From: Trematomus loennbergii | Lineage: Eukaryota > Chordata > Actinopteri > Perciformes > Nototheniidae | DNA length: 64,000 nt | Direction: 5' to 3' | NCBI GenBank assembly: GCA_012861695.1 | Contig: JAAOOA010000049.1 | Coordinates: forward strand, 434,001-498,000 | Part shown: positions 1 through 64,000 of the stretch, in pieces | How positions within the stretch are numbered: position 1 is the stretch's first letter | How the letters are laid out: every line of letters begins with the position of its first letter | Translations under genes and position numbers: made by a program | Notes under the pieces: generated by a model | What the model saw: the letters and a program-made list of their open reading frames with translations, nothing else | Told to the model about the DNA's origin: nothing | The model's database searches: none

Positions 1-139
1 CAAATAAATGTATTGCAATGCTCAAAACAGCAGCATCCAACAGTCTCTAATCCTTGGATATTACATGTCACTGAATGCATGCACGAAGCAGCTGTAGCGC
101 GGAGATCATCATATCATTCTGTCTTGTATTACTTAACAA
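1..139. other. Unassigned AT-rich sequence
   Basis: No coding frame or repeat that I recognise. It runs into an A-rich tract that borders the hAT-like terminus to its right. Confidence 0.3.
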
Positions 140-222
140 AAAAAAAAACGGCTCGTTCGCGGCGCGAGCCGGCTCCCGTCGTTCACTTAAAAGAGCCGGC
201 TCGTTTGCGACCGACACATCAC
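140..222. mobile_element. hAT-type element terminus, GC-rich palindromic end
   Basis: The segment is built of interleaved GAGCCGGCTC and GTTCGCG motifs and ends with TCACTA, whose reverse complement TAGTGATG resembles known hAT starts. These GC-rich subterminal palindromes are typical of fish and frog hAT elements. Only one end is visible, and it abuts an L1 reading frame, so it may have inserted into the L1. Assignment rests on terminal sequence only. Confidence 0.4.
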
Positions 223-340
223 TAGGAGATTGGTCTGTAGCTGCCACAAAGAGTAGGATCTTTATCCTTCTTCAATAGTAGAGAGATGGATGCCATGGAC
301 AGGGTTTGAGGTAATCTGCCTTCTTTAACCTCTTAAGCAC
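223..340 (-). pseudogene. L1-like LINE reverse transcriptase fragment
   Basis: The minus strand reads SMASISLLLKKDKDPTLCGS followed by YRPIS, the conserved entry to the reverse transcriptase domain of L1-clade LINEs. Only about 35 codons are recognisable and the upstream part is out of frame, so this is a dead scrap. It stops at the long-TIR element that begins at 360. It differs from the hAT gene that borders the other end of that element, so the two sides of the element do not rejoin. Confidence 0.65.
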
Positions 341-359
341 GGCGGTCCCCCCATTGGAC

Positions 360-1130
360 CAACCTGGTCTCACCAGAATGCGTGACTCCACCACGACTCC
401 TTAACACCGCAGTGCGTGGTGGAGTCACGCACTCTGCTACATTTACGTGTCGGCACCACGCAAACAACCCCAATGTAAAGTGAATGAGGCTCCTTTGTCG
501 TGGTGCACACACGCATTTCTACAACGTCCCACAGTGAGCTTTTATTCTATAAAACGTTTTTTAAATCTACTTTATAGCTTGTAGTAACTCACGGGAGGCT
601 TCTTTTATTTTATTTGTATTCATAATCATTTTATTTTTCGTCAGAATGTATTATGGTGCATTATTTACCAATTTTTGTTCTCAAAAAACAGTGCATTGTG
701 TGTAATACAACTGTGATTTTTATTAAATTAGTTCGTTTTTAAGGAAGGCCAGAGCTTCAGCTGTGTCAAATAGATTGTTCCCTTTAGTTAACGTTATTTA
801 AAAGATAATTATATTCCTATTTGATCATGTCCCCTTTATTGTATTACGGACACAGAGAGAATGTGAGCGTCCATTCCCATTGGATAACGGAGGATTTTAC
901 ACCGGAAGTAAGTATTCTCCTTACTGTCGATTGATTTTATTTACAGTGATATCTGCACTACTCATCAACTCAAAAACACCAGATTATCCTTGTTAATTAC
1001 ACAACATTGATTGGTTTAAATTGTGTGCAATGCTTTTGTATTTTCCCCTTTCGATTCGGAGAAACAAATATTTGTTCATAGTGTGTGGATGGCAGAAGAC
1101 ACTACACTACCAGAATCCTCAGCTATGGGA
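360..1130. repeat. Left inverted arm of long-TIR element 1
   Basis: This is the inverted counterpart of 11068-11950. Shared landmarks are the CACCACG-rich end, the GGAGGCTTCTTTTATTTTAT block, the AAGGAAGGCCAGAGCTTCAG block and the CAGAATCCTCAGCTAT block. Homology stops near 1130, where LINE 3' sequence begins. Confidence 0.8.
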
Positions 1131-1164
1131 CTACACCATGTGCTTAGAACGTGTCCTACCCCCC

Positions 1165-1530
1165 CCCCCCTTAGGTCACAGGCTCCTCCAACAGTGCAAC
1201 ACAATAAAACAGATACACAGAAAAAAGTGCAGTAAATACAAAAGAAAAATAGTAAAAAGTGAAATAGTGCAATAAGAGTCTATATACAAGTGATTGGAAT
1301 ATGATATATTAGATAAATAATTTCTAAGTAGCAGCCAGATGAATGTTATGGATGTTGTTTCAAGTTCAGGTGTTTAATAGTCTTATGGCCTGTGGGATGA
1401 AACTGTCCCTGAGTCTGGTGGTTTTAGTCCGGATGCTGCGGTACCGCCTGCCAGACGGCAGCAGACAGAACAGTTTGTGGCTGGGGTGATGGGGGTCTTT
1501 TATAATCCTGAGGGCTTTCTTTAAGGTTAA
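1165..1530 (-). mobile_element. 3' end of an X-element-like LINE
   Basis: The minus strand encodes a short tail with HHPSHKL and LLPSGRRYRSI-type motifs, the C-terminus of the same LINE family that is better preserved at 27100-28060. The 3' untranslated region also matches that copy, for example the GAGTCTATATACAAG block in both. It is 5'-truncated near 1530 and inserted in the left half of long-TIR element 1. Confidence 0.7.
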
Positions 1531-2748
1531 CCTGGTATTTTTACTCCACTACATTTATTTTAGTTACTTTACAGATTTGGATTAATGATGTGAAATATAA
1601 ACAACCCTTAAATCAGACTTTAGTTACACCTGAGTAAAATTCAGTGAAGGTGATTGTCAAGTGCCAACAATCAGGCGAGATATTTGGTAGTGGGTGCTTG
1701 AGAAGACTAAATATTTATCTGCAGATCCCTATAAAGTATATTCATTACTCGTTATTCTCTACTAATAGTTAATTAAAAACTGTATATAATGGCTATTTTG
1801 CACATCCCTTTCAAGATTTCAAGATTTTCTAAGGTTTATTGACATATCATATACACAACTACGGTGTAGTTATGCAATGAATGAAAAACTTGGGTCACAG
1901 GTTCCTCAACAGTGCATTACAAGACATCTATCGATATCTGTGTACCTCCACCATTAAACATATTCTGCACATTTCTTATACTATCTACATACATCTTATA
2001 AGAGTATAATTAATATGTATAATATCAGTTAAAATAAGTGCTTCAACATAGTTAACATTGCAGGAAAGTTGATTGTCAAGTTCCAAAACAAACCATGCAA
2101 TATATTAGACGTTAAGTACTTTGTCAGGCTTAATATCTGTAGATACCCCCAAAGCTTTTTTCTTATTTAAAAGAAGACCTTAACCTAAAGTATTCTTTAA
2201 TGTTTAAATAAAGCCTTATTAGTTTGTCTGTTTTGCACATCCTCCTATCAGGCACTAAACTGTTTTATTGTAGAGATCACTTACAGTATCTTCTTGATAT
2301 TTTCTATTCTATATTATTTATATCATTGACCTTCCACTTTCCCACTATATTAAGAGTATGTACTCTTAATATTTAAATGTTTTCATCAAATATAACACAT
2401 TCAAAAGTGCTTTACAAAAATGAAAGACATTAAGAAAAAGGCATTTTAAAACAGTCATTAAAAAGCAACACAATCTACCTGCATTGCAATTACTCTAAAC
2501 GTGTAATAACGTGCTTTAACCAGTAGGAGGTGCGGGTTAAAAAGCTGTCAAGTTTACAGTGTTAACAAAATAAAATATACTGCTGTTTCTGGTTTAGTTT
2601 ACGACGGATATATTCTGTTATTGTTTTGATATTTGTAACACAAAAGCGATGTAAAAAACCCACAGCAACACAGAAAAGATGGTCTTAACATGACCCAGCG
2701 GTCTAGTAGTTAATAAAAAACAATAATATCAAAACAAATTATTACTAC
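1531..2748. repeat. Interior of long-TIR element 1 with old repeat fragments
   Basis: There is no open frame of note. A block near 1545-1640 resembles the repeat at 55240-55480, with ACTTTACAGATTT-type motifs. A second degraded LINE tail lies at about 1806-1990, with the same GGGTCACAGGTTCCTC-type motif as at 1185 and 27158. Around 2510-2600 the sequence resembles the inner arm of the element at 60690-63695: AACGTGCTTTAACCAGTAGG occurs here and at 62770. The rest I cannot assign. Confidence 0.4.
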
Positions 2749-3650
2749 TGTTAGAAATTAAAATCAATGTTTTATGGCATGATTTAGTCTAAAACATACC
2801 GTCAGTTTAAAAGCAGTCAGATGAAGAACTCATTACTTTTAGTATTGTGTTCACACCTTGAAAGGAGGGATTGTTAGAATTAAAATCAATGTTAAACAGC
2901 ATAATTCAGTCTAAAATATATCGTCAGTTTAAAGCTGTTTTATTGTGGAAAAACCCGGAAGTTCTCAGGAAATCAATGCCAAGCTTTATTCTGAAAATCC
3001 TTTATCCGGTTAGCATGTGACTAAATATTACGTTTTCTGAATGTAAAGTGAAAATGACTTGGAGTGTTATACACCAAATCGTACGGACTTTAACACTACA
3101 TCGATAGACGTTAAGATATTATTACTGCTGAATATTAAATGAAGGTACAGTTGATCATGGAGTGTTTACACATTACGTGAGTAGCTATGACGTCAGAGGG
3201 AGCTACCGTAAATGAGAACCGTGCCATAGAGGCGTTTTTAGGACTTCTAAACTAACGATTACAGCTGTTTGTATATAAGGTATTAAATAGAAAGTCATGA
3301 CAGAGATAAGGAGGAGAAAATGCTTAAGGAAGTAGGCAGAAAATACCAATGTCGAAATCATCTGTTCTCCCGCGATATCGAACCAAAACAGATGAGAAGG
3401 GCGGTCCCACTATCTGCCCAGCGGGAGACAACGAGACGAGGATAAAAACAGATGAGAGACGACGACTCGCTCTCTTTTTCTTCGCTGCAGCCCACCCTAA
3501 AGACATCACCGGCTTTGTCTCTCCATTACCCATGCTTGTTCTTTAACCACGTTACTTAATTAAACTACCCATTTGAACCTTTTAGAGACTCCATTAGTCT
3601 CGTTATTTTAAGCTCCTCTCCTGGGCGCGAGAACATCGAATACTTCAATA
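2749..3650 (+). repeat. 5' LTR of the endogenous retrovirus
   Basis: About 902 bp, directly repeated at 9868-10775 with scattered differences. The first 123 bp are a diverged duplicate of the LTR start, including an internal AAAGGAGGGA polypurine tract at about 2861-2870 followed by a second TGTTAGAA at 2872. A TATA box candidate, TATATAA, lies at 3272-3278. The 3' LTR lacks four bases there. No open frame matters in this stretch. Confidence 0.88.
3272..3278 (+). promoter_or_regulatory. TATA box candidate in the retroviral 5' LTR
   Basis: TATATAA is followed about 30 bases downstream by a purine-rich stretch. The 3' LTR has TTTATAAGG at the same place after loss of four bases. This position would separate U3 from R, but no transcription start can be read from sequence alone. 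Confidence 0.4.
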
Positions 3651-3652
3651 GT

Positions 3653-3672
3653 TGGCAACCACGCGCAGGACC
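3653..3672 (+). other. Retroviral primer-binding site candidate
   Basis: The sequence starts TGGCAACCACGCG two bases after the LTR end, the expected place and the expected first three bases for a tRNA 3'-end complement. I could not name the matching tRNA. Confidence 0.45.
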
Positions 3673-3689
3673 TCGTGAACCGGGAGAAC

Positions 3690-4292
3690 TAACCAGTTGT
3701 TTAACGGATCCGCGGCCCTCCGTCACACAACAAGATCTCACTCACAGTGGCAGGAAGAACCAGAGAATCAAATGCAGAACCAACAAAGCGGAGGAGGAAG
3801 TTTCAGAGGAAGACGTTTCCAGAATGGTGGCTGCTACACATGTGGTCAGACGTCACATTGGTCCAATGAATGTCCCACACAACTCCGTCAACAGCAAGCA
3901 CCTGTGTATCTTCCTACCCAAGTACAGCCACAAGCACCTGTGTATCTTCCTACCCAAGTACAGCCACAAGCACCACAGTATCTTCAACAGCAAACACCTG
4001 TATCTCCTACCCAAGTACAGCCGCAACACAGGTATACCCTCCCATACAACGAAGGGGCAGAGGAGGAGGACGTTTTCAATCAACAGCAAGAGGTTCCCAA
4101 AGTGAAGGATGCTTCAAATGTGGTCAGCTGACACATTGGTCCAGAGAGTGTCCGCAGAACATTGCACCAAACAACGGCCCTCCACACAGTTACCCCAGGG
4201 GAGGTTTCCATGACTATAACAGAGGCAGGGGGTCTCAGGGATGGCAAAGAGGAATAGTATTTCCAAACATGAATGTGTTGAATGTTATTTAA
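3690..4292 (+). pseudogene. Retroviral gag remnant: two CCHC zinc knuckles
   Basis: Two nucleocapsid knuckles are readable in different frames: CYTCGQTSHWSNEC at about 3834-3875 and CFKCGQLTHWSREC at about 4111-4152. Between them lies a proline- and glutamine-rich stretch with a 36-bp tandem unit (about 3896-3967) encoding APVYLPTQVQPQ. RGRG-type basic residues follow the second knuckle. The gene begins almost directly after the primer-binding site, so the matrix and capsid parts are missing, presumably deleted. At least one frameshift separates the two knuckles. Confidence 0.75.
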
Positions 4293-5739
4293 CAATAGTG
4301 AGTAGCATATTGCATTTAAATATAAATCATCCACAGATAGTATAAGAAGATTAAAACATAGTAGAACATTTAGCAGACTATTTTTGTAATTATGAGAAGG
4401 AAAGAGATTACGAGTGATGTTGTTCCCCCACACAGAAAACTATTGTGCCCACACAGCTAGAGAGGTCAAGAAATGGGTTTACGCCCAAAATATGAAGATG
4501 AAAGCCTAGTCCTCGTCCAAGACGGAGGGTCCTTACCAAGTCCTCCTGTTTAAATCGACTGCAGTTCAAGGGGCAGTTCAGGCTACACCTGATGTGCAGC
4601 TGCTGAGACCTGAAAACAGAAACTCGATTCTGCTGTGGTGAAGTCTGGCTACAAAGGGAGGTGTTTCAATAAGATCGCTTGTCTCAAACCAGTGAAGAAG
4701 TCAACAAGAACCCAGCAGAACTAGAGAGTGACTGTTAGCGGGAGAACAGTGACAGAGTGACAGAAACTGGCACAACATTTACCAGCCAGTACATAGATAG
4801 ACCCCGTCAGAAGACCGGGGCTGTGTTCAAAGGGGAACTTCATTTATTAAGTTGAGGTATATATGGAGTCAGATTACATTCTCTCATAAACACATTTTTA
4901 TAATAGGTCTGAAGTTTCTGATTTAAGGCATGAGCTGCCAACTAAATAACATAACACTGAGCTTGGATGGAAGTTGTAGGGTTTTTACAACAGTTTCAAG
5001 AATCAGTCTTCATTTATTTATGTTCAAGTGAATTTGCTGATTTATAAAGTAGTGCATAAGGCAATATCTATTTTTAAGTGAGGGACATCAGCCCTTCATG
5101 TTCTTCTGCGTGCAACCCTCTGTGAGAGTAGTTCGTATTTCCCTCTAGTTTAAAGAATATTATTTTGTCATGATTTGTTTGTTTAACAGTGTCAGCCAAT
5201 CTCTAATACTAGAGCTATTAAGACGTATTAGCAACAGCAGTGTGGTTTTTTCGCAGTAACACTGATACATAGTACCATGACAAAAGCCATTATTGAACTA
5301 ACAAGAAGTAAACTATATTTTTGTGCTAATGCAGATTTTTAGTCAATGTGCATTTATACCATTGGAAGACGATACATCACACAACATCTTTGTACGCCTT
5401 GTGGGTACACAGAGGATTTATGTGTTTGCTACGACGTTATGGGTTTTTCCATGTCCTATTCATAATAGAGTAATCATTGCGATATTAATTGAGCATTTTA
5501 TGCTCAAAGGAGGGAAGGTCATGATTAGTCAGATAATGGATTTCGGTAACGTTGTAGTTAATAATAATAACATGTTGTCAACAATAGCTCGCATAACAAC
5601 AAAAGGTATACCAAAGCTTGGGCCTCCTCCAAGGAGGAGGGTCCAGTTTTAGATATTAGACAAATAGAAGTGGATGAATATGTCAGAGCTCTGAGTAATA
5701 TTATCCAAGTTTTTGTCTACACAGGCTAGGAAAGACTGC
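4293..5739 (+). other. Retroviral interior without a recognisable domain
   Basis: The stretch lies where protease, reverse transcriptase and RNase H would be expected, yet I see no conserved motif such as DSG or YXDD. A 109-codon open frame (5323-5652) shows nothing I recognise. It is probably a deleted and decayed pol region. Confidence 0.35.
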
Positions 5740-5769
5740 ACAGATACCAGACGAGACATCAGAAGAGAC

Positions 5770-6005
5770 TCCTGTTCGGCCAGGTGATTGGGTGAGGGTG
5801 AAAGTTCCCAAAACACAGTGGGCTGATCCCCGGTGGTCGGAACCGTGACAAGTTGTAATGAACTTCACACGCGCTCCGGTTTAAAGGTAAAGAAAAAGGA
5901 GCAAATTGACACCACCTCACACATTGTCACCCTTCACTGGCAACTTCCAGAAAAGTTATTGGAAGCTAGGACTGATTTGGCAGAGCTGGAACAAAACAAT
6001 AAATA
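5770..6005 (+). pseudogene. Retroviral integrase C-terminal fragment
   Basis: The plus strand reads GDWVRVKVPKTQWADPRW, the SH3-like C-terminal domain start typical of MLV-type (gamma/epsilon) integrases. A LHWQLPEKLLEA-type end follows and then a stop near 6003. Frameshifts interrupt it. The catalytic core is not recognisable upstream. This fragment is the main reason to class the provirus as gamma/epsilon-like. Confidence 0.7.
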
Positions 6006-9000
6006 GAAATACGATTAAGATAGCAACAGCTCAAAAGACGAATTGTCTTTAGATTTTTATAGATTGTACACTAAAGTGAAAACCTATTTTGTTTTTTCAC
6101 CTGAAAGAGTCCAACGTTTTGTTTCTATTTTCGTATACGTTATTTTTGTACTCATTTACATTTTATAACTGACAAACCATGGATAAAATGTCAAGAACAA
6201 AGCCAAAGCAATTGGGGTCCCCTAAGGATAAGAGTCAGAATAGCATTGTTGATTGTGCTCATTACACTTGGCACCTTTCTGGTTGGATGGGGAGTAATAT
6301 CATGAAAGACATGGATCCATTAGTTCACTCGTAGAAAATGCCCACATCACTAACAAAACACCAGCTGTGTTTCAGAGACTTTCACTTATCCCCAGAGCCA
6401 AAAGATCAGTTGAGCAACAAGAGGAGGAGTTAGAAATACTCGTTCCCAAAGAGAGGAGGTTACAATCAAGATGATTCACCCCCCCTATATGCAGTTCTTG
6501 TATCAAATGATGAGATGGGTTTAAGTGATCGGAATATGTAAGTGATGGGAATTTACAATTTAGGGGAATCTCCAAATACACTGGATCCATGTTTTAGTCT
6601 GTACCAGAAACACCCCCGTTAAGACTATGGACAACCGACTGGTGACCTGAGCACAATTATTGAAAAGTTATTACAGTAGAAACAGGGTACTAACCCACGA
6701 GGACAACTGTATGTACAAACTCTATGAACAAAATTCCCCAACAGATTGTGGCGACTGTGCACAGATGTATCCAGTCACAAAAGTTACTATTTCTAAGTAA
6801 TAGTGAGATTTAAAATATTGGAGAATATATGGGGACGTCCTTTTATAGTGTGTGAAACATGTGGTGCTTGAAACATGTAAGTATTTCAATTTATAGAAGA
6901 AAATGGTTTCCTGAAAGAGTTATTTGGAGTAGATGTGTTACAGTGGGAGAAAAAACAATGTTTAGAGATATAGTACATTTATTAGTAGACATTAATTGTG
7001 TTTAGATGGCATTTAACATTTAAAACAGATAGTATGATTAGAAGATAGAGTGGAGAAGGTTGGATTTACTTTACCTCAGTGTGTTAGAATTTCTATAGGT
7101 AATGCGTCCCGAGACCTGGACTCTCTCTCTCTGCCTGTCAGACTGCTACGACCCCTATCAGACAAAAGACCTCACTATAGGAGACTCCTCCTCCTTCTCC
7201 ATCGAACAGACAGAGAACCAGAGCTGAACCAACAACGACAAGACTCCATCCAGAACCTTCTCCACCTGAGGCATCCAGAACCAGAACAGCATGCTGACAA
7301 GAGGCATACTCTCATCAGTCGCCACAGGACATGAAGTTCCAAGCTGAGCCACGAGATTTGGCACAAGAGCAGAGTGTGGGACATGAGAGCAGAATACGTC
7401 CTCCATACAACAGCGAAGAGACTGTAAAGAAGGAGATGAAATGCAAAGCAGTTGGGCCACTGAAAAGAGTACCAGCGGAAGGATTCAAGAGCTGATGGAC
7501 TGAGGAGAAGACGGACCTGAGGAGAAGACGGAACCAGAGGAGTTGGCATGGTCTAACAGAATGTGAGGGGGTCGTGGCTTGAGACAACAAGAGGAGGAGA
7601 AAAGGAAAACGGGAGTGAGTGAGTTTATACATAAACACACTTATTCACAAACAAACTTGAATTGACTTGATAAATACGTAAAGACAAAAAGATTTATTAG
7701 CCATGAATTAATAAATTGGTAAATTAAAATAGTAATAAAGAGGAAACTGTTAAAGTAAAATGAGGAAATAATCCTAAAACACACTGAGGGTACTGTGAGA
7801 TAAAGGGGTAGACATGATGGAAATATTCACCACACTTTACACTTTAAGCAGTGAGTGTTTTGGGACTTAGGAGTACAGAGTAGAACATATTTTTCAATCT
7901 TTCCATCATGGAAACGAATTATTCCCTAAGAGATTTTATTCATGGGTGAATTTGGTAGAGATCTAATGTGTTACAATATTGATCTACAGCTAAAGGGATA
8001 GTTTTAGTGACCACTCTATAAGACAGACAAATCTGTGTTAGTTGGAAATGTTAAAGGGAGAGCTAATACCAAGCCAAATATAGTATCCCAATCTAAAGTA
8101 TTGTTTTCGCCATTGTAGCATAGTTATTACCATAGGAGAACTGTTAAGGTGGAAATAACATTTGTTTGTCCAAGATGTAGAGTTTTAAAGGACACTGGGC
8201 AAAGAGCGATTGCAAATTTAATTTTGGAAAAAGCAATATAATTGGGAGTAATACATGCGGGGCCTTGGATCACTCATTGCAATGATGCATATTTTTGACA
8301 ACCCATATCGTTTAGAGAGAAGGGGTCACTCAACCCACCCAGCAGTTGTTTTAAATCTTACTTGTAGCTTCACAGGGAGCGCACGGCACCAAATTATGAG
8401 TTTAAAAGACAAGCGCCACCACCTCCTGATGGTCATCCATTTAATCAGGGATGACCTGAAATTTAGAGATGTTATTTAAAGTAGAAACATATCCGCCATA
8501 AGTGAAAATTCCTAAATTGAACTACAAACCATTGATGAAATAACTTCTGTTTTTAAAATCCTTGCTAAAGGAGGGAGTAACTGTTACATGCTCGGACACC
8601 CAAGGTTCCACACACTGTTAAAGGGGTTAGCATAGTTCTTTAAGTAGACTAGAATTGAAGATAAATTAGTATAATGAGTTATTGATATTCCACCGGTTTT
8701 CACACCATTTAAGGAACTTTATCACTGCATTAGAACAGACCACCCAAAGGTAATGAAGTAGGAACCATAAGTGATGAAATTCTCCAATTGTTGTAACTGA
8801 CCAAAATCTTCTCCCAGAAATGACTGTCTGAAATGCCGTATCCCAGAGTAGATGTTTGATGGTATCATGGAACTAAAACCTTGTACGCAGTCTTGCTACA
8901 GGATTAGACTGGGACCTGTGCACTTGTACAGCCAGTGATGTTTATATATGCAGTACCAATGACAGTGGGGCAGTTAATCAACATGGCGAAACACCCAAAA

Positions 9001-9867
9001 CCAGTAGGGCTAAGAGACCAGTCAAAGGAGGGAGTTTAGGCTCCACAGTGTACAAGGATAGCATAGGGGTGCCCAGGGGAGTGCTAGATGTTGGAGTTGC
9101 ATTCCATGTACCCGCACCCTAACGTACCGATTGATCACCACGGCCTTTTCTAGAGAACATATTACTTTCATACTTTAAAAAGTATGAAAGGGGGGAGGGT
9201 ACATTTCTCATAAGGGAACAGTTTCAATTGCTAGCAGAACAAGACGACCCAACCCATATACAGATATAGATGAAAATGATGAGTTTGTTTGAATGATGTT
9301 AAATGATAGGGATGTTCAGAGATGAGATTGTTAATGAATGTCCAGCTAAGCTGATATTTTAAATGATGAAATCATGTGAAAAAGTGAACCAGCTGCAATA
9401 CTAAAATGGAGTGAATCCATTTCAATTTACTTTACACTATTCCAAGATAGTTTACTTTTTATTTACTTTATACCATTCCTACACCAAGTTTTATGTTTTA
9501 TACTGTTATTAGTGATGCGATTTTTAAATTGTATGTTTTTATGCTTTGTAAAACAAGTGCCTTAACACTGAATGTGGTATGGGAACGGTTTCTGTGAAAG
9601 GAGGGAGTAAGAAATGTTCTAATACCACAAGTTGCTGCTATTTTAAAAAGTGATATTGAATGTTAAAACTAAAAGTTATGCACAAGGGAAAACTTTTACA
9701 CCAGAAGACCAACCAATGTATTGTTTGTATTTTTGATGACGGTTATTTGAACCATTCCATTTTGATAGTATGTTTTCGATATGAGTTATGTACTATGCAA
9801 AGTTCAGATGAAGAACTCATTGATTTCAGTATTGTATTCACACCTTAAATAGGGTGAAAGGAGGGAT
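6006..9867 (+). pseudogene. Decayed retroviral 3' region, presumed env
   Basis: By position, between the integrase end and the 3' LTR, this should be the envelope gene. An ATG at about 6180 opens a short frame, and a basic R-A-K-R motif near 6395 recalls a protease cleavage site. Open frames are all short and shifted, and I cannot place a transmembrane or receptor-binding domain. Polypurine-like tracts recur at about 9598 and 9857, just before the 3' LTR. The env label is inference from order only. Confidence 0.4.
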
Positions 9868-10775
9868 TGTTAGAAATTAAAATCAATGTTTTATGGCATG
9901 ATTTAGTCTAAAACATACCGTCAGTTTAAAAGCAGTCAGATGAAGAACTCATTACTTTTAGTATTGTGTTCACACCTTAAAAGGTGTGAAAGGAGGGATT
10001 GTTAGAAATTAAAATCAATGTTAAACAGCATAATTCAGTCTAAAATATATCGTCAGTTTAAAGCTGTTTTATTGTGGAAAAACCCGGAAGTTCTCAGGAA
10101 ATCAATGCCAAGCTTTTATTCTGAAAATCCTTTATCCGGTTAGCATGTGACTAAATATTATGTTTCTGAATGTAAAGTGAAAATGACTTGGAGTGTTATA
10201 CACCAAATCGTACGGACTTTAACACTACAGCGATAGACGTTAAGATATTATTACTGCTGAATATTAAATGAAGGAACAGTTGATCATGGAGTGTTTACAC
10301 ATTACGTGAGTAGCTATGACGTCAGAGGGAGCTACCGTAAATGAGAACCGTGCCATAGAGGCGTTTTTAGGACTTCTAAACTAACGATTACAGCTGTTTA
10401 TAAGGTATTAAATAGAAAGTCATGACAGAGATAAGGAGGAGAAAATGCTTAAGGAAGTAGGCAGAAAATACCAATGTCGAAATCATCTGTTCTCCCGCGA
10501 TATCGAACCAAAACAGATGAGAAGGGCGGTCCCACTATCTGCCCAGCGGGAGACAACGAGACGAGGATAAAAACAGATGAGAGACGACGACTCGCTCTCT
10601 TTTTCTTCGCTGCAGCCCACCCTGAAGACATCACCGGCTTTGTCTCTCCATTACCCATGCTTGTTCTTTAACCACGTTACTTAATTAAACTACCCATTTG
10701 AACCTTTTCAGAGACTCCATTAGTCTCGTTATTTTAAGCTCCTCTTCTGGGCGCGAGAACATCGAACACTTCAAT
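9868..10775 (+). repeat. 3' LTR of the endogenous retrovirus
   Basis: Direct repeat of 2749-3650, about 908 bp. It has the same duplicated start, with a second TGTTAGAA at 10000 preceded by AAAGGAGGGA. Small differences between the LTRs, including a four-base change at the TATA box and extra bases near 9980, show that time has passed since insertion. Confidence 0.88.
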
Positions 10776-10796
10776 ACTACAACTTTATTGTGAAAT

Positions 10797-10850
10797 TAAA
10801 ACCGAACGGTAAAAGAATAGATCGGAAACTATTCTTTTACCGTTCGGTTT
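10797..10850. repeat. Perfect 23-bp hairpin with 8-nt loop
   Basis: The arms 10797-10819 and 10828-10850 are exact reverse complements, built around ACCGAACGGTAAAAG and its partner, with loop ATCGGAAA. It lies about 20 bp outside the retroviral 3' LTR in the interior of long-TIR element 1. It is not next to a coding frame that would make it a terminator. Confidence 0.75.
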
Positions 10851-11067
10851 TAAAAGGCCCGATCTCTGTAGATAAATAAAGAACTACGACAGATGTGTAA
10901 TGTTTAATGCAGCCAAACCATTCATTACAATGCATTCATGTGATGACTTTCAAAGAGTAAAGCAAGCACTGCTGAAAAAGTATGATTTGATCTTTTACTA
11001 AACTTTTTTTTTCCATATGGAATGCAGTTGGAGGTCAACCAATCACAGAGCTTGAGGCAAAGCGGAA

Positions 11068-11950
11068 CAATAGCTGAGGATTCTGGGTAGTGTAGTGTTT
11101 TCGGCCATCCTAAACTCTGAACACATATTTGTTTCTCCGAATCGAAGGGGAAAATTACAAAAGCATTGCACACAATTTAAACCAATCAATGTTGTGTAAT
11201 TAACAAGGATAATCTGGTGTTTTTGAGTCGATGAGTAGTGCAGATATCACTGTAAAATCAATCGACAGTAAGGAGAATACTTACTTCCGGGTGTAAAATG
11301 AATGGGAATGGACGCTCACATTGCTCTCTGTGTCCGTAATACAATAAAGGGGACATGATCAAATAGGAATATAATTATCTTTAAATAACGTTAACTAAAC
11401 GTTAACAATCTATTTGACACAGCTGAAGCTCTGGCCTTCCTTAAAAACTAACTAATTTAATAAAAATCACAGTTGTATTACACACAATGCACTGTTTTTT
11501 GAGAACAAAAATTCGTAACTAATGCACCATATATATATAAATAACGTTAACTAAACGTTAACAATCTATTTGACACAGCTGAAGCTCTGGCCTTCCTTAA
11601 AAACTAACTAATTTAATAAAAATCACAGTTGTATTACACACAATGCACTTTTTTGAGAACAAAAATTCGTAACTAATGCACCATAATACATTCTGACGAA
11701 AAATAAAAATGATTATGAATACAAATAAAATAAAAGAAGCCTCCCGTGAGTTACTACAAGCTATAAAGTAGATTTTAAAAACGTTTTATAGAATAATAAG
11801 CTCACTGCTGGACGTTGTAGAAATGCGTGTGTGCACCACGACAAAGGAGCCTCATTCACTTTACATTGGGGTTGCAAAGTTCGTGACTCCACCACGCACT
11901 CGGTGTTAAGGAGTCGTGGTGGAGTCACACATTCTGGTGAGACCAGGTTG
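11068..11950. repeat. Right inverted arm of long-TIR element 1
   Basis: Inverted match to 360-1130. It contains an extra tandem duplication of about 155 bp (roughly 11386-11540 and 11541-11690), each copy carrying AACGTTAACTAAACGTTAAC and the CAGCTGAAGCTCTGGCCTTC block. The left arm has one copy. Confidence 0.8.
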
Positions 11951-12747
11951 CATCGCACTGTGCCATGCTTTGTTCTATCATGTGCTTGAGGGGCACAATG
12001 AGAGAGACTGTAGGTTGAGACTCATCGCACAGCACGGTGGTTGCTTTTTTCAGCGGTGAGAGAAGCTGAACCATGTCCTCGGCGTCCGTGATGTCAGCTG
12101 GTTCCAGAGTGTCTATCTCGCGTGCGTTGCGCCTGACTTCAGCACTGAGTAGCGTTGCAGCGATTGCTTGTTGTTGCTCCAGGTAGCGCTCGAGCATGTC
12201 AAGCGAGCTGTTCCATCTTGTGACCACATCCATGATCAGTTTATGCGCTGGCAGGTTTAACATTCCCTGTTTGGTGGCCAGCACAGCTGTGGCAGTTGAA
12301 CTGCGGTGAAAAAACGCAGCTACACGCCTCACTCTACCAAGCAGACGGCTTGCCCGGTTTACGTTCAAACCCGCTTTTGACGCGAGGTTTAAAGTGTGTG
12401 CAAAACACTGTGTGGTGAAAGTCCAGCCTCTCTCACCGCTACTTCCATATTCCGTGCGTTGTCTGTTACGACAGCAATGCCTTGATTGTTGTTGCTCGTC
12501 ATGTTGAGCCCCCACTCCAAAACAGCACCTCAGCTATGTTGAGTCCAGTGTGTGATGTGAAAAGAGGCCGCGTCTGTAAGACAACACTTTTCATTTCCCA
12601 TTCGCTGGTCATAACATGAGCTGTGACTGTAATATAGCTCTGCGTAGCTCGTGAAGTCCACCCATCTGTGGTTATTGAGATGCACTCTGCTTCTTTGAGG
12701 CTCTTTGTACAGAGCTGGTAGCACTGTTCGACTAAAGACGTGATTCA
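11951..12747 (-). pseudogene. hAT (ZBED-type) transposase, middle part
   Basis: The minus strand reads a hAT transposase core, including CFAHTLNLASKAGLN and MDVVTRWNSSLDMLERYLEQ, motifs conserved before the C-terminal dimerisation domain of ZBED-like hAT transposases. The frame breaks at about 12520 and continues upstream in another frame with an ISITTDGWTS-type motif. The C-terminus is lost at 11950, where long-TIR element 1 begins. The N-terminal part lies at 16036-16492 beyond an inserted LINE. The copy is inactive. Confidence 0.8.
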
Positions 12748-13022
12748 AGATGGCGCCTGTGTCGGCTCGCCGCTCGCTCAGCTCTCTACCTTTAGCTATC
12801 CTGTTTTTGTTTTATGTTTGTCAGAATGTCTCTGCTCTGCTCGTTTATGATCGCCAAGCTCTCCTCCACCTCAGACCTCACTGGAGTTGATATTGCTGCC
12901 CAAAACCTACATCTGGCAAACCATAAATCGTCCCCCCCCCTCTACTGTCGGATATCCCCACCCACCTCCTCCGATCGCCTGCATCCTGCCTCGCCGAAAG
13001 CGTTTTCGACGACGGGGAAAGC

Positions 13023-13967
13023 GTGGTGGTGCACTGGTCCATCTTAAGGCATTACCTGACGGCTTCTTCTGTGAATTATCCACGCCTCGGATGTCATGGC
13101 CCTCCCGCTGCACGCCATGTGAGGGATCGATGGATTCGCCCCGTTTTTCCGGAGCTCCGGACTCTGATGGGCCCCCGACTGACTGCTCCCGGCCCGCGCG
13201 GCGTTCAACACGCACATCTTTGTCAGCTGAGACGCACTACACCTTCGGCAAGCCCGGAGCGAAAACTTTGCATGGCTTTGCTAAATGCTAGGTCGATAGC
13301 AAACAAAACGTTCCTGCTAAACGACTTCTTCACCTCTCGTGAACTGGATTTTATGTTCCTGACGGAGACCTGGGTCCACGCTGGCGAGTATACACCGTTC
13401 TCTGAACTTCTTCCTCCTGACTGTACATTCTTCAGCTCCCCCCGTGCCACTGGCCATGGTGGGGGCATAGCATCAGTGTTTAGAGCTAGCCTCCAATGCC
13501 GATTGCTTCACCCTGTAACTAGCTATGCCAGCTTTGAGTTGCAGCTTTTTGAACTGAACCCGGCCTCGCCTATACTCTGCGCAGTCGTGTATCGTCCGCC
13601 AAAGTGTAATAAGGATTTCATAAATGACTTTTCTGACTTTCTGTCCGGGATCATGGTGAAATATGATCGTGTTTTGATCTCGGGAGACTTCAATGTCCAT
13701 ATGTGTTGCGAGTCCAAACCTCTGGTTAGGGACTTTTTAAATCTCCTTGATTCTTTTGGTCTCGTTCAGTCCGTGGCTGGCCCAACACACGAAAAAGGTC
13801 ACACTTTGGACTTAGTATTATCGTTTGGACTGTCTGTATCTGTGGATGAAATATGTGCAGCAACGCGTATCTCAGACCATTTACCGGTTCTGTTTACAAC
13901 CTACATCCCTTCCGCAGGAGTCGAATCACATGCCCCGGCGCGTCGTCTGCGTTCGATTAACCCTTGA
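13023..13967 (+). pseudogene. L2 LINE endonuclease domain
   Basis: This open stretch holds an AP-type endonuclease. MALLNARSIANKT starts the fold, LTETW carries the catalytic glutamate, VYRPP and SGDFNVH follow, and RISDHLPV carries the catalytic histidine. These are the expected motifs in order for L2/CR1 LINE endonucleases, which nick target DNA to prime reverse transcription. The frame ends at 13967 and the protein continues in another frame at 13964, so a frameshift truncates it. Confidence 0.85.
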
Positions 13968-15616
13968 CTGCCTCACAGTTCTCTGATGTTTTTAATGCTT
14001 CTCCGATCTGTAAATTAGATGTGAACTGTGCTTTTAATGCTGATGAGCTTATCTCCATGTTTGACTCGACATGCACACTAATACTGGATTCTGTTGCTCC
14101 TTTTACGCTTAGACGCACCAAAGTTCTATCAGAGCCGTGGCTCAATGACTGTACTCGTGCTCTCAGACGCGCTTGCAGGCGTGCAGAGAGAAAATGGAAA
14201 AAGGATAAACTCCATGTCTCCTTAGAAATCCTTCGTGCTTGCCTTTCTGACTACCAGACGGCAGTCAAAGCAGCCGAAACAGAGCACATTTCTCTGTTCA
14301 TCTCCAAAAACAGCCATAAACCTCAGGTTCTTTTTAATGTCCTCAACTCGATCATTAACCCTGTGATGTTTCTTCTATTGTGCCATCGACTACTCTCTGT
14401 GATAAGTTTCTTACATTTTTTATTGAAAAAACCCCAGATCCTGCTCCTTTTCTGTGCCCTGCTGTCCTCGACCACTTTGAGCCTGTATCCCTCTCCCTCT
14501 CTCGGATGTGGTCAAGCACCTGCGGCCGACAAACTGCACCTCATACAGCATTCCCTCTCGCCTTCTCAGAGATGTTTTTGATTCAGTTGGAGCAAGTATT
14601 TTATTACTTTTAAACACCTCTCTTACCTCAGGATGTGTCCCAGCTGCCTTCAAACATGCCGTGGTTAAGCAACTCCTTAAAAAGAAAAATCTCGACCCCT
14701 CCATTCTCGCAAATTTTAGGCCATCTCCCAGCTACCTTTTTTATCAAAAGCCCTGGAGCGAGTAGTCTACGCCCAGCTGCAGTCTTTTTTAACCATCCAT
14801 GGAATCCATGAAAAGTTTCAGTCTGGCTTCAAACCCATGCACAGTACTGAAACAGCCCTTTTAAGAGTTTTTAATGATCTGCTCCTAGCCGCCGACTCAG
14901 GTAGCCCAGCTGTCTTGGTGCTGTTAGACCTGACAGCCGCCTTTGACACTGTGGACCATAGCATCCTGCTGTCACGGCTTGAACAGTCCGCTGGCATCAC
15001 AGGCTCTGCCCTTGCATGGTTCAGGTCCTACCTGACAGACCGTAGCTTCTCAGTGCAGCTAGGTGCCTTCTCCTCTGCCAAAGCCCCTCTTACCTGTGGG
15101 GTTCCCCAAGGCTCGATTCTGGGCCCCATCCTTTTTCTACTGTACATACTGCCCCTAGGTTCAATTCTCACAAAACATAACATTCCCTTCCACTGCTATG
15201 CCGACGATGTACAGATCTATCTGCCTCTCAAAGCAAATGTCAAACACTCACTACATGAACCTTGGAGTGACCTTCACTAGCACTTTTAAATTCGACAAGC
15301 AGGTCAGCACCGTAGTAAAATCCTGCTTTTTAAAATAAGACTATTGGCCAAAACCAAGTCGTATTTATCTTTTAATGACTTAGAAAGGGTTATTAACGCC
15401 TTTGTTACCTCGAGACTGGACTATTGCAACGCTCTGTATGTGGGTATGGACCAGGCCTCAATTAAACGCCTACAACTAGTCCAAAACGCTGCTGCACGTT
15501 TGCTGACTGGCCACAAAAAGCGTGACCACATCACCCCTATTCTGGCCTCACTACACTGGCTTCCAGTTCGGTTCAGAATTGATTTTAAAATCCTTTTATT
15601 TGTTTTTAAGCACTAA
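13964..15616 (+). pseudogene. L2 LINE reverse transcriptase, broken by frameshifts
   Basis: Pieces of one protein occur in several frames. A linker with SEPWLNDCTRALRRACRRAE lies at about 14130-14200. Reverse transcriptase then runs from about 14837 with LLDLTAAFDTVDH, GVPQGSILGP and the active-site YADD in HCYADDVQIYLP. After 15250 the frame jumps to a NLGVTF-type motif, so part of the thumb region is missing. The C-terminal piece (15344-15616) contains SRLDYCNALY and SLHWLPV, typical of L2. Further L2 C-terminal sequence continues to about 15850. Confidence 0.85.
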
Positions 15617-16035
15617 ATGGACTGGCTCCGGCCTATATAGCTGAACTGCTCCAGCGCTACACCCCAGCCAGAGCTTTAAGGTCTGCTGACCAGCTGCTGC
15701 TGACCAGGCTCAAAACCCGAGGGCACCGAGCCTTCGCAGCAGCTGGCCCTAGGCTCTGGAACACTCTGCCCCTCCATGTGAGGTCGGCCCAGACCCTAGG
15801 GGTTTTTAAATCTAAACTAAAAACACACTTCTTCTCTCTGGCTTTCTAGTTAGAGCGGAGCACGACTCCTGACTTTTGTGTGTTTTATTTTTATTTTGTT
15901 TTTACGATATATCTGTTGTAATTTATTGTCGTTTACTGTGTTGGTAGTAATTGTGTTTTTATTACATGTAGAGCACTTTGGCTCGACCAAAAATCGCTTT
16001 TAAATGTGCTATATAAATAAAACCTGATTTGATTT

Positions 16036-16722
16036 GATTTAAAGTAGGGCCGTGATGGAATGGCATACTTCGGCTCCAGCGTGTTAACTAACCTCCTAAA
16101 TCCATCGTTGTCGACCACAGATGCACCTTGTTATTTCCTCAGCTCTTGGACTGTTAGGGGAAGTGGGGCTCCAAATACTTCTTTCAGAGTCAGTTGGCCC
16201 GGCTTAAGCTTTTCCTCACAGTAGGTTGTTGTGGTCGGAGCTTTTCTGGGTGGCGATTTGACAAATGACTTCTCATGTTCGATGTATTTCCCGAATTGTA
16301 GTTGACCGTTGCCCGGCAGGATTTGCAAATAGTTTTGCGTTTGTCAGTTTGCTTTTCACCATTGTCATTTATTGAAACGGGAAAACCGAAATGCTGCCAC
16401 ACATCAGCTTTAAAAGTCAATGGAGCATCCTCAATTTCACATTCTTTATTTAGTTGTTGGTCAGCACATTCGTCTACTACTTCGTTCGCCATTTTCTCGT
16501 GGGTCTGAGAGCACGCTTGCTTGCACGCAAAGGATGATGGGAGTCTGTCTTCTTGACTATATTATGGCGCCCTCTGCTGTTCAAACAAAAACAATACAGT
16601 TTTTGCCAATAAGGTGAGGAATGAACCATGTAATATCGCGGTAGATTTTGTCAGTCTCACGACGGTATTGAGTCGTTTGTTTACCGAGGTACCGCGATAT
16701 TCGGTATGTCGTTACATCCCTA
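16036..16722 (-). pseudogene. hAT transposase N-terminus with BED zinc finger, and element end
   Basis: The start codon is at 16492. The first 100 residues contain a BED finger: a tryptophan in DVWQHFGF, then CKSC, then HLSNRH supply the Cys2-His2 ligands. BED fingers bind the transposon ends. Downstream frames continue with LTLKEVFGAPLP and LVNTLEPKYAIPSR, after which the L2 insertion begins. There are at least two frameshifts. The right element end reads, on the minus strand, TAGGGATGTAACG from 16722 inward, a typical hAT terminal repeat. It abuts the SAM-like pseudogene, so the hAT inserted into that gene. Confidence 0.82.
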
Positions 16723-18053
16723 GTCTCTATTGTGAACTCCAGTGTGGACTGTTTATTATGTGGCAGTAAATCAGGCTCAGACACAAAACTATCACAGTCA
16801 GAGTCATCATGAGCCTCTTCATGCAGCACTGATTTTGGTTGAGTTGCTATGTAGAAGTGTAAAAGTGGGAGTTTGACAGTGTCATATATCATTTCGATAG
16901 AAACATCATCCGGGAAAGGATTTTACTTGAAGTTCCAAACGTCAAATTTGAAATCAGATTCGTGACCTTTGCTTGATTTACCTTCTGGGAAGAACAGAGC
17001 CTTTCCTTCTTTTAATATGTCGTTAAAACCTCCATGAACGTTAATAGGGTACTTCCTTGTGCCCCCACCTTGCTTTGCTCTGACCTGTGTTGTTACTTCA
17101 TCAATAGTGTGAACCCATCCTATTTCAATATTTCTTGTGGACTGTTTAGCTTTTCTTCTTGATTTGCGGGACGATTCTGGCACCTCCTCTTCACTGTGGC
17201 TTTCCTTTCTTAGTTTGAGCTTCTGCCTTAGTTTGTCAAACAGACCCTCTTTTTGCTTTCATGTGATGCTTGCAAAAATTAAACAGAGCAATCCTGTCTC
17301 CATAAGATGGAAGATAATTGGCCAGTTGAGCATCTTCCATCAGGAGGATGACATCTCTGTCAATCTGTAAATAGAGAGTATGAGCATGTCTGTTACTTAA
17401 GATGTAGGATGAGACCTTATATATTTAGCCTAATATGAAAGTTATCTAAACAGGCCAGTTCAGATGACAAGCTCTGCTTCTCTAAAGATGTAGTTAGTAA
17501 TACAACAAAATATCTTATTCCTACACAACTTCAGTTAATAATTCGTTTTTATTTATATTTATTTTGGGTATGACTTAATCCATAATAACAATAATAATGA
17601 CCCTTCCAATAAAGTCAGGACTTTTGTATTTAGAAGTTATGTCTTGAAAATAAAACATATCAATTAGATAATAATAGTTGACCCCCATCTCAATTAGCAG
17701 TTATTTAATTGGAAAAAGGTTAATTTGAAGTATCATGTACATATAATCCAAAATAGTTATTACATGTGGATTCCCAACGTGGCTGCCAATAATCATATGT
17801 TCGGGTTTGAGCAAGCCCAGCACTTTATTTGAAGGGCCACAATCATGATGAAGTAATGTAGAGGTAAAATATTGATTACTAATAATGGACAAAAAAGAAA
17901 ACTTTCAAGATCCTACTCTGAGTAACACAATGTGAGTGGTCCATCTTATATTCAGAAAAATACCTTTTGCTCTTCAATGAAATTGATCGTGTCCTCTGGG
18001 ACACCTCGACCTCTCAAGAAAGTCACAATATCTGACAGTTTCTCCGCCATCAT
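16723..18053 (-). pseudogene. Two-exon SAM-like host pseudogene
   Basis: Exon 1 (18053-17964) is exactly 30 codons, reading MAEKLSDIVTFLRGRGVPED after a doubled start methionine, and ends at a clean AAG|GTATTT donor. The intron (17963-17365) ends CTATTTACAG. Exon 2 starts in the same phase with a SAM-like helix pair including LANYLPSYGDRIALFNFC. A basic stretch and a TRKYPINVHGG / KALFFPEGKSSKG segment follow. I recall this layout from uncharacterised fish proteins, some annotated as G2E3-like, but cannot confirm it. Exon 2 has a 1-base frameshift at an A-run near 17252, a stop near 16920, and is cut by the hAT terminus at 16722. I infer a decayed host gene copy. Confidence 0.6.
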
Positions 18054-19767
18054 CGTATAGTAAAATACACAAGAGGCAAACGGAGAATGCGAAGGAGTTG
18101 CAGACGAGAGGAATGAGCAGGATGTGAGCAGAACTGCAACTGTACAGTAGAAACAAGTCAATTCTGATAACACAAAATTAAAGTGTTTGGATGAATCTTT
18201 TCTCATTATTGTTTGTATGTGCTTGGAAAGAAAGTGGATCATTTTTTTAACTCTCATATCAAGTCAAGCTCAGTTAAAGACCACAATGTTGTTGACTTAC
18301 TCAACTATGCCTTCATTACAGGAAGACTAAAGTATGTTCTAAATTTGATTTTACAAAAAAAACTTGCAAATGTGTATATGGAAGAAGAAGAATGGTAATG
18401 CTTAGGATACATGGAATCAAGAATGTCTGTATCTGACTATGTAAAGCAATATGTTTTATGGCAGCATACGGCTCTGACTCAAAAGCCTGTATTGCTTTGG
18501 TAACATTGTAACATTGTTAAAATAATATGTTATGTTTATCTGACTATTTAATTAATGTACAGTAGGAATATTCTTTCAATTACTTCAGATGCCTGTGCCT
18601 CTCCAAACTGCTCAAATATCATCATAGCTTGTCTCTGACAGTAGTATGTCACACAATTACAAATACAAGAACCTGTCTCAGGCTTTGAACTCTACAGTAG
18701 TTGTGTTCCCATTGTGACAAAAGCAGTATCAGTCATGTGTTTTCAACTGTTTATTTGTTTGGTGTATAGTATATCAACAAAACATGATGCTGCTATACTT
18801 CCAGTCAACCTACAGTCAACCAGACATACACAGATCATTTGGAAACTAATGCCAGTTTATCTTAGACCAGTATACCTCACCTAATGCATACCTGTTATTT
18901 TGCTTCTGTTGACCCTTTTGAGTAGAGGCCATGTAGCTCAGGGTACCTACTGCCAACACTGAAAACATGATACAGCAATTCAGTTTGATAGATAGAAGTT
19001 TGCATTCTGCTGTCCTAACAGGCATCTTTAATATGATCACATGGCCATGAAACATAAAAAAAAGGTGACAACTAACATGCAGTGTCAACCAGAAACGAAC
19101 TGTACTGGCTCTACCATACCTGTTCCCAGGGTCGTCTGTTTACAAACGTTGTAGCCTACTTGGGCTGCTGCTGTAAACAAACAGATCTGCCTCTGAAGTT
19201 TACTGGCCAGGCCTGAGAGAGACAAGTAGAGACCAGCTAAACATTATGTGCACTGCAGCTCAGCATGTGTAGGAGTGTGTCTGTCGCACTACAACGTCAG
19301 TTGTAAATAACTCAATTTGTGTTCTGTGAAACTGAAAAGGATATTACATTGTTTTGTTAGTTTCGTTGCAGTTGTTTAAATGTCTTAAATGTAATTTAGG
19401 TTAACTTCCTGTTTTATTTAGATGCTTTTTTTGAAGGCGAGTTTACGCTGTTGACAGGAAACAACATATTCTACATATAAAGACGGAGAAAGTAAAGAAT
19501 AAAGTGATGTTTAAATGTTAGCACCCCCGAAGAGGCACAAGCTCTTACGTTGACTCTGGAGTTTCAATACATTCTAAATCATCATTAAAGTCTACGACCA
19601 TATTTCGGAGGGATATGCTGCACCAGTAAACAATATATTGAGTGGATGAAGACGTTCATGATGAATGACCGAAAAACAACTGGGAAACTCGCACAGGCTA
19701 ACGTTATAGGCTACCATCTCTAAAATCATGGTTCGGCTCCTTTGGCAAACAGCGACAAAATACAGTG
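18054..19767. other. No recognisable gene
   Basis: AT-rich sequence upstream of the SAM-like pseudogene. It may include its 5' region, but I see no convincing promoter, exon or repeat. Short open frames look random. Confidence 0.4.
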
Positions 19768-19775
19768 ACTGTAGC

Positions 19776-19992
19776 CAGGGCGGACTGGCCATCGGGACGT
19801 TCGGGACGAATCCCGATGGGCCGGTACAGAAGTGGGCCGGTCGGACGATGTGGGCCGGTCGGATAAGCCACTAGCAGCCCCCCCCCCCCCCCCCGTTGAT
19901 AATGTATTTGCGGTTACCGAGGTGGGCCGGCGGTACCGAAGTGGGCGTCGGTCGAGAGTCCCGGGCTGATTTGTAGTCCCAGTCCGCCCCTG
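19776..19992. mobile_element. 217-bp hAT MITE with perfect target duplication
   Basis: Left end CAGGGCGGACTGG and right end CCAGTCCGCCCCTG form imperfect inverted repeats. ACTGTAGC occurs at 19768-19775 and again at 19993-20000, an exact 8-bp duplication as expected for hAT. The interior is GC-rich with repeated GGGCCGG and a C-run at 19877-19894. It has no coding capacity and would have been mobilised in trans. Confidence 0.92.
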
Positions 19993-20245
19993 ACTGTAGC
20001 CCTGTTCTTGACATGTAGCTAACGTTAGCATGCAGTATGTTAGCGTTAATTGTTCTCGTCTTCATGTGGCTTATCCAAAATATGAAGCCCTGCGCAAATT
20101 AGCACAACTTAATTGAAAAGTAACAAATCTTTAAGCAAAACAACATTTTCAAACGTTTTTCATTAAAGTAAAGTTACGTTAACTGTTGACTGGTGAGCTG
20201 GAGCGTAGTCTGCTGGAATGACCTCTCAACCACATCAATATTTTC

Positions 20246-20557
20246 GACTTTATTCTCGTAATATTACGACTTTATTCTCGTAACGTTACGACTTTATTCT
20301 CGTAATGTTACGACTTTATTCTCGTAATTATGACTTTATTCTCGTAATGTTACGACTTTATTCTCGTAATTATGACTTTATTCTCGTAATGTTACGACTT
20401 TATTCTCGTAATTATGACTTTATTCTCGTAATGTTATGACTTTATTCTCGTAATGTTACGACTTTATTCTCGTAACGTTACGACTTTATTCTCGTAATGT
20501 TATGACTTTATTCTCGTAATTATTACTTTATTCTCGTAATGTTACGACTTTATTCTC
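20246..20557. repeat. Palindromic minisatellite of about 20-22 bp units
   Basis: The unit is CGACTTTATTCTCGTAA followed by TGTTA, TATTA or CGTTA, repeated about 15 times with small length changes. The junction TAATRTTA is nearly self-complementary. It is followed by CTCAGTGTGGCCCTAATAC, a sequence I know as the flank of this common fish repeat. It has no coding role. Confidence 0.88.
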
Positions 20558-22022
20558 TAAATCTCTCAGGGTTTTTTTCTCAGTGTGGCCCTAATACTAA
20601 AAGTGAGTGAAAAGTGCAATATTTCTATATGATATTTAGCAATAGTATAAAGTAGCAAGACGTTTTTAGGAGGTGTGTGGATGAGGAAAATAATAGAAAA
20701 ACCTTTAAGGTCTTTTTATTACCACAATGCTTTGTGGTAGCACAGAGAGCAAGGGATGAAGTCGATAGAAAGTGATTTCAAACTATACAATGCCATTTTT
20801 TTATTCCTGCTGTTCCCCCGCTGAAGAAAAAGCAAGTAAACAAGAAGAAGAGAATCTAATCCAATAAAAAACCTGTAGAGATGCATTAATCCCCTTCTTT
20901 ACCATTACACGCGAGAACTAAAAGCATACAATTCTGACCTCTTGTGGCTGAGCAAGAAGGACATCATTTAGATAGCAATTTCCAGATAAAAAATGTTTGT
21001 CACATGCTGGTATTTCAGTTGATAAAAGCATAAAAAAAAGAGTGTAACCTGTGTCATGCCAACAGTCACCCCCATGACCTCCACAGGGAATTGTCTGGCT
21101 TGACCTCGCTGGTGACATCATTGTTCAATAGAGGCTCGGACAGCGATGAGTATCAGAAGCACATTGAAGGTGCACAGGAAAAGGTTTGTGCCGATGTGTG
21201 TGTGTGTTCAGAAAGAGACATCGTGATCAAATGGAGGTGGATATTCGTATTCCATTCACTCATTTGTGTGAGTGTGTGTGTGGCTTTGACCTTGGCCTGC
21301 AGACGTTTTGTGTTGGAGTGCTCTTCTGGCTGTATTATGTTCCCTGCTCTGCTCCCGGAAAAAATATCTTTCACAAGTTTCAGGGACATTGACTATAGCT
21401 TCTGACTCACAACCACGTCTCTAAGCCTGGTGTTACCATGCCAACCTGAAGGCCAATACCACTGAGGAAGAACTGCATGGACAAAGATACGGAGATGTGT
21501 GTCTATTGGGGTGTTTGTCTTGAGTTTCCTCTGTAGTGTATTCATTAATTGGAGGTAATGCATGTCTCTGAGTGCAGCATAGAGACCACCTACAGTCAGT
21601 TGGAGATGTATATATTTCTAAAGGATAACCGTGTTTTGTAAGTCTAGTTTACATATATATGGAGGATTCTATAGTAATTTAACTGTAAAAAAATGACAGA
21701 AACACAGCACATATATTACATGTATTATGGTAGTAGAACAATATATATATATACACATTTGACTTTATGTTCCCAGCCTATTAACATCCTCTTATATAAA
21801 AAGAGTGATAAACATTGGACTACAACAGGGATGTTATGTTGTCTTTAGTTTTCTAACAAATGTATTGGAGGTGGGCCTCATTTGTATGGATTTAATCTCA
21901 ATATTTGTTTTTCTTTTACTTCAAATGTTTTCCAAAATTCATGCTGGTTTCAGCAAATTGTGCATGACACCGGCAAAGTATGGGGTGGTGTGAGTGGAGA
22001 GGCCAAGGTCCATCTTTTTGTG
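20558..22022. other. Mostly unassigned sequence with one weak exon candidate
   Basis: A stretch at about 21087-21182 is preceded by TCCACAG and followed by AAAAG|GTTTGT, and reads LSGLTSLVTSLFNRGSDSDE in one frame. This could be a lone 96-bp exon, but I recognise no family and see no partner exon. The remainder shows no repeat or gene that I can support. Confidence 0.2.
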
Positions 22023-22044
22023 TTAAAGAGGACATATTCTGCTC

Positions 22045-23889
22045 ATTTTCAGGTGTATATCAGTATGTAGTGTCTCTACTTTAAAGAGTCCTCTCCTGCT
22101 GATGCTCAGGTGTATATCAGTATGTAGTGTCTCTACTTTAAAGAGTCCTCTCCTGCTGATGTTCAGGTGTATATCAGTATGTAGTGTCTCTACTTTAAAG
22201 AGTCCTCTCCTGCTGATGCTCAGGTGTATATCAGTATGTAGTGTCTCTACTTTAAAGAGTCCTCTCCTGCTGATGTTCAGGTGTATATCAGTATGTAGTG
22301 TCTCTACTTTAAAGAGTCCCCTCCTGCTGATGTTCAGGTGTATATCAGTATGTAGTGTCTCTACTTTAAAGAGTCCTCTCCTGCTGATGTTCAGGTGTAT
22401 ATCAGTATGTAGTGTCTCTACTTTAAAGAGTCCTCTCCTGCTGATGTTCAGGTGTATATCAGTATGTAGTGTCTCTACTTTAAAGAGTCCTCTCCTGCTG
22501 ATGTTCAGGTGTATATCAGTATGTAGTGTCTCTACTTTAAAGAGTCCTCTCCTGCTGATGTTCAGGTGTATATCAGTATGTAGTGTCTCTAATTTAAAGA
22601 GTCCTCTCCTGCTGATGTTCAGGTGTATATCAGTATGTAGTGTCTCTACTTTAAAGAGTCCTCTCCTGCTGATGTTCAGGTGTATATCAGTATGTAATGT
22701 CTCTACTTTAAAGAGTCCTCTCCTGCTGATGTTCAGGTGTATATCAGTATGTAATGTCTCTACTTTAAAGAGTCCTCTCCTGCTGATGTTCAGGTGTATA
22801 TCAGTATGTAGTGTCTCTAATTTAAAGAGTCCTCTCCTGCTGATGTTCAGGTGTATATCAGTATGTAGTGTCTCTACTTTAAAGAGTCCTCTCCTGCTGA
22901 TGCTCAGGTGTATATCAGTATGTAATGTCTCTACTTTAAAGAGTCCTCTCCTGCTGATGTTTAGGTGTATATCAGTATGTAGTGTCTCTACTTTAAAGAG
23001 TCCTCTCCTGCTGATGTTCATGTGTATATCAGTATGTAGTGTCTCTACTTTAAAGAGTCCTCTCCTGCTGATGTTCAGGTGTATATCAGTATGTAGTGTC
23101 TCTACTTTAAAGAGTCCTCTCCTGCTGATGTTCAGGTGTATATCAGTATGTAGTGTCTCTACTTTAAAGAGTCCTCTCTGCTGATGCTCAGGTGTATATC
23201 AGTATGTAATGTCTCTACTTTAAAGAGTCCTCTCCTGCTGATGTTTAGGTGTATATCAGTATGTAGTGTCTCTACTTTAAAGAGTCCTCTCCTGCTGATG
23301 TTCAGGTGTATATCAGTATGTAGTGTCTCTACTTTAAAGAGTCCTCTCCTGCTGATGTTCAGGTGTATATCAGTATGTAGTGTCTCTACTTTAAAGAGTC
23401 CTCTCCTGCTGATGTTCAGGTGTATATCAGTATGTAGTGTCTCTACTTTAAAGAGTCCTCTCCTGCTGATGTTAGGTGTATATCAGTATGTAGTGTCTCT
23501 ACTTTAAAGAGTCCTCTCCTGCTGATGTTCAGGTGTATATCAGTATGTAGTGTCTCTACTTTAAAGAGTCCTCTCCTGCTGATGTTCAGGTGTATATCAG
23601 TATGTATGTCTCTACTTTAAAGAGTCCTCTCCTGCTGATGTTCAGGTGTATATCAGTATGTAGTGTCTCTACTTTAAAGAGTCCTCTCCTGCTGATGTTC
23701 AGGTGTATATCAGTATGTAGTGTCTCTACTTTAAAGAGTCCTCTCCTGCTGATGCTCAGGTGTATATCAGTATGTAGTGTATCTACTTTAAAGAGTCCTC
23801 TCCTGCTGATGTTCAGGTGTATATCAGTATGTAGTGTCTCTACTTTAAAGAGTCCTCTCCTGCTGATGTTCAGGTGTATATCAGTATCT
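22045..23889. repeat. 57-bp minisatellite, about 32 tandem copies
   Basis: The unit runs TTCAGGTGTATATCAGTATG then TAGTGTCTCTACTTTAAAGA then GTCCTCTCCTGCTGATG. Because 57 is a multiple of three and neither strand has an in-frame stop in one frame, long apparent proteins appear on both strands: a 19-residue unit beginning MFRCISVCS on plus and NISRRGLFK on minus. Variants such as GTAATG for GTAGTG, CTAATTT for CTACTTT and TGCTCAGG for TGTTCAGG recur in order, so blocks of several units duplicated together. Single-base losses near 23178, 23473 and 23606 break the plus frame. The first unit matches the MITE start, so the array arose inside the MITE. Confidence 0.95.
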
Positions 23890-23891
23890 AG

Positions 23892-25254
23892 CAGAGGTGG
23901 GACCAAGTCATTGTTTTGCAAGTCCGAGTCAAGTCTCAAGTCTTTGCGCTCAAGTCCGAGTCAAGTCTCAAGTCTTTGTGCTCAAGTCCAAGTCAAGTCT
24001 CAAGTCTTTGCGCTCAAGTCCGAGTCAAGTCTCAAGTCTTTGTGCTCAAGTCCAAGTCAAGTCTCAAGTCAGGATGGGAAAGTTCAAGTCAAGTCCAAGT
24101 CCTAAACTTTGACAAGACGAGTCTTAAACAAGTCATTATGTGCTTTTCACCAAATGTAATGACACCCATCAACAGAATAATACTTAATAATTAAACTGCT
24201 CTTTATTAGTCACATTAATACTGTAATAATCTATTTTCTCTCTGCTGGTAAAGTAACGTGTTTTCTTCTATTGTAAGAGGGATCAGTAAGGTTAGGCTAC
24301 CGTGACAGTTTGATTCAGAAGGAGTTTAATTGATAAGATCCCTGATGTTGAGGTAACCAGAATGTTTATTTCCACTGTGTACAACATGCTATAAGGGACC
24401 CACAACCTATCTTTATGCAAGGGATAATGTGCATTGAGGCGGTCTTTATGGGGAAAAGAACACCTGAATCTAGATCCCTCTGCAGGTGGTACTTTAACTA
24501 TATTTTGATGCTAATACTTTTGTACTTTTACTTGTAACATTTTGAATGCAGGACTTTTTATTGTAACCGAGTATTCCTACACTCTGGTACTTTTACTCAA
24601 GTACAAGATCTGAACTTCTCCCACCTCTGACAATAAATCCTGAGTGGTTACCAAAAAAACCTACCTCTGAAGGTTATTTTCATTTTACAAATCCTGCACT
24701 CAGCTTTGCTTTCTCCAATATCATTGAAATGCAGCCAGATGCTGCTTCTTTTTTCGGTTTTCTCTCATTTCTTGACTTTTTCCGACGCGCTTGCATTTAA
24801 ATCTGTCTCCCCGTCGCTCTGTGTAGCTGGCCTGTACCACTACACCTGCTGTCTTTGGAGCGTCTGCCCCCCACCCTTCTTTCACATAATGGTATGATCC
24901 TAGTGTGTCCTCACATATGATTGGCCGCATGGTGGCCCAGCTAAATAAAGACCCGCCCCTGCCTGCAAGGATTCTCAGCAAGAGTTGCAGCGGCTGAAGA
25001 TTCTGCTCTCCCCGTCGGGAGTCTGCTCTTCAAGCGGCATCTCGCAATCGGCGTGTTGGAGACCTCTGAATTAAATTATCAAGTCACCTCAAGTCAGAAG
25101 GCTCAAGTCCAAGTCAAGTCCCGAGTCATTGGTGTTCAAGTCCAAGTCGAGTCGCAAGTGTTTTGTGATTTTGTCAAGTCGAGTCCAAAGTCATCAAATT
25201 GGTGACTCGAGTCTGAATCGAGTCCAAGTCATGTGACTCGAGTCCACACCTCTG
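23892..25254. mobile_element. 1.36-kb hAT MITE inserted in the minisatellite
   Basis: The ends are CAGAGGTGGGACCAAGTCA and its imperfect inverse CGAGTCCACACCTCTG. GTATCTAG is present at 23884-23891 and at 25255-25262, an exact 8-bp duplication that interrupts the last minisatellite unit. Subterminal regions are made of AAGTCAAGTCTCAAGTC-type tandem motifs at both ends. No transposase is present. Confidence 0.93.
24480..24633. mobile_element. Second hAT terminus nested in the MITE
   Basis: The stretch has GTACTTTTACTTGTAACATT and ACTCAAGTACAAGATC motifs and ends CTCCCACCTCTG, the inverse of CAGAGGTGGGAG. This is a very common fish hAT end. Only one end is clear, so it is either a fragment or part of the composite interior. 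Confidence 0.5.
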
Positions 25255-25849
25255 GTATCTAGTGTCTCTACTGTGACATGTCTCCATGCTTTAATGTTCA
25301 AAAAGCTCTTTATTTTTCTCATACTGCCTGTGCTGCAGCACCTCTTTTCACCCTCTGTCTGAAACCAGAGCCCAGTCTGCTCTGATTGGTTAGCTGACCG
25401 GCTCTGTTGTGATGAGTAAACAGTTTAGAGATGTCCGGCCACTCTAAACCAAGAGTTTAATGGAGGTGTTTCAGGCAGGGGGGTAGTGTGTCAGAGAGAA
25501 ACTCCCTCTGGAGGGAATACAGGGATTTCAGGCTTTACACACCATTTACATGCAAAAAACATACATAACATGCTGTTGGAGAGGGAAAACCCCAAAAAGC
25601 ATTACAGGACCCTGTTAATAGAGAGGTTTCCAGCCCCCAGGTCAACCTGGTCCTGGGTCTCAAAACTATTTTAAACAAGTTCATGGCAGTGCTATCTGCG
25701 AGCTGTCGCTTCTGGATGGACTTTCATACTAGCTAAGGGTAGGAGGAAACAACTGGGGAAAGCATCTACGCCTTAACAAACAGACTAGCATTATTGCAAA
25801 GAACCTACCTACAGTATATATATATATATACTCATTCTACAGCACATTC

Positions 25850-26161
25850 AAATTCAAGCAGAAGGGACCATGCAGGACGAAATCACATGATATTAGCTCT
25901 TCACAAGGAATACTGGATCACCAGATCTAAAGCCAGCAGACAAATCATTTTGCCGCCTTAAAGGAAGAGATGCCAGCTTAAAGGATTCTGCCAGATCTGC
26001 CACTGTTCACTAATGTAGGAGTGGACTTCTTTGGACCTGATAAAGTGAAGAGATGTTGCACTATGATAAAGAGATATGGAGTTTTGTTGACATGTCAGTC
26101 TAGCAGGAAAGTACATCTCCAGATAGCCCACTCACAGGTCGACTGTCATATGAGAACTGAC
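25850..26161 (+). pseudogene. BEL/Pao integrase fragment 1
   Basis: The plus strand reads GRNHMILALHKEYWITRSKA, the zinc-binding N-terminal region of BEL/Pao integrases. After a frame change, NVGVDFFGP and KRYGVLLTC give the start of the catalytic core with its first aspartate. The frame then runs to a TDN motif with the second aspartate at 26157-26164, where Harbinger A is inserted. It continues at 30075. The piece belongs to one BEL element that is interrupted by several later insertions. Confidence 0.75.
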
Positions 26162-27089
26162 AATAGCCGCGTTCACACCAAAAAGAGTACTTAATCTCGG
26201 GAACTTTTACCCCCATTTTTAGTGCCCGCTGAGAGATCGTACTTTCCTGGGGGAAAAAAGTGCCCCAGTGCTGATTGGCTGGGCGAATTGCAAATCACGC
26301 CCCGTACAACTGTGAAAATGTTGTGTAGAGCCGCCATTGTTTTTCCTCGCTACAAAAACCCAGCGCACCGACGGAGAGTAGTTTGTTTTTGAAAGCAGTT
26401 ATGGCAAGCATCAAGAAATCATCGGAGCGGTGGAGTGATGAGGAGGTGTCGGCGCTTCTGGAGATCTACGCCGAGGACGCGACCCAGGGAATGCTACTGA
26501 AGCCAGTTCAGTAGCTTTCACTCGACCTGGGAATCGTGCACAGCCCCACGGCATACCGGCTAAAAATAAAGAAACTCAGGCAGGACTACAAACGGCGGAT
26601 TCAGTGGCCAACGATGACGACCACGACGACGGTAAAATCAACTACATGCACTGGGGTTTTAATCTGCACAATAATGGTCTCAGATGTACTTTTATTTGCT
26701 CAGTAGATCAAGCTAGCCATGCTAGGCTGAATAGGCTAACACCGGCCCGAGCTAGCTACATCTAGCTAGCTAGATATTCTCGGCCGCTATGAAAACGTTT
26801 TGACTTGTGAATAACTGTGAAGTGTTTCTGTAATTTGCTTCACTAACTCATGGCACTAATCGTCTGTTTCAGGCGAGGATGGACAACTCTCGGGATTGGA
26901 AACAAGCGAGCTTTGCATTCTAGATCACAGCGCTTTGTCGTCCTCCTTACCAGCAACCAAACGCAAAGGTACACACACTGTAACTTTGTCTTGAAAGAAC
27001 GTTACGCATCGAACTGATGTTCACAATCATGTTTATTTCCTTCTTGGTACAATTATGAAACAGCGTGAAAACGTATTCGCCTAGATCAA

Positions 27090-28060
27090 GGTTCAAGGTT
27101 CTTTATTGTCAATCTGACATAGCTACAGAGTAATTATGTAGTTGAAAATCTTATGTCACAGGCTTCTCCAACAATGCAACATAATAACATAATAACAATA
27201 CAGATAGCAAGAGCAATACAAAAAGAAAAATAGTTATAAAATAAAGTGATGATGTGGAATAGTGCAGTACGAGTCTATATACAAGTTATTGGAATGATAT
27301 ATATTAGATATTAGATACATATTACTGAGTAGCAGAAGAATGTTTTGAAGTTGTTTCAACAGTTCAATTGTTTAACAGTCTCACTGCCCGCGGGAAGCAA
27401 CTGTCTCCGAATCTTCTTGTCCTTGCCAGGATGCTGCGGTAACGTCTGCCAGACGGCAACAGAAAGAACAGTTTGTGGCTGGGGTGATGGGGGTCTTTGA
27501 TAATCCGTAGTGATTTCTTCCTGAGCCGCTGGGAGTAAAGGTCCTCCATGGATGGCAGCTCCGTCCTGGTGATGTGCTGTGCAGTTTTCACCACCCTCTG
27601 TAAAGCCTTACGATCGAGGTCGGTGCAGCTGCCGTACCAGGCCGTGATGCTGCCAGTCAGGATACTCTCTATGGTGCACCTGTAGAAGGTCAGGATACTC
27701 TCTATGGTGCACCTGTAGAAGGTCAGGATCCTCTCTATGGTGCACCTGTAGAAGTTGCAGAGTATCCTGGAATCCATTTTGAACCTCCTCAGCCTGCGGA
27801 GGAAGAAGAGCCGCTGTCGAGCTTTCTTGGTGATGGTGGTGGTGTGAAGAGACCATGTCAGGTCCTCAGTGATGTGGACCCCAAGGAACCTGAAGCTGCT
27901 GACTCTCTCCACCGTAGTCCCATTGATGGTGATGGGGGCGTGTCCCTCTCCCTGCTGCTTCCTGTAATCCACAATCAGCTCCTTTGTTTTGCTGATGTTG
28001 AGATGGAGGTTGTTATCCTGGCACCAAGATGTCAGGTTTTCGACCTCGCCGTCTCGTCAT
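27090..28060 (-). mobile_element. 5'-truncated X-element-like LINE
   Basis: The minus-strand frame 27972-27364 encodes about 200 residues of the LINE C-terminus. It includes FRFLGVHITEDLTWSLHT, RRLRRFKMD, GSITAWYGSCTDLDRKALQR and IKDPHHPSHKLFFLLPSGRR. Further reverse transcriptase C-terminal sequence precedes it to about 28060. The 3' untranslated region runs to 27090. It inserted in an intron-like region of Harbinger A. A 33-bp segment of the frame is tandemly triplicated. Confidence 0.8.
27656..27754 (-). repeat. 33-bp in-frame triplication within the LINE frame
   Basis: Three copies of a 33-bp unit (27656-27688, 27689-27721, 27722-27754) encode FYRCTIE(S/R)ILT three times. The LINE frame stays open through it. 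Two copies share a base (ATACTC) where the third has ATCCTC. Confidence 0.95.
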
Positions 28061-28298
28061 CGTCTGTGATCTGGCCGATGACGGTCGTGTCATCAGCAAA
28101 CTTCACGATGGTGTTGGAGCTGGCATTTACAAATGTTCGCGCCTTTTTACTCTCTCACAAACATTGTAAACATCCGGGATAGAGGTCACATGACTTCCGG
28201 TAAGAAAACTTGCCTCAACAACATTAAACAAAGTTCAAGCATACATGAAGCACTCTTCAAAAATACAAAACAATAAATAAGGGCACTTTGAGCGGCAG

Positions 28299-28414
<116 letters not shown>

Positions 28415-29348
28415 TGTAAAACTACATGGCGACTAAACAGATCTTGTATCTTGCTTATTTTCCCCTCTTAGGAAAGCGGGCACGGATGCGAATTTCTTTG
28501 ACACCGTCCAGGCGTTGGAGGACCGGCGTGCTGTGGTGAAAGAGTCGATGCACGGGGATCAGATGGTGCTGTTCACCAAGGCCCAGGAAACGGAGGACAA
28601 GATGCTCACCAGTTCATTTTATATTATTGTTATTACTGTTATTATATAGTTTTGATACAACTGACACTTTATTTTATATTGATAATGTTAATTTACATGT
28701 ACAACTTCTATTTTATTTACATAAAAAATGTGAACTTCTATTTACTGTTAAACAGATCCTGTATCTTGCTTATTTCTCCTGACACTTTATCTTTAGTGAC
28801 CGTAGCATCCTATACATCACATGTAAGTGATTATTCTGATACCATCATGTTTCATCGGTTATAAACTGGCAAAGCTTTATTTGTCATTTATTTATCATCA
28901 ATGTTGCAACCTTGTGGAGGAATGGCAGGGGCACATACACAAATATGATAATTTATATCATTTTAAATATTATTTGACCTAAAACTAAATGTTTTTATGA
29001 TTGTCCTCTGAGGAGGACATGGGGATTTGCAAACTTTTAATTCCCCCCCCCATTTTACACAACACAAAATGGAGTCCACTATGGGCCGAAACTAACATGT
29101 AGGTTTCCATAGTGTTTATGGCAGACGGATGCAGTGGGTCTCAGGAAGATATATATAAATAATAAAGGTGGGTTTGCTGCTGAGCCTATTTACTGTGCAT
29201 ACAACACACCTGGCACAGTTTATTGTTATTATATTGCCACACTGTACACTATTGTAATGTTGCCTGTCTTGACTGGAAAATAAAAGAGAGAAACAAAAGC
29301 ACTGTACAAAAGATCAGCTTTATTGTCAAAATGTTTACAATGTACAAT

Positions 29349-29723
29349 TTACACGCTGTTCAGATGCCTCATAAGGGCTGTGCGCGTGTCTTGCCCCCCA
29401 GCCTCGGCAATGGCTGGCCCATCAAGCTGGGTCGCCGGTAAGGCAGTCCATTCGTCCCTGTACTCATCATCATTACTTTCACAAAGGTTATGTAATATGC
29501 AACATGCTGCCACCTGGATTTTGATCTTGTCCATCTTGCAGTCGTTTCTTTTCATCAAGCACCGCCACCTGCCCTTCAGTCTGCCAAAAGCGTTCTCCAC
29601 CACCACTCGTGCTCGGCTTGTTTTGTTATTGTACGCAAGTTGCTCAGGCTGCATTAACTCAGTTACAAAGCTGTATAACATGAGCACAAACAGCACAACT
29701 TCAGTCGACTCCATCTCCATCAT
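29349..29723 (-). pseudogene. Harbinger A transposase, C-terminal part
   Basis: The minus strand frame includes YNNKTSRARVVVENAFGRLK, where the glutamate is the last residue of the DDE triad, then GRWRCLMKRND and VAACCILHNLCE. These are the standard C-terminal motifs of PIF/Harbinger (HARBI1-like) transposases. The two aspartates and the N-terminal two thirds are missing, so this copy cannot make an active enzyme. It faces the SANT-like gene. Confidence 0.85.
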
Positions 29724-30074
29724 GTCTGAGGTCGGAAGGTAAACAACAGACGCCTAATGTACAGCGAGTGGGTGGGCGTCGCAGTATACGCGGGAAGTTT
29801 TTTTCTTCTTCTTCTCTTGTTTTGTAGCGGATTGCAAACAACTTTAAGGTGCATACCGCCACCTACTGTACTCGCCGTGAAGTGGTTTGTGGCCTGCCAG
29901 TAAAGCCAAAGCAGAAGAAGAAGAAGTGACGTCAGCGGCTCATTTGCGTAATCTTCCCTCAGGGAAAAGTACTCCGGTGTGAACGCGATCTGTACTAAGT
30001 GCCCTGGGGTAAAAAGCGCCGGGGCTCTGAGTGCCGGAACTAAGTACAGGAAAGTACTTGGTGTGAACGGGGCT

Positions 30075-30104
30075 AATGAAGCAAATGTTATTGGAGCTGA
30101 AAGT
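30075..30104 (+). pseudogene. BEL/Pao integrase fragment 2
   Basis: A short run that reads NVIGAES in frame with fragment 1 once Harbinger A is removed. It stops near 30104, where unrelated sequence begins; the integrase frame is picked up again at about 34094. Confidence 0.65.
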
Positions 30105-30395
30105 CCTCTCTGTTTCATTCATTCTACTCTGTATAATTATTATATATTTTTCAGGCAGAAATCTGGGTAACATATTTTTTCAGAAATCTTAAAAACTGAA
30201 ACATTTGCTTCTTAGGGTTCACTTTGACTAGGGTCCACTTTGAATAAACAATTGTACAAATACTAAGTGCTTTACTAGGGGTAATTGTAGTAGGGTTATC
30301 TTAAAACCTCTGTAACAAGGGTTTAGTCTGACATTTGTCTGTAAAAGGTGCATTTCAATAGGCCTGAAGGCTCAGCTGATTGCGTGAAGTGAGAC
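30105..30395. other. Unassigned insert sequence
   Basis: It separates the second and third pieces of the BEL integrase. No coding motif is visible. Confidence 0.35.
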
Positions 30396-30398
30396 AGT

Positions 30399-30793
30399 GG
30401 GTGTTTCTCAATCGCGAGTACGCTTGCTTGGTAGCACATGTCTGCCGAGCATCTTGCTTCAGAAGCGAGTCAAGAATACTTCCTGGCATTCGGAAAAAGA
30501 AGTGTGGAACAGGCTAGCAAGTGTGCAGATGTGCGTCATATGAGAGGCCCCGCCTCCTTACATCTTCCGCTACAGATTTGGGGAAATTGGTCCGTGCGCA
30601 AAGCATTGTGGGGATTTTAAGACCGCGAAGTCTACTCATGTGCAGACTCGATATTTCTCCAAACGGAGTACGCCGGGCTCGGTAGATTTCCAAGTATACT
30701 AGAGATTGGAACAGTACTTCGGCGGCACTCGATGACGTAGTATGCTTGAAATAGTGGCTCTGAAGCAGCTTTACTCGCGATTGAGAAACACCC
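30399..30793. mobile_element. 395-bp MITE with 3-bp duplication AGT
   Basis: The ends GGGTGTTTCTCAATCGCGAG and its exact inverse form terminal repeats. AGT at 30396-30398 and 30794-30796 is a 3-bp duplication. The interior has no transposase. The superfamily is uncertain: a 3-bp duplication fits Harbinger or CACTA-like elements. Confidence 0.85.
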
Positions 30794-30955
30794 AGTTTTA
30801 GCTGGTGCCCATCCGCTGCAGAGAGTTAACTAATTAAAGGGGCGTAGGCCCACAGCTGTGACAACTCAGCAATCAGGACTAGTGTCCATTTTAGGCAGCA
30901 CTTTTCTGGAGCGTCAGCTTCAGTGTCAGACAGACGAAGACTGACAAAGACAATA

Positions 30956-31626
30956 GAGAGGCGAAGTCCCTCCCCTTCCGGTGGACCTCCATGGGACCTT
31001 ATTTCGGAAAAGTTATGCATTGAAGTCAATGGAGAGAGAAAGATTATCTTTTGATCCCGTTTGAATTGTGCCACGAATTACACATATGATGTTTGTCAAT
31101 TTAAAAGATAATTTTGCAAGTAAAAATAAATAAAAATGTGTCGTAAAACTGTGAAGTAACACTTTTTTTTGTGTGAAACCGCTCAATGACCTACATCTCC
31201 CGTCTCGCACCACACACCAAGACGGCCGTCACGTTGGCACATTTCACTTCTTTCTATCAGAATGAGGCGAAAAGTATTAAAAGAGGTGAAAATCACTACA
31301 AGTCTGGGCATGTTGAGAGCTGTACATACACACAAGGGGAGTTAGTTGGTTTGTAAGAGCCAGCATGCGGGACCGGGATTCTGGGATTTGTAGTCTTTCT
31401 AGTTGCATATTTTTCATAGTCTTATATTTCAACAGTTTTACGACAAACTGTGACTTTTTTGACATGGAAATTATTATTTAAGATTGACAAACATCATATG
31501 TGTAATTCATGGCACAATTCAAACGGGATCGAAAGATAATCTTTCTCTTCCCATTGACTTCAATGCATAATTTTTCCGAAATAAGGTCCCATGGGTCGGA
31601 AGTAGATGGGCGGGACTTCGCCTCTC
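30956..31626. mobile_element. 671-bp MITE with TA duplication and about 190-bp inverted repeats
   Basis: The ends read GAGAGGCGAAGTCCC inward from both sides. The arms share TATTTCGGAAAA, GCATTGAAGTCAATGG, GATCCCGTTTGAATTGTGCC and ACACATATGATGTTTGTCAA. TA flanks both ends, as in Tc1/mariner-type insertions. It sits inside the first copy of a roughly 36-bp tandem duplication whose second copy starts near 31649. Confidence 0.82.
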
Positions 31627-31742
31627 TATAGAGTCCTGCGGGACTCCAAGACTGACAAAGACAATAGAGTCCTGCGGAAGTCACGAGGGATGCAAAGAGG
31701 AGGCAAATCCTACTTTGATTTGATTTGAAGTATCGCTGGTGT

Positions 31743-34093
31743 TTTTTAGCCCCTCATGCTAAAACATGTGTATATTCTCCATTCCTGTTCATGTGTCCCC
31801 TCGCAATTATTACTGGCCCCGTGTATCTCCTAATCGTTATAACCGGCCTGCTCTCGTCTATCCCACATGCTCCACTGAGATCCAACATCTAGTTACAGGC
31901 GGCCTGTGGAACTGCCAGTCAGCTGTTCCTAAGGCTGACTTCATTTCTGGCTACGTCCCCTCCTGCTCCCTGGCTAAATGACGCACTGCGTGCTAATAGA
32001 ACCAACCTTCGGGCAGCTGAGCGCAAATGGTGGAAATCCAAACACCCTGACAACCTCCTAACCTATCAATATCTCCTCTCCTCTTTCTCAATCTCTCAGG
32101 CAAAAAGCACTTTCTTTCAAATAAGATCCATTCTTCCTATTCCAATCCCAAAAAACTATTTTCTATCTTCTCCACCCTCCTCGAACCCCCCAAAGCCCCT
32201 TCCCCCTCCTCCCTTCTTCCAAGCGACTTTGTTAACTACTTTGAAAAAAAGGTTGATGATATTCGCTCTTCTTTTTCCGACTCACCATTACTCACCACTG
32301 GGTCACCTGACCCACCTTTCACCCACACACAAACCTCTTTTTCCCCTCTCTCTCCAAGTGAGGTTCTTACCCTCATTACCTCTGCCCGTCCTACCACCTG
32401 TCCTCTGGACCCTATCCCCTCAAACCTCCTTCAGACTATCGCTCCTGATATTCTACCGTTTCTCACCCATTTCATCAACACTTCTCTAACTTCTGGTCAC
32501 TTTCCAAACAGTCTCAAGGAGGCAAGAGTAAACCCTCTCCTAAAGAAACCCACTCTCAACCCGTCTGATGTTATAAACTACAGGCCTGTCTCTCTCCTCC
32601 CGTTCCTGTCTAAAACACTTGAACGCGCTGTCTTTAAACAACTCTCCTGTTATCTCCATCAGAACAACCTTCTTGATCCACACCACCAGTCTGGTTTCAA
32701 GGCAGGTCACTCAACAGAAACTGCTCTCCTTGCTGTCTCTGAGGAACTGCACACGGCTAAAGCAGCCTCCCTCTCCTCTGTCATCATCCTTTTGGACCTG
32801 TCTGCTGCATTCGACACGGTGAATCATCAGATCCTCCTTCACACTCTCCAAGAACTTGGAGTTTCAGGCTCTGCACTTTCCCTCCTCACCTCATACCTCG
32901 AAGAACGCACCTACAGGGTAACTTGGAGAGGGTCCGAGTCTGACCCTTGTCAATTAACTACAGGGGTCCCTCAGGGCTCTGTTCTTGGTCGCCTCCTCTT
33001 CTCTCTGTACACAAACTCGCTCGGATCTGTCATTAGCCCACATGGTTTTTCATACCACTGCTACGCTGACGACACCCAATTAATTCTGTCTTTTCCCGCT
33101 CAGAGACCCAGGTCGTCGCACGCATCTCTGCTTGTCTAGCTGACATCTCTCAGTGGATGTCTGCTCACCACCTCAAGCTCAACCTTGACAAGACTGAACT
33201 GCTTTTTCTTCCTGGAAAAGATTGTCCCACTCTTGACCTAACAATCAACATCGGCACCTCTATTGTTTCCCCGACTCAGACTGCAAGGAATCTGGGTGTG
33301 ACCCTAGATAACAACCTGTCCTTCACTGCAAACATCGCTGCTACAACCCGCTACTGCAGATACACTCTTTACAACATCAGGAGGATACGTCCCCTCCTGA
33401 CCCAGAAAGCGACACAACTTCTGGTCCAGGCTCTCGTCATCTCACGCCTAGACTACTGCAACTCCCTCCTGGCCGGTCTACCTGCATGTGCCATCCGACC
33501 TCTGCAGCTCATCCAGAATGCAGCGGCTCGTCTGGTCTTCAACCTTCCTAAATGTTCCCACACCACGCCGCTCCTCCGCTCACTTCACTGGCTTCCAGTA
33601 ACTGCTAGAATCCACTTCAAGACACTGGTTACTTGCGTACCATGCTGTGAATCATGGATCTGGCCCTTCCTACATCCAGGACATGGTTAAACTGTACACT
33701 CCAGCACGTGCACTCCGCTCTGCATCAGCCAAACGGCTCGCTGCACCCGCACTGCGAGGGGGACCCAAGTTCCCATCAGCAAAAACACGTGGGTTTGCTA
33801 TCCTGGCTCCAAAATGGTGGAATGAGCTCCCCATTGACATCAGGACAGCAGAAAGCTTACACATCTTCCTGAGCAGACTGAAGACTCATCTCTTTCGACT
33901 CCACTTCGAGCAATAAAATTACTAACAAAGCACTTATATACTAACAAAGGACTGGCTTATTAAAGCCAGTTCAGTAGCACTTGAAATGTTTGGCTCTATG
34001 AAACCTGATGTACTTATATGATTCTGTTTTCTTCAAGTTTGTATCTTCTTGGTTGAATGCACTTATTGTAAGTCGCTTTGGATAAAAGCGTCA
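31743..34093 (+). mobile_element. L2-clade LINE with internally deleted endonuclease
   Basis: The start (31743-31980) resembles the N-terminal part of the endonuclease protein, with GGLWNCQSAVPKADF. It then jumps directly to the linker after the endonuclease, with LRANRTNLRAAERKWWKS. Reverse transcriptase follows with LLDLSAAFDTVNHQ, TTGVPQGSVLG and the YADD active site, then SRLDYCNSLL and SLHWLPV. The 3' tail ends GTAAGTCGCTTTGGATAAAA. Frameshifts occur near 33130 and 33640. The element is dead. Confidence 0.85.
32400..33916 (+). pseudogene. L2 LINE reverse transcriptase and C-terminal region
   Basis: Conserved steps in order: VNPLLKKP and NYRPVSLLPF at 32530-32605, SGFKAGHSTETALL near 32690, the first catalytic aspartate in DLSAAFD near 32800, GVPQGSVLG near 32965, YADDTQL near 33060, KTELLF and ARNLGVTLDNNLSF near 33190-33320, then CAIRPLQLIQNAAARLVF. 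The last domain, with KWWNELP, ends at 33916. At least two frame changes break it. The enzyme would copy LINE RNA at a nicked target. Confidence 0.85.
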
Positions 34094-34503
34094 GCTGGTC
34101 AACTGAGAGAAGACCTTGAACATCTTAATCACAACAAGCTACTGAGCGCTTTGCAGCAGAAGGGAATAGAGTTTTATTCACTGACATGACTCCCAACCAC
34201 CTCCTAATGTTAAGGTCCTAACCACTTCTTCCTCATCATCGGCAGGTCAAGTATTTGTTCGACTTGTTCTGGAAGCGCTGGGTGGGAAAGCATCTTTCTC
34301 TGCTTTAGGAGAGGCATAGTGGTCATGTATCCCAGTGCTCCATGTGGTTCTTGGATAATGGGAAAGGTAGCCAAGACCTATTCGGACAACAAAGTAAGGT
34401 CTGGTTTGCTCTGTGTAGCTGAGATCCAAGATGGCTACTTGAAAAGGCCCGTCACTAAACTTTGTGTGCTATTGGAAGCCTTAGTGCTGCTCATAAAGAC
34501 CTG
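34094..34503 (+). pseudogene. BEL/Pao integrase fragment 3 (C-terminal)
   Basis: The piece begins with QLREDLEHLNHNKLLSALQQ, the helix after the second aspartate in BEL integrases. A PNHLLMLR motif and a DLFWKRWV motif follow. In another frame GSWIMGKVAKTYSDNKVRS and KRPVTKLCVLLE give the C-terminal domain. Frameshifts are present. Harbinger B starts at its end. Confidence 0.72.
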
Positions 34504-34719
34504 AGGCCTGTACGACGAAGCCGGATTTTTCGCTAAGCGAGCTAACTTCAGGGAAAACTCTGGGTTTCCGGTCCTACGACGCTGGTTCACTTCTTAGCGG
34601 GCTAGATCTCCATGGTAACTTATGCTGAGCGGCTAACCTGGTCCGGAGCAGGTTAGGTTGCAGGCAAAGAGCTCAGTCTATAAAAGCTCCACCTATCGAC
34701 CAATGAAATCTCTGTGAAA

Positions 34720-36128
34720 ATGACGTCGCCATTTGTCGATGACACTGTGGAGCTCGGAGCGAGAATTGTGAGAGGCGCTCTCAGTCGGGAGAGGACCTTT
34801 AGGGACAGACTAAACCCTTTGGCTTTCTCTGAAGAGTATTTGTATGAAAGATACAGGTTCTCGTCAGAAGGTTGGGCTGACTTATCTGTGTCAGCTCCTC
34901 GAGCCATATATTGCTAATGCCACACATCGGAGTTGTGCCCTTACAGTGCCGCAAACTGTATTGCTTTGCGCTACTTTGCAACCGGCAGTTTTCTGTATGC
35001 CGTGGGGGATGCAGAGAACCTTAGCAAGAATACAGTCTGCAGTGCTATTCATAAGGTCGCACATGCTCTGACAGGGCTCGCACAGACCTTTGTTGTGTTT
35101 CCTGGCACATGTCCCACGCAGACGATCAAAGAGGGATTTTACAGCATGGCAGGTATTGATATGTGATTATATCTTTACAGTGAATGTTGTTCCTATGACG
35201 TACACTGTTGTATAATAAATGCAGCCTACTATTTCATAGGGTTTCCCAGGGTGCTTGGCTGTATCGACTGTACCCATATACCGATCTCTGCGTGTCTGGG
35301 AAATCATGAAGGCGACTATGTACATCGCAAATCATTCCACAGCCTCAACTTTCAGGTAAATCTTTCACATTCACTAGAACACACATTGAAGTCTGGGTGA
35401 TTAAAGGAACTCACACATTTAAATATTCACACAGTACATGTTTCACACTTGGACTGTCTTTCTCTATAACATGGACTCATTTCAAATGAACATTGGTGCT
35501 ACACTGACTATGATGCTCTTATTGTGGAAGTAGGCTTGTTAACCCCGCATGCTTTTGCAGGTCACATGTGACCACAGGTGTGTCATCACCAGCCTTGAGG
35601 CAAAGTGGCCTGGGTCAGTCCATGACTGGAGGATCTTCTCAGAGTCTTCACTGTGTCACAAACTGGAGCAGGGTATGGCAACTGTACATTCTTATTGTTT
35701 TGTGCTTCTGAAGCTGCCTTTTGTGGTACTTATTGTGGAAATGTTCCTTTATCTTCAAGCTCTTCAGTGGAGTGCTGCTCGGGGACAGGGGTTATGCCTG
35801 CCAGCCTTTCCTGATGACCCCGTATCCTGACCCTGGTGAAGGGCCACAAACCAGTTTTAATGTGGCCCATGCCAAAACCAGGGTCAGGATCGAAATGACC
35901 TTTGGCATACTGAAGGCTCGATTCACCTGCCTGCGGGGGCTCAGAGTGGCCCCTGAAAGAGCTTGCCGAATCATAACGGCCTGTGTTGTGCTGCACAACA
36001 TGCCACAATGAGTAAGGAGAGGGGCCCTCCTGCAAACCCCCAACCTCCCGATGTGGTAGACCCCATCACCCTGGACTACCCTACTGGCAGGGCTGTCAGA
36101 GAAGCCATCGCATTATTATTTGCTTAAT
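34720..36128 (+). pseudogene. Harbinger B transposase, HARBI1-like, 4 exons
   Basis: Exon 1 starts near 34720 with MTSPFVDDTVELGARIVRGA and, after a frame change near 34870, gives LTYLCQLLEPYIANATHRSC and AVGDAENLSKNTVCSAIHKV, the helix-turn-helix of HARBI1-like proteins. Exon 2 (about 35240-35355) has GCIDCTHI with the first catalytic aspartate. Exon 3 (about 35562-35675) has GSVHDWRIF with the second. Exon 4 (from about 35768) has LGDRGYACQPFLMTPY, RIEMTFGILK with the catalytic glutamate, and CVVLHN. A one-base loss near 36003 shifts the last exon; the shifted frame runs to a stop at about 36128. The full DDE triad is present, so decay is recent. Confidence 0.8.
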
Positions 36129-36467
36129 AAAAAAAGAACACACAGAGAGAGAGGGGCCTTGGATGATTTATGTTGGGATTTCTCTTTTAGGTATCCTAAA
36201 AGATTTAAAGGTCACCTTATGCACCTTTCATTTGACTTGAAAATAAATGACTGAATGTTACAAAATTACCTTTCTTTCTCTATCCAATTGTTCCATCTCC
36301 AGCTTGTTTGTTTTTTTATCAAGAGCTTTCGGTGCTCTATAAGTAGGTCATTTAATTGGATGCTTTGTACTAGGGTCCTTTTGTACAGGGCCCTCACAGT
36401 GTCTGCTTCAGCCTGAAACACATGAATCACATATATGTTGCTTTAACATTCAAGCATGGCTCACAGC

Positions 36468-36588
36468 CAGGGCCGGCCCTAGACATTTTGGTGCCCTAGG
36501 CGAGATTATGATTTTTTTCTCCCAGCGCCCCTCCAGATCTGGCGCCCTAGGCGACCGGCTAGTTCGCCAGTGCCTAGGGCCGGCCCTG
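36468..36588. mobile_element. 121-bp hAT MITE with perfect target duplication
   Basis: The ends CAGGGCCGGCCCTAG and CTAGGGCCGGCCCTG are inverse repeats. CTCACAGC at 36460-36467 and 36589-36596 is an exact 8-bp duplication. It lies inside Harbinger B. Confidence 0.95.
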
Positions 36589-38101
36589 CTCACAGCAAGA
36601 AAGCTGACCATTTTAAACTTGACTATACTTTTAAATTTAGTTTAATTAATTACTTGTCGTGATGAGGGCCTAGATGTGGAGGGCCCAGGCTGCGTGGGAG
36701 GAAGAGTTCCTTCTTCCTGCAAATTGAGCAAAGCAAATATCTTTTCAATAGAGAGTAGTTATTTGTCCCATGTGCCGACCACCACCATGTGCAAGTAATC
36801 AGAAAGAATCAATTAAAGCAACGTGTCCACACCCTCTATCTGTGTTAGGCAAATTGAAAACTTCATATCATTGGTAACAAAATACTAAAGTGTACCGCCA
36901 GAGCACTCTCTGAGCAGACCGACAGCGTCTCATCATCTCGGCACTTCTGAAAAAAGAAGACATGTAAATGGTCTATGTTATCCATATTCAGCGACCATAT
37001 AGGTGACATACCAAAGGTTACGTTACCTCTGTAAGAGGTAGTGGGGGATTTGGGGGGGGGCAGCAACACCACGTTATCCCATCATCTGCAGAACAATAAA
37101 ATACATGTTACTTACTCCCACAAAAATATATATATAATTGTGTTTATAGCATCCCAGCTGTTTAAAGCTCCCTGACTCTTACATAAAAATGTGGTTGGAG
37201 CTGCTGCCACCAGGGTCTGTAGAGACCCCCCCTTCCACCCCTACCATCAAGGGCCGACCCGCATTGTTGCTGAGGGCCAGCTCCTCGGCAGGGGTGAAAT
37301 CTGCTGGAGGAGGGCCCCCTCCTGTCTTCCTCTGCTCTTTTTTTTCCTGTTGGCTGCAAGAATTGGGAAAAATGTGACCGCTTTCCTATACAGTTATGAA
37401 ACACAGACTAATTGAAGCAATACAAAACGTGTAGTTGTATTTTTAAGATCTTAAAAGAGGGAAACTTATCAGATTGAATGATGTTCTTGTATTTTACTTT
37501 GATTTGTTCCCAGGTCCTTTTAGACCCGCCTGGGTTACATCTGAAAAACCAAAAAAAAAATGTCACGTACAGCTTGAATAAAAGAAATGCTATAAATTAA
37601 AAGGATTACAAAATTATTAGGATTAAAGTCCACTTGTGACCCTCGGGCGATGATATTATAAAGAAAAAAAAGGCTGCCACTCAATGATCAATTTGGTAGT
37701 TTAATTAGGCTTCTACTTATCCGATAAACTAGAAAATGAATCTGGAAGCGCCGGATTTATTTTTTTACATGACTGCCGTGCATCCAGTGGCGTAACTATC
37801 GCCGGTGCAGCCGGTGCAACGCACCGGGGCCCAGAGCCAGCAAGGGGCCCATGCAAAAAAATTAATTGTTATATGTTTTTTCTTTTTTGGGGCCCAAATG
37901 GCATTGACCGGTTCACGCAGTCTTCAAAGTAACCAAGCAACCTAAATTAATTTGTAATTTGTCTGTCCAATGACCTTGCTCCCTTTCATGTCATGTGATA
38001 CCTTGCGTGACGAGCGAACCATTTAATCAACCTGTACTGTACTGTAGCTAGCAGCAGCAAGTTCAGCAGCATTATAAAAAATGTATTAGCTTGCATTTAT
38101 A

Positions 38102-38570
38102 ATGTACAGCAAACCAAAGCACAAGAGCGGTGCTCAAAAGAGAAAGGACAAGAGAGAACAAGGAGATGTAACAGCTAAACTGACAAAATTAGACAGTTTT
38201 TCTTTGTCATACATCGTCCTCGAAATCGAGCGCTAAAGTTAGCAATGTTGACGTGCAGCGGCAGCCGGAGGCTAACGATAGCTCACCTGCCTCAGCACCA
38301 TCATTGCCATCTAGCTCCACAAGTGAAGCTGTATCCGTGCCGTGGCTGTGCAACCTTCTTCTCCAGCCAGCCAGGAGGAGAGGCTGGATTTGGCTGTGCC
38401 CGGCGGTGGTCCAACAGTTCCCCCAAGGGCCCCAACCGATAGGGGACTCTATGGCGCTATTGAGACCCCCGACGCCAAGATCAAAAGCTATATTATAGCA
38501 ACCGGTCCATGTAGGCCTACCGGCCCATTCCCCAGAGACAAACATCAAGGAAACAGGTTTAATCCTCTTC
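38102..38570 (+). pseudogene. hAT transposase N-terminus (TTF-finger type)
   Basis: The plus strand reads MYSKPKHKSGAQKRKDKREQ, a basic start shared by ZMYM/TTF-type hAT transposases. Later IIATGPCRPTGPFPRDK gives the beginning of the TTF zinc finger with its cysteine. Several frame changes separate these parts, and the catalytic domain is absent. It is a remnant of the autonomous form of the element that contains it. Confidence 0.65.
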
Positions 38571-38673
38571 TTAGTTCGCTGTGCCGTTGTCAGGCTGTGG
38601 TGGTTTGAGGCCAGGGCAGGCTGTTGTTGATAGCCTATACATGTGGTGCTTCTGAGTGGTTGTGTATGTCCGT

Positions 38674-39684
38674 CATAGGCCGCGCCGCGCCAGGGGGGCG
38701 CTAGGGGGTGCTGAAGCTCCCCTAGGATAGCCATAGCATCCCCCAAGCACCCCCAAGAAATGTATGTGTCTTTTTTTTTTTTTCGTGTGAAATTCATAAT
38801 TTGAAAAATGATTGATTCGAAAATAATATGCCACAGTACAGAATAAGTACTTCTGGGTCTCTGTGTTTCATTCAAGCTCGGCTCTGTGTGTGTGTGGCAG
38901 GCGCGCATTTAGTGTGATTAAGCGAGCGAGAGAGAGAGAGCACACCGTGCCAGGGACCGTGTTGTTAGCATCTGTTTAGCTAGCTGCACTAACGGATATA
39001 AGGAGCTGTTTCTACAACAAGGTGAAGGGAATGTCCACTCTGAGGGACTCAGGTGAGCTAAAGGACTCTCTCAGTGTTTAGATTAACTTTAGTCTAAGTT
39101 ATCTCAGTGGGTCTCAAACGGTTTGGTCACGATTTATGTAAACATGTATTTCCGAGGCACACCTTCATATGATCATTATAGTTATAAAACAATAAGAGAA
39201 TAAATGAAAAACAGTTATGAAATACTATATGACAGTAAAACAAGAATACAGTTTGAAAGTGGAGTGATTTGTAAAATATCCATAAAGAAATAGAAAATCA
39301 GTTCTGTTTCATTTGGGTGTTGAGATGTATCCATAGATCTCTCATTTTGCTCTCAAAGTGCACCAGATTGATGCATTTAACTTCAATATAAAAAAAAAAA
39401 ATCTTCCCGGGGGGCCATGCCCCCGGACCCCCCTAGAGGATATTAGGTCCACCCCCCACTTATAAAAATAGCACTTTACCTATGCTTACACCTATATGCT
39501 GTGAGCTGATTATCGAGCCTTCATTGTAACAAGTGTACTGTGTATGTGCGTGTGGGGATTGTTGCAGTAGAAAATGCAACTGTAGCCCCGGTAGATTAAG
39601 GGAAACCCTAAATGTTTGAGCACCCTCTGTGAAACGTCAAGCTACCCCAAAGCACCCTAAAGAAAATCTCTGGCGCCGCCACTG
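38674..39684. mobile_element. 1.0-kb hAT nested in a hAT
   Basis: The left end is CATAGGCCGCGCC followed by CAGGGGGGCGC, and the right end is CTCTGGCGCCGCCACTG. ATGTCCGT at 38666-38673 and 39685-39692 is an exact 8-bp duplication. No transposase motif was found inside, so it is non-autonomous. Its left terminal repeat differs from the right one by a small insertion. Confidence 0.88.
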
Positions 39685-40204
39685 ATGTCCGTGCGTGTGT
39701 GAGCGCATCAGTGTGCTCTTATGTTTGGGGCGATGGGGGGGGGCCCAAAACAATATTTGCACTGGGGCCAATCACAACCTTGTTACGCCACTGCGTGCAT
39801 CCAATACACTTTTTAAAGATGTGCAGCTGTGCACGCTGTTACATAGGACGTATTTTACTTACGCACTCACGGAGTCTGCAATCTGCTGCCAGCTTTTGGC
39901 AGCCGCAAGCGTTCTGCTTTTGGCCTTAATGATGTGTTTTAAATCCTCGAATCAGCTGTTCCTCCGCCGTAAAATAACTTGCTCTAGGCTTCTCCATTAT
40001 TCCGATTGGTCGAATGCTCCAAATACCACCCCTTTTATGTGAACGCGCACCTAACTAGATAGGGCACGGCTGGCTTGAGTTAACGAGTTGATAACCCGCA
40101 TCGTAGGACCGTTTAGCGAGAGCACATTTGTTTTGGATTAGGTAATCCGGGTAACTCAAACATATCCAGGTTATGTTGAACTGGCTTCGTCGTACAGGCC
40201 TCTG

Positions 40205-41097
40205 ATCCCACCATGTGTACTAGGAACCTCTAGCTAAACGAAGATTAAAGGTACATGTGCACATACACCTGTTGGCTCATCTTTAAAATATCTTATGGTA
40301 ATAAAGTACTGTATCATGCTGAGATTGTAGCCGCACACCAACTCCGTTGTGTAGGAGCCAGTTAGCATGTTTATGTACAATGTATGTAAAGAATGAATAT
40401 ACACTACAATATTTGACCACAAGAGGGTAGCGTGTGCAAGTCTATGAGGTAACAATGGTCAGGTGTTTTATTGTCACAGGTGAACAGGAGATCTTGGTCA
40501 TAAGGTTTACCATAAGCACAGCCAATAGAATTACAATCAAGGAAAACGTGTAAAACAGCAAAAATCTGAATCAGAATTTCTTTATTCGTCCCACAAAGGG
40601 GAAATGTACATTGTAACAGCAAAGTATAGATACAGACAAAGAAAATAGAACACTATTATAGAAAAAGGCATGCACATAAGTGTAGCACTGTAAAGTGAAG
40701 TGTGGTATGTAACATTAGTAACATTATTACTCCACATAGTTACTTAAAGATTCCTGTGTAATTCTTTTTTTTCTTTTTTTTTTAAAGTTACAAATCCACC
40801 TTCGTTGTAACGAACGTTAATATTAAACATAAATATTATATGGTTAATGTTTGAATAAAAAACAACAACCTTGCACCATTTTCATGCAGATGTTGCTTGC
40901 TTACTGTTTGCATTTGTATTGCTAGTATAACCTATAATAATATAATTGAAATTAAATATTAATTTAGTTAGATATTAGTCACTATTTTTCGCTTTCATCA
41001 GACACCCTCTTGGCCACCTTCTCCAGCCATAATGTTGAAGACACTGCCCTCCAGTAGATGTGTTTAATTATGATGCATAGCCACCCGTTGAAAACCC
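40205..41097. other. Possible BEL flank and a LINE 3' tail
   Basis: The beginning might be the 3' flank or LTR of the interrupted BEL element, but I see no second LTR. At about 40567-40640 the sequence CAGAATTTCTTTATTCGTCC resembles a LINE 3' tail common in fish. The rest is AT-rich without a recognisable feature. Confidence 0.3.
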
Positions 41098-41102
41098 CAT
41101 AG

Positions 41103-41539
41103 TGTCACATCTGGCCCTGGCTGATCGCCTCACTCCCTCACCTGTGTGTTTTTCCTTCCCTGTTAATCACCTGCCTGGCCTCAATGAGCCTCAGCTGCCC
41201 TAATCATTACTCATCACCTGTGTATTTAGTCTGTGCTGTTTCCTTGGTCAGTGCCAGTTCGTCTTGTCTGTATAGCAGCAAGTGCTCCATGTTACTCTCC
41301 TGACGTAAGCTATTGTTCTAGCTGCTTAGCATTTTTACCAACCTAGTTGGTTGTTTTTTGTTGTTGCTTCTTTAGTAGTTTTCCGCCAACTTGTTGGTTG
41401 TTTTTCGTTCCTTCCAGTCTTTACATTTTTGGACCTTTGCCTGTATTTGCCTTTTGGATTAAACGCCTGACTAAAGACCTTTTTGCCTGGTTGTGCTCTT
41501 GAGTCCTATTTTTGCTCGTGCCCGTACTTGGGCTTGATA
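41103..41539 (+). repeat. 5' LTR of the Gypsy element
   Basis: 437 bp, starting TGTCACATCTGG and ending GGGCTTGATA. It differs from the 3' LTR by one C at about 41112 and one C at about 41202. A possible polyadenylation signal ATTAAA lies near the end, in TTTTGGATTAAACGCC. No TATA box stands out. Confidence 0.97.
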
Positions 41540-41555
41540 GTACGAACTGGCCAGC

Positions 41556-42605
41556 ATGGACTCAGCCGACCAGGATTCTGTGCGGGCTGCTCTTCAGAGT
41601 CAAGGGAGGAGGATTTTCCACCAAGAGGAGGAACTTACCGGGCTTCGCCAGGACTTAAAGTTGATGGCCGAGAGACAGGAGTCAGTTTTGTCGTCTTTTG
41701 GTGGGCAAGTCTGTTATTTGGTCGAAAATATCCAAAAACTATTCCTCCAGTCAAGTCCTCCAGCTCCCCCATTGTCTGTTTCCCCAGTGGATCCTACTCC
41801 AGTCCAGTCTCCAACTCCGACCCTGTCTCCTCACCTCTCCCGACCAGAGCGGTTTTCTGGGGATTCCGGTGATTGTCGGGCTTTCCTGGCTCAATGCGGC
41901 CTCCACTTTGAGCTCCAGGCTGCATGCTACCCGTCTGAGCGCTCAAGGGTGGCATACATTATCTCCCACCTTTCTGGCCGAGCTGAGGCTTGGGCGACGG
42001 CAGAGTGGGTGCGAAGGTCTCCCGTTTGTGACTCCCTCAGTCTCTTCTCTGAGACCTTCACCAAGATCTTCCAGCACATCCCACCTGGGCGGGAGGCAGC
42101 CAGAGCACTCGTTGGATTGCGCCAGGGTAAGCAGAGGGTTTCTGACTATGCTATAAAGTTCCGTACCCTGGCAGCGGACAGTGACTGGAACCAATCAGCA
42201 TTGTTTGATGCTTTCCTTTATGGATTGTCCGGCACTTTAAAGGATCAGTTAGCTCCTCTTGAGCTTCCAGCTGATTTGGACTCCCTAATTTCATTGACTA
42301 TTAAGATTGACCAGCGACTGATAGAGAGGGAGCGAGAGAGAGACACTGCGATCCCCTGTTTCTCCCACAAGAGGCAGTCTTCGCCCAGCTCTTCGTCCTC
42401 ATGGAATCACCCCAGGCCCTGGCTTCCGTCTACAGCGCCTCTGTCGCCCCCTGCTGTTCCGGAGGAGCCCATGCAGCTCGGCAGGACCAAGCTGACCCCT
42501 GAAGAGCGACAGCGCCGCCTGCGGGAGGGCAGGTGCTTCTACTGTGGTGAACGGGGACACTCAATCGCCAACTGTCGCCTGCTAAAAGGTCTGGCTCGCC
42601 AGTAA
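41556..42605 (+). CDS. Gypsy gag polyprotein
   Basis: Intact frame of 349 residues starting [17 protein letters not shown] shortly after the 5' LTR. An N-terminal coiled-coil-like region is followed by a capsid-like helical domain with [19 protein letters not shown] and a WATAEW motif, then [12 protein letters not shown] single CCHC zinc knuckle, [14 protein letters not shown], lies near residues 327-340 and would bind genomic RNA. Gag forms the particle in which reverse transcription takes place. The layout resembles the family from which mammalian PEG10/RTL genes derive. Pol overlaps its last 55 bases in the -1 frame. Confidence 0.93.
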
Positions 42606-45600
42606 AGAAGAGGGCACTGGTGAGCCGCACTACACTTAATGTTAGTCCCTCACGTTGTCTCCCAAATGTCACTCTTTCTTCGTCTTCTGTGGTTCTCAGG
42701 CATCCTGTTTTGGTAGACTCTGGCTCAGATGCCAGTTTTATAGACCTTGAGTTGGCTAAGAAGCTGAACCTTGAGACTTTCCCTCTTCCAAGACCAATGG
42801 AAGCAAGTGCCTTGGATGGCCGTCTTCTCTGTAGGGTAACTCACCACACCCAACCTCTTCAGCTAAGTTTCCTGGACGGTCACACTGAGCTTCTCGTCTT
42901 TCATGTTTTTCGGTCCCCCGAACACCCAATCATTTTGGGGTACCCCTGGCTTACCCTACATAACCCCCACATAGACTGGTCCACTGGCAAGATTATTGCT
43001 TGGTGTAAGGGATGTTTAAGTACCTGTTTTCCGTCCAAATGTTCCATGGCTGCCCCTCCAGCTGTCCCTGTAATTCAAGACATTTCAGATCCTGATTTCC
43101 CTGACATTTCCAAGGTCCCTCAGTGTTACCATGACCTTAAGGAGGTTTTTAACAAGGCCAGAGCCACCTCGCTGCCCCCTCATCGGGTGTACGATTGTGC
43201 TATAGACTTGTTACCAGGCTCTTCACCACCCAGGGGTCGTCTTTATTCCCTATCTGCTCCAGAGACACGGGCGATGAAGGAATATGTGGAGTCTTCACTA
43301 GCCACTGGATTAATTCGACCCTCTTCCTCTCCCGCTGGAGCCGGATTTTTCTTTGTGGCAAAGAAGGACAAGTCACTTCGCCCCTGCATTGACTATCGTG
43401 GTTTGAACGACATTACCATCAAGAACAGGTACCCCCTTCCTCTTATGTCATCAGCTTTCGACCAGTTACAAGGTGCTAAGATCTTTACCAAGTTAGATCT
43501 TAGAAATGCTTATCATCTGGTGAGAATAAGGGAAGGGGATGAATGGAAAACTGCCTTTAACACCCCAAGTGGGCATTACGAGTACTCGTAATGCCCTTTG
43601 GCCTCACAAATGCCCCAGCTGTGTTTCAGACTTTGATCAATGATGTACTTCGAGACATGCTTAACATCTTTGTTTTCGTGTACCTGGATGATATCCTCAT
43701 CTTCTCCCCTGACGAAACGACCCACAGAGATCATGTACGCCGCGTCCTACAGCGCCTCCTGGACTACCACCTCTTTGTCAAGGCCGAGAAGTGTGAGTTT
43801 GATGTTTCCACTGTTTCATTTTTGGGCTTTATTGTGTCAGTGGGCAATGTTTTGATGGATCCGGCTAAGGTTAATGATGTCTCTGAATGGCCTGTCCCTG
43901 TAAACCGCAAACAAGTGCAGCGGTTTTTAGGGTTCGCCAACTTCTATAGGCGATTCATAAGAAACTTTAGCACTGTTGCTGCTCCATTGCATGTACTAAC
44001 CTCCCCAAACACAAGGTTTCAGTGGACCTCTCAGTCGGACCAGGCCTTCCAGAGGCTCAAGAAAGCCTTCACCACAGCCCCTATACTGATCCTCCCGGAC
44101 CCACATCTGCAGTTTATGGTAGAGGTGGACGCTTCAGACGTGGGGGTTGGTGCTGTGCTCTCCCAGCGCTCCAGAGAGGACAACAAGATTCACCCATGTG
44201 CTTTCCTCTCCCGGAAGCTTTCCCCTGCTGAGAGGAATTACGATGTGGGGAATCGGGAGCTGTTGGCTGTTAAGGTGGCACTGGAGGAGTGGCGTCACTG
44301 GTTAGAGGGAGCTGAAGTGCCATTTCTTGTGTGGACCGATCACAAGAACCTGGAGTACCTGCGCACAGCGAAGAGACTCAACCCTCGTCAAGCCAGGTGG
44401 GCTCTCTTTTTTAATCGGTTCAACTTTTCACTGTCTTATCGTCCTGGTTCTAAAAACACTAAGCCTGATGCTCTCTCTCGTCTCTTTGATACGGGCTCTG
44501 ACCCTTCTCCCCCCACTACCATCCTGCCTCCCTCATGTATGGTGGGTGCTGTTACCTGGGCTATTGAGGAGAAGGTCAGAGAAGCAAATGTTGGTAACCC
44601 AGGCCCGAGTGGTTGCCCTCAGAACAGGTTGTTTGTGCCCTCTCCTCTTCGCTCTCAGGTCATCCACTGGGCTCATGCGTCCTCTCTCTCCTGCCATCCG
44701 GGGATCAAACGGACCATGTTTGTGGTCAAGCAACGCTTCTGGTGGCCCAAGATGGAGAGGGAGGTGGGGGAGTATGTTGCTGCCTGCCCGGTGTGTGCTC
44801 GGAACAAGGTTTCTCGTCGGCCTTCCCCTGGTCTCCTACGTCCCCTTCCTGTACCTACTCGCCCTTGGTCGGACGTTTCTCTGGACTTTGTTACAGGTCT
44901 TCCCATGTCCCAAGGTAACACAACCATTTTGACCATTGTCGACAGATTCTCAAAGTTGGTGCACTTTGTTCCTCTGCCCAAGTTACCCTCTGCCAAGGAA
45001 ACGGCGGAGGTTGTCCTGTCCAATGTTTTCCGGTTACATGGCTTCCCTAAAGATGTTGTGTCGGATCGGGGTCCCCAGTTCGTCTCCAAGTTTTGGAAGG
45101 AGTTCTGTGCTCTCCTGGGTGCCACCGTTAGCCTCTCCTCCGGCCATCATCCTCAGTCCAACGGACAGACCGAGCGGCTCAACCAGGAGTTAGAGACCGG
45201 CCTGCGTTGTCTCGTCTCTCAGAACCCCACTACTTGGAGTAAGAATCTCATCTGGGTTGAGTATGCGCACAACACATTGCCTTGCTCTTCTACTGGTCTT
45301 TCCCCATTTCAGTGTGCTTATGGCTACCAACCGCCCCTGTTTCCGTCCCTGGAGGGAGAGGTCAGGGTTCCTTCTGCCTTGGCACTGATTCGGAGGTGCC
45401 GTCGCATCTGGAATGGGGCTAGACAAGTGCTGCTTAGGACATCTGCTCGGTACAAGAGGGCAGCAGACCGCAGACGGATCCCTGCTCCCACCTATCGTGT
45501 CGGCCAGAGAGTATGGCTCTCCACTCGGGACCTTCCTCTTCGAGTCGAGTCCCGTAAGTTGGCTCCTCGCTTTGTCGGTCCCTTCCCTGTCTCAAAGATT

Positions 45601-45948
45601 ATTAATCCTGTTGCTGTGAGACTCAAGCTTCCCAGGTCCATGAGGTCGCACCCAACTTTCCATGTGGCTCGGATCAAGCCGGTCAAAGAGAGTCCTCTGG
45701 TCCCTGCCTCCAGACCCCCACCGCCCCCCGGTTCATCGATGGAGGGCCAGTTTATTCTGTCAAGCGGCTCTTGGCAGTTCGCCGGCGGGGTCGTGGACGC
45801 CAGTATCTGGTGGATTGGGAGGGCTATGGTCCTGAGGAGAGGGAATGGGTATCTTCAAAGAACATTGTCGACCCAGACCTCATCCGGGATTTCCAAAGGC
45901 ATCATCCAGACGAGCCTGGACCGTCCGGTGCCGGTCGTTGAGGGGGGG
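42551..45948 (+). pseudogene. Gypsy pol with two single-base frameshifts
   Basis: The pol frame is open from 42551, in the -1 frame relative to gag. Domains in order: aspartic protease ([12 protein letters not shown] at about 42710), reverse transcriptase ([18 protein letters not shown], then [13 protein letters not shown] and YLDD at about 43681), RNase H ([14 protein letters not shown] and [11 protein letters not shown]), integrase ([13 protein letters not shown] and CPVCARNK for zinc; [14 protein letters not shown] and a downstream glutamate for catalysis), and a chromodomain ([17 protein letters not shown]). One base is missing near 43587, before the MPFG motif, and one change occurs in a C-run near 45715-45730, which puts the chromodomain in another frame with its stop near 45940. 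Both could be sequencing errors or true damage. Confidence 0.93.
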
Positions 45949-45952
45949 GTAC

Positions 45953-46391
45953 TGTCACATCCTGGCCCTGGCTGATCGCCTCACTCCCTCACCTGTGTGT
46001 TTTTCCTTCCCTGTTAATCACCTGCCTGGCCTCAATGAGCCTCAGCTGCCCCTAATCATTACTCATCACCTGTGTATTTAGTCTGTGCTGTTTCCTTGGT
46101 CAGTGCCAGTTCGTCTTGTCTGTATAGCAGCAAGTGCTCCATGTTACTCTCCTGACGTAAGCTATTGTTCTAGCTGCTTAGCATTTTTACCAACCTAGTT
46201 GGTTGTTTTTTGTTGTTGCTTCTTTAGTAGTTTTCCGCCAACTTGTTGGTTGTTTTTCGTTCCTTCCAGTCTTTACATTTTTGGACCTTTGCCTGTATTT
46301 GCCTTTTGGATTAAACGCCTGACTAAAGACCTTTTTGCCTGGTTGTGCTCTTGAGTCCTATTTTTGCTCGTGCCCGTACTTGGGCTTGATA
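45953..46391 (+). repeat. 3' LTR of the Gypsy element
   Basis: 439 bp, nearly identical to the 5' LTR. It is preceded by an AGGGGGGGGTAC purine tract that would prime plus-strand synthesis. Confidence 0.97.
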
Positions 46392-46396
46392 CATAG

Positions 46397-47264
46397 TCCT
46401 TGTTTTGCATAATATCTTGAACAAACCTGATTGAAAGAACATTTGCAATAAATAAACAATGCATAGTTTTTGACAACCTGTTACAGTGATAAATGCACAT
46501 TGTATCTCAAGTTCCCTCACAAACTTCTAGATCAGTGGATGATGGTGCCAAACCGTTTGCCTCCAAAAGATCTTGGCTTATTTTTAGCCCTCATTTTTCA
46601 TATGAAAGCTGCCCCCTTTTCATTGCTCTGGTGGTGGACACAATCACAAAGAGGCACTTATAAAATAAAGCAGTTGAAAACCCAAAATAAAATCCAAAAA
46701 TGCAACACACCTGAACAAGCTGAAGGTCCACAATTGATCTCCAGAGTGTAGCTGCTATACTTTGCAGAGTGCCTTATAGAAAGCATGATCCTTCTTACAT
46801 TTGGTGATATTGACTGGCTCCAATAAACCTGGTCCTGAAAAGTGTCATACTGGAGGTGTATGGCCTCATGAAAACATGCCAAAAATAAAAGTTGTATAAA
46901 AGTTCCACTGCTGGTAATGTTCACATTGTGGATAAGGTAATATCAATACTTTTCCCAGACGGAAGAAGAATGCACCAGTGAAATATCTGGCTGCTGATTT
47001 CCAAAGGTTGCCAATGGGGGTTCTTGCAACAATAGTCTGGCTCTGCCAACTCTAGGTTGGCCTTGTCTCGAACCAAAGATAGCAAAACAAGAATTGTTCC
47101 CTTGTATTTCCAACATTATTAACTATACTGATAACTCGTAACATGCAGTAAAAATATGAAACTGACAAAAAAGACAATTTTGCTTCAAGAGAGGACATAT
47201 TCATGATCCTCAGTTGAGAACATAGTGTCTTCCTCTCCCCAGTCATCAACCTCAAGACAGGGAC
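46397..47264. other. No recognisable gene
   Basis: AT-rich sequence with short random frames. I see no repeat that I can name. Confidence 0.4.
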
Positions 47265-47274
47265 TTATTCCTGT

Positions 47275-47670
47275 CTTGGAGGGAAGATTACGCAAATGAA
47301 GCCGCTGACGTCACTTCGTCTTCTTCTGCTTTGGGTTTACTGGCAGGCCGCAAACAACTTCACGGCGTATACTGCCACCCGAAGTCCCCGGCCGGAAGTC
47401 CCCGGAGTTAGGGACTGGCTTCAGTAGAAGCTGCTGGGACTCCCAGCAGCTTCTACTGAAGCCTTCCGAGTAAATCGCCAGAACGCCGACACCTCATCTC
47501 CACCACTCCCATTTTTTTTTTGTGTTGCCATAAGTTATTCTCTCTCCGTTGGTGCGCGGGGCTAATGCTAATAATGCTAATGCCAGCACATACAATGGCG
47601 GCTTCACAAAACCTTTCCGAGTTTTACGGGCCGTGGTTTGCAATTCGCCCAGCCAATCAGAAATTGGAAC
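47275..47670. mobile_element. Deleted derivative of Harbinger A
   Basis: The left part (GATTACGCAAATGAAGCCGC, TGACGTCAC, TTCTTCTGCTTTGG) is the inverse of Harbinger A at about 29885-29955. The right part (CTCTCCGTTGGTGCGC, ACAATGGCGGC, GCAATTCGCCCAGCCAATCAG) is the inverse of 26270-26375. The middle of the parent is missing. The extreme ends are not visible. A 47-bp palindrome lies in the middle. Confidence 0.75.
47417..47463. repeat. Perfect 23-bp palindrome with 1-nt spacer
   Basis: The arms 47417-47439 and 47441-47463 are exact reverse complements around a single C. The arm starts GGCTTCAGTAGAAGCTGC. A near-contact palindrome like this would extrude as a cruciform. It is not part of parent element A as far as I can see. 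Confidence 0.9.
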
Positions 47671-48741
47671 TTTTTTCTCAGATATATACAAAACATGTCT
47701 CTGAAGTGTTTGGCTGAAACACCAAACAGATCATTGTAGCATCCCATAAACCCCTCTGTTTCAGCCCTGTTTCAAAAGTGCTGATTCTCTGTCTGTAGCT
47801 TTAAATGCTTTAAATAAATTGTGACATCAAGTGGCCAAAATCTGATCAGCTAATTAATTTAGTGCAGATTATTTGGGCTTGTCCTTATTAGTTAAAATAG
47901 GTATTCCACCCTTCCAAACGTAACCACTGACACAGCAGAATAAAAACAATTAGATCTTTTAATTAGCTTTGGACTGCTGTATTCGCCAGTTGGAAACACA
48001 ACGAGGTGAAGAGGGACGAGAAGCCATCCATGTGTTTCAGCCAAAGCTGAAGCAGGACTGCTCATAGCTGGATGGGACAGTGGATTCTTTTGTATGCTGG
48101 GAATTTCTTTTTATTTTAAGAGATTTTTAACGTGTGTTTATCACTTGTTTTATCTTATAATAAATAAAATCATTGTTGACCTTCACCCCTGTCTGCTTGC
48201 TGTTGTGGATCAGCAAAACTCCCCAGTAGGAATTATGTTTATTCAATTAAACCTGTAGCAGTAGCTATATTGTTTATGCTCCTTTGGTAGTCCATACAAA
48301 GGAGACAGCATTTCCTTTACATGCTGTTTCCACTGAACAAACAACTCAACCTCCAGCTTTGCTCTATCTAGTGTTCGAGGGCATGAAAAAATAAGCACAA
48401 GGTTAAAATTCTGCAAATGTGTCTTCATGATGACGTCCTCAAGCTACATCAAGAAAGGTGGTGCAAAAGACGTTTTACATGCACAGAAAAGGATTCAAAA
48501 CAATACAGAAAAGGGAAAACCCCTTAAAAATGATATTATGTCCTTCAATGCTAGGCTACCATTGTAGCTGCTCTGTCCAGTCTCAGAATGAAGTCATAAA
48601 GCAGGCTTGGTTGGACACAAACATTTACAATCATACATTTTTGTATGTCTCTATACAAATGTAAGATGATCTGATCGGTTTTCTGATTCAACATCCCCAA
48701 CCCTAACCCAGATGTGCATGTATCTGCATCTTCACATTGAC
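47671..48741. other. Unassigned, with an old repeat fragment
   Basis: A stretch at about 47690-47830 contains ACCAAACAGATCATTGTAGC and CTGTCTGTAGCTTTAAATGC, which resembles the TTAA MITE families elsewhere in the window. No gene is visible. Confidence 0.35.
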
Positions 48742-49240
48742 TTAAAGTGGACCTATCATGCTATATTTGAATAATATATTGTAGGGCCATACCTATATAA
48801 GGTATATTTATACGTTTTCTTTTTCAAAATACCAAACAGATCATGCATTTTAGCCATGCCTCATTTCGCTCTATTTTGCTCTCCTCCACCCTGTCTTTGC
48901 ATGCGCTGCAGCTGACCACGCCCCCCTGCAAAGGAGGGGGCCGAGTTACGAGCGTCATGTTACCATGCTGTTACCATGCCACGGCAACCTCTCATTCCCC
49001 TGATAGGTGGAGAGTTGGCCATATAGGCGGAGCTCCTCCGTCCTGACGTCAGAGAAATGTTCAAATCTGGATCAGTTTTTATCAGATCCGTTGCAGCCCC
49101 TTTTTTAGAGATTTGGGTATGGAGGAAAATAGAGAGGGTTGTGTTTTCTGACACTTGGTGAGTTCCCTGACACACCGGGGACACATATTCATGTATAAAA
49201 GACGCACAAAAGTGCATTTTGCATGATAGGTCCCCTTTAA
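48742..49240. mobile_element. 499-bp TTAA-flanked MITE
   Basis: TTAA at 48742-48745 and 49237-49240 flank ends AGTGGACCTATCATGC and GCATGATAGGTCCCCT, which are inverted repeats. The left half (TATTGTAGGGCCATACCTAT and ACCAAACAGATCATGCATTT) recurs at 61957-62140. TTAA duplication suggests a piggyBac- or Kolobok-mobilised element. No transposase. Confidence 0.85.
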
Positions 49241-51113
49241 TATGAAACCCAACTGCGCATGCATTTGCTTTGCGTGCCGTGTGAACAAACCATAACAAGC
49301 GAAACAGCCGTTAGTATTTAGTTCATAGCCCGATTCTGTGTTTTTACCCATTTTAAATTGTAGGATCTGTTGGTTTTGAAGAGAAGGAATCCTCTGCAGA
49401 CAAATTCCCGGAACAATAAATAACGGAGTAACCATCCATGAGCAGATGACTGAATATAGCAATGGTGGTGGGTTAGGTTTAGGGTTAAAAGTGTCTTTCT
49501 CTTTAACATCAGAGCATGTGTTTTACAGTGACCTTTGTCATGTGGGGTCACACACTTAAATAGCCAGCATAGCATGTTTGACAAGCGCAGTCCTGCTGCT
49601 CTGCATCCAGCAGGGATTTCTCTGTGACCATGATGGGATTGAGTTTGAATGGAAAGTTCATGTTGCAGGCGAGTAAATGACAAAATGCTTTTAGGCGCCT
49701 TGCAGGAAGTCTGAACGACACGCTGCGTCAGAGCCACACAAAGGAAATGTGGGAAGTCAAGCAGGTGACTGTCTGATGCATCATTTATTAGTGAGTGATA
49801 ATGGAAATTCAACGTTATCTTACTCCACAATACAACAGGATAAACATGGGAGGCGGATATGTTAGCCATTTTACTATAAGAGCATTAGAGATTAAGTGAT
49901 TATTTGTATAGTTCTGAGTGGCGTCAGATTTATATTAGAAAGATGAGAGGTTTCTTCACATGCAGTCAAAGAAGGCAGGCAATCAGATAAAGAACAGTGA
50001 ATGCAGCAACACCCCCAACTATAGGTCATTGTACCATTGTATAATTTGCCTATTGTCCGTTGATATTTTCACATCGACACTTGTAATCAGTTTAAATGAC
50101 TGGTATGGATTCTGAAAATGTATTTACTTATTCCCAGAGTGTTTTTGTGAGATTTGCCAGAATTGTTCAATTGTGATGGAGGTGAATACGTTTTGAAGCG
50201 ACACTTCCCCGAAACTCACAAGAAACGCCTGGCCCATGATGAAAATATCGATCTATGGTTATATTCTTCCTGAAACCAAAAGAGCATTACCACACAGTTG
50301 ATGTAACAGCCACTGGCTCTGTTCATGTTTCCAGAATCAGAGATCGCAAAAGAACACGAGAATATTTACTGATGATAAAAATGTTTTTTTAAATTCCATT
50401 CAAAACAAACATATTTAATTCCTTCACTTTGCATAGTTTGCGCAAACAATTAAACCATAGTAAAGCGTTTGAATTCATATTTATAAGCTAATAGTTTCAA
50501 TATAAATTATTATGTTTAAGGGTTAGATAGACATTATATTTAAATCTATCTACCTCTTAGCAAAACAGTAACATGTCCCCCATTGTCCCGCACAAACGCG
50601 CTCTTTGTCCCACATGTGGCTTGTTGGCACCTGGTCACCCTCGTTCTGAGATGAAACAAAATTACAACTCTGTCCTCCTCTCCACCTTCAAAATGTACAC
50701 ATTGAGACAACAGCCCTTGGTTACTGCTACAGGAGACACAAAGACGGCTAACTCAAACTTTAGGTCAACACATGTTAAGATAATTAATTCATTATTATAA
50801 CCAATTCTCAGAGTTTCAGCAGTTTGGTAAACTTTTGTTATTCTTGCGTCGCAGTTGGTGAGCATCTGGCTTGTTTTATAACTGATGACTGCACATTTAT
50901 ATTGTATGGTCACAATAGAAGGGGTGAAATGCCGCCCACTATTCTTTTTGAGCAGGTGGCCAGACATTAAACATTGCACCTTTTAAAATATTCATCTGTA
51001 TATGTATCTGTTTGCCTTACTTCTCAGTCATTTGTATTGGGGCTGTATTATATGATTTAATATTCATATAATATAACGTGATATAAAGACATTCAAACTG
51101 ATAATTTGTCATT
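49241..51113. other. No recognisable gene or repeat
   Basis: About 1.9 kb of AT-rich sequence. A 183-codon minus-strand open frame (49869-49318) has no recognisable domain and no supporting splice or promoter features, and I take it as chance. Confidence 0.4.
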
Positions 51114-51209
51114 TGTGTGTGTGTGTGTGTGTGTGTTGTGTGTGTGTGTGTGTGTGGTGTGTGTGTGTGTGTGTGTGTGTTGTGTGGGTGTGTGTGTGTG
51201 TGTGTGTGG

Positions 51210-51240
<31 letters not shown>

Positions 51241-51260
51241 TGTGTGTGTGTGTGTGTGTA
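51114..51260. repeat. (GT)n microsatellite with interruptions
   Basis: A GT tract of about 147 bp broken by TTG, GGT and GGG variants. No coding role. Confidence 0.95.
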
Positions 51261-51993
51261 GATGTTTTCCATCTGCAGGATGAACATAATACACTCATAC
51301 CATTCATTTTCTATGGCGGTCAATTCTGTGTATGTTAAGGCTTGGTTGGCTCAGAGTTCCATGACACAACTTTTTCTTGAACTGGAACCATGGTCTAAAA
51401 TAGTTTTGTATCAAACAAGAGTACAAAAAACACATTTCCTGAATGAGAGGCACAAAACTCTCTCACTAACAGGATCATATGGGCTCTGGCAGTGTCTAAT
51501 GGAAAAGAAAATGTGAACAGACTTGGACAGTTACAGAAAACTCCAGTGCTGCCGTAACTTTAAGTTACGGTGCTGTCGCCGCAGTTCAAGCCCTTGGCAC
51601 TCCGTGAAACAGACCATTTGTATCTGAGTGAGAGCAATACAATCAATTTCAAATCAATAACATCTCTCTAATTTTCCCTTACTGACTATAATAATGTCAT
51701 GCACAGTTAAAAGGACCGCCTATGTTAGTCTGTCAACCATGTGTATTGGATGAATATAAATGAAATGCTTTAGTAATTAAGAAATCATGTTATAATAAAG
51801 TGAAAAACCCTCTGATTTCTTTAATCCTGCATTTATTGAATCCAACACCACACATTATTGGTTTTATTTCCCAAGAAGTAATTAATAGTGTTTTGAATAG
51901 ATTATTATTTTGATATTTTAATCAATTGACAGCACTTGTACACATATAGTATACCTTATGTGAGGTATATTTGAATAAATAATTTGTTTAGTA

Positions 51994-52210
51994 CAGTATC
52001 CGGTATTTGTGGGTTATCTGTCGCCACTTTTTAATAGCGAGTAGCTGGCTCCTCCACATTAACTTTTTCATTTCTGAAAATAACAAACATTAATCCTAGG
52101 GGTTAGGGTTATTTAGAGTTTCTGAAAAAAACAAAAAAAGTGCGTATTCAGAGAGTCTGAAACAATAAAAAAAAAGTGGCGACAGATAACCCACAAGTGT
52201 CCAGTATCCG
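51994..52210. mobile_element. 199-bp MULE-like MITE with 9-bp duplication
   Basis: CAGTATCCG occurs at 51994-52002 and 52202-52210. Inside, TTGTGGGTTATCTGTCGCCA at the left and its exact inverse at the right form about 26-bp terminal repeats, after a few less conserved end bases. A 9-bp duplication points to a Mutator-like superfamily. No coding content. Confidence 0.8.
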
Positions 52211-53038
52211 TTCATAAAGTTTGATATCTACAAGCTGCACTTTTGCAGAAGAAGTCTGTCACCGTTCACCATCACCAGCGTCACTTAACTCAGTGTCAAG
52301 AATGCCTTTCCACACTTGAGCTTGGTAGAAATCATGTCCTATTCAAGGCTGCCTTGGTTTGAAGCACAATAGCTTTGAGTTTCCTGTGATGCAGAGGTCT
52401 GGAGGACTTCTTTTCTGCTCCCACTACTTGTCTTTACTATTTGGCCTCTTTCACGATCTCAGCATCCGCAGTACTGACTCCAACTCTAAAAACTCTGCTT
52501 TCATATCATCAATAACTGTGTACAAGTGGAGAATGACGTCAATGATCTTATATTAAAGGTTTAAAGATTTCCCCAGCCTATCAGCATCACCGCAGCATTG
52601 TGAGTCACTTTGTATATCTACTCGACGAGGTGACAATAAAGTCTTCCTCCACCAAGAAGGTTTATTTATGGTGGTGATGGCAGTTTTTCTCAACGGCTGC
52701 TATGGTTACCTTCACACCAGATAGTGTAGAGCTCAGGTTGGCGGTGTTGTGTTGTCACTTGTTCGCTCACCTCACTCTGATAGAGCGTGTGATGATGATG
52801 GTGATGATGATGCATGGAAAAGCCTATGGAGGTTTACCAATCATACACTTTGTCAGCATCTCTGTCAAGGTGTGACGTGTGTTTCTAGACATACAGGAGC
52901 ATGTGCTGATTGAGAGCAGGGAAATGGAAAAACAATGAGGACATTTATTATATCATGGCCATTGAACACAGACAAACAATATGAGGTTATTATCTGTGTT
53001 TTCTGAGTAATTGTGCTGTAAATCATCTCAAAAGGTTT

Positions 53039-53040
<2 letters not shown>
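52211..53040. other. No recognisable gene
   Basis: Low-complexity GATGATG runs lie near 52790-52815. Nothing else can be supported. Confidence 0.35.
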
Positions 53041-53127
<87 letters not shown>

Positions 53128-53154
53128 GTGTGTGTGTGTGTGTGTGTGTGTGAG

Positions 53155-53190
<36 letters not shown>

Positions 53191-53192
53191 TG
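53041..53192. repeat. (GT)n / (GTGC)n microsatellite
   Basis: GT repeats give way to GTGC repeats (about 53155-53192). Open frames on both strands here are artefacts. Confidence 0.95.
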
Positions 53193-53339
53193 TCCAACAA
53201 CATCTGGGAGTATTACGCTGGTGTTCTGTGGGAGATGCAGGTGTATCCAGGTTACTGGGGAATGTAAATGCAAACATGGCTACTCAAACAGGAAGGGGGA
53301 GCATTTATGAAACCCAGGGCGACACACTTCATTGAGTAT

Positions 53340-53510
<171 letters not shown>

Positions 53511-53756
53511 GATGATACCTGTTGGAATGCTTTTTCTATGTAAAATAACACCAATCTGCAATAATAGCAAAAAGCTAGCTAATATTATTATTACTACTGG
53601 CTGCTACTCTTAGATAGTCAATCCGTGTATGTAACTATGTCCAATAGTAATTATATACCACATTTCATTCTACATTGTAGACAATTTAACTCTCTTTTTT
53701 ATTATTTATTTCCAAGCAACCAAACACATTTCCGTAATCTTGCACTTTATTCAAAG

Positions 53757-53890
53757 AGGACCTATTGTGCTTTTTGGGCTCCCCCTCTCCTGTAGTGTGT
53801 TCTATAGGTGTCTGTGCATGGATTGCAAAGGTTCAAATCCCTGAGTTCCCTCCAGAGGGAGTTTCTCTCCCACACACTGCCCCATCACAG
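53757..53890. repeat. Half copy of the TTAA MITE family (inverted)
   Basis: GAGGACCTATTGTGCTTTTT and GAGTTCCCTCCAGAGGGAGT are the inverse of the right half of the MITE at 25470-25618. Only one half is present. Confidence 0.6.
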
Positions 53891-54335
53891 CATCCACCTG
53901 TGGGCCCGGGGAACATTATTTAACCATTACTCCTCAATGATCTATGTAGAAAATATTTCCGGGGACCGATGAGGATGCCAAACTCAAACTATATGCTGCT
54001 GTTAATAAACATTATCAATGTGAGTTGTCCATCTGAACTGCAGGTGCCGCTGATCGCTGGGTGAGCGCTCTACCTCCTGAATCACTGCCCACCCTTTCAC
54101 TTAAAGATGATTGACTCTAATAGACTATGCTTCTTTTTTTCTGGTGTACATCCTGCGATTTCCAACATAACTTTTCTCTTCAAAAATAATCATAACCCTA
54201 AAGTCATATTTAAGGCAATTAGCTTGGCTCACTACATCTCTCTTGTAGATGATGCTGTGTCAAATTCACGGTATCCACGACACCCAATAATAACTATGTT
54301 CCCCTCATCCAGTTTCAATATCATACTATCTCATC

Positions 54336-54341
<6 letters not shown>

Positions 54342-54390
<49 letters not shown>

Positions 54391-54403
54391 TGTGTGTGGT
54401 GTG

Positions 54404-54481
<78 letters not shown>
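54342..54481. repeat. (GT)n microsatellite
   Basis: A GT tract of about 140 bp with GGT and TTG interruptions. Confidence 0.95.
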
Positions 54482-54483
<2 letters not shown>

Positions 54484-55840
54484 AGACTGAATGAGAGTGA
54501 GGGGGTGAGTGTATGTCAAAAGCCTGAGGAGTGGATTAATCATTTATCGGAGAAACAGCAGAAACAAACAGAGCCGTGTCCTTCAGGAGGAGAGCATCAC
54601 AGTCTTCTTTGGTTTGCACGACCGTGAGCTGCTCAGAGATCCTCCTCTTCACTGACTCATCTGACTGTAACCCTAAAGTTAAACAACAGAGAACCTGAGT
54701 CTAAAACAGTATGAAAGGTGAATGTCTAAAAACAAGCCTAATATACGGGTTGGGAGGGTGACTTTAAAATGTATTCTGTTATATTTACTAGTGACCTGTA
54801 AAAAAAAAGTAATCAGTAACCTAATCTGAGTGTCAAAATGTAAAAGTACAAAAGAAAAAACCAAGATATTTAGGATCAGAAATGATTTTATTGATAGGAA
54901 GAGCTGCGTTTCATGAAGCATATTCAGGCAGCAGCCGACACACCAACACTGAAACACATGCGCACATTCAACAGTTAGAGACTAACTGTAAGGGATTACT
55001 TTTTTGTATCCAGATTACATGAAACCGTTACTCCCATACCATCTTTAAGGACTTTGATGTCATTTCTTTGACGTGGACTTCAGACGTCAGAGTTAACTGT
55101 GTCTCCACAGTTTGATTCATATTTGATGTCTTGCTGTACTTCCTGTGAACCTCACAGGTGTGAGTGTGGTGGATGACTCTTAGTCTTCATGTGATTTCAG
55201 GTGGTCTTCTTCACTGAAATGTTGTGTAGTGAGAGCAGTGGTGAAATAAAATGATGTACATTTACCCAATTATCATATTTAAATAAAAATGTTGGGGTAC
55301 TTGCACTTTACTATTTTCATTTAATGCAACTTTATATTTCTACTCCAATACATTTTGGAAGCTAATATTATACTTTTTATTGTACATTGATCTGGCAGCT
55401 TTACTTACTTTACAGATTTTGATTATAAGCTAATGGCAAATATATATCAAATAATACATGTAAATCAACTAATAAATAAACCAAAAAGCAGAAGAGGACC
55501 CCTTAAAGTATAAACTCTAAGTACCGCTATCACCACTGAGTAAGAGAGAGATTACAAAGCCCCAGGTCCTCTGTTTGATCCAAAATCAGGCAAACCAAAT
55601 CAAATCCATGTTCAATCGTCACACACGTACACAGGACCGCACACAGTCACATTTAGTCTCTGCATTTAACCCATCCTATTATTAGTAGCAGTGGGATGAA
55701 TACATATATTTACTAAGAAAAGCAACAACACTAAACAACATATTTTGAAAATGTGCCTGTTGTTATTGTACATTTGTTCAGTATTATCCCAACATCCCAT
55801 ATAAAGACCAAAACCAGCAGTGTGCTGGTCTGCCACTCAA
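54482..55840. other. Mostly unassigned; old repeat near 55240-55480
   Basis: The block at 55240-55480 contains ACTTTACAGATTTTGATTAT and a GTACTTGCACTTTACTATTT run, resembling the repeat at 1545-1640 and hAT-linked fish repeats. No gene was seen. Confidence 0.35.
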
Positions 55841-56163
55841 TGCTCTATGACTCTCTGTCTCTGATTGGTTAGTTGACTGGCTCTGTAATGATTGGTTTAC
55901 CACTTGGAGATGTCCTGCCCGTTAGCCAATCACGTACAATGTATTGGAGCACTGGCCAAATTAACGTGTTACATAGTGATGTCACTATGTTACAGAAGTA
56001 AACAAAGGAGTCCAATGGAGGTGTTTCAGGAAGTTTGTGGGAGAGAAACTCCCTCTGCAGGGAACACAGGGATGTTGTCCTTTGCAGACCATTTACATGC
56101 ACAGAAACCTATAGAATAGAACACACTACAGGGAAGGGAGAACCCCAAAAAGCAGAATAGGGA
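55841..56163. repeat. Right-half copy of the TTAA MITE family
   Basis: CTCTGATTGGTTAGTTGACT, GAGAGAAACTCCCTCTGCAG and ACCCCAAAAAGCAGAATAGG match 25378-25610 with substitutions. Confidence 0.65.
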
Positions 56164-56299
56164 ATTGTTTAAGTCTTCTCTATCACATTACAGTAATTGA
56201 TACTGACTGGATCCATGCATGATCAAAGACAGTATTGTCAGACAGAAAGAGCCAATAAATCAATACAGGAGCCACCACCATCTTACACTAAGCATCATA

Positions 56300-56510
56300 T
56301 CAGGGTGGCTGTGGCTCAGTGGGTCGAGTGCTGGACTTCGAATCAGGGGGTAGCAAGTTCGAGTTCCACTGCAGTCAGCATGTCGTTGTGTCCCTGGGCA
56401 AGACTCTTCACCCCAAAGTGCTCCTGTGGGGATTGTCCACAGTATTGAGTATGTAAGTCGCTTTGGATAAAAGCGTCTAACAAGTAACATGTAATGTAAT
56501 GTAATATCAA
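56300..56510 (+). mobile_element. tRNA-derived SINE with L2-like tail
   Basis: GTGGCTCAGTGGGTCGAGTG resembles a tRNA A box (RNA polymerase III promoter), and GCAAGTTCGAGTTCCA about 50 bases later resembles a B box. The 3' end contains GTAAGTCGCTTTGGATAAAA with GCGTC, identical over 25 bases to the tail of the L2 LINE at 34068-34092. This fits the known pattern of SINEs using a partner LINE's machinery. It ends in an ATGTA repeat. It is not a functional tRNA gene because it lacks a cloverleaf of normal length. Confidence 0.85.
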
Positions 56511-56756
56511 AACATAGATGGAAGAAAAGAGGAGGACCACAAAAGAAATCCCACTCCAGGTTGCTTAGGAACATGTGGCGAAGTGACGGAGCCTCATTAG
56601 AAAAGGAGATAACGTGATGCTCAAACACTTACCAGTGGAGCCTTGGAGAGACGAGTAAAATAATTAAGTAAATCAGAGCTCCTTCATTATACGGAGCACT
56701 TTTTGTCACTGTGTATTCAATACGCTCTAAAGTCAGCAGCACCGATCTGAGGTAGC

Positions 56757-56953
56757 CTTCTTTCTTTCATTCATTATGCTTTTTGGTTTTCCCTTCCCTG
56801 TAGTGTGTTACAGTTTTCATGCATGTAAATGGTCTGCAAAGGCTGAAATCCCTGGTTGCAGTCGAATAGTCCATTTAGCTTAGGAACCTTCCTAACGGAG
56901 TGAAATGACCCGGAAGTACCTCAGTGGCAGCCATGATAAGTGCCGTTCGAATT
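56757..56953. repeat. TTAA MITE half and another DNA element end
   Basis: CATTATGCTTTTTGGTTTTC and GGTCTGCAAAGG repeat the MITE family seen at 53757. From about 56862, GTCGAATAGTCCATTTAGCT begins another repeat; the motif TTTAGCTTAGGAAC recurs at about 57560, on the other side of the hAT element. Confidence 0.45.
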
Positions 56954-56961
56954 TTCTAGAT

Positions 56962-57512
56962 CACATGTGTCAAACTAAAGGCCCGGGGGCCAAATCAGGC
57001 CCTTGGTGGATTTAATTTCGGCCCGCAGGATAATTTCTAATTACTATTAGATCTGGCCCGCCGGTATATTGCACGCACACCTTCACTCCATCCTGAGGGT
57101 CTCCTCAGCTCAGAGCCTGACCCCAAACATTGATGACCTTGCACCCAAGATGAGATGCCAAGTATCTGAACTAGCATCACAGAGCAGCACACTGAGTTTA
57201 CATGTTTCCTTCTGCACTTTGTTTCTCACGACAACAGGGCATGTTTGGTTTCTCTTTGAGGGAAATAGTTTTTTTGAAGCTGTTTTGACTCCAGAAAAGC
57301 TGCAGATGGAGCCATAAGAAATTAATGCAACTGATTATTTAATGTTTAATGTTGTTTTTATAGGCAATAATTGAAGCTTTGTTAGTTCCAGGTTTAATAT
57401 GTGCAATAAGTCATTTCAATACGTTTTGGAATAAACATTGAACCAGTCCGGCCCTCGACTAGTACCGGTTTTTAAATTTTGGCCCACTGTGTATTTGAGT
57501 TTGACCCCCCTG
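56962..57512. mobile_element. hAT (Charlie-like) element remnant
   Basis: The left end CACATGTGTCAAAC and the right end GAGTTTGACCCCCCTG are inverse-like. TTCTAGAT (56954-56961) and CTCTAGAT (57513-57520) match at 7 of 8 bases, a decayed target duplication. GGCCCG motifs near both ends are typical of this fish family. It contains a transposase C-terminus. Confidence 0.8.
57060..57190 (+). pseudogene. hAT transposase C-terminus (Charlie/GTF2IRD2-like)
   Basis: HLHSILRVSSAQSLTPNIDD followed by LAPKMRCQVS matches the end of Charlie-type hAT transposases as I know them from GTF2IRD2-like and ZBED5-like proteins. Only about 40 codons survive. The catalytic domain is missing. Confidence 0.65.
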
Positions 57513-57520
57513 CTCTAGAT

Positions 57521-59740
57521 GAAAGGAAAGGAGGTTTCAAACTTCCTTTATAACCTCCTTTAGCTTAGGAACCACTGGACCTCCCTTTACGAAAGGAGAG
57601 GAGAAAATGCTGCCCCACAATGCCTTGCAGCCGCAGCATTTGCCGTCACACAACAGTCGGCCGTCACACAACAGTCGGCCGTCCACGGAAACAACCGATT
57701 ATGACTGAGAAATGATATCATGAAAGTTACGGTGCTTATTAAGCATTTTAAAACGTATGTGGTAACTTGCCAAAGTGCTTTGTTTTGAACATTCATCAGT
57801 ATTATAATCAAAAAGAGAAATATGAACGAAAGTTTTTACTGAAATGATCAAGTCAACATTTCACAGTCTTTACTGAGCTGTGTGGGGTTTGTTCAACTTT
57901 TAAAAGATGTTTGAATGGTGATATACACAGTGATGGATGTTAAGGACTAACGTTTATAATAAATACATTTGTATTGATTTTAAGATCTTTTCATATTGGG
58001 ATCATTTGTATTAATGTGGACCGGAGGGTGACGAGCATAAGTTTCACTTTCCTTTTTTATTTCAATTCCAACTTTGGTCATGAAGAATATGTTTCTCTGT
58101 TGTCCCCGTTCATAAAGCATAAAACAACAGCATCAGAGCACGGTGCTGGTGCTTGGTTAGGGTGTCAAGATGACATGCTGGGTAAAATACCTGAATATAT
58201 ATTCCAGCTCTGACACAGCTTTGTTAGATTTTTCTTTTTTTAAAGCATAGAATGAAAATCCCGAAGTAGAACCAGGATTTTCTTTCTGTTAATGTAGGAC
58301 AAATTAAGCCAAAAAAATATATATCATGGTAACCATAGTAACTACCATGTTCCACACAGTATAGTTCTGATACAGATCCATGAGCATTACTGTGAGATGA
58401 GAGTTGACCTTGAGCGCTGCATTCAGTGTGTTCAGGGTCGGCCTCTCACTGAGAAGTGTCACTGACTGGAGAAAAGAAGAGCTTCTCTGTTCAGAACATA
58501 TATATCCGGCAACAGGAAGTGATGTCACACAACTTTGTCTAAATAGCTTCATCAAAACTTCCTGGCTGTCCATTGAAAAGTGAAGTCTGTATGGATATAT
58601 AAGCAGTTTGTAAATGACTAAGTCAAAGTATATAAACGTGAATTAATCATGTACTGACAGTATAATCATAAAGTGTCATAGGGATGATGAATATCTTTTT
58701 ATGGCCTTTTTGCCAACTATTTTGTCAATTGTAAAAAAAAATTGAAAATACTGTGGAGATTTCCTGCTATTTATTCATAGACCAAACAATCAAATTGAGA
58801 AAAAGAATCAGCAAATGAATTAATAATAAGCAGACTATAAGTAGAGTATTTTCTGAAATATGATCACTTTATTCTCATTGAATCACAACTTTATTCTAGG
58901 CCTTATATTTTTTGTCAAAAAGATCGCCCTTTGGTCAGTAGTTAATATTAGGGTTATAATAATACTAATAATAATAATAGGTTGTGTGATGTGAGGAGAC
59001 TGTACAGTTCTGGAACAATTTGCACATATTGTACAGAATCACATTTTAATTTAATAAAAACTACTTTTTAGATAGATTTCCACGGTAGAAAACAGTATAT
59101 ATATATATTGAATATTTTTGAATACTTTGAATTCATGTGTAATGACTGTTAACAATGCTGCTGTGACCAAACTATTTTCCAACTAAAGATAAATTAAGTG
59201 TATTAATATAAGTGAAGATACTTGTGGACCGTATAGTGTGTTGTGGTTGCTCTCAGTTACATGCCCTAGGTTTCTTTATTCCTCCAAAAACCGAGATGAA
59301 AAGCCCCACAGGGTAACCTTGGTCCATCGATGAACCCACTGTAACACACAGCACATCTGGCCTTGCTGCTCCTCTCACACACAAAGCAACCTGAAGGCAC
59401 TTACTTCAACAGGAACCATATGAATGTAATGATGCTCTCCAGTAGATTTGCAGAGCGATGGGGGGGGTATAGTATAAATAACGGCTGGATGCCTGATACA
59501 TGTACTGTATTATTGTCGCTGTTGGGTGAAAATCTAGCATTTGTATCACCCTTGAGGACATGTTGCTGTATGTGCAATTCAATTTTCCAAAAGTGGTAGA
59601 TGACAATCTGTTTGTGCAACACACACACATGAAACTGTCCTTCAATCCTCACTACAATCAATGAGCTATGGAGTTGTCCTTCAGAAAAAAAATGAAGGTA
59701 GGGACAGAAGGACAGACATCTTGAGATCCAGGAATCGCCC
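57521..59740. other. Mostly unassigned sequence
   Basis: At 57540-57610 there are AAGGAGGTTT and TTAGCTTAGGAACC motifs from the repeat split by the hAT insertion. GCCGTCACACAACAGTCG is tandemly doubled at about 57642-57678. No gene could be supported in the rest. Confidence 0.35.
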
Positions 59741-59748
59741 CTTTGCTT

Positions 59749-59780
59749 CCATCCATCCATCCATCCATCCATCCATCCAT
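59749..59780. repeat. (CCAT)n microsatellite
   Basis: About eight CCAT units. No further role. Confidence 0.95.
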
Positions 59781-59849
59781 TCATGAGTGTCACTTTGTTA
59801 GACGAAGTGGTGAGGACACTATTTTCCGATTTCAAAAAACACTACTGCA

Positions 59850-60160
59850 TTAAAGGTAGGGTAGGTAATTCACTTCAGATACACTTTTTTTATATCCAGA
59901 TAGCAATGAATATATTAAATGCTTTGACAATAAATACATAAAAACATTTCATCTGTGGAAGCCGTAGCGCTGTAAAAAGCACGACCAATCATTTTAGCCA
60001 GCCCGGCTAAAATAACTGGATGGCCTACCTGCCTGTCAGCCTTCCATCTGTGCACAAACTTATCTCGTGCCCTCATTGGTCATGTGTGCGTTCGTGTGTG
60101 TTGGAGGACTGCTCCAACTGTTACAGTCCTCGAGATTGAACATGTTCTCTTGTGAAAATA
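59850..60160. repeat. Possible DNA-repeat fragment
   Basis: It starts TTAAAGGTAGGGTAGGTAAT, which I recall as the end of a widespread fish MITE. The inverse end is not seen. Confidence 0.35.
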
Positions 60161-60249
60161 GAAGTCTCTCAAAGTGTACAATTCGAACACATTACTCTAA
60201 TGCAGTGGTGGGGACAAACTTGATCATTTCCAAAAGTGGTGGGGACATG

Positions 60250-60689
60250 TGCCCAGAGTTCCCAAAAATGACGCCTTTGCATCCATGCATCCATTTTCAA
60301 CCATGTATCCAGAGTCGTGCCGCAGAGGAAGCAGTTCCAGCAGAGGGCCCCAAACGTCCCTTTCCCTGTCCACATCGACCAGCTCTGACCAGGGTTCCAA
60401 GGCGCTCCCAGGCCAGCGTGGAAATATGATCCTTCCACCTGGTCCTGGGTCTGCCCCTCTGTCTCCTCCCAGCTGGTCGTGCCTGGAACTCCTCCCAGTG
60501 AAGGTGACCAGGTGGAATCTTTACTAGGTTCCCGAACCACCTCAGCTGGCTCCTCTCAACATGAAGGAGCAGCGGTTCTACTCCGAGTCCCTCCCGGATG
60601 ACTCAACTTCTCAGCCGTTTCTGTAACGAAGATCGATAGATTGAGAGCTTTGCCTTCTGGCTCTCTTCCTCACAACGGTGCGGTAAAGT
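60250..60689 (-). pseudogene. LINE reverse transcriptase C-terminus, part 2
   Basis: The minus strand contains GRPRTRW-like and LAWERLG-like motifs, shifted by substitutions, plus HPGGTRSRTAAPS-like sequence, which mark a common fish LINE C-terminus. The frame is degraded. At 60682-60689 it is interrupted by the long-TIR element, and the same LINE resumes at 63696. Confidence 0.6.
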
Positions 60690-61621
60690 CAACCCGGTAT
60701 CACGGCAAGACGTGAACATGTGACAATTTACCATGCTGGGAGACGTGAAGATGTCACGATTTCGTCCCTTCAAACGTGACAGTTACACGGTATTTTTAAC
60801 ATGGCCCAACCAGTGGAGAAATACCCGGAAGTGCCAAGCAAATGCTACCCCGACGGTCGGTTGTTATTGTCAATATTAATATAATAATGATTTATTTTTT
60901 AATAGTCACACTCGATTTCGCCGATTTTCTTGTTGCCCCAGCTGGTCGACACCTCTTTTAGCAGAAACAAAGGCTACATTAATGTATTAAATCGATGTTA
61001 ATCCATATGTGTGGATGTGGAATTAACGGATGTGACGTTGTGCGATGGCGTTACCAGGCAACAGCTTCGGTTCATGTTAATTTACAAACTCTTCAACTCG
61101 AACCGTAGTTATATTTAAAAACATTTTAGAAGGCCTCACGAAATACTTTAATGTAAATTTAAATTTAAATGTGAAGGAATGTGTGTATAACAAAATACAT
61201 CCGTCAAAAACAATACTGGAAACAGACGTAGGCAAAATCCTCAGCTCGGTGATTCAATGGTTCAATGCACGTTGGGAAATGGTGTTTATGCGATGTGAAA
61301 TCCGAAAACATTTTTAAAAAATAAAATAATACTTTATTCCGAGTGTGCTTGCTTTTCTCTTTGAAAGTCAAAGACTTCTAGACAAACAGGAAGAACTGCC
61401 GCCAAAACTGAAAACGTGACGTGGATCATAAATATATCAGCAATTAAACAACATCTTACATTTCTTTTCACACAATACGTCTCCTTGCAGTATCAATACT
61501 AATTCGGCTGACTTTTATATTTGATCCAATTGGTAGATAGACTGTATTTACACCATAACGGTGCACAGCTAGGGTTAAAAGGGACACCTAGTGGTTAAAG
61601 CACGTTATTGAATTTTATTAT
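60690..61621. repeat. Left inverted arm of long-TIR element 2
   Basis: It matches the right arm with few substitutions. Examples are TGTCACGATTTCGTCCC, GGTCGACACC, CCTGGTAACG-type and TCGAACCGTAGTTATATTTA blocks. It ends with AGCACGTTATTGAATTTTAT, next to the IGHV V exon. Confidence 0.92.
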
Positions 61622-61630
61622 TATTATTAA

Positions 61631-61845
61631 CTAACAGAATAAGAGACCTGACAGGTGATGGTCAGACCTGGCTGCACAGTCACAGAGGCTGGCAGTGTCA
61701 ACTGTTCACACTTCACACCTGTACAAATAAAAAAAAAATTATATGACAGATTATCCTGTTAAACAGCAATATAATAAGTGTTGACTCGTGCAGAGAGAGA
61801 CTCACTTCCAGCTGCCAGCAGCAGCAGCAGAGCTACAGAGAACAT
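61631..61845 (-). pseudogene. IGHV: Truncated immunoglobulin heavy-chain V segment (teleost)
   Basis: Leader exon 61845-61806 encodes MFSVALLLLLAAG, a signal peptide, and ends GGAA|GTGAGT. After an 87-bp intron ending TTGTACAG, the V exon (61718 down) continues in phase 1 with VKCEQLTLPASVTVQPG and then LTITCQVSYSVS, the framework-1 region with the conserved cysteine. Phase 1 splicing between leader and V exon is the rule for Ig V genes. The sequence stops at the left arm of the mobile element, so CDR1 to framework 3 and the recombination signal are missing. Compared with the teleost pattern I know (PGQRLTITC), two residues before LTITC seem to be lost. It cannot be expressed as an antibody. 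Confidence 0.82.
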
Positions 61846-61868
61846 GATGATGATGATGATGATGATGA
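61846..61868. repeat. (TGA)n tract upstream of the IGHV leader
   Basis: A short trinucleotide run directly 5' of the leader start codon on the minus strand. No octamer ATTTGCAT was found in the roughly 110 bp between it and the MITE fragment. Confidence 0.85.
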
Positions 61869-61956
61869 CTCTGAGAAGACGTGAGCTCCTGATCCCCTTT
61901 AATCTCCACTGACAATATCCATTACTAAACAAAACAGCACACCTGAAATGTATATT

Positions 61957-62180
61957 TAAAGGAAACCTATCATGCTATATTTAAATGATATATTGTAGGG
62001 CCATACCTATATAAGGTATATTTATACGTTTCTGTTTTCAAAATACCAAACAGATCATGCATTTTAGCCATGCCTCATTTCGCTCTATGTGCTGTTTGCT
62101 GTCTACGGGTCTGATTCTGCTGACCACGCCCCCCGCAGGAGAGGGGAGACGTGCTCTGATCAGCTGCTGGGCTGTCAGAA
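61957..62180. mobile_element. Truncated copy of the TTAA MITE at 48742
   Basis: AGGAAACCTATCATGCTATA follows TTAA, and TATTGTAGGGCCATACCTAT and CAGATCATGCATTTTAGCCA match 48742-48880. The right inverted end is not found, so the copy is partial. Confidence 0.75.
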
Positions 62181-62454
62181 GAGGGGGAGAAAAAGAGATC
62201 TCCGTCTTCCGTGTTTTATTATATAGAGTCGTTATTCATTTGTTTTAAAGCTCAATAAATAACAAAGAAGACCTTTGACCGGCACTTTTCTAATTTTGTC
62301 CGGAAGATTTAAACTTTAACGGACATCTTGACCGGCGAAAGTAACTGAAACTGAAACTCTGCTGCACAGTCCCCTCGTTCCTTGGAAGAGGCGGAGAGGT
62401 GGGTGTTTGTCATCTGCTGGTGGACTAACCGGAGAGAATTACAGTGCTTTTTGT

Positions 62455-62625
62455 AAGTCGCTTTTATCCAAAGCGACTTACAATTACCAATTACAGGGAC
62501 ATTCTCCCTGGAGTAACTAAGGACTAAGTGCCTTACTCAAGGGCACACTAGTGGTGGTGTTCCTGGCGGGATTTGAACTCACAACCTTGCGATCTTCAGC
62601 CCACCTCCACTATAGACAGTGTTAC
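62455..62625 (-). mobile_element. tRNA-derived SINE with L2-like tail (second copy)
   Basis: On the minus strand GGTTGTGAGTTCAAATCC is a B-box-like motif, followed by sequence to the tail GTAAGTCGCTTTGGATAAAA at 62481-62459, the same tail as in the L2 LINE at 34068 and in the SINE at 56453. It lies inside long-TIR element 2. Confidence 0.75.
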
Positions 62626-62754
62626 ATTGCTATTATTATCCTTAAAATATATGTAAAACAAAACCACTTATGATCTTTTTATTTGAGTGGTTTACTAATG
62701 ACAGTTAATTCTGTTTTTGCTATTGATGGTTTCATTTTTGTGAAAAATTATAAA

Positions 62755-63695
62755 ATAATAAAATTCAATAACGTGCTTTAACCAGTAGGCGTCCCTTTCT
62801 ATCAGCTGTGCACCGTTATGGTGTAAATACAGCCTATCTACCAATTGGATCAAATATAAAAGTCAGCCGAATTAGTGTTGATACTGCAAGGAGACGTATT
62901 GTGTCACGTTTTCAGTTTTGGCGGCAGTTCTTCCTGTTTGTCTAGAAGTCTTCTCATCAGGGCTCTATAAATAGAGAACTACGGCAGATATGTCATATTT
63001 AATGCAGCCGAACCGTGTATTACAATGCCGTTATGTGATGACTTCCAAAGAGAAAAGCAAGCACACTCGGAATAAAGTATTATTATTTTTTTTTTTTTTA
63101 ATTCGGCATTAATTTAATGGCATTAAACCATTGAATCACCGAGCTGAGGATTTTGCCTACGTCTGTTTCCAGTATTGTTTTTGACGGATGTATTTTGTTA
63201 TACACACATTCCTTCACATTTAAATTTTAATTTACATTAAAGTATTTCGTGAGGCCTTCTAAAATATTTTTAAATATAACTACGGTTCGAGTTGAAGAGT
63301 TTGTAAATTAACATGAACCGAAGCTGTTGCCTGGTAACGCAATCGCACAACGTCACATCCGTTAATTCCACATCCACACATATGGATTAACATCGATTTA
63401 ATACATTAATGTAGCCTTTGTTTCTGCTAAAAGAGGTGTCGACCAGCTGGGGCAACAAGAAAATCGGCGAAATCGAGTGTGACTATTAAAAAATAAATCA
63501 TTATATTAATATTGACAATAATAACCGACCGTCAGGGTAGCATTTGCTTGGCATTTCCGGGTATTTCTCCACTGGTTGGGCCATGTTAACAATACCGTGT
63601 AACTGTCACTTTTGAAGGGACGAAATCGTGACATCTTCACGTCTCCCAGCATGGTAGATCGTCACATGTTCACGTCTTGCCGTGATACCGGGTTG
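62755..63695. repeat. Right inverted arm of long-TIR element 2
   Basis: Inverse of 60690-61621 with about 90 extra bases (about 62955-63045), including AGAACTACGGCAGATATGTC. That extra piece also occurs in long-TIR element 1 at about 10880-10965, so the left arm has lost it. Confidence 0.92.
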
Positions 63696-64000
63696 GGTAA
63701 AGTTCCCGCTTCTCCGACCTAACTCACGCTCCATTGTCCCCGTCATTCGAGAACAACTACTACTTCACTTGGGGTAATTCCCTACTCATTATTATCTATT
63801 TAGGCTTATATCTCTTTTGTTTTTTCCCTAAAGTACCAACTGGAATATACTTACTCTACGCTTTGTAAGAGCTTCAACGCTCAATCCGACAGCACTAGAG
63901 CGAGGAGGACCACACTGTGTACCGAGATGAAAGTGACCTGGTCACTGACCATCAACATTCAGTGTCTGCCCATCCGATCTGCTCCCACAAATGGTCTTTT
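63696..64000 (-). pseudogene. LINE reverse transcriptase, part 1 (runs off the window)
   Basis: The minus strand contains a frame with FSNDGDNGA-like sequence, which resembles the FTSDG motif upstream of the C-terminal part at 60250-60689. The same LINE is thus split by long-TIR element 2. It is degraded, and the window ends inside or near it. Confidence 0.45.

Follow-up and report, generated by a model that had tools for sequence, protein, structure and literature searches.

The window analyzed here, a 64,000-nucleotide stretch of Trematomus loennbergii DNA (contig C49:434001-498000), contains at 60682-63703, target-site duplications included, a 3,006-bp element whose long inverted arms enclose part of an immunoglobulin V gene (IGHV) (Table 1). 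The element is bordered by an exact 8-bp target-site duplication, GGTAAAGT, and terminates in CAACCCGG at one end and CCGGGTTG at the other. Its 933-bp and 941-bp arms are complementary over long blocks (94 to 100%) with indels between the blocks, about 87 nt of the right arm being missing from the left arm and about 50 nt of the left arm from the right. These values confirmed the original prediction of a 3.0-kb unit with 0.94-kb inverted arms and an exact 8-bp duplication. Elsewhere in the window, positions 10872-10987 are 83% like 62967-63084 of the right arm, which the left arm partly lacks, and may be an older relative of the arm or a shared host piece.

The IGHV piece lies on the minus strand and comprises an ATG at 61845 with a 40-nt leader exon, an 87-nt phase 1 intron (GT donor at 61805, AG acceptor at 61719), and 88 nt of the V exon, with the translation SVKCEQLTLPASVTVQPG-LTITCQVSYSVS. 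The window copy retains the ATG, the leader, and the splice sites, and it lacks two framework 1 codons (QR) compared with native genes. The leader exon, intron, and first V-exon part had been predicted with correct splice sites and phase, and this was borne out; the prediction had to be amended for an insertion nested at about 61961-62611 and for the loss of 270 nt of flank. The 270-nt deletion, located at 61914/61915 by comparison with a second copy on contig C2606, takes out both upstream TATGCAA motifs. The nested insertion lies inside the captured DNA, its start resembles window positions 48742-48939, and it is later than the capture. A functional IGHV gene has a complete V exon and a 3' RSS; here the V exon is cut at CDR1, and no CACAGTG-type RSS occurs within the window. 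The short V peptide gave no match in Pfam and only weak antibody matches in PDB (best E value, 0.2).

The element interrupts a repeat, presumably LINE-like. After removal of the element and one duplication, the joined flanks aligned across the join with a different repeat copy at L027:710-826 (E value, 7e-12; 70% over 131 columns), so a single repeat copy was interrupted by the element. Of the predicted insertion into a LINE that resumes on the other side, the resumption was thereby upheld; the repeat is presumably a LINE, and Pfam gave no match for its 101-aa frame. The window also contains a Ty3-type retrotransposon whose 804-aa open frame (43561-45975) has Pfam domains for reverse transcriptase, RNase H, and integrase; a minisatellite at 22023-23507, in which long open frames run in either direction; and transposase-like frames at 29349-29753 and 16190-16561 (DDE_Tnp_4 and BED zinc finger; Pfam).

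Table 1. Features of the element and of the interrupted repeat, in window coordinates
Feature	Position	Strand	Basis
Interrupted repeat, left part (presumably LINE-like)	60300..60681	.	joined flanks align to L027
Target-site duplication, left copy, GGTAAAGT	60682..60689	.	exact repeat
Left inverted arm, 933 bp	60690..61622	.	arm complementarity; terminus found family-wide
AT-rich filler between arm and V exon	61623..61630	.	junction comparison
IGHV V exon, first 88 nt, cut at CDR1	61631..61718	-
IGHV leader intron, 87 nt, GT-AG, phase 1	61719..61805	-
IGHV leader exon with ATG	61806..61845	-
IGHV 5' flank; 270 nt present in the C2606 copy are missing at 61914/61915	61846..61960	-
Nested insertion, edges approximate; not in the C2606 copy or native V loci	61961..62611	.
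Further IGHV 5' flank, up to native TTTTTGT/CCTTTT (cut between)	62612..62741	-
AT-rich filler between IGHV flank and right arm; in the joint matched at 610 places	62742..62754	.
Right inverted arm, 941 bp	62755..63695	.	arm complementarity
Target-site duplication, right copy, GGTAAAGT	63696..63703	.	exact repeat
Interrupted repeat, right part, edge approximate	63704..63960	.	joined flanks align to L027

Native IGHV genes and limits of the captured piece

We searched the 1.21-Gb assembly (3,566 contigs) with the V piece 61640-61900 and obtained 46 matches from the 40 scored of 187 first-look candidates, most of them on contigs C82 and C171. As anticipated by the original prediction, the IGHV piece has paralogues elsewhere, namely, full-length relatives with an RSS that cluster on contigs other than that of the window. 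In all six native loci read, the V exon is followed by an RSS with the nonamer ACAAAAACC and a spacer of 23 (22 in L006). Proper splice sites together with a clean read-through are found only in L005. A frameshift late in the V exon disrupts L003 and L004, the ATG is gone from L006, which also contains stops, the AG acceptor is gone from L007, and L008 carries a stop. The protein typed from L005 has 996 relatives, and the best 120 of these include annotated Ig heavy variable genes of several teleosts, the best identity among them being 94% (Pagothenia borchgrevinki and Dissostichus eleginoides). The V piece of the chimera derives from IGHV.

Both ends of the capture fall within native V-unit sequence. 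Homology between native loci extends beyond them on either side (about 1161-2656 in the locus coordinates of L003, versus 1492-2303 captured), and the native V loci have no arms. The cut points are sharp (native CTG/CTAACAG in the V exon and TTTTTGT/CCTTTT upstream, the slash marking the cut), with two of the six native loci diverging just before the V-exon cut. Interior positions 9-855 of the C2606 chimera are colinear with five of the six native loci and correspond to two pieces in the sixth. From the cut points and the limits of the filler, IGHV DNA reaches from arm to arm in the window copy, except for the 8 and 13 bp of AT-rich filler and leaving the nested insertion aside.

The chimera occupies a second insertion site

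The chimera on C2606 is 2,821 bp long and is flanked on both sides by GTGGCGAC. It has both junctions as in the window and carries neither the nested insertion nor the 5' deletion. The same capture junctions combined with another duplication indicate that the chimera moved after capture. A 25-nt pattern for the V/arm junction (≤3 mismatches), which V-carrying copies with other cut points could escape, matched with 0 mismatches on C49, C1694, and C2606 and with 3 mismatches on C535 and C2350, and the reversed-pattern control gave 1 match. The C1694 copy is an allele of the window locus, with 99.6% identity over the element (2 mismatches plus 9 gap positions, as expected of alleles) and 99.5 to 99.9% in the flanks. 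The C535 and C2350 copies are 98% alike, and both are truncated on the left side. We considered them as a third insertion and rejected this, since their right flank of about 545 bp is shared with C2606 at about 95%; their V exon is joined to a different arm position (∼573), which we read as a later rearrangement. With C1694 being an allele and C535 and C2350 being copies of the C2606 insertion, two independent insertion sites remain, at which the chimera has the same capture junctions and different duplications. The original prediction had named a further copy of arms plus IGHV with another 8-bp duplication as the mark of a mobile chimera, and the C2606 copy is such a case.

In the C2606 copy, the bases after the ATG are missing, so that a TAG follows the ATG, and the leader of the C535 copy is shortened. 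Compared with the native genes read, the C2606 copy has a much longer trinucleotide run at the leader start codon (L039:4839-5181), which has overrun the leader start. The V exon ends at CDR1 in all V-carrying copies, and consequently no RSS follows it. Because the V exon is incomplete and has no RSS and the window copy is also without the upstream TATGCAA motifs, the captured V piece is most likely a passenger, judging from its sequence, and we saw no sign of function for this truncated, RSS-less piece.

Termini, members, and classification of the transposon family

A 31-nt terminal pattern (≤3 mismatches) matched at 2,283 places (1149 + 1134), and its control matched at none. Among nine complete members with both ends compared, seven have an exact 8-bp duplication (those of the window, C2606, C128, L023, L014, C116, and L063); the exceptions are a C399 member with inverted flanks and L076, which is off by one base. 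In the C399 member (L021/L035; C399:21713448-21716205), one flank repeats the other in inverted orientation (GTTGCACT / AGTGCAAC), reflecting either a rearrangement or an assembly fold. Outside the window locus, IGHV sequence was present in the stretch examined at 10 of 28 TIR-seeded loci, C2606 being one of the 10 and some of the 28 being two ends or two alleles of one element. Arms without IGHV had been expected elsewhere in the genome; the arms are indeed dispersed, but none of the IGHV-free copies could be shown to be older than the capture. L014, the only complete member without IGHV that was compared, looks like the product of a deletion and was rejected as a pre-capture element; the family members examined included no pre-capture form.

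We found no transposase in the family members examined. A CGGBP1-like ORF in the C116 member was rejected as the family transposase, since it lies inside what appears by eye to be a distinct element nested in this member and bounded by inverted ends of its own. This member (L038/L049; C116:20706971 on) measures 3,816 bp with the apparent nested element, and the ORF matches a Centropristis protein at 78% over 72% of the query. The members on C475, C2, and C127, chosen because their interiors might be long, had no second arm within the stretch read and, on inspection, no ORF that we took for a transposase. A 5.3-kb member has an interior made of IGHV flank only, with no ORF of at least 100 aa in the 3.5 kb read, and the 1.2-kb interiors of two 3.0-kb-class members are likewise flank-only. 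Scans of viral contigs with the TIR and the IGHV flank gave 0 matches.

Plant-type MULEs make duplications of 9 to 11 bp, versus 8 bp here, and Helitrons have neither inverted arms nor target duplications, both of which are present in this family. hAT elements make 8-bp target duplications. The duplication length observed here fits both the hAT superfamily and the P element. An 8-bp duplication is given for the zebrafish P element Pdre2 in the passages of PMC10983969 that describe it; the Pdre2 termini (CATACCTGTCAAC) differ from those of the present family.

IGHV upstream DNA in flank-only copies

A 37-nt pattern for the joint between flank, filler, and arm (≤3 mismatches) matched at 610 places (300 + 310), and its control matched at none. 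Since this pattern consists of filler and arm except for its first two bases, the adjoining sequence had to be inspected. In the first 30 of the 610 joints, which are all mismatch-free and not a random sample and of which L080 and L081 overlap, IGHV flank was directly at the joint in every case (C2606 interior up to position 868). The flank at the joint extends over 105 to 243 bp (243 bp in most, 149 bp in L074, and 105 bp in L080). Beside it, the piece 532-640 is inverted in 28 of the 30, although only to 606 in L076; L074 is without this inverted piece, and the L080 joint is a second joint, 331 bp from that of L081. These flank-only (F) copies contain a rearranged flank, in which a 15-bp overlap is present twice. 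By contrast, the flank is colinear in one piece in 14 of 16 V genes in full and in the other 2 in part, and it is also colinear in the C2606 chimera.

We favor, without claiming proof, descent of the F subfamily from the same capture as the chimeras; the V-exon part would then have been lost and the inner 109-bp piece inverted. It seems probable, although some way from certain, that the capture of one antibody V gene gave rise to a subfamily of several hundred copies, so that IGHV upstream DNA is strewn over the genome. If so, ectopic pairing or conversion could take place between these copies and the IgH locus, and the copies could keep a record of an older IGHV sequence.

Direction and order of the transfer

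The dispersed arms, the native V genes, and the C2606 chimera support the original prediction that a transposon captured part of an antigen-receptor gene and moved it. The element is, very probably, a Pack-TIR, namely, a nonautonomous long-arm DNA transposon with 8-bp duplications and a captured IGHV piece of about 800 bp, which takes in 5' flank, leader exon, intron, and the first part of the V exon. A single capture may have occurred inside the element by template switching during repair or replication, and a transposase would later have moved the chimera.

In a tree of 36 F copies, 3 chimeras, and 14 V genes, midpoint-rooted with no outgroup, the transposon copies split from the V genes with a support of 0.88 to 0.89, and the chimeras were sister to F. 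Mean differences were 0.017 (F-F), 0.029 (chimera-F), 0.031 (V-V), 0.046 (chimera-V), and 0.056 (F-V). Net chimera-V divergence, calculated with six V genes, was 0.0134 for the V part (0.0036 to 0.0239) and 0.0057 for the flank (−0.0072 to 0.0186); the intervals overlap, and gene conversion may homogenize V genes. Of 408 sites in the V part, 3 were fixed in the chimeras and absent from the six V genes, as were 2 of 287 flank sites, on the basis of three chimera rows, two of them alleles. Neither the net divergence nor the fixed sites suggest that the flank is older than the V part. Transfer from IgH to the transposon in one event is favored, with support rather than proof from these alignments, because the flank is colinear in the V genes and in the C2606 chimera but rearranged in F and because its net divergence does not indicate a greater age than that of the V part. 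What counts against one event is that no member was shown to predate the capture and that the transposon-V differences (0.046 to 0.056) exceed the V-V differences.

The latter two points would also fit an order in which the transposon came first: the flank segment (C2606 interior 532-868) would be transposon sequence that entered an ancestral IGHV unit, and the V exon would have been gained later, when a break within this segment of an element was repaired from an IgH unit by homology. The presence of the segment at 610 joints and the division of transposon and V sequences into two groups, in an unrooted sense, agree with this order as well. We nevertheless consider it unlikely, given that the native V loci are without arms, that the segment is colinear in them and rearranged with a doubled overlap in the flank-only copies, and that the net divergence of the flank is not above that of the V part, with overlapping intervals. 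Two captures, of the flank first and of the V exon later from another V gene, would account for the flank-only copies being many and the V-carrying ones few; this scenario is more doubtful still, as colinearity of the chimera with native loci spans both parts and divergence is no greater in the flank than in the V part. A local inverted duplication or an assembly artifact at an IGHV gene, without transposition, has almost nothing to commend it beyond the presence of the locus on two contigs (C49 and C1694), as these differ only in an allele-like manner, no further V match falls on C49 in the 40 candidates scored out of 187, the arms are dispersed rather than local duplications confined to the IgH locus, the interrupted repeat resumes across the join, and the independent C2606 site with its other duplication contradicts it.

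Comparison with known systems

Capture in one event by a Pack-TIR, the reading that we prefer, has parallels in several systems. Helitrons, as set out above, differ from the present element in arms and target duplication. The fish texim genes associated with Helitrons resemble our case in that a transposon apparently captured a host gene and spread it, according to the passages of PMC4021074 on these genes. Plant Pack-MULEs and Pack-TYPE elements, in the sections of PMC13317346 devoted to them, likewise have gene fragments between inverted arms that were amplified, whereas here the host is an animal and the duplications are of 8 bp. Turmoil-1 of Caenorhabditis elegans is an animal TIR transposon with transduplicated gene fragments, which, as described in the relevant part of PMC2572040, lie inside the inverted repeats and not, as here, between the arms.

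Pack-TIRs have been described in animals, vertebrates included, with 370 in 100 genomes and four multicopy cases (Tan et al. 2021; PMC8277862, main text). The models put forward there involve gap filling or replication-fork switching and then transposition, and a multicopy example has three copies. The present element shares with Pack-TIRs matching inverted termini, a target duplication, and a host-DNA interior with an identifiable parent, and also the optional feature of multiple copies with distinct duplications (GGTAAAGT and GTGGCGAC). At the breakpoints, where microhomology is frequent in Pack-TIRs and not required, both joints contain AT-rich filler. Differences from the cases in that main text, from which the word "immunoglobulin" is absent, are the antigen-receptor donor and the 610 donor-flank joints. 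Thus, this kind of element is already described in animals, and it is the donor and the copy number that are unusual. The original prediction had cited plant Pack-MULEs as the known precedent and no vertebrate Ig V case; the first part overlooked the animal Pack-TIRs (PMC8277862), and the second stands, since no earlier Ig V gene in a transposon was found in the literature searched (among the matches listed, at the level of titles and abstract openings). No match combined "transduplication" with "immunoglobulin."

An adaptive-immunity gene segment is here the cargo of a transposon in a vertebrate, and its donor, junctions, and two insertions can be read in one assembly. In such genomes, V-gene counts and IGHV-flank probes can match transposon copies. 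As multicopy Pack-TIRs are rare (the four cases in 100 animal genomes in the main text of PMC8277862), a family with hundreds of joints makes a good test bed for TIR capture and later amplification.
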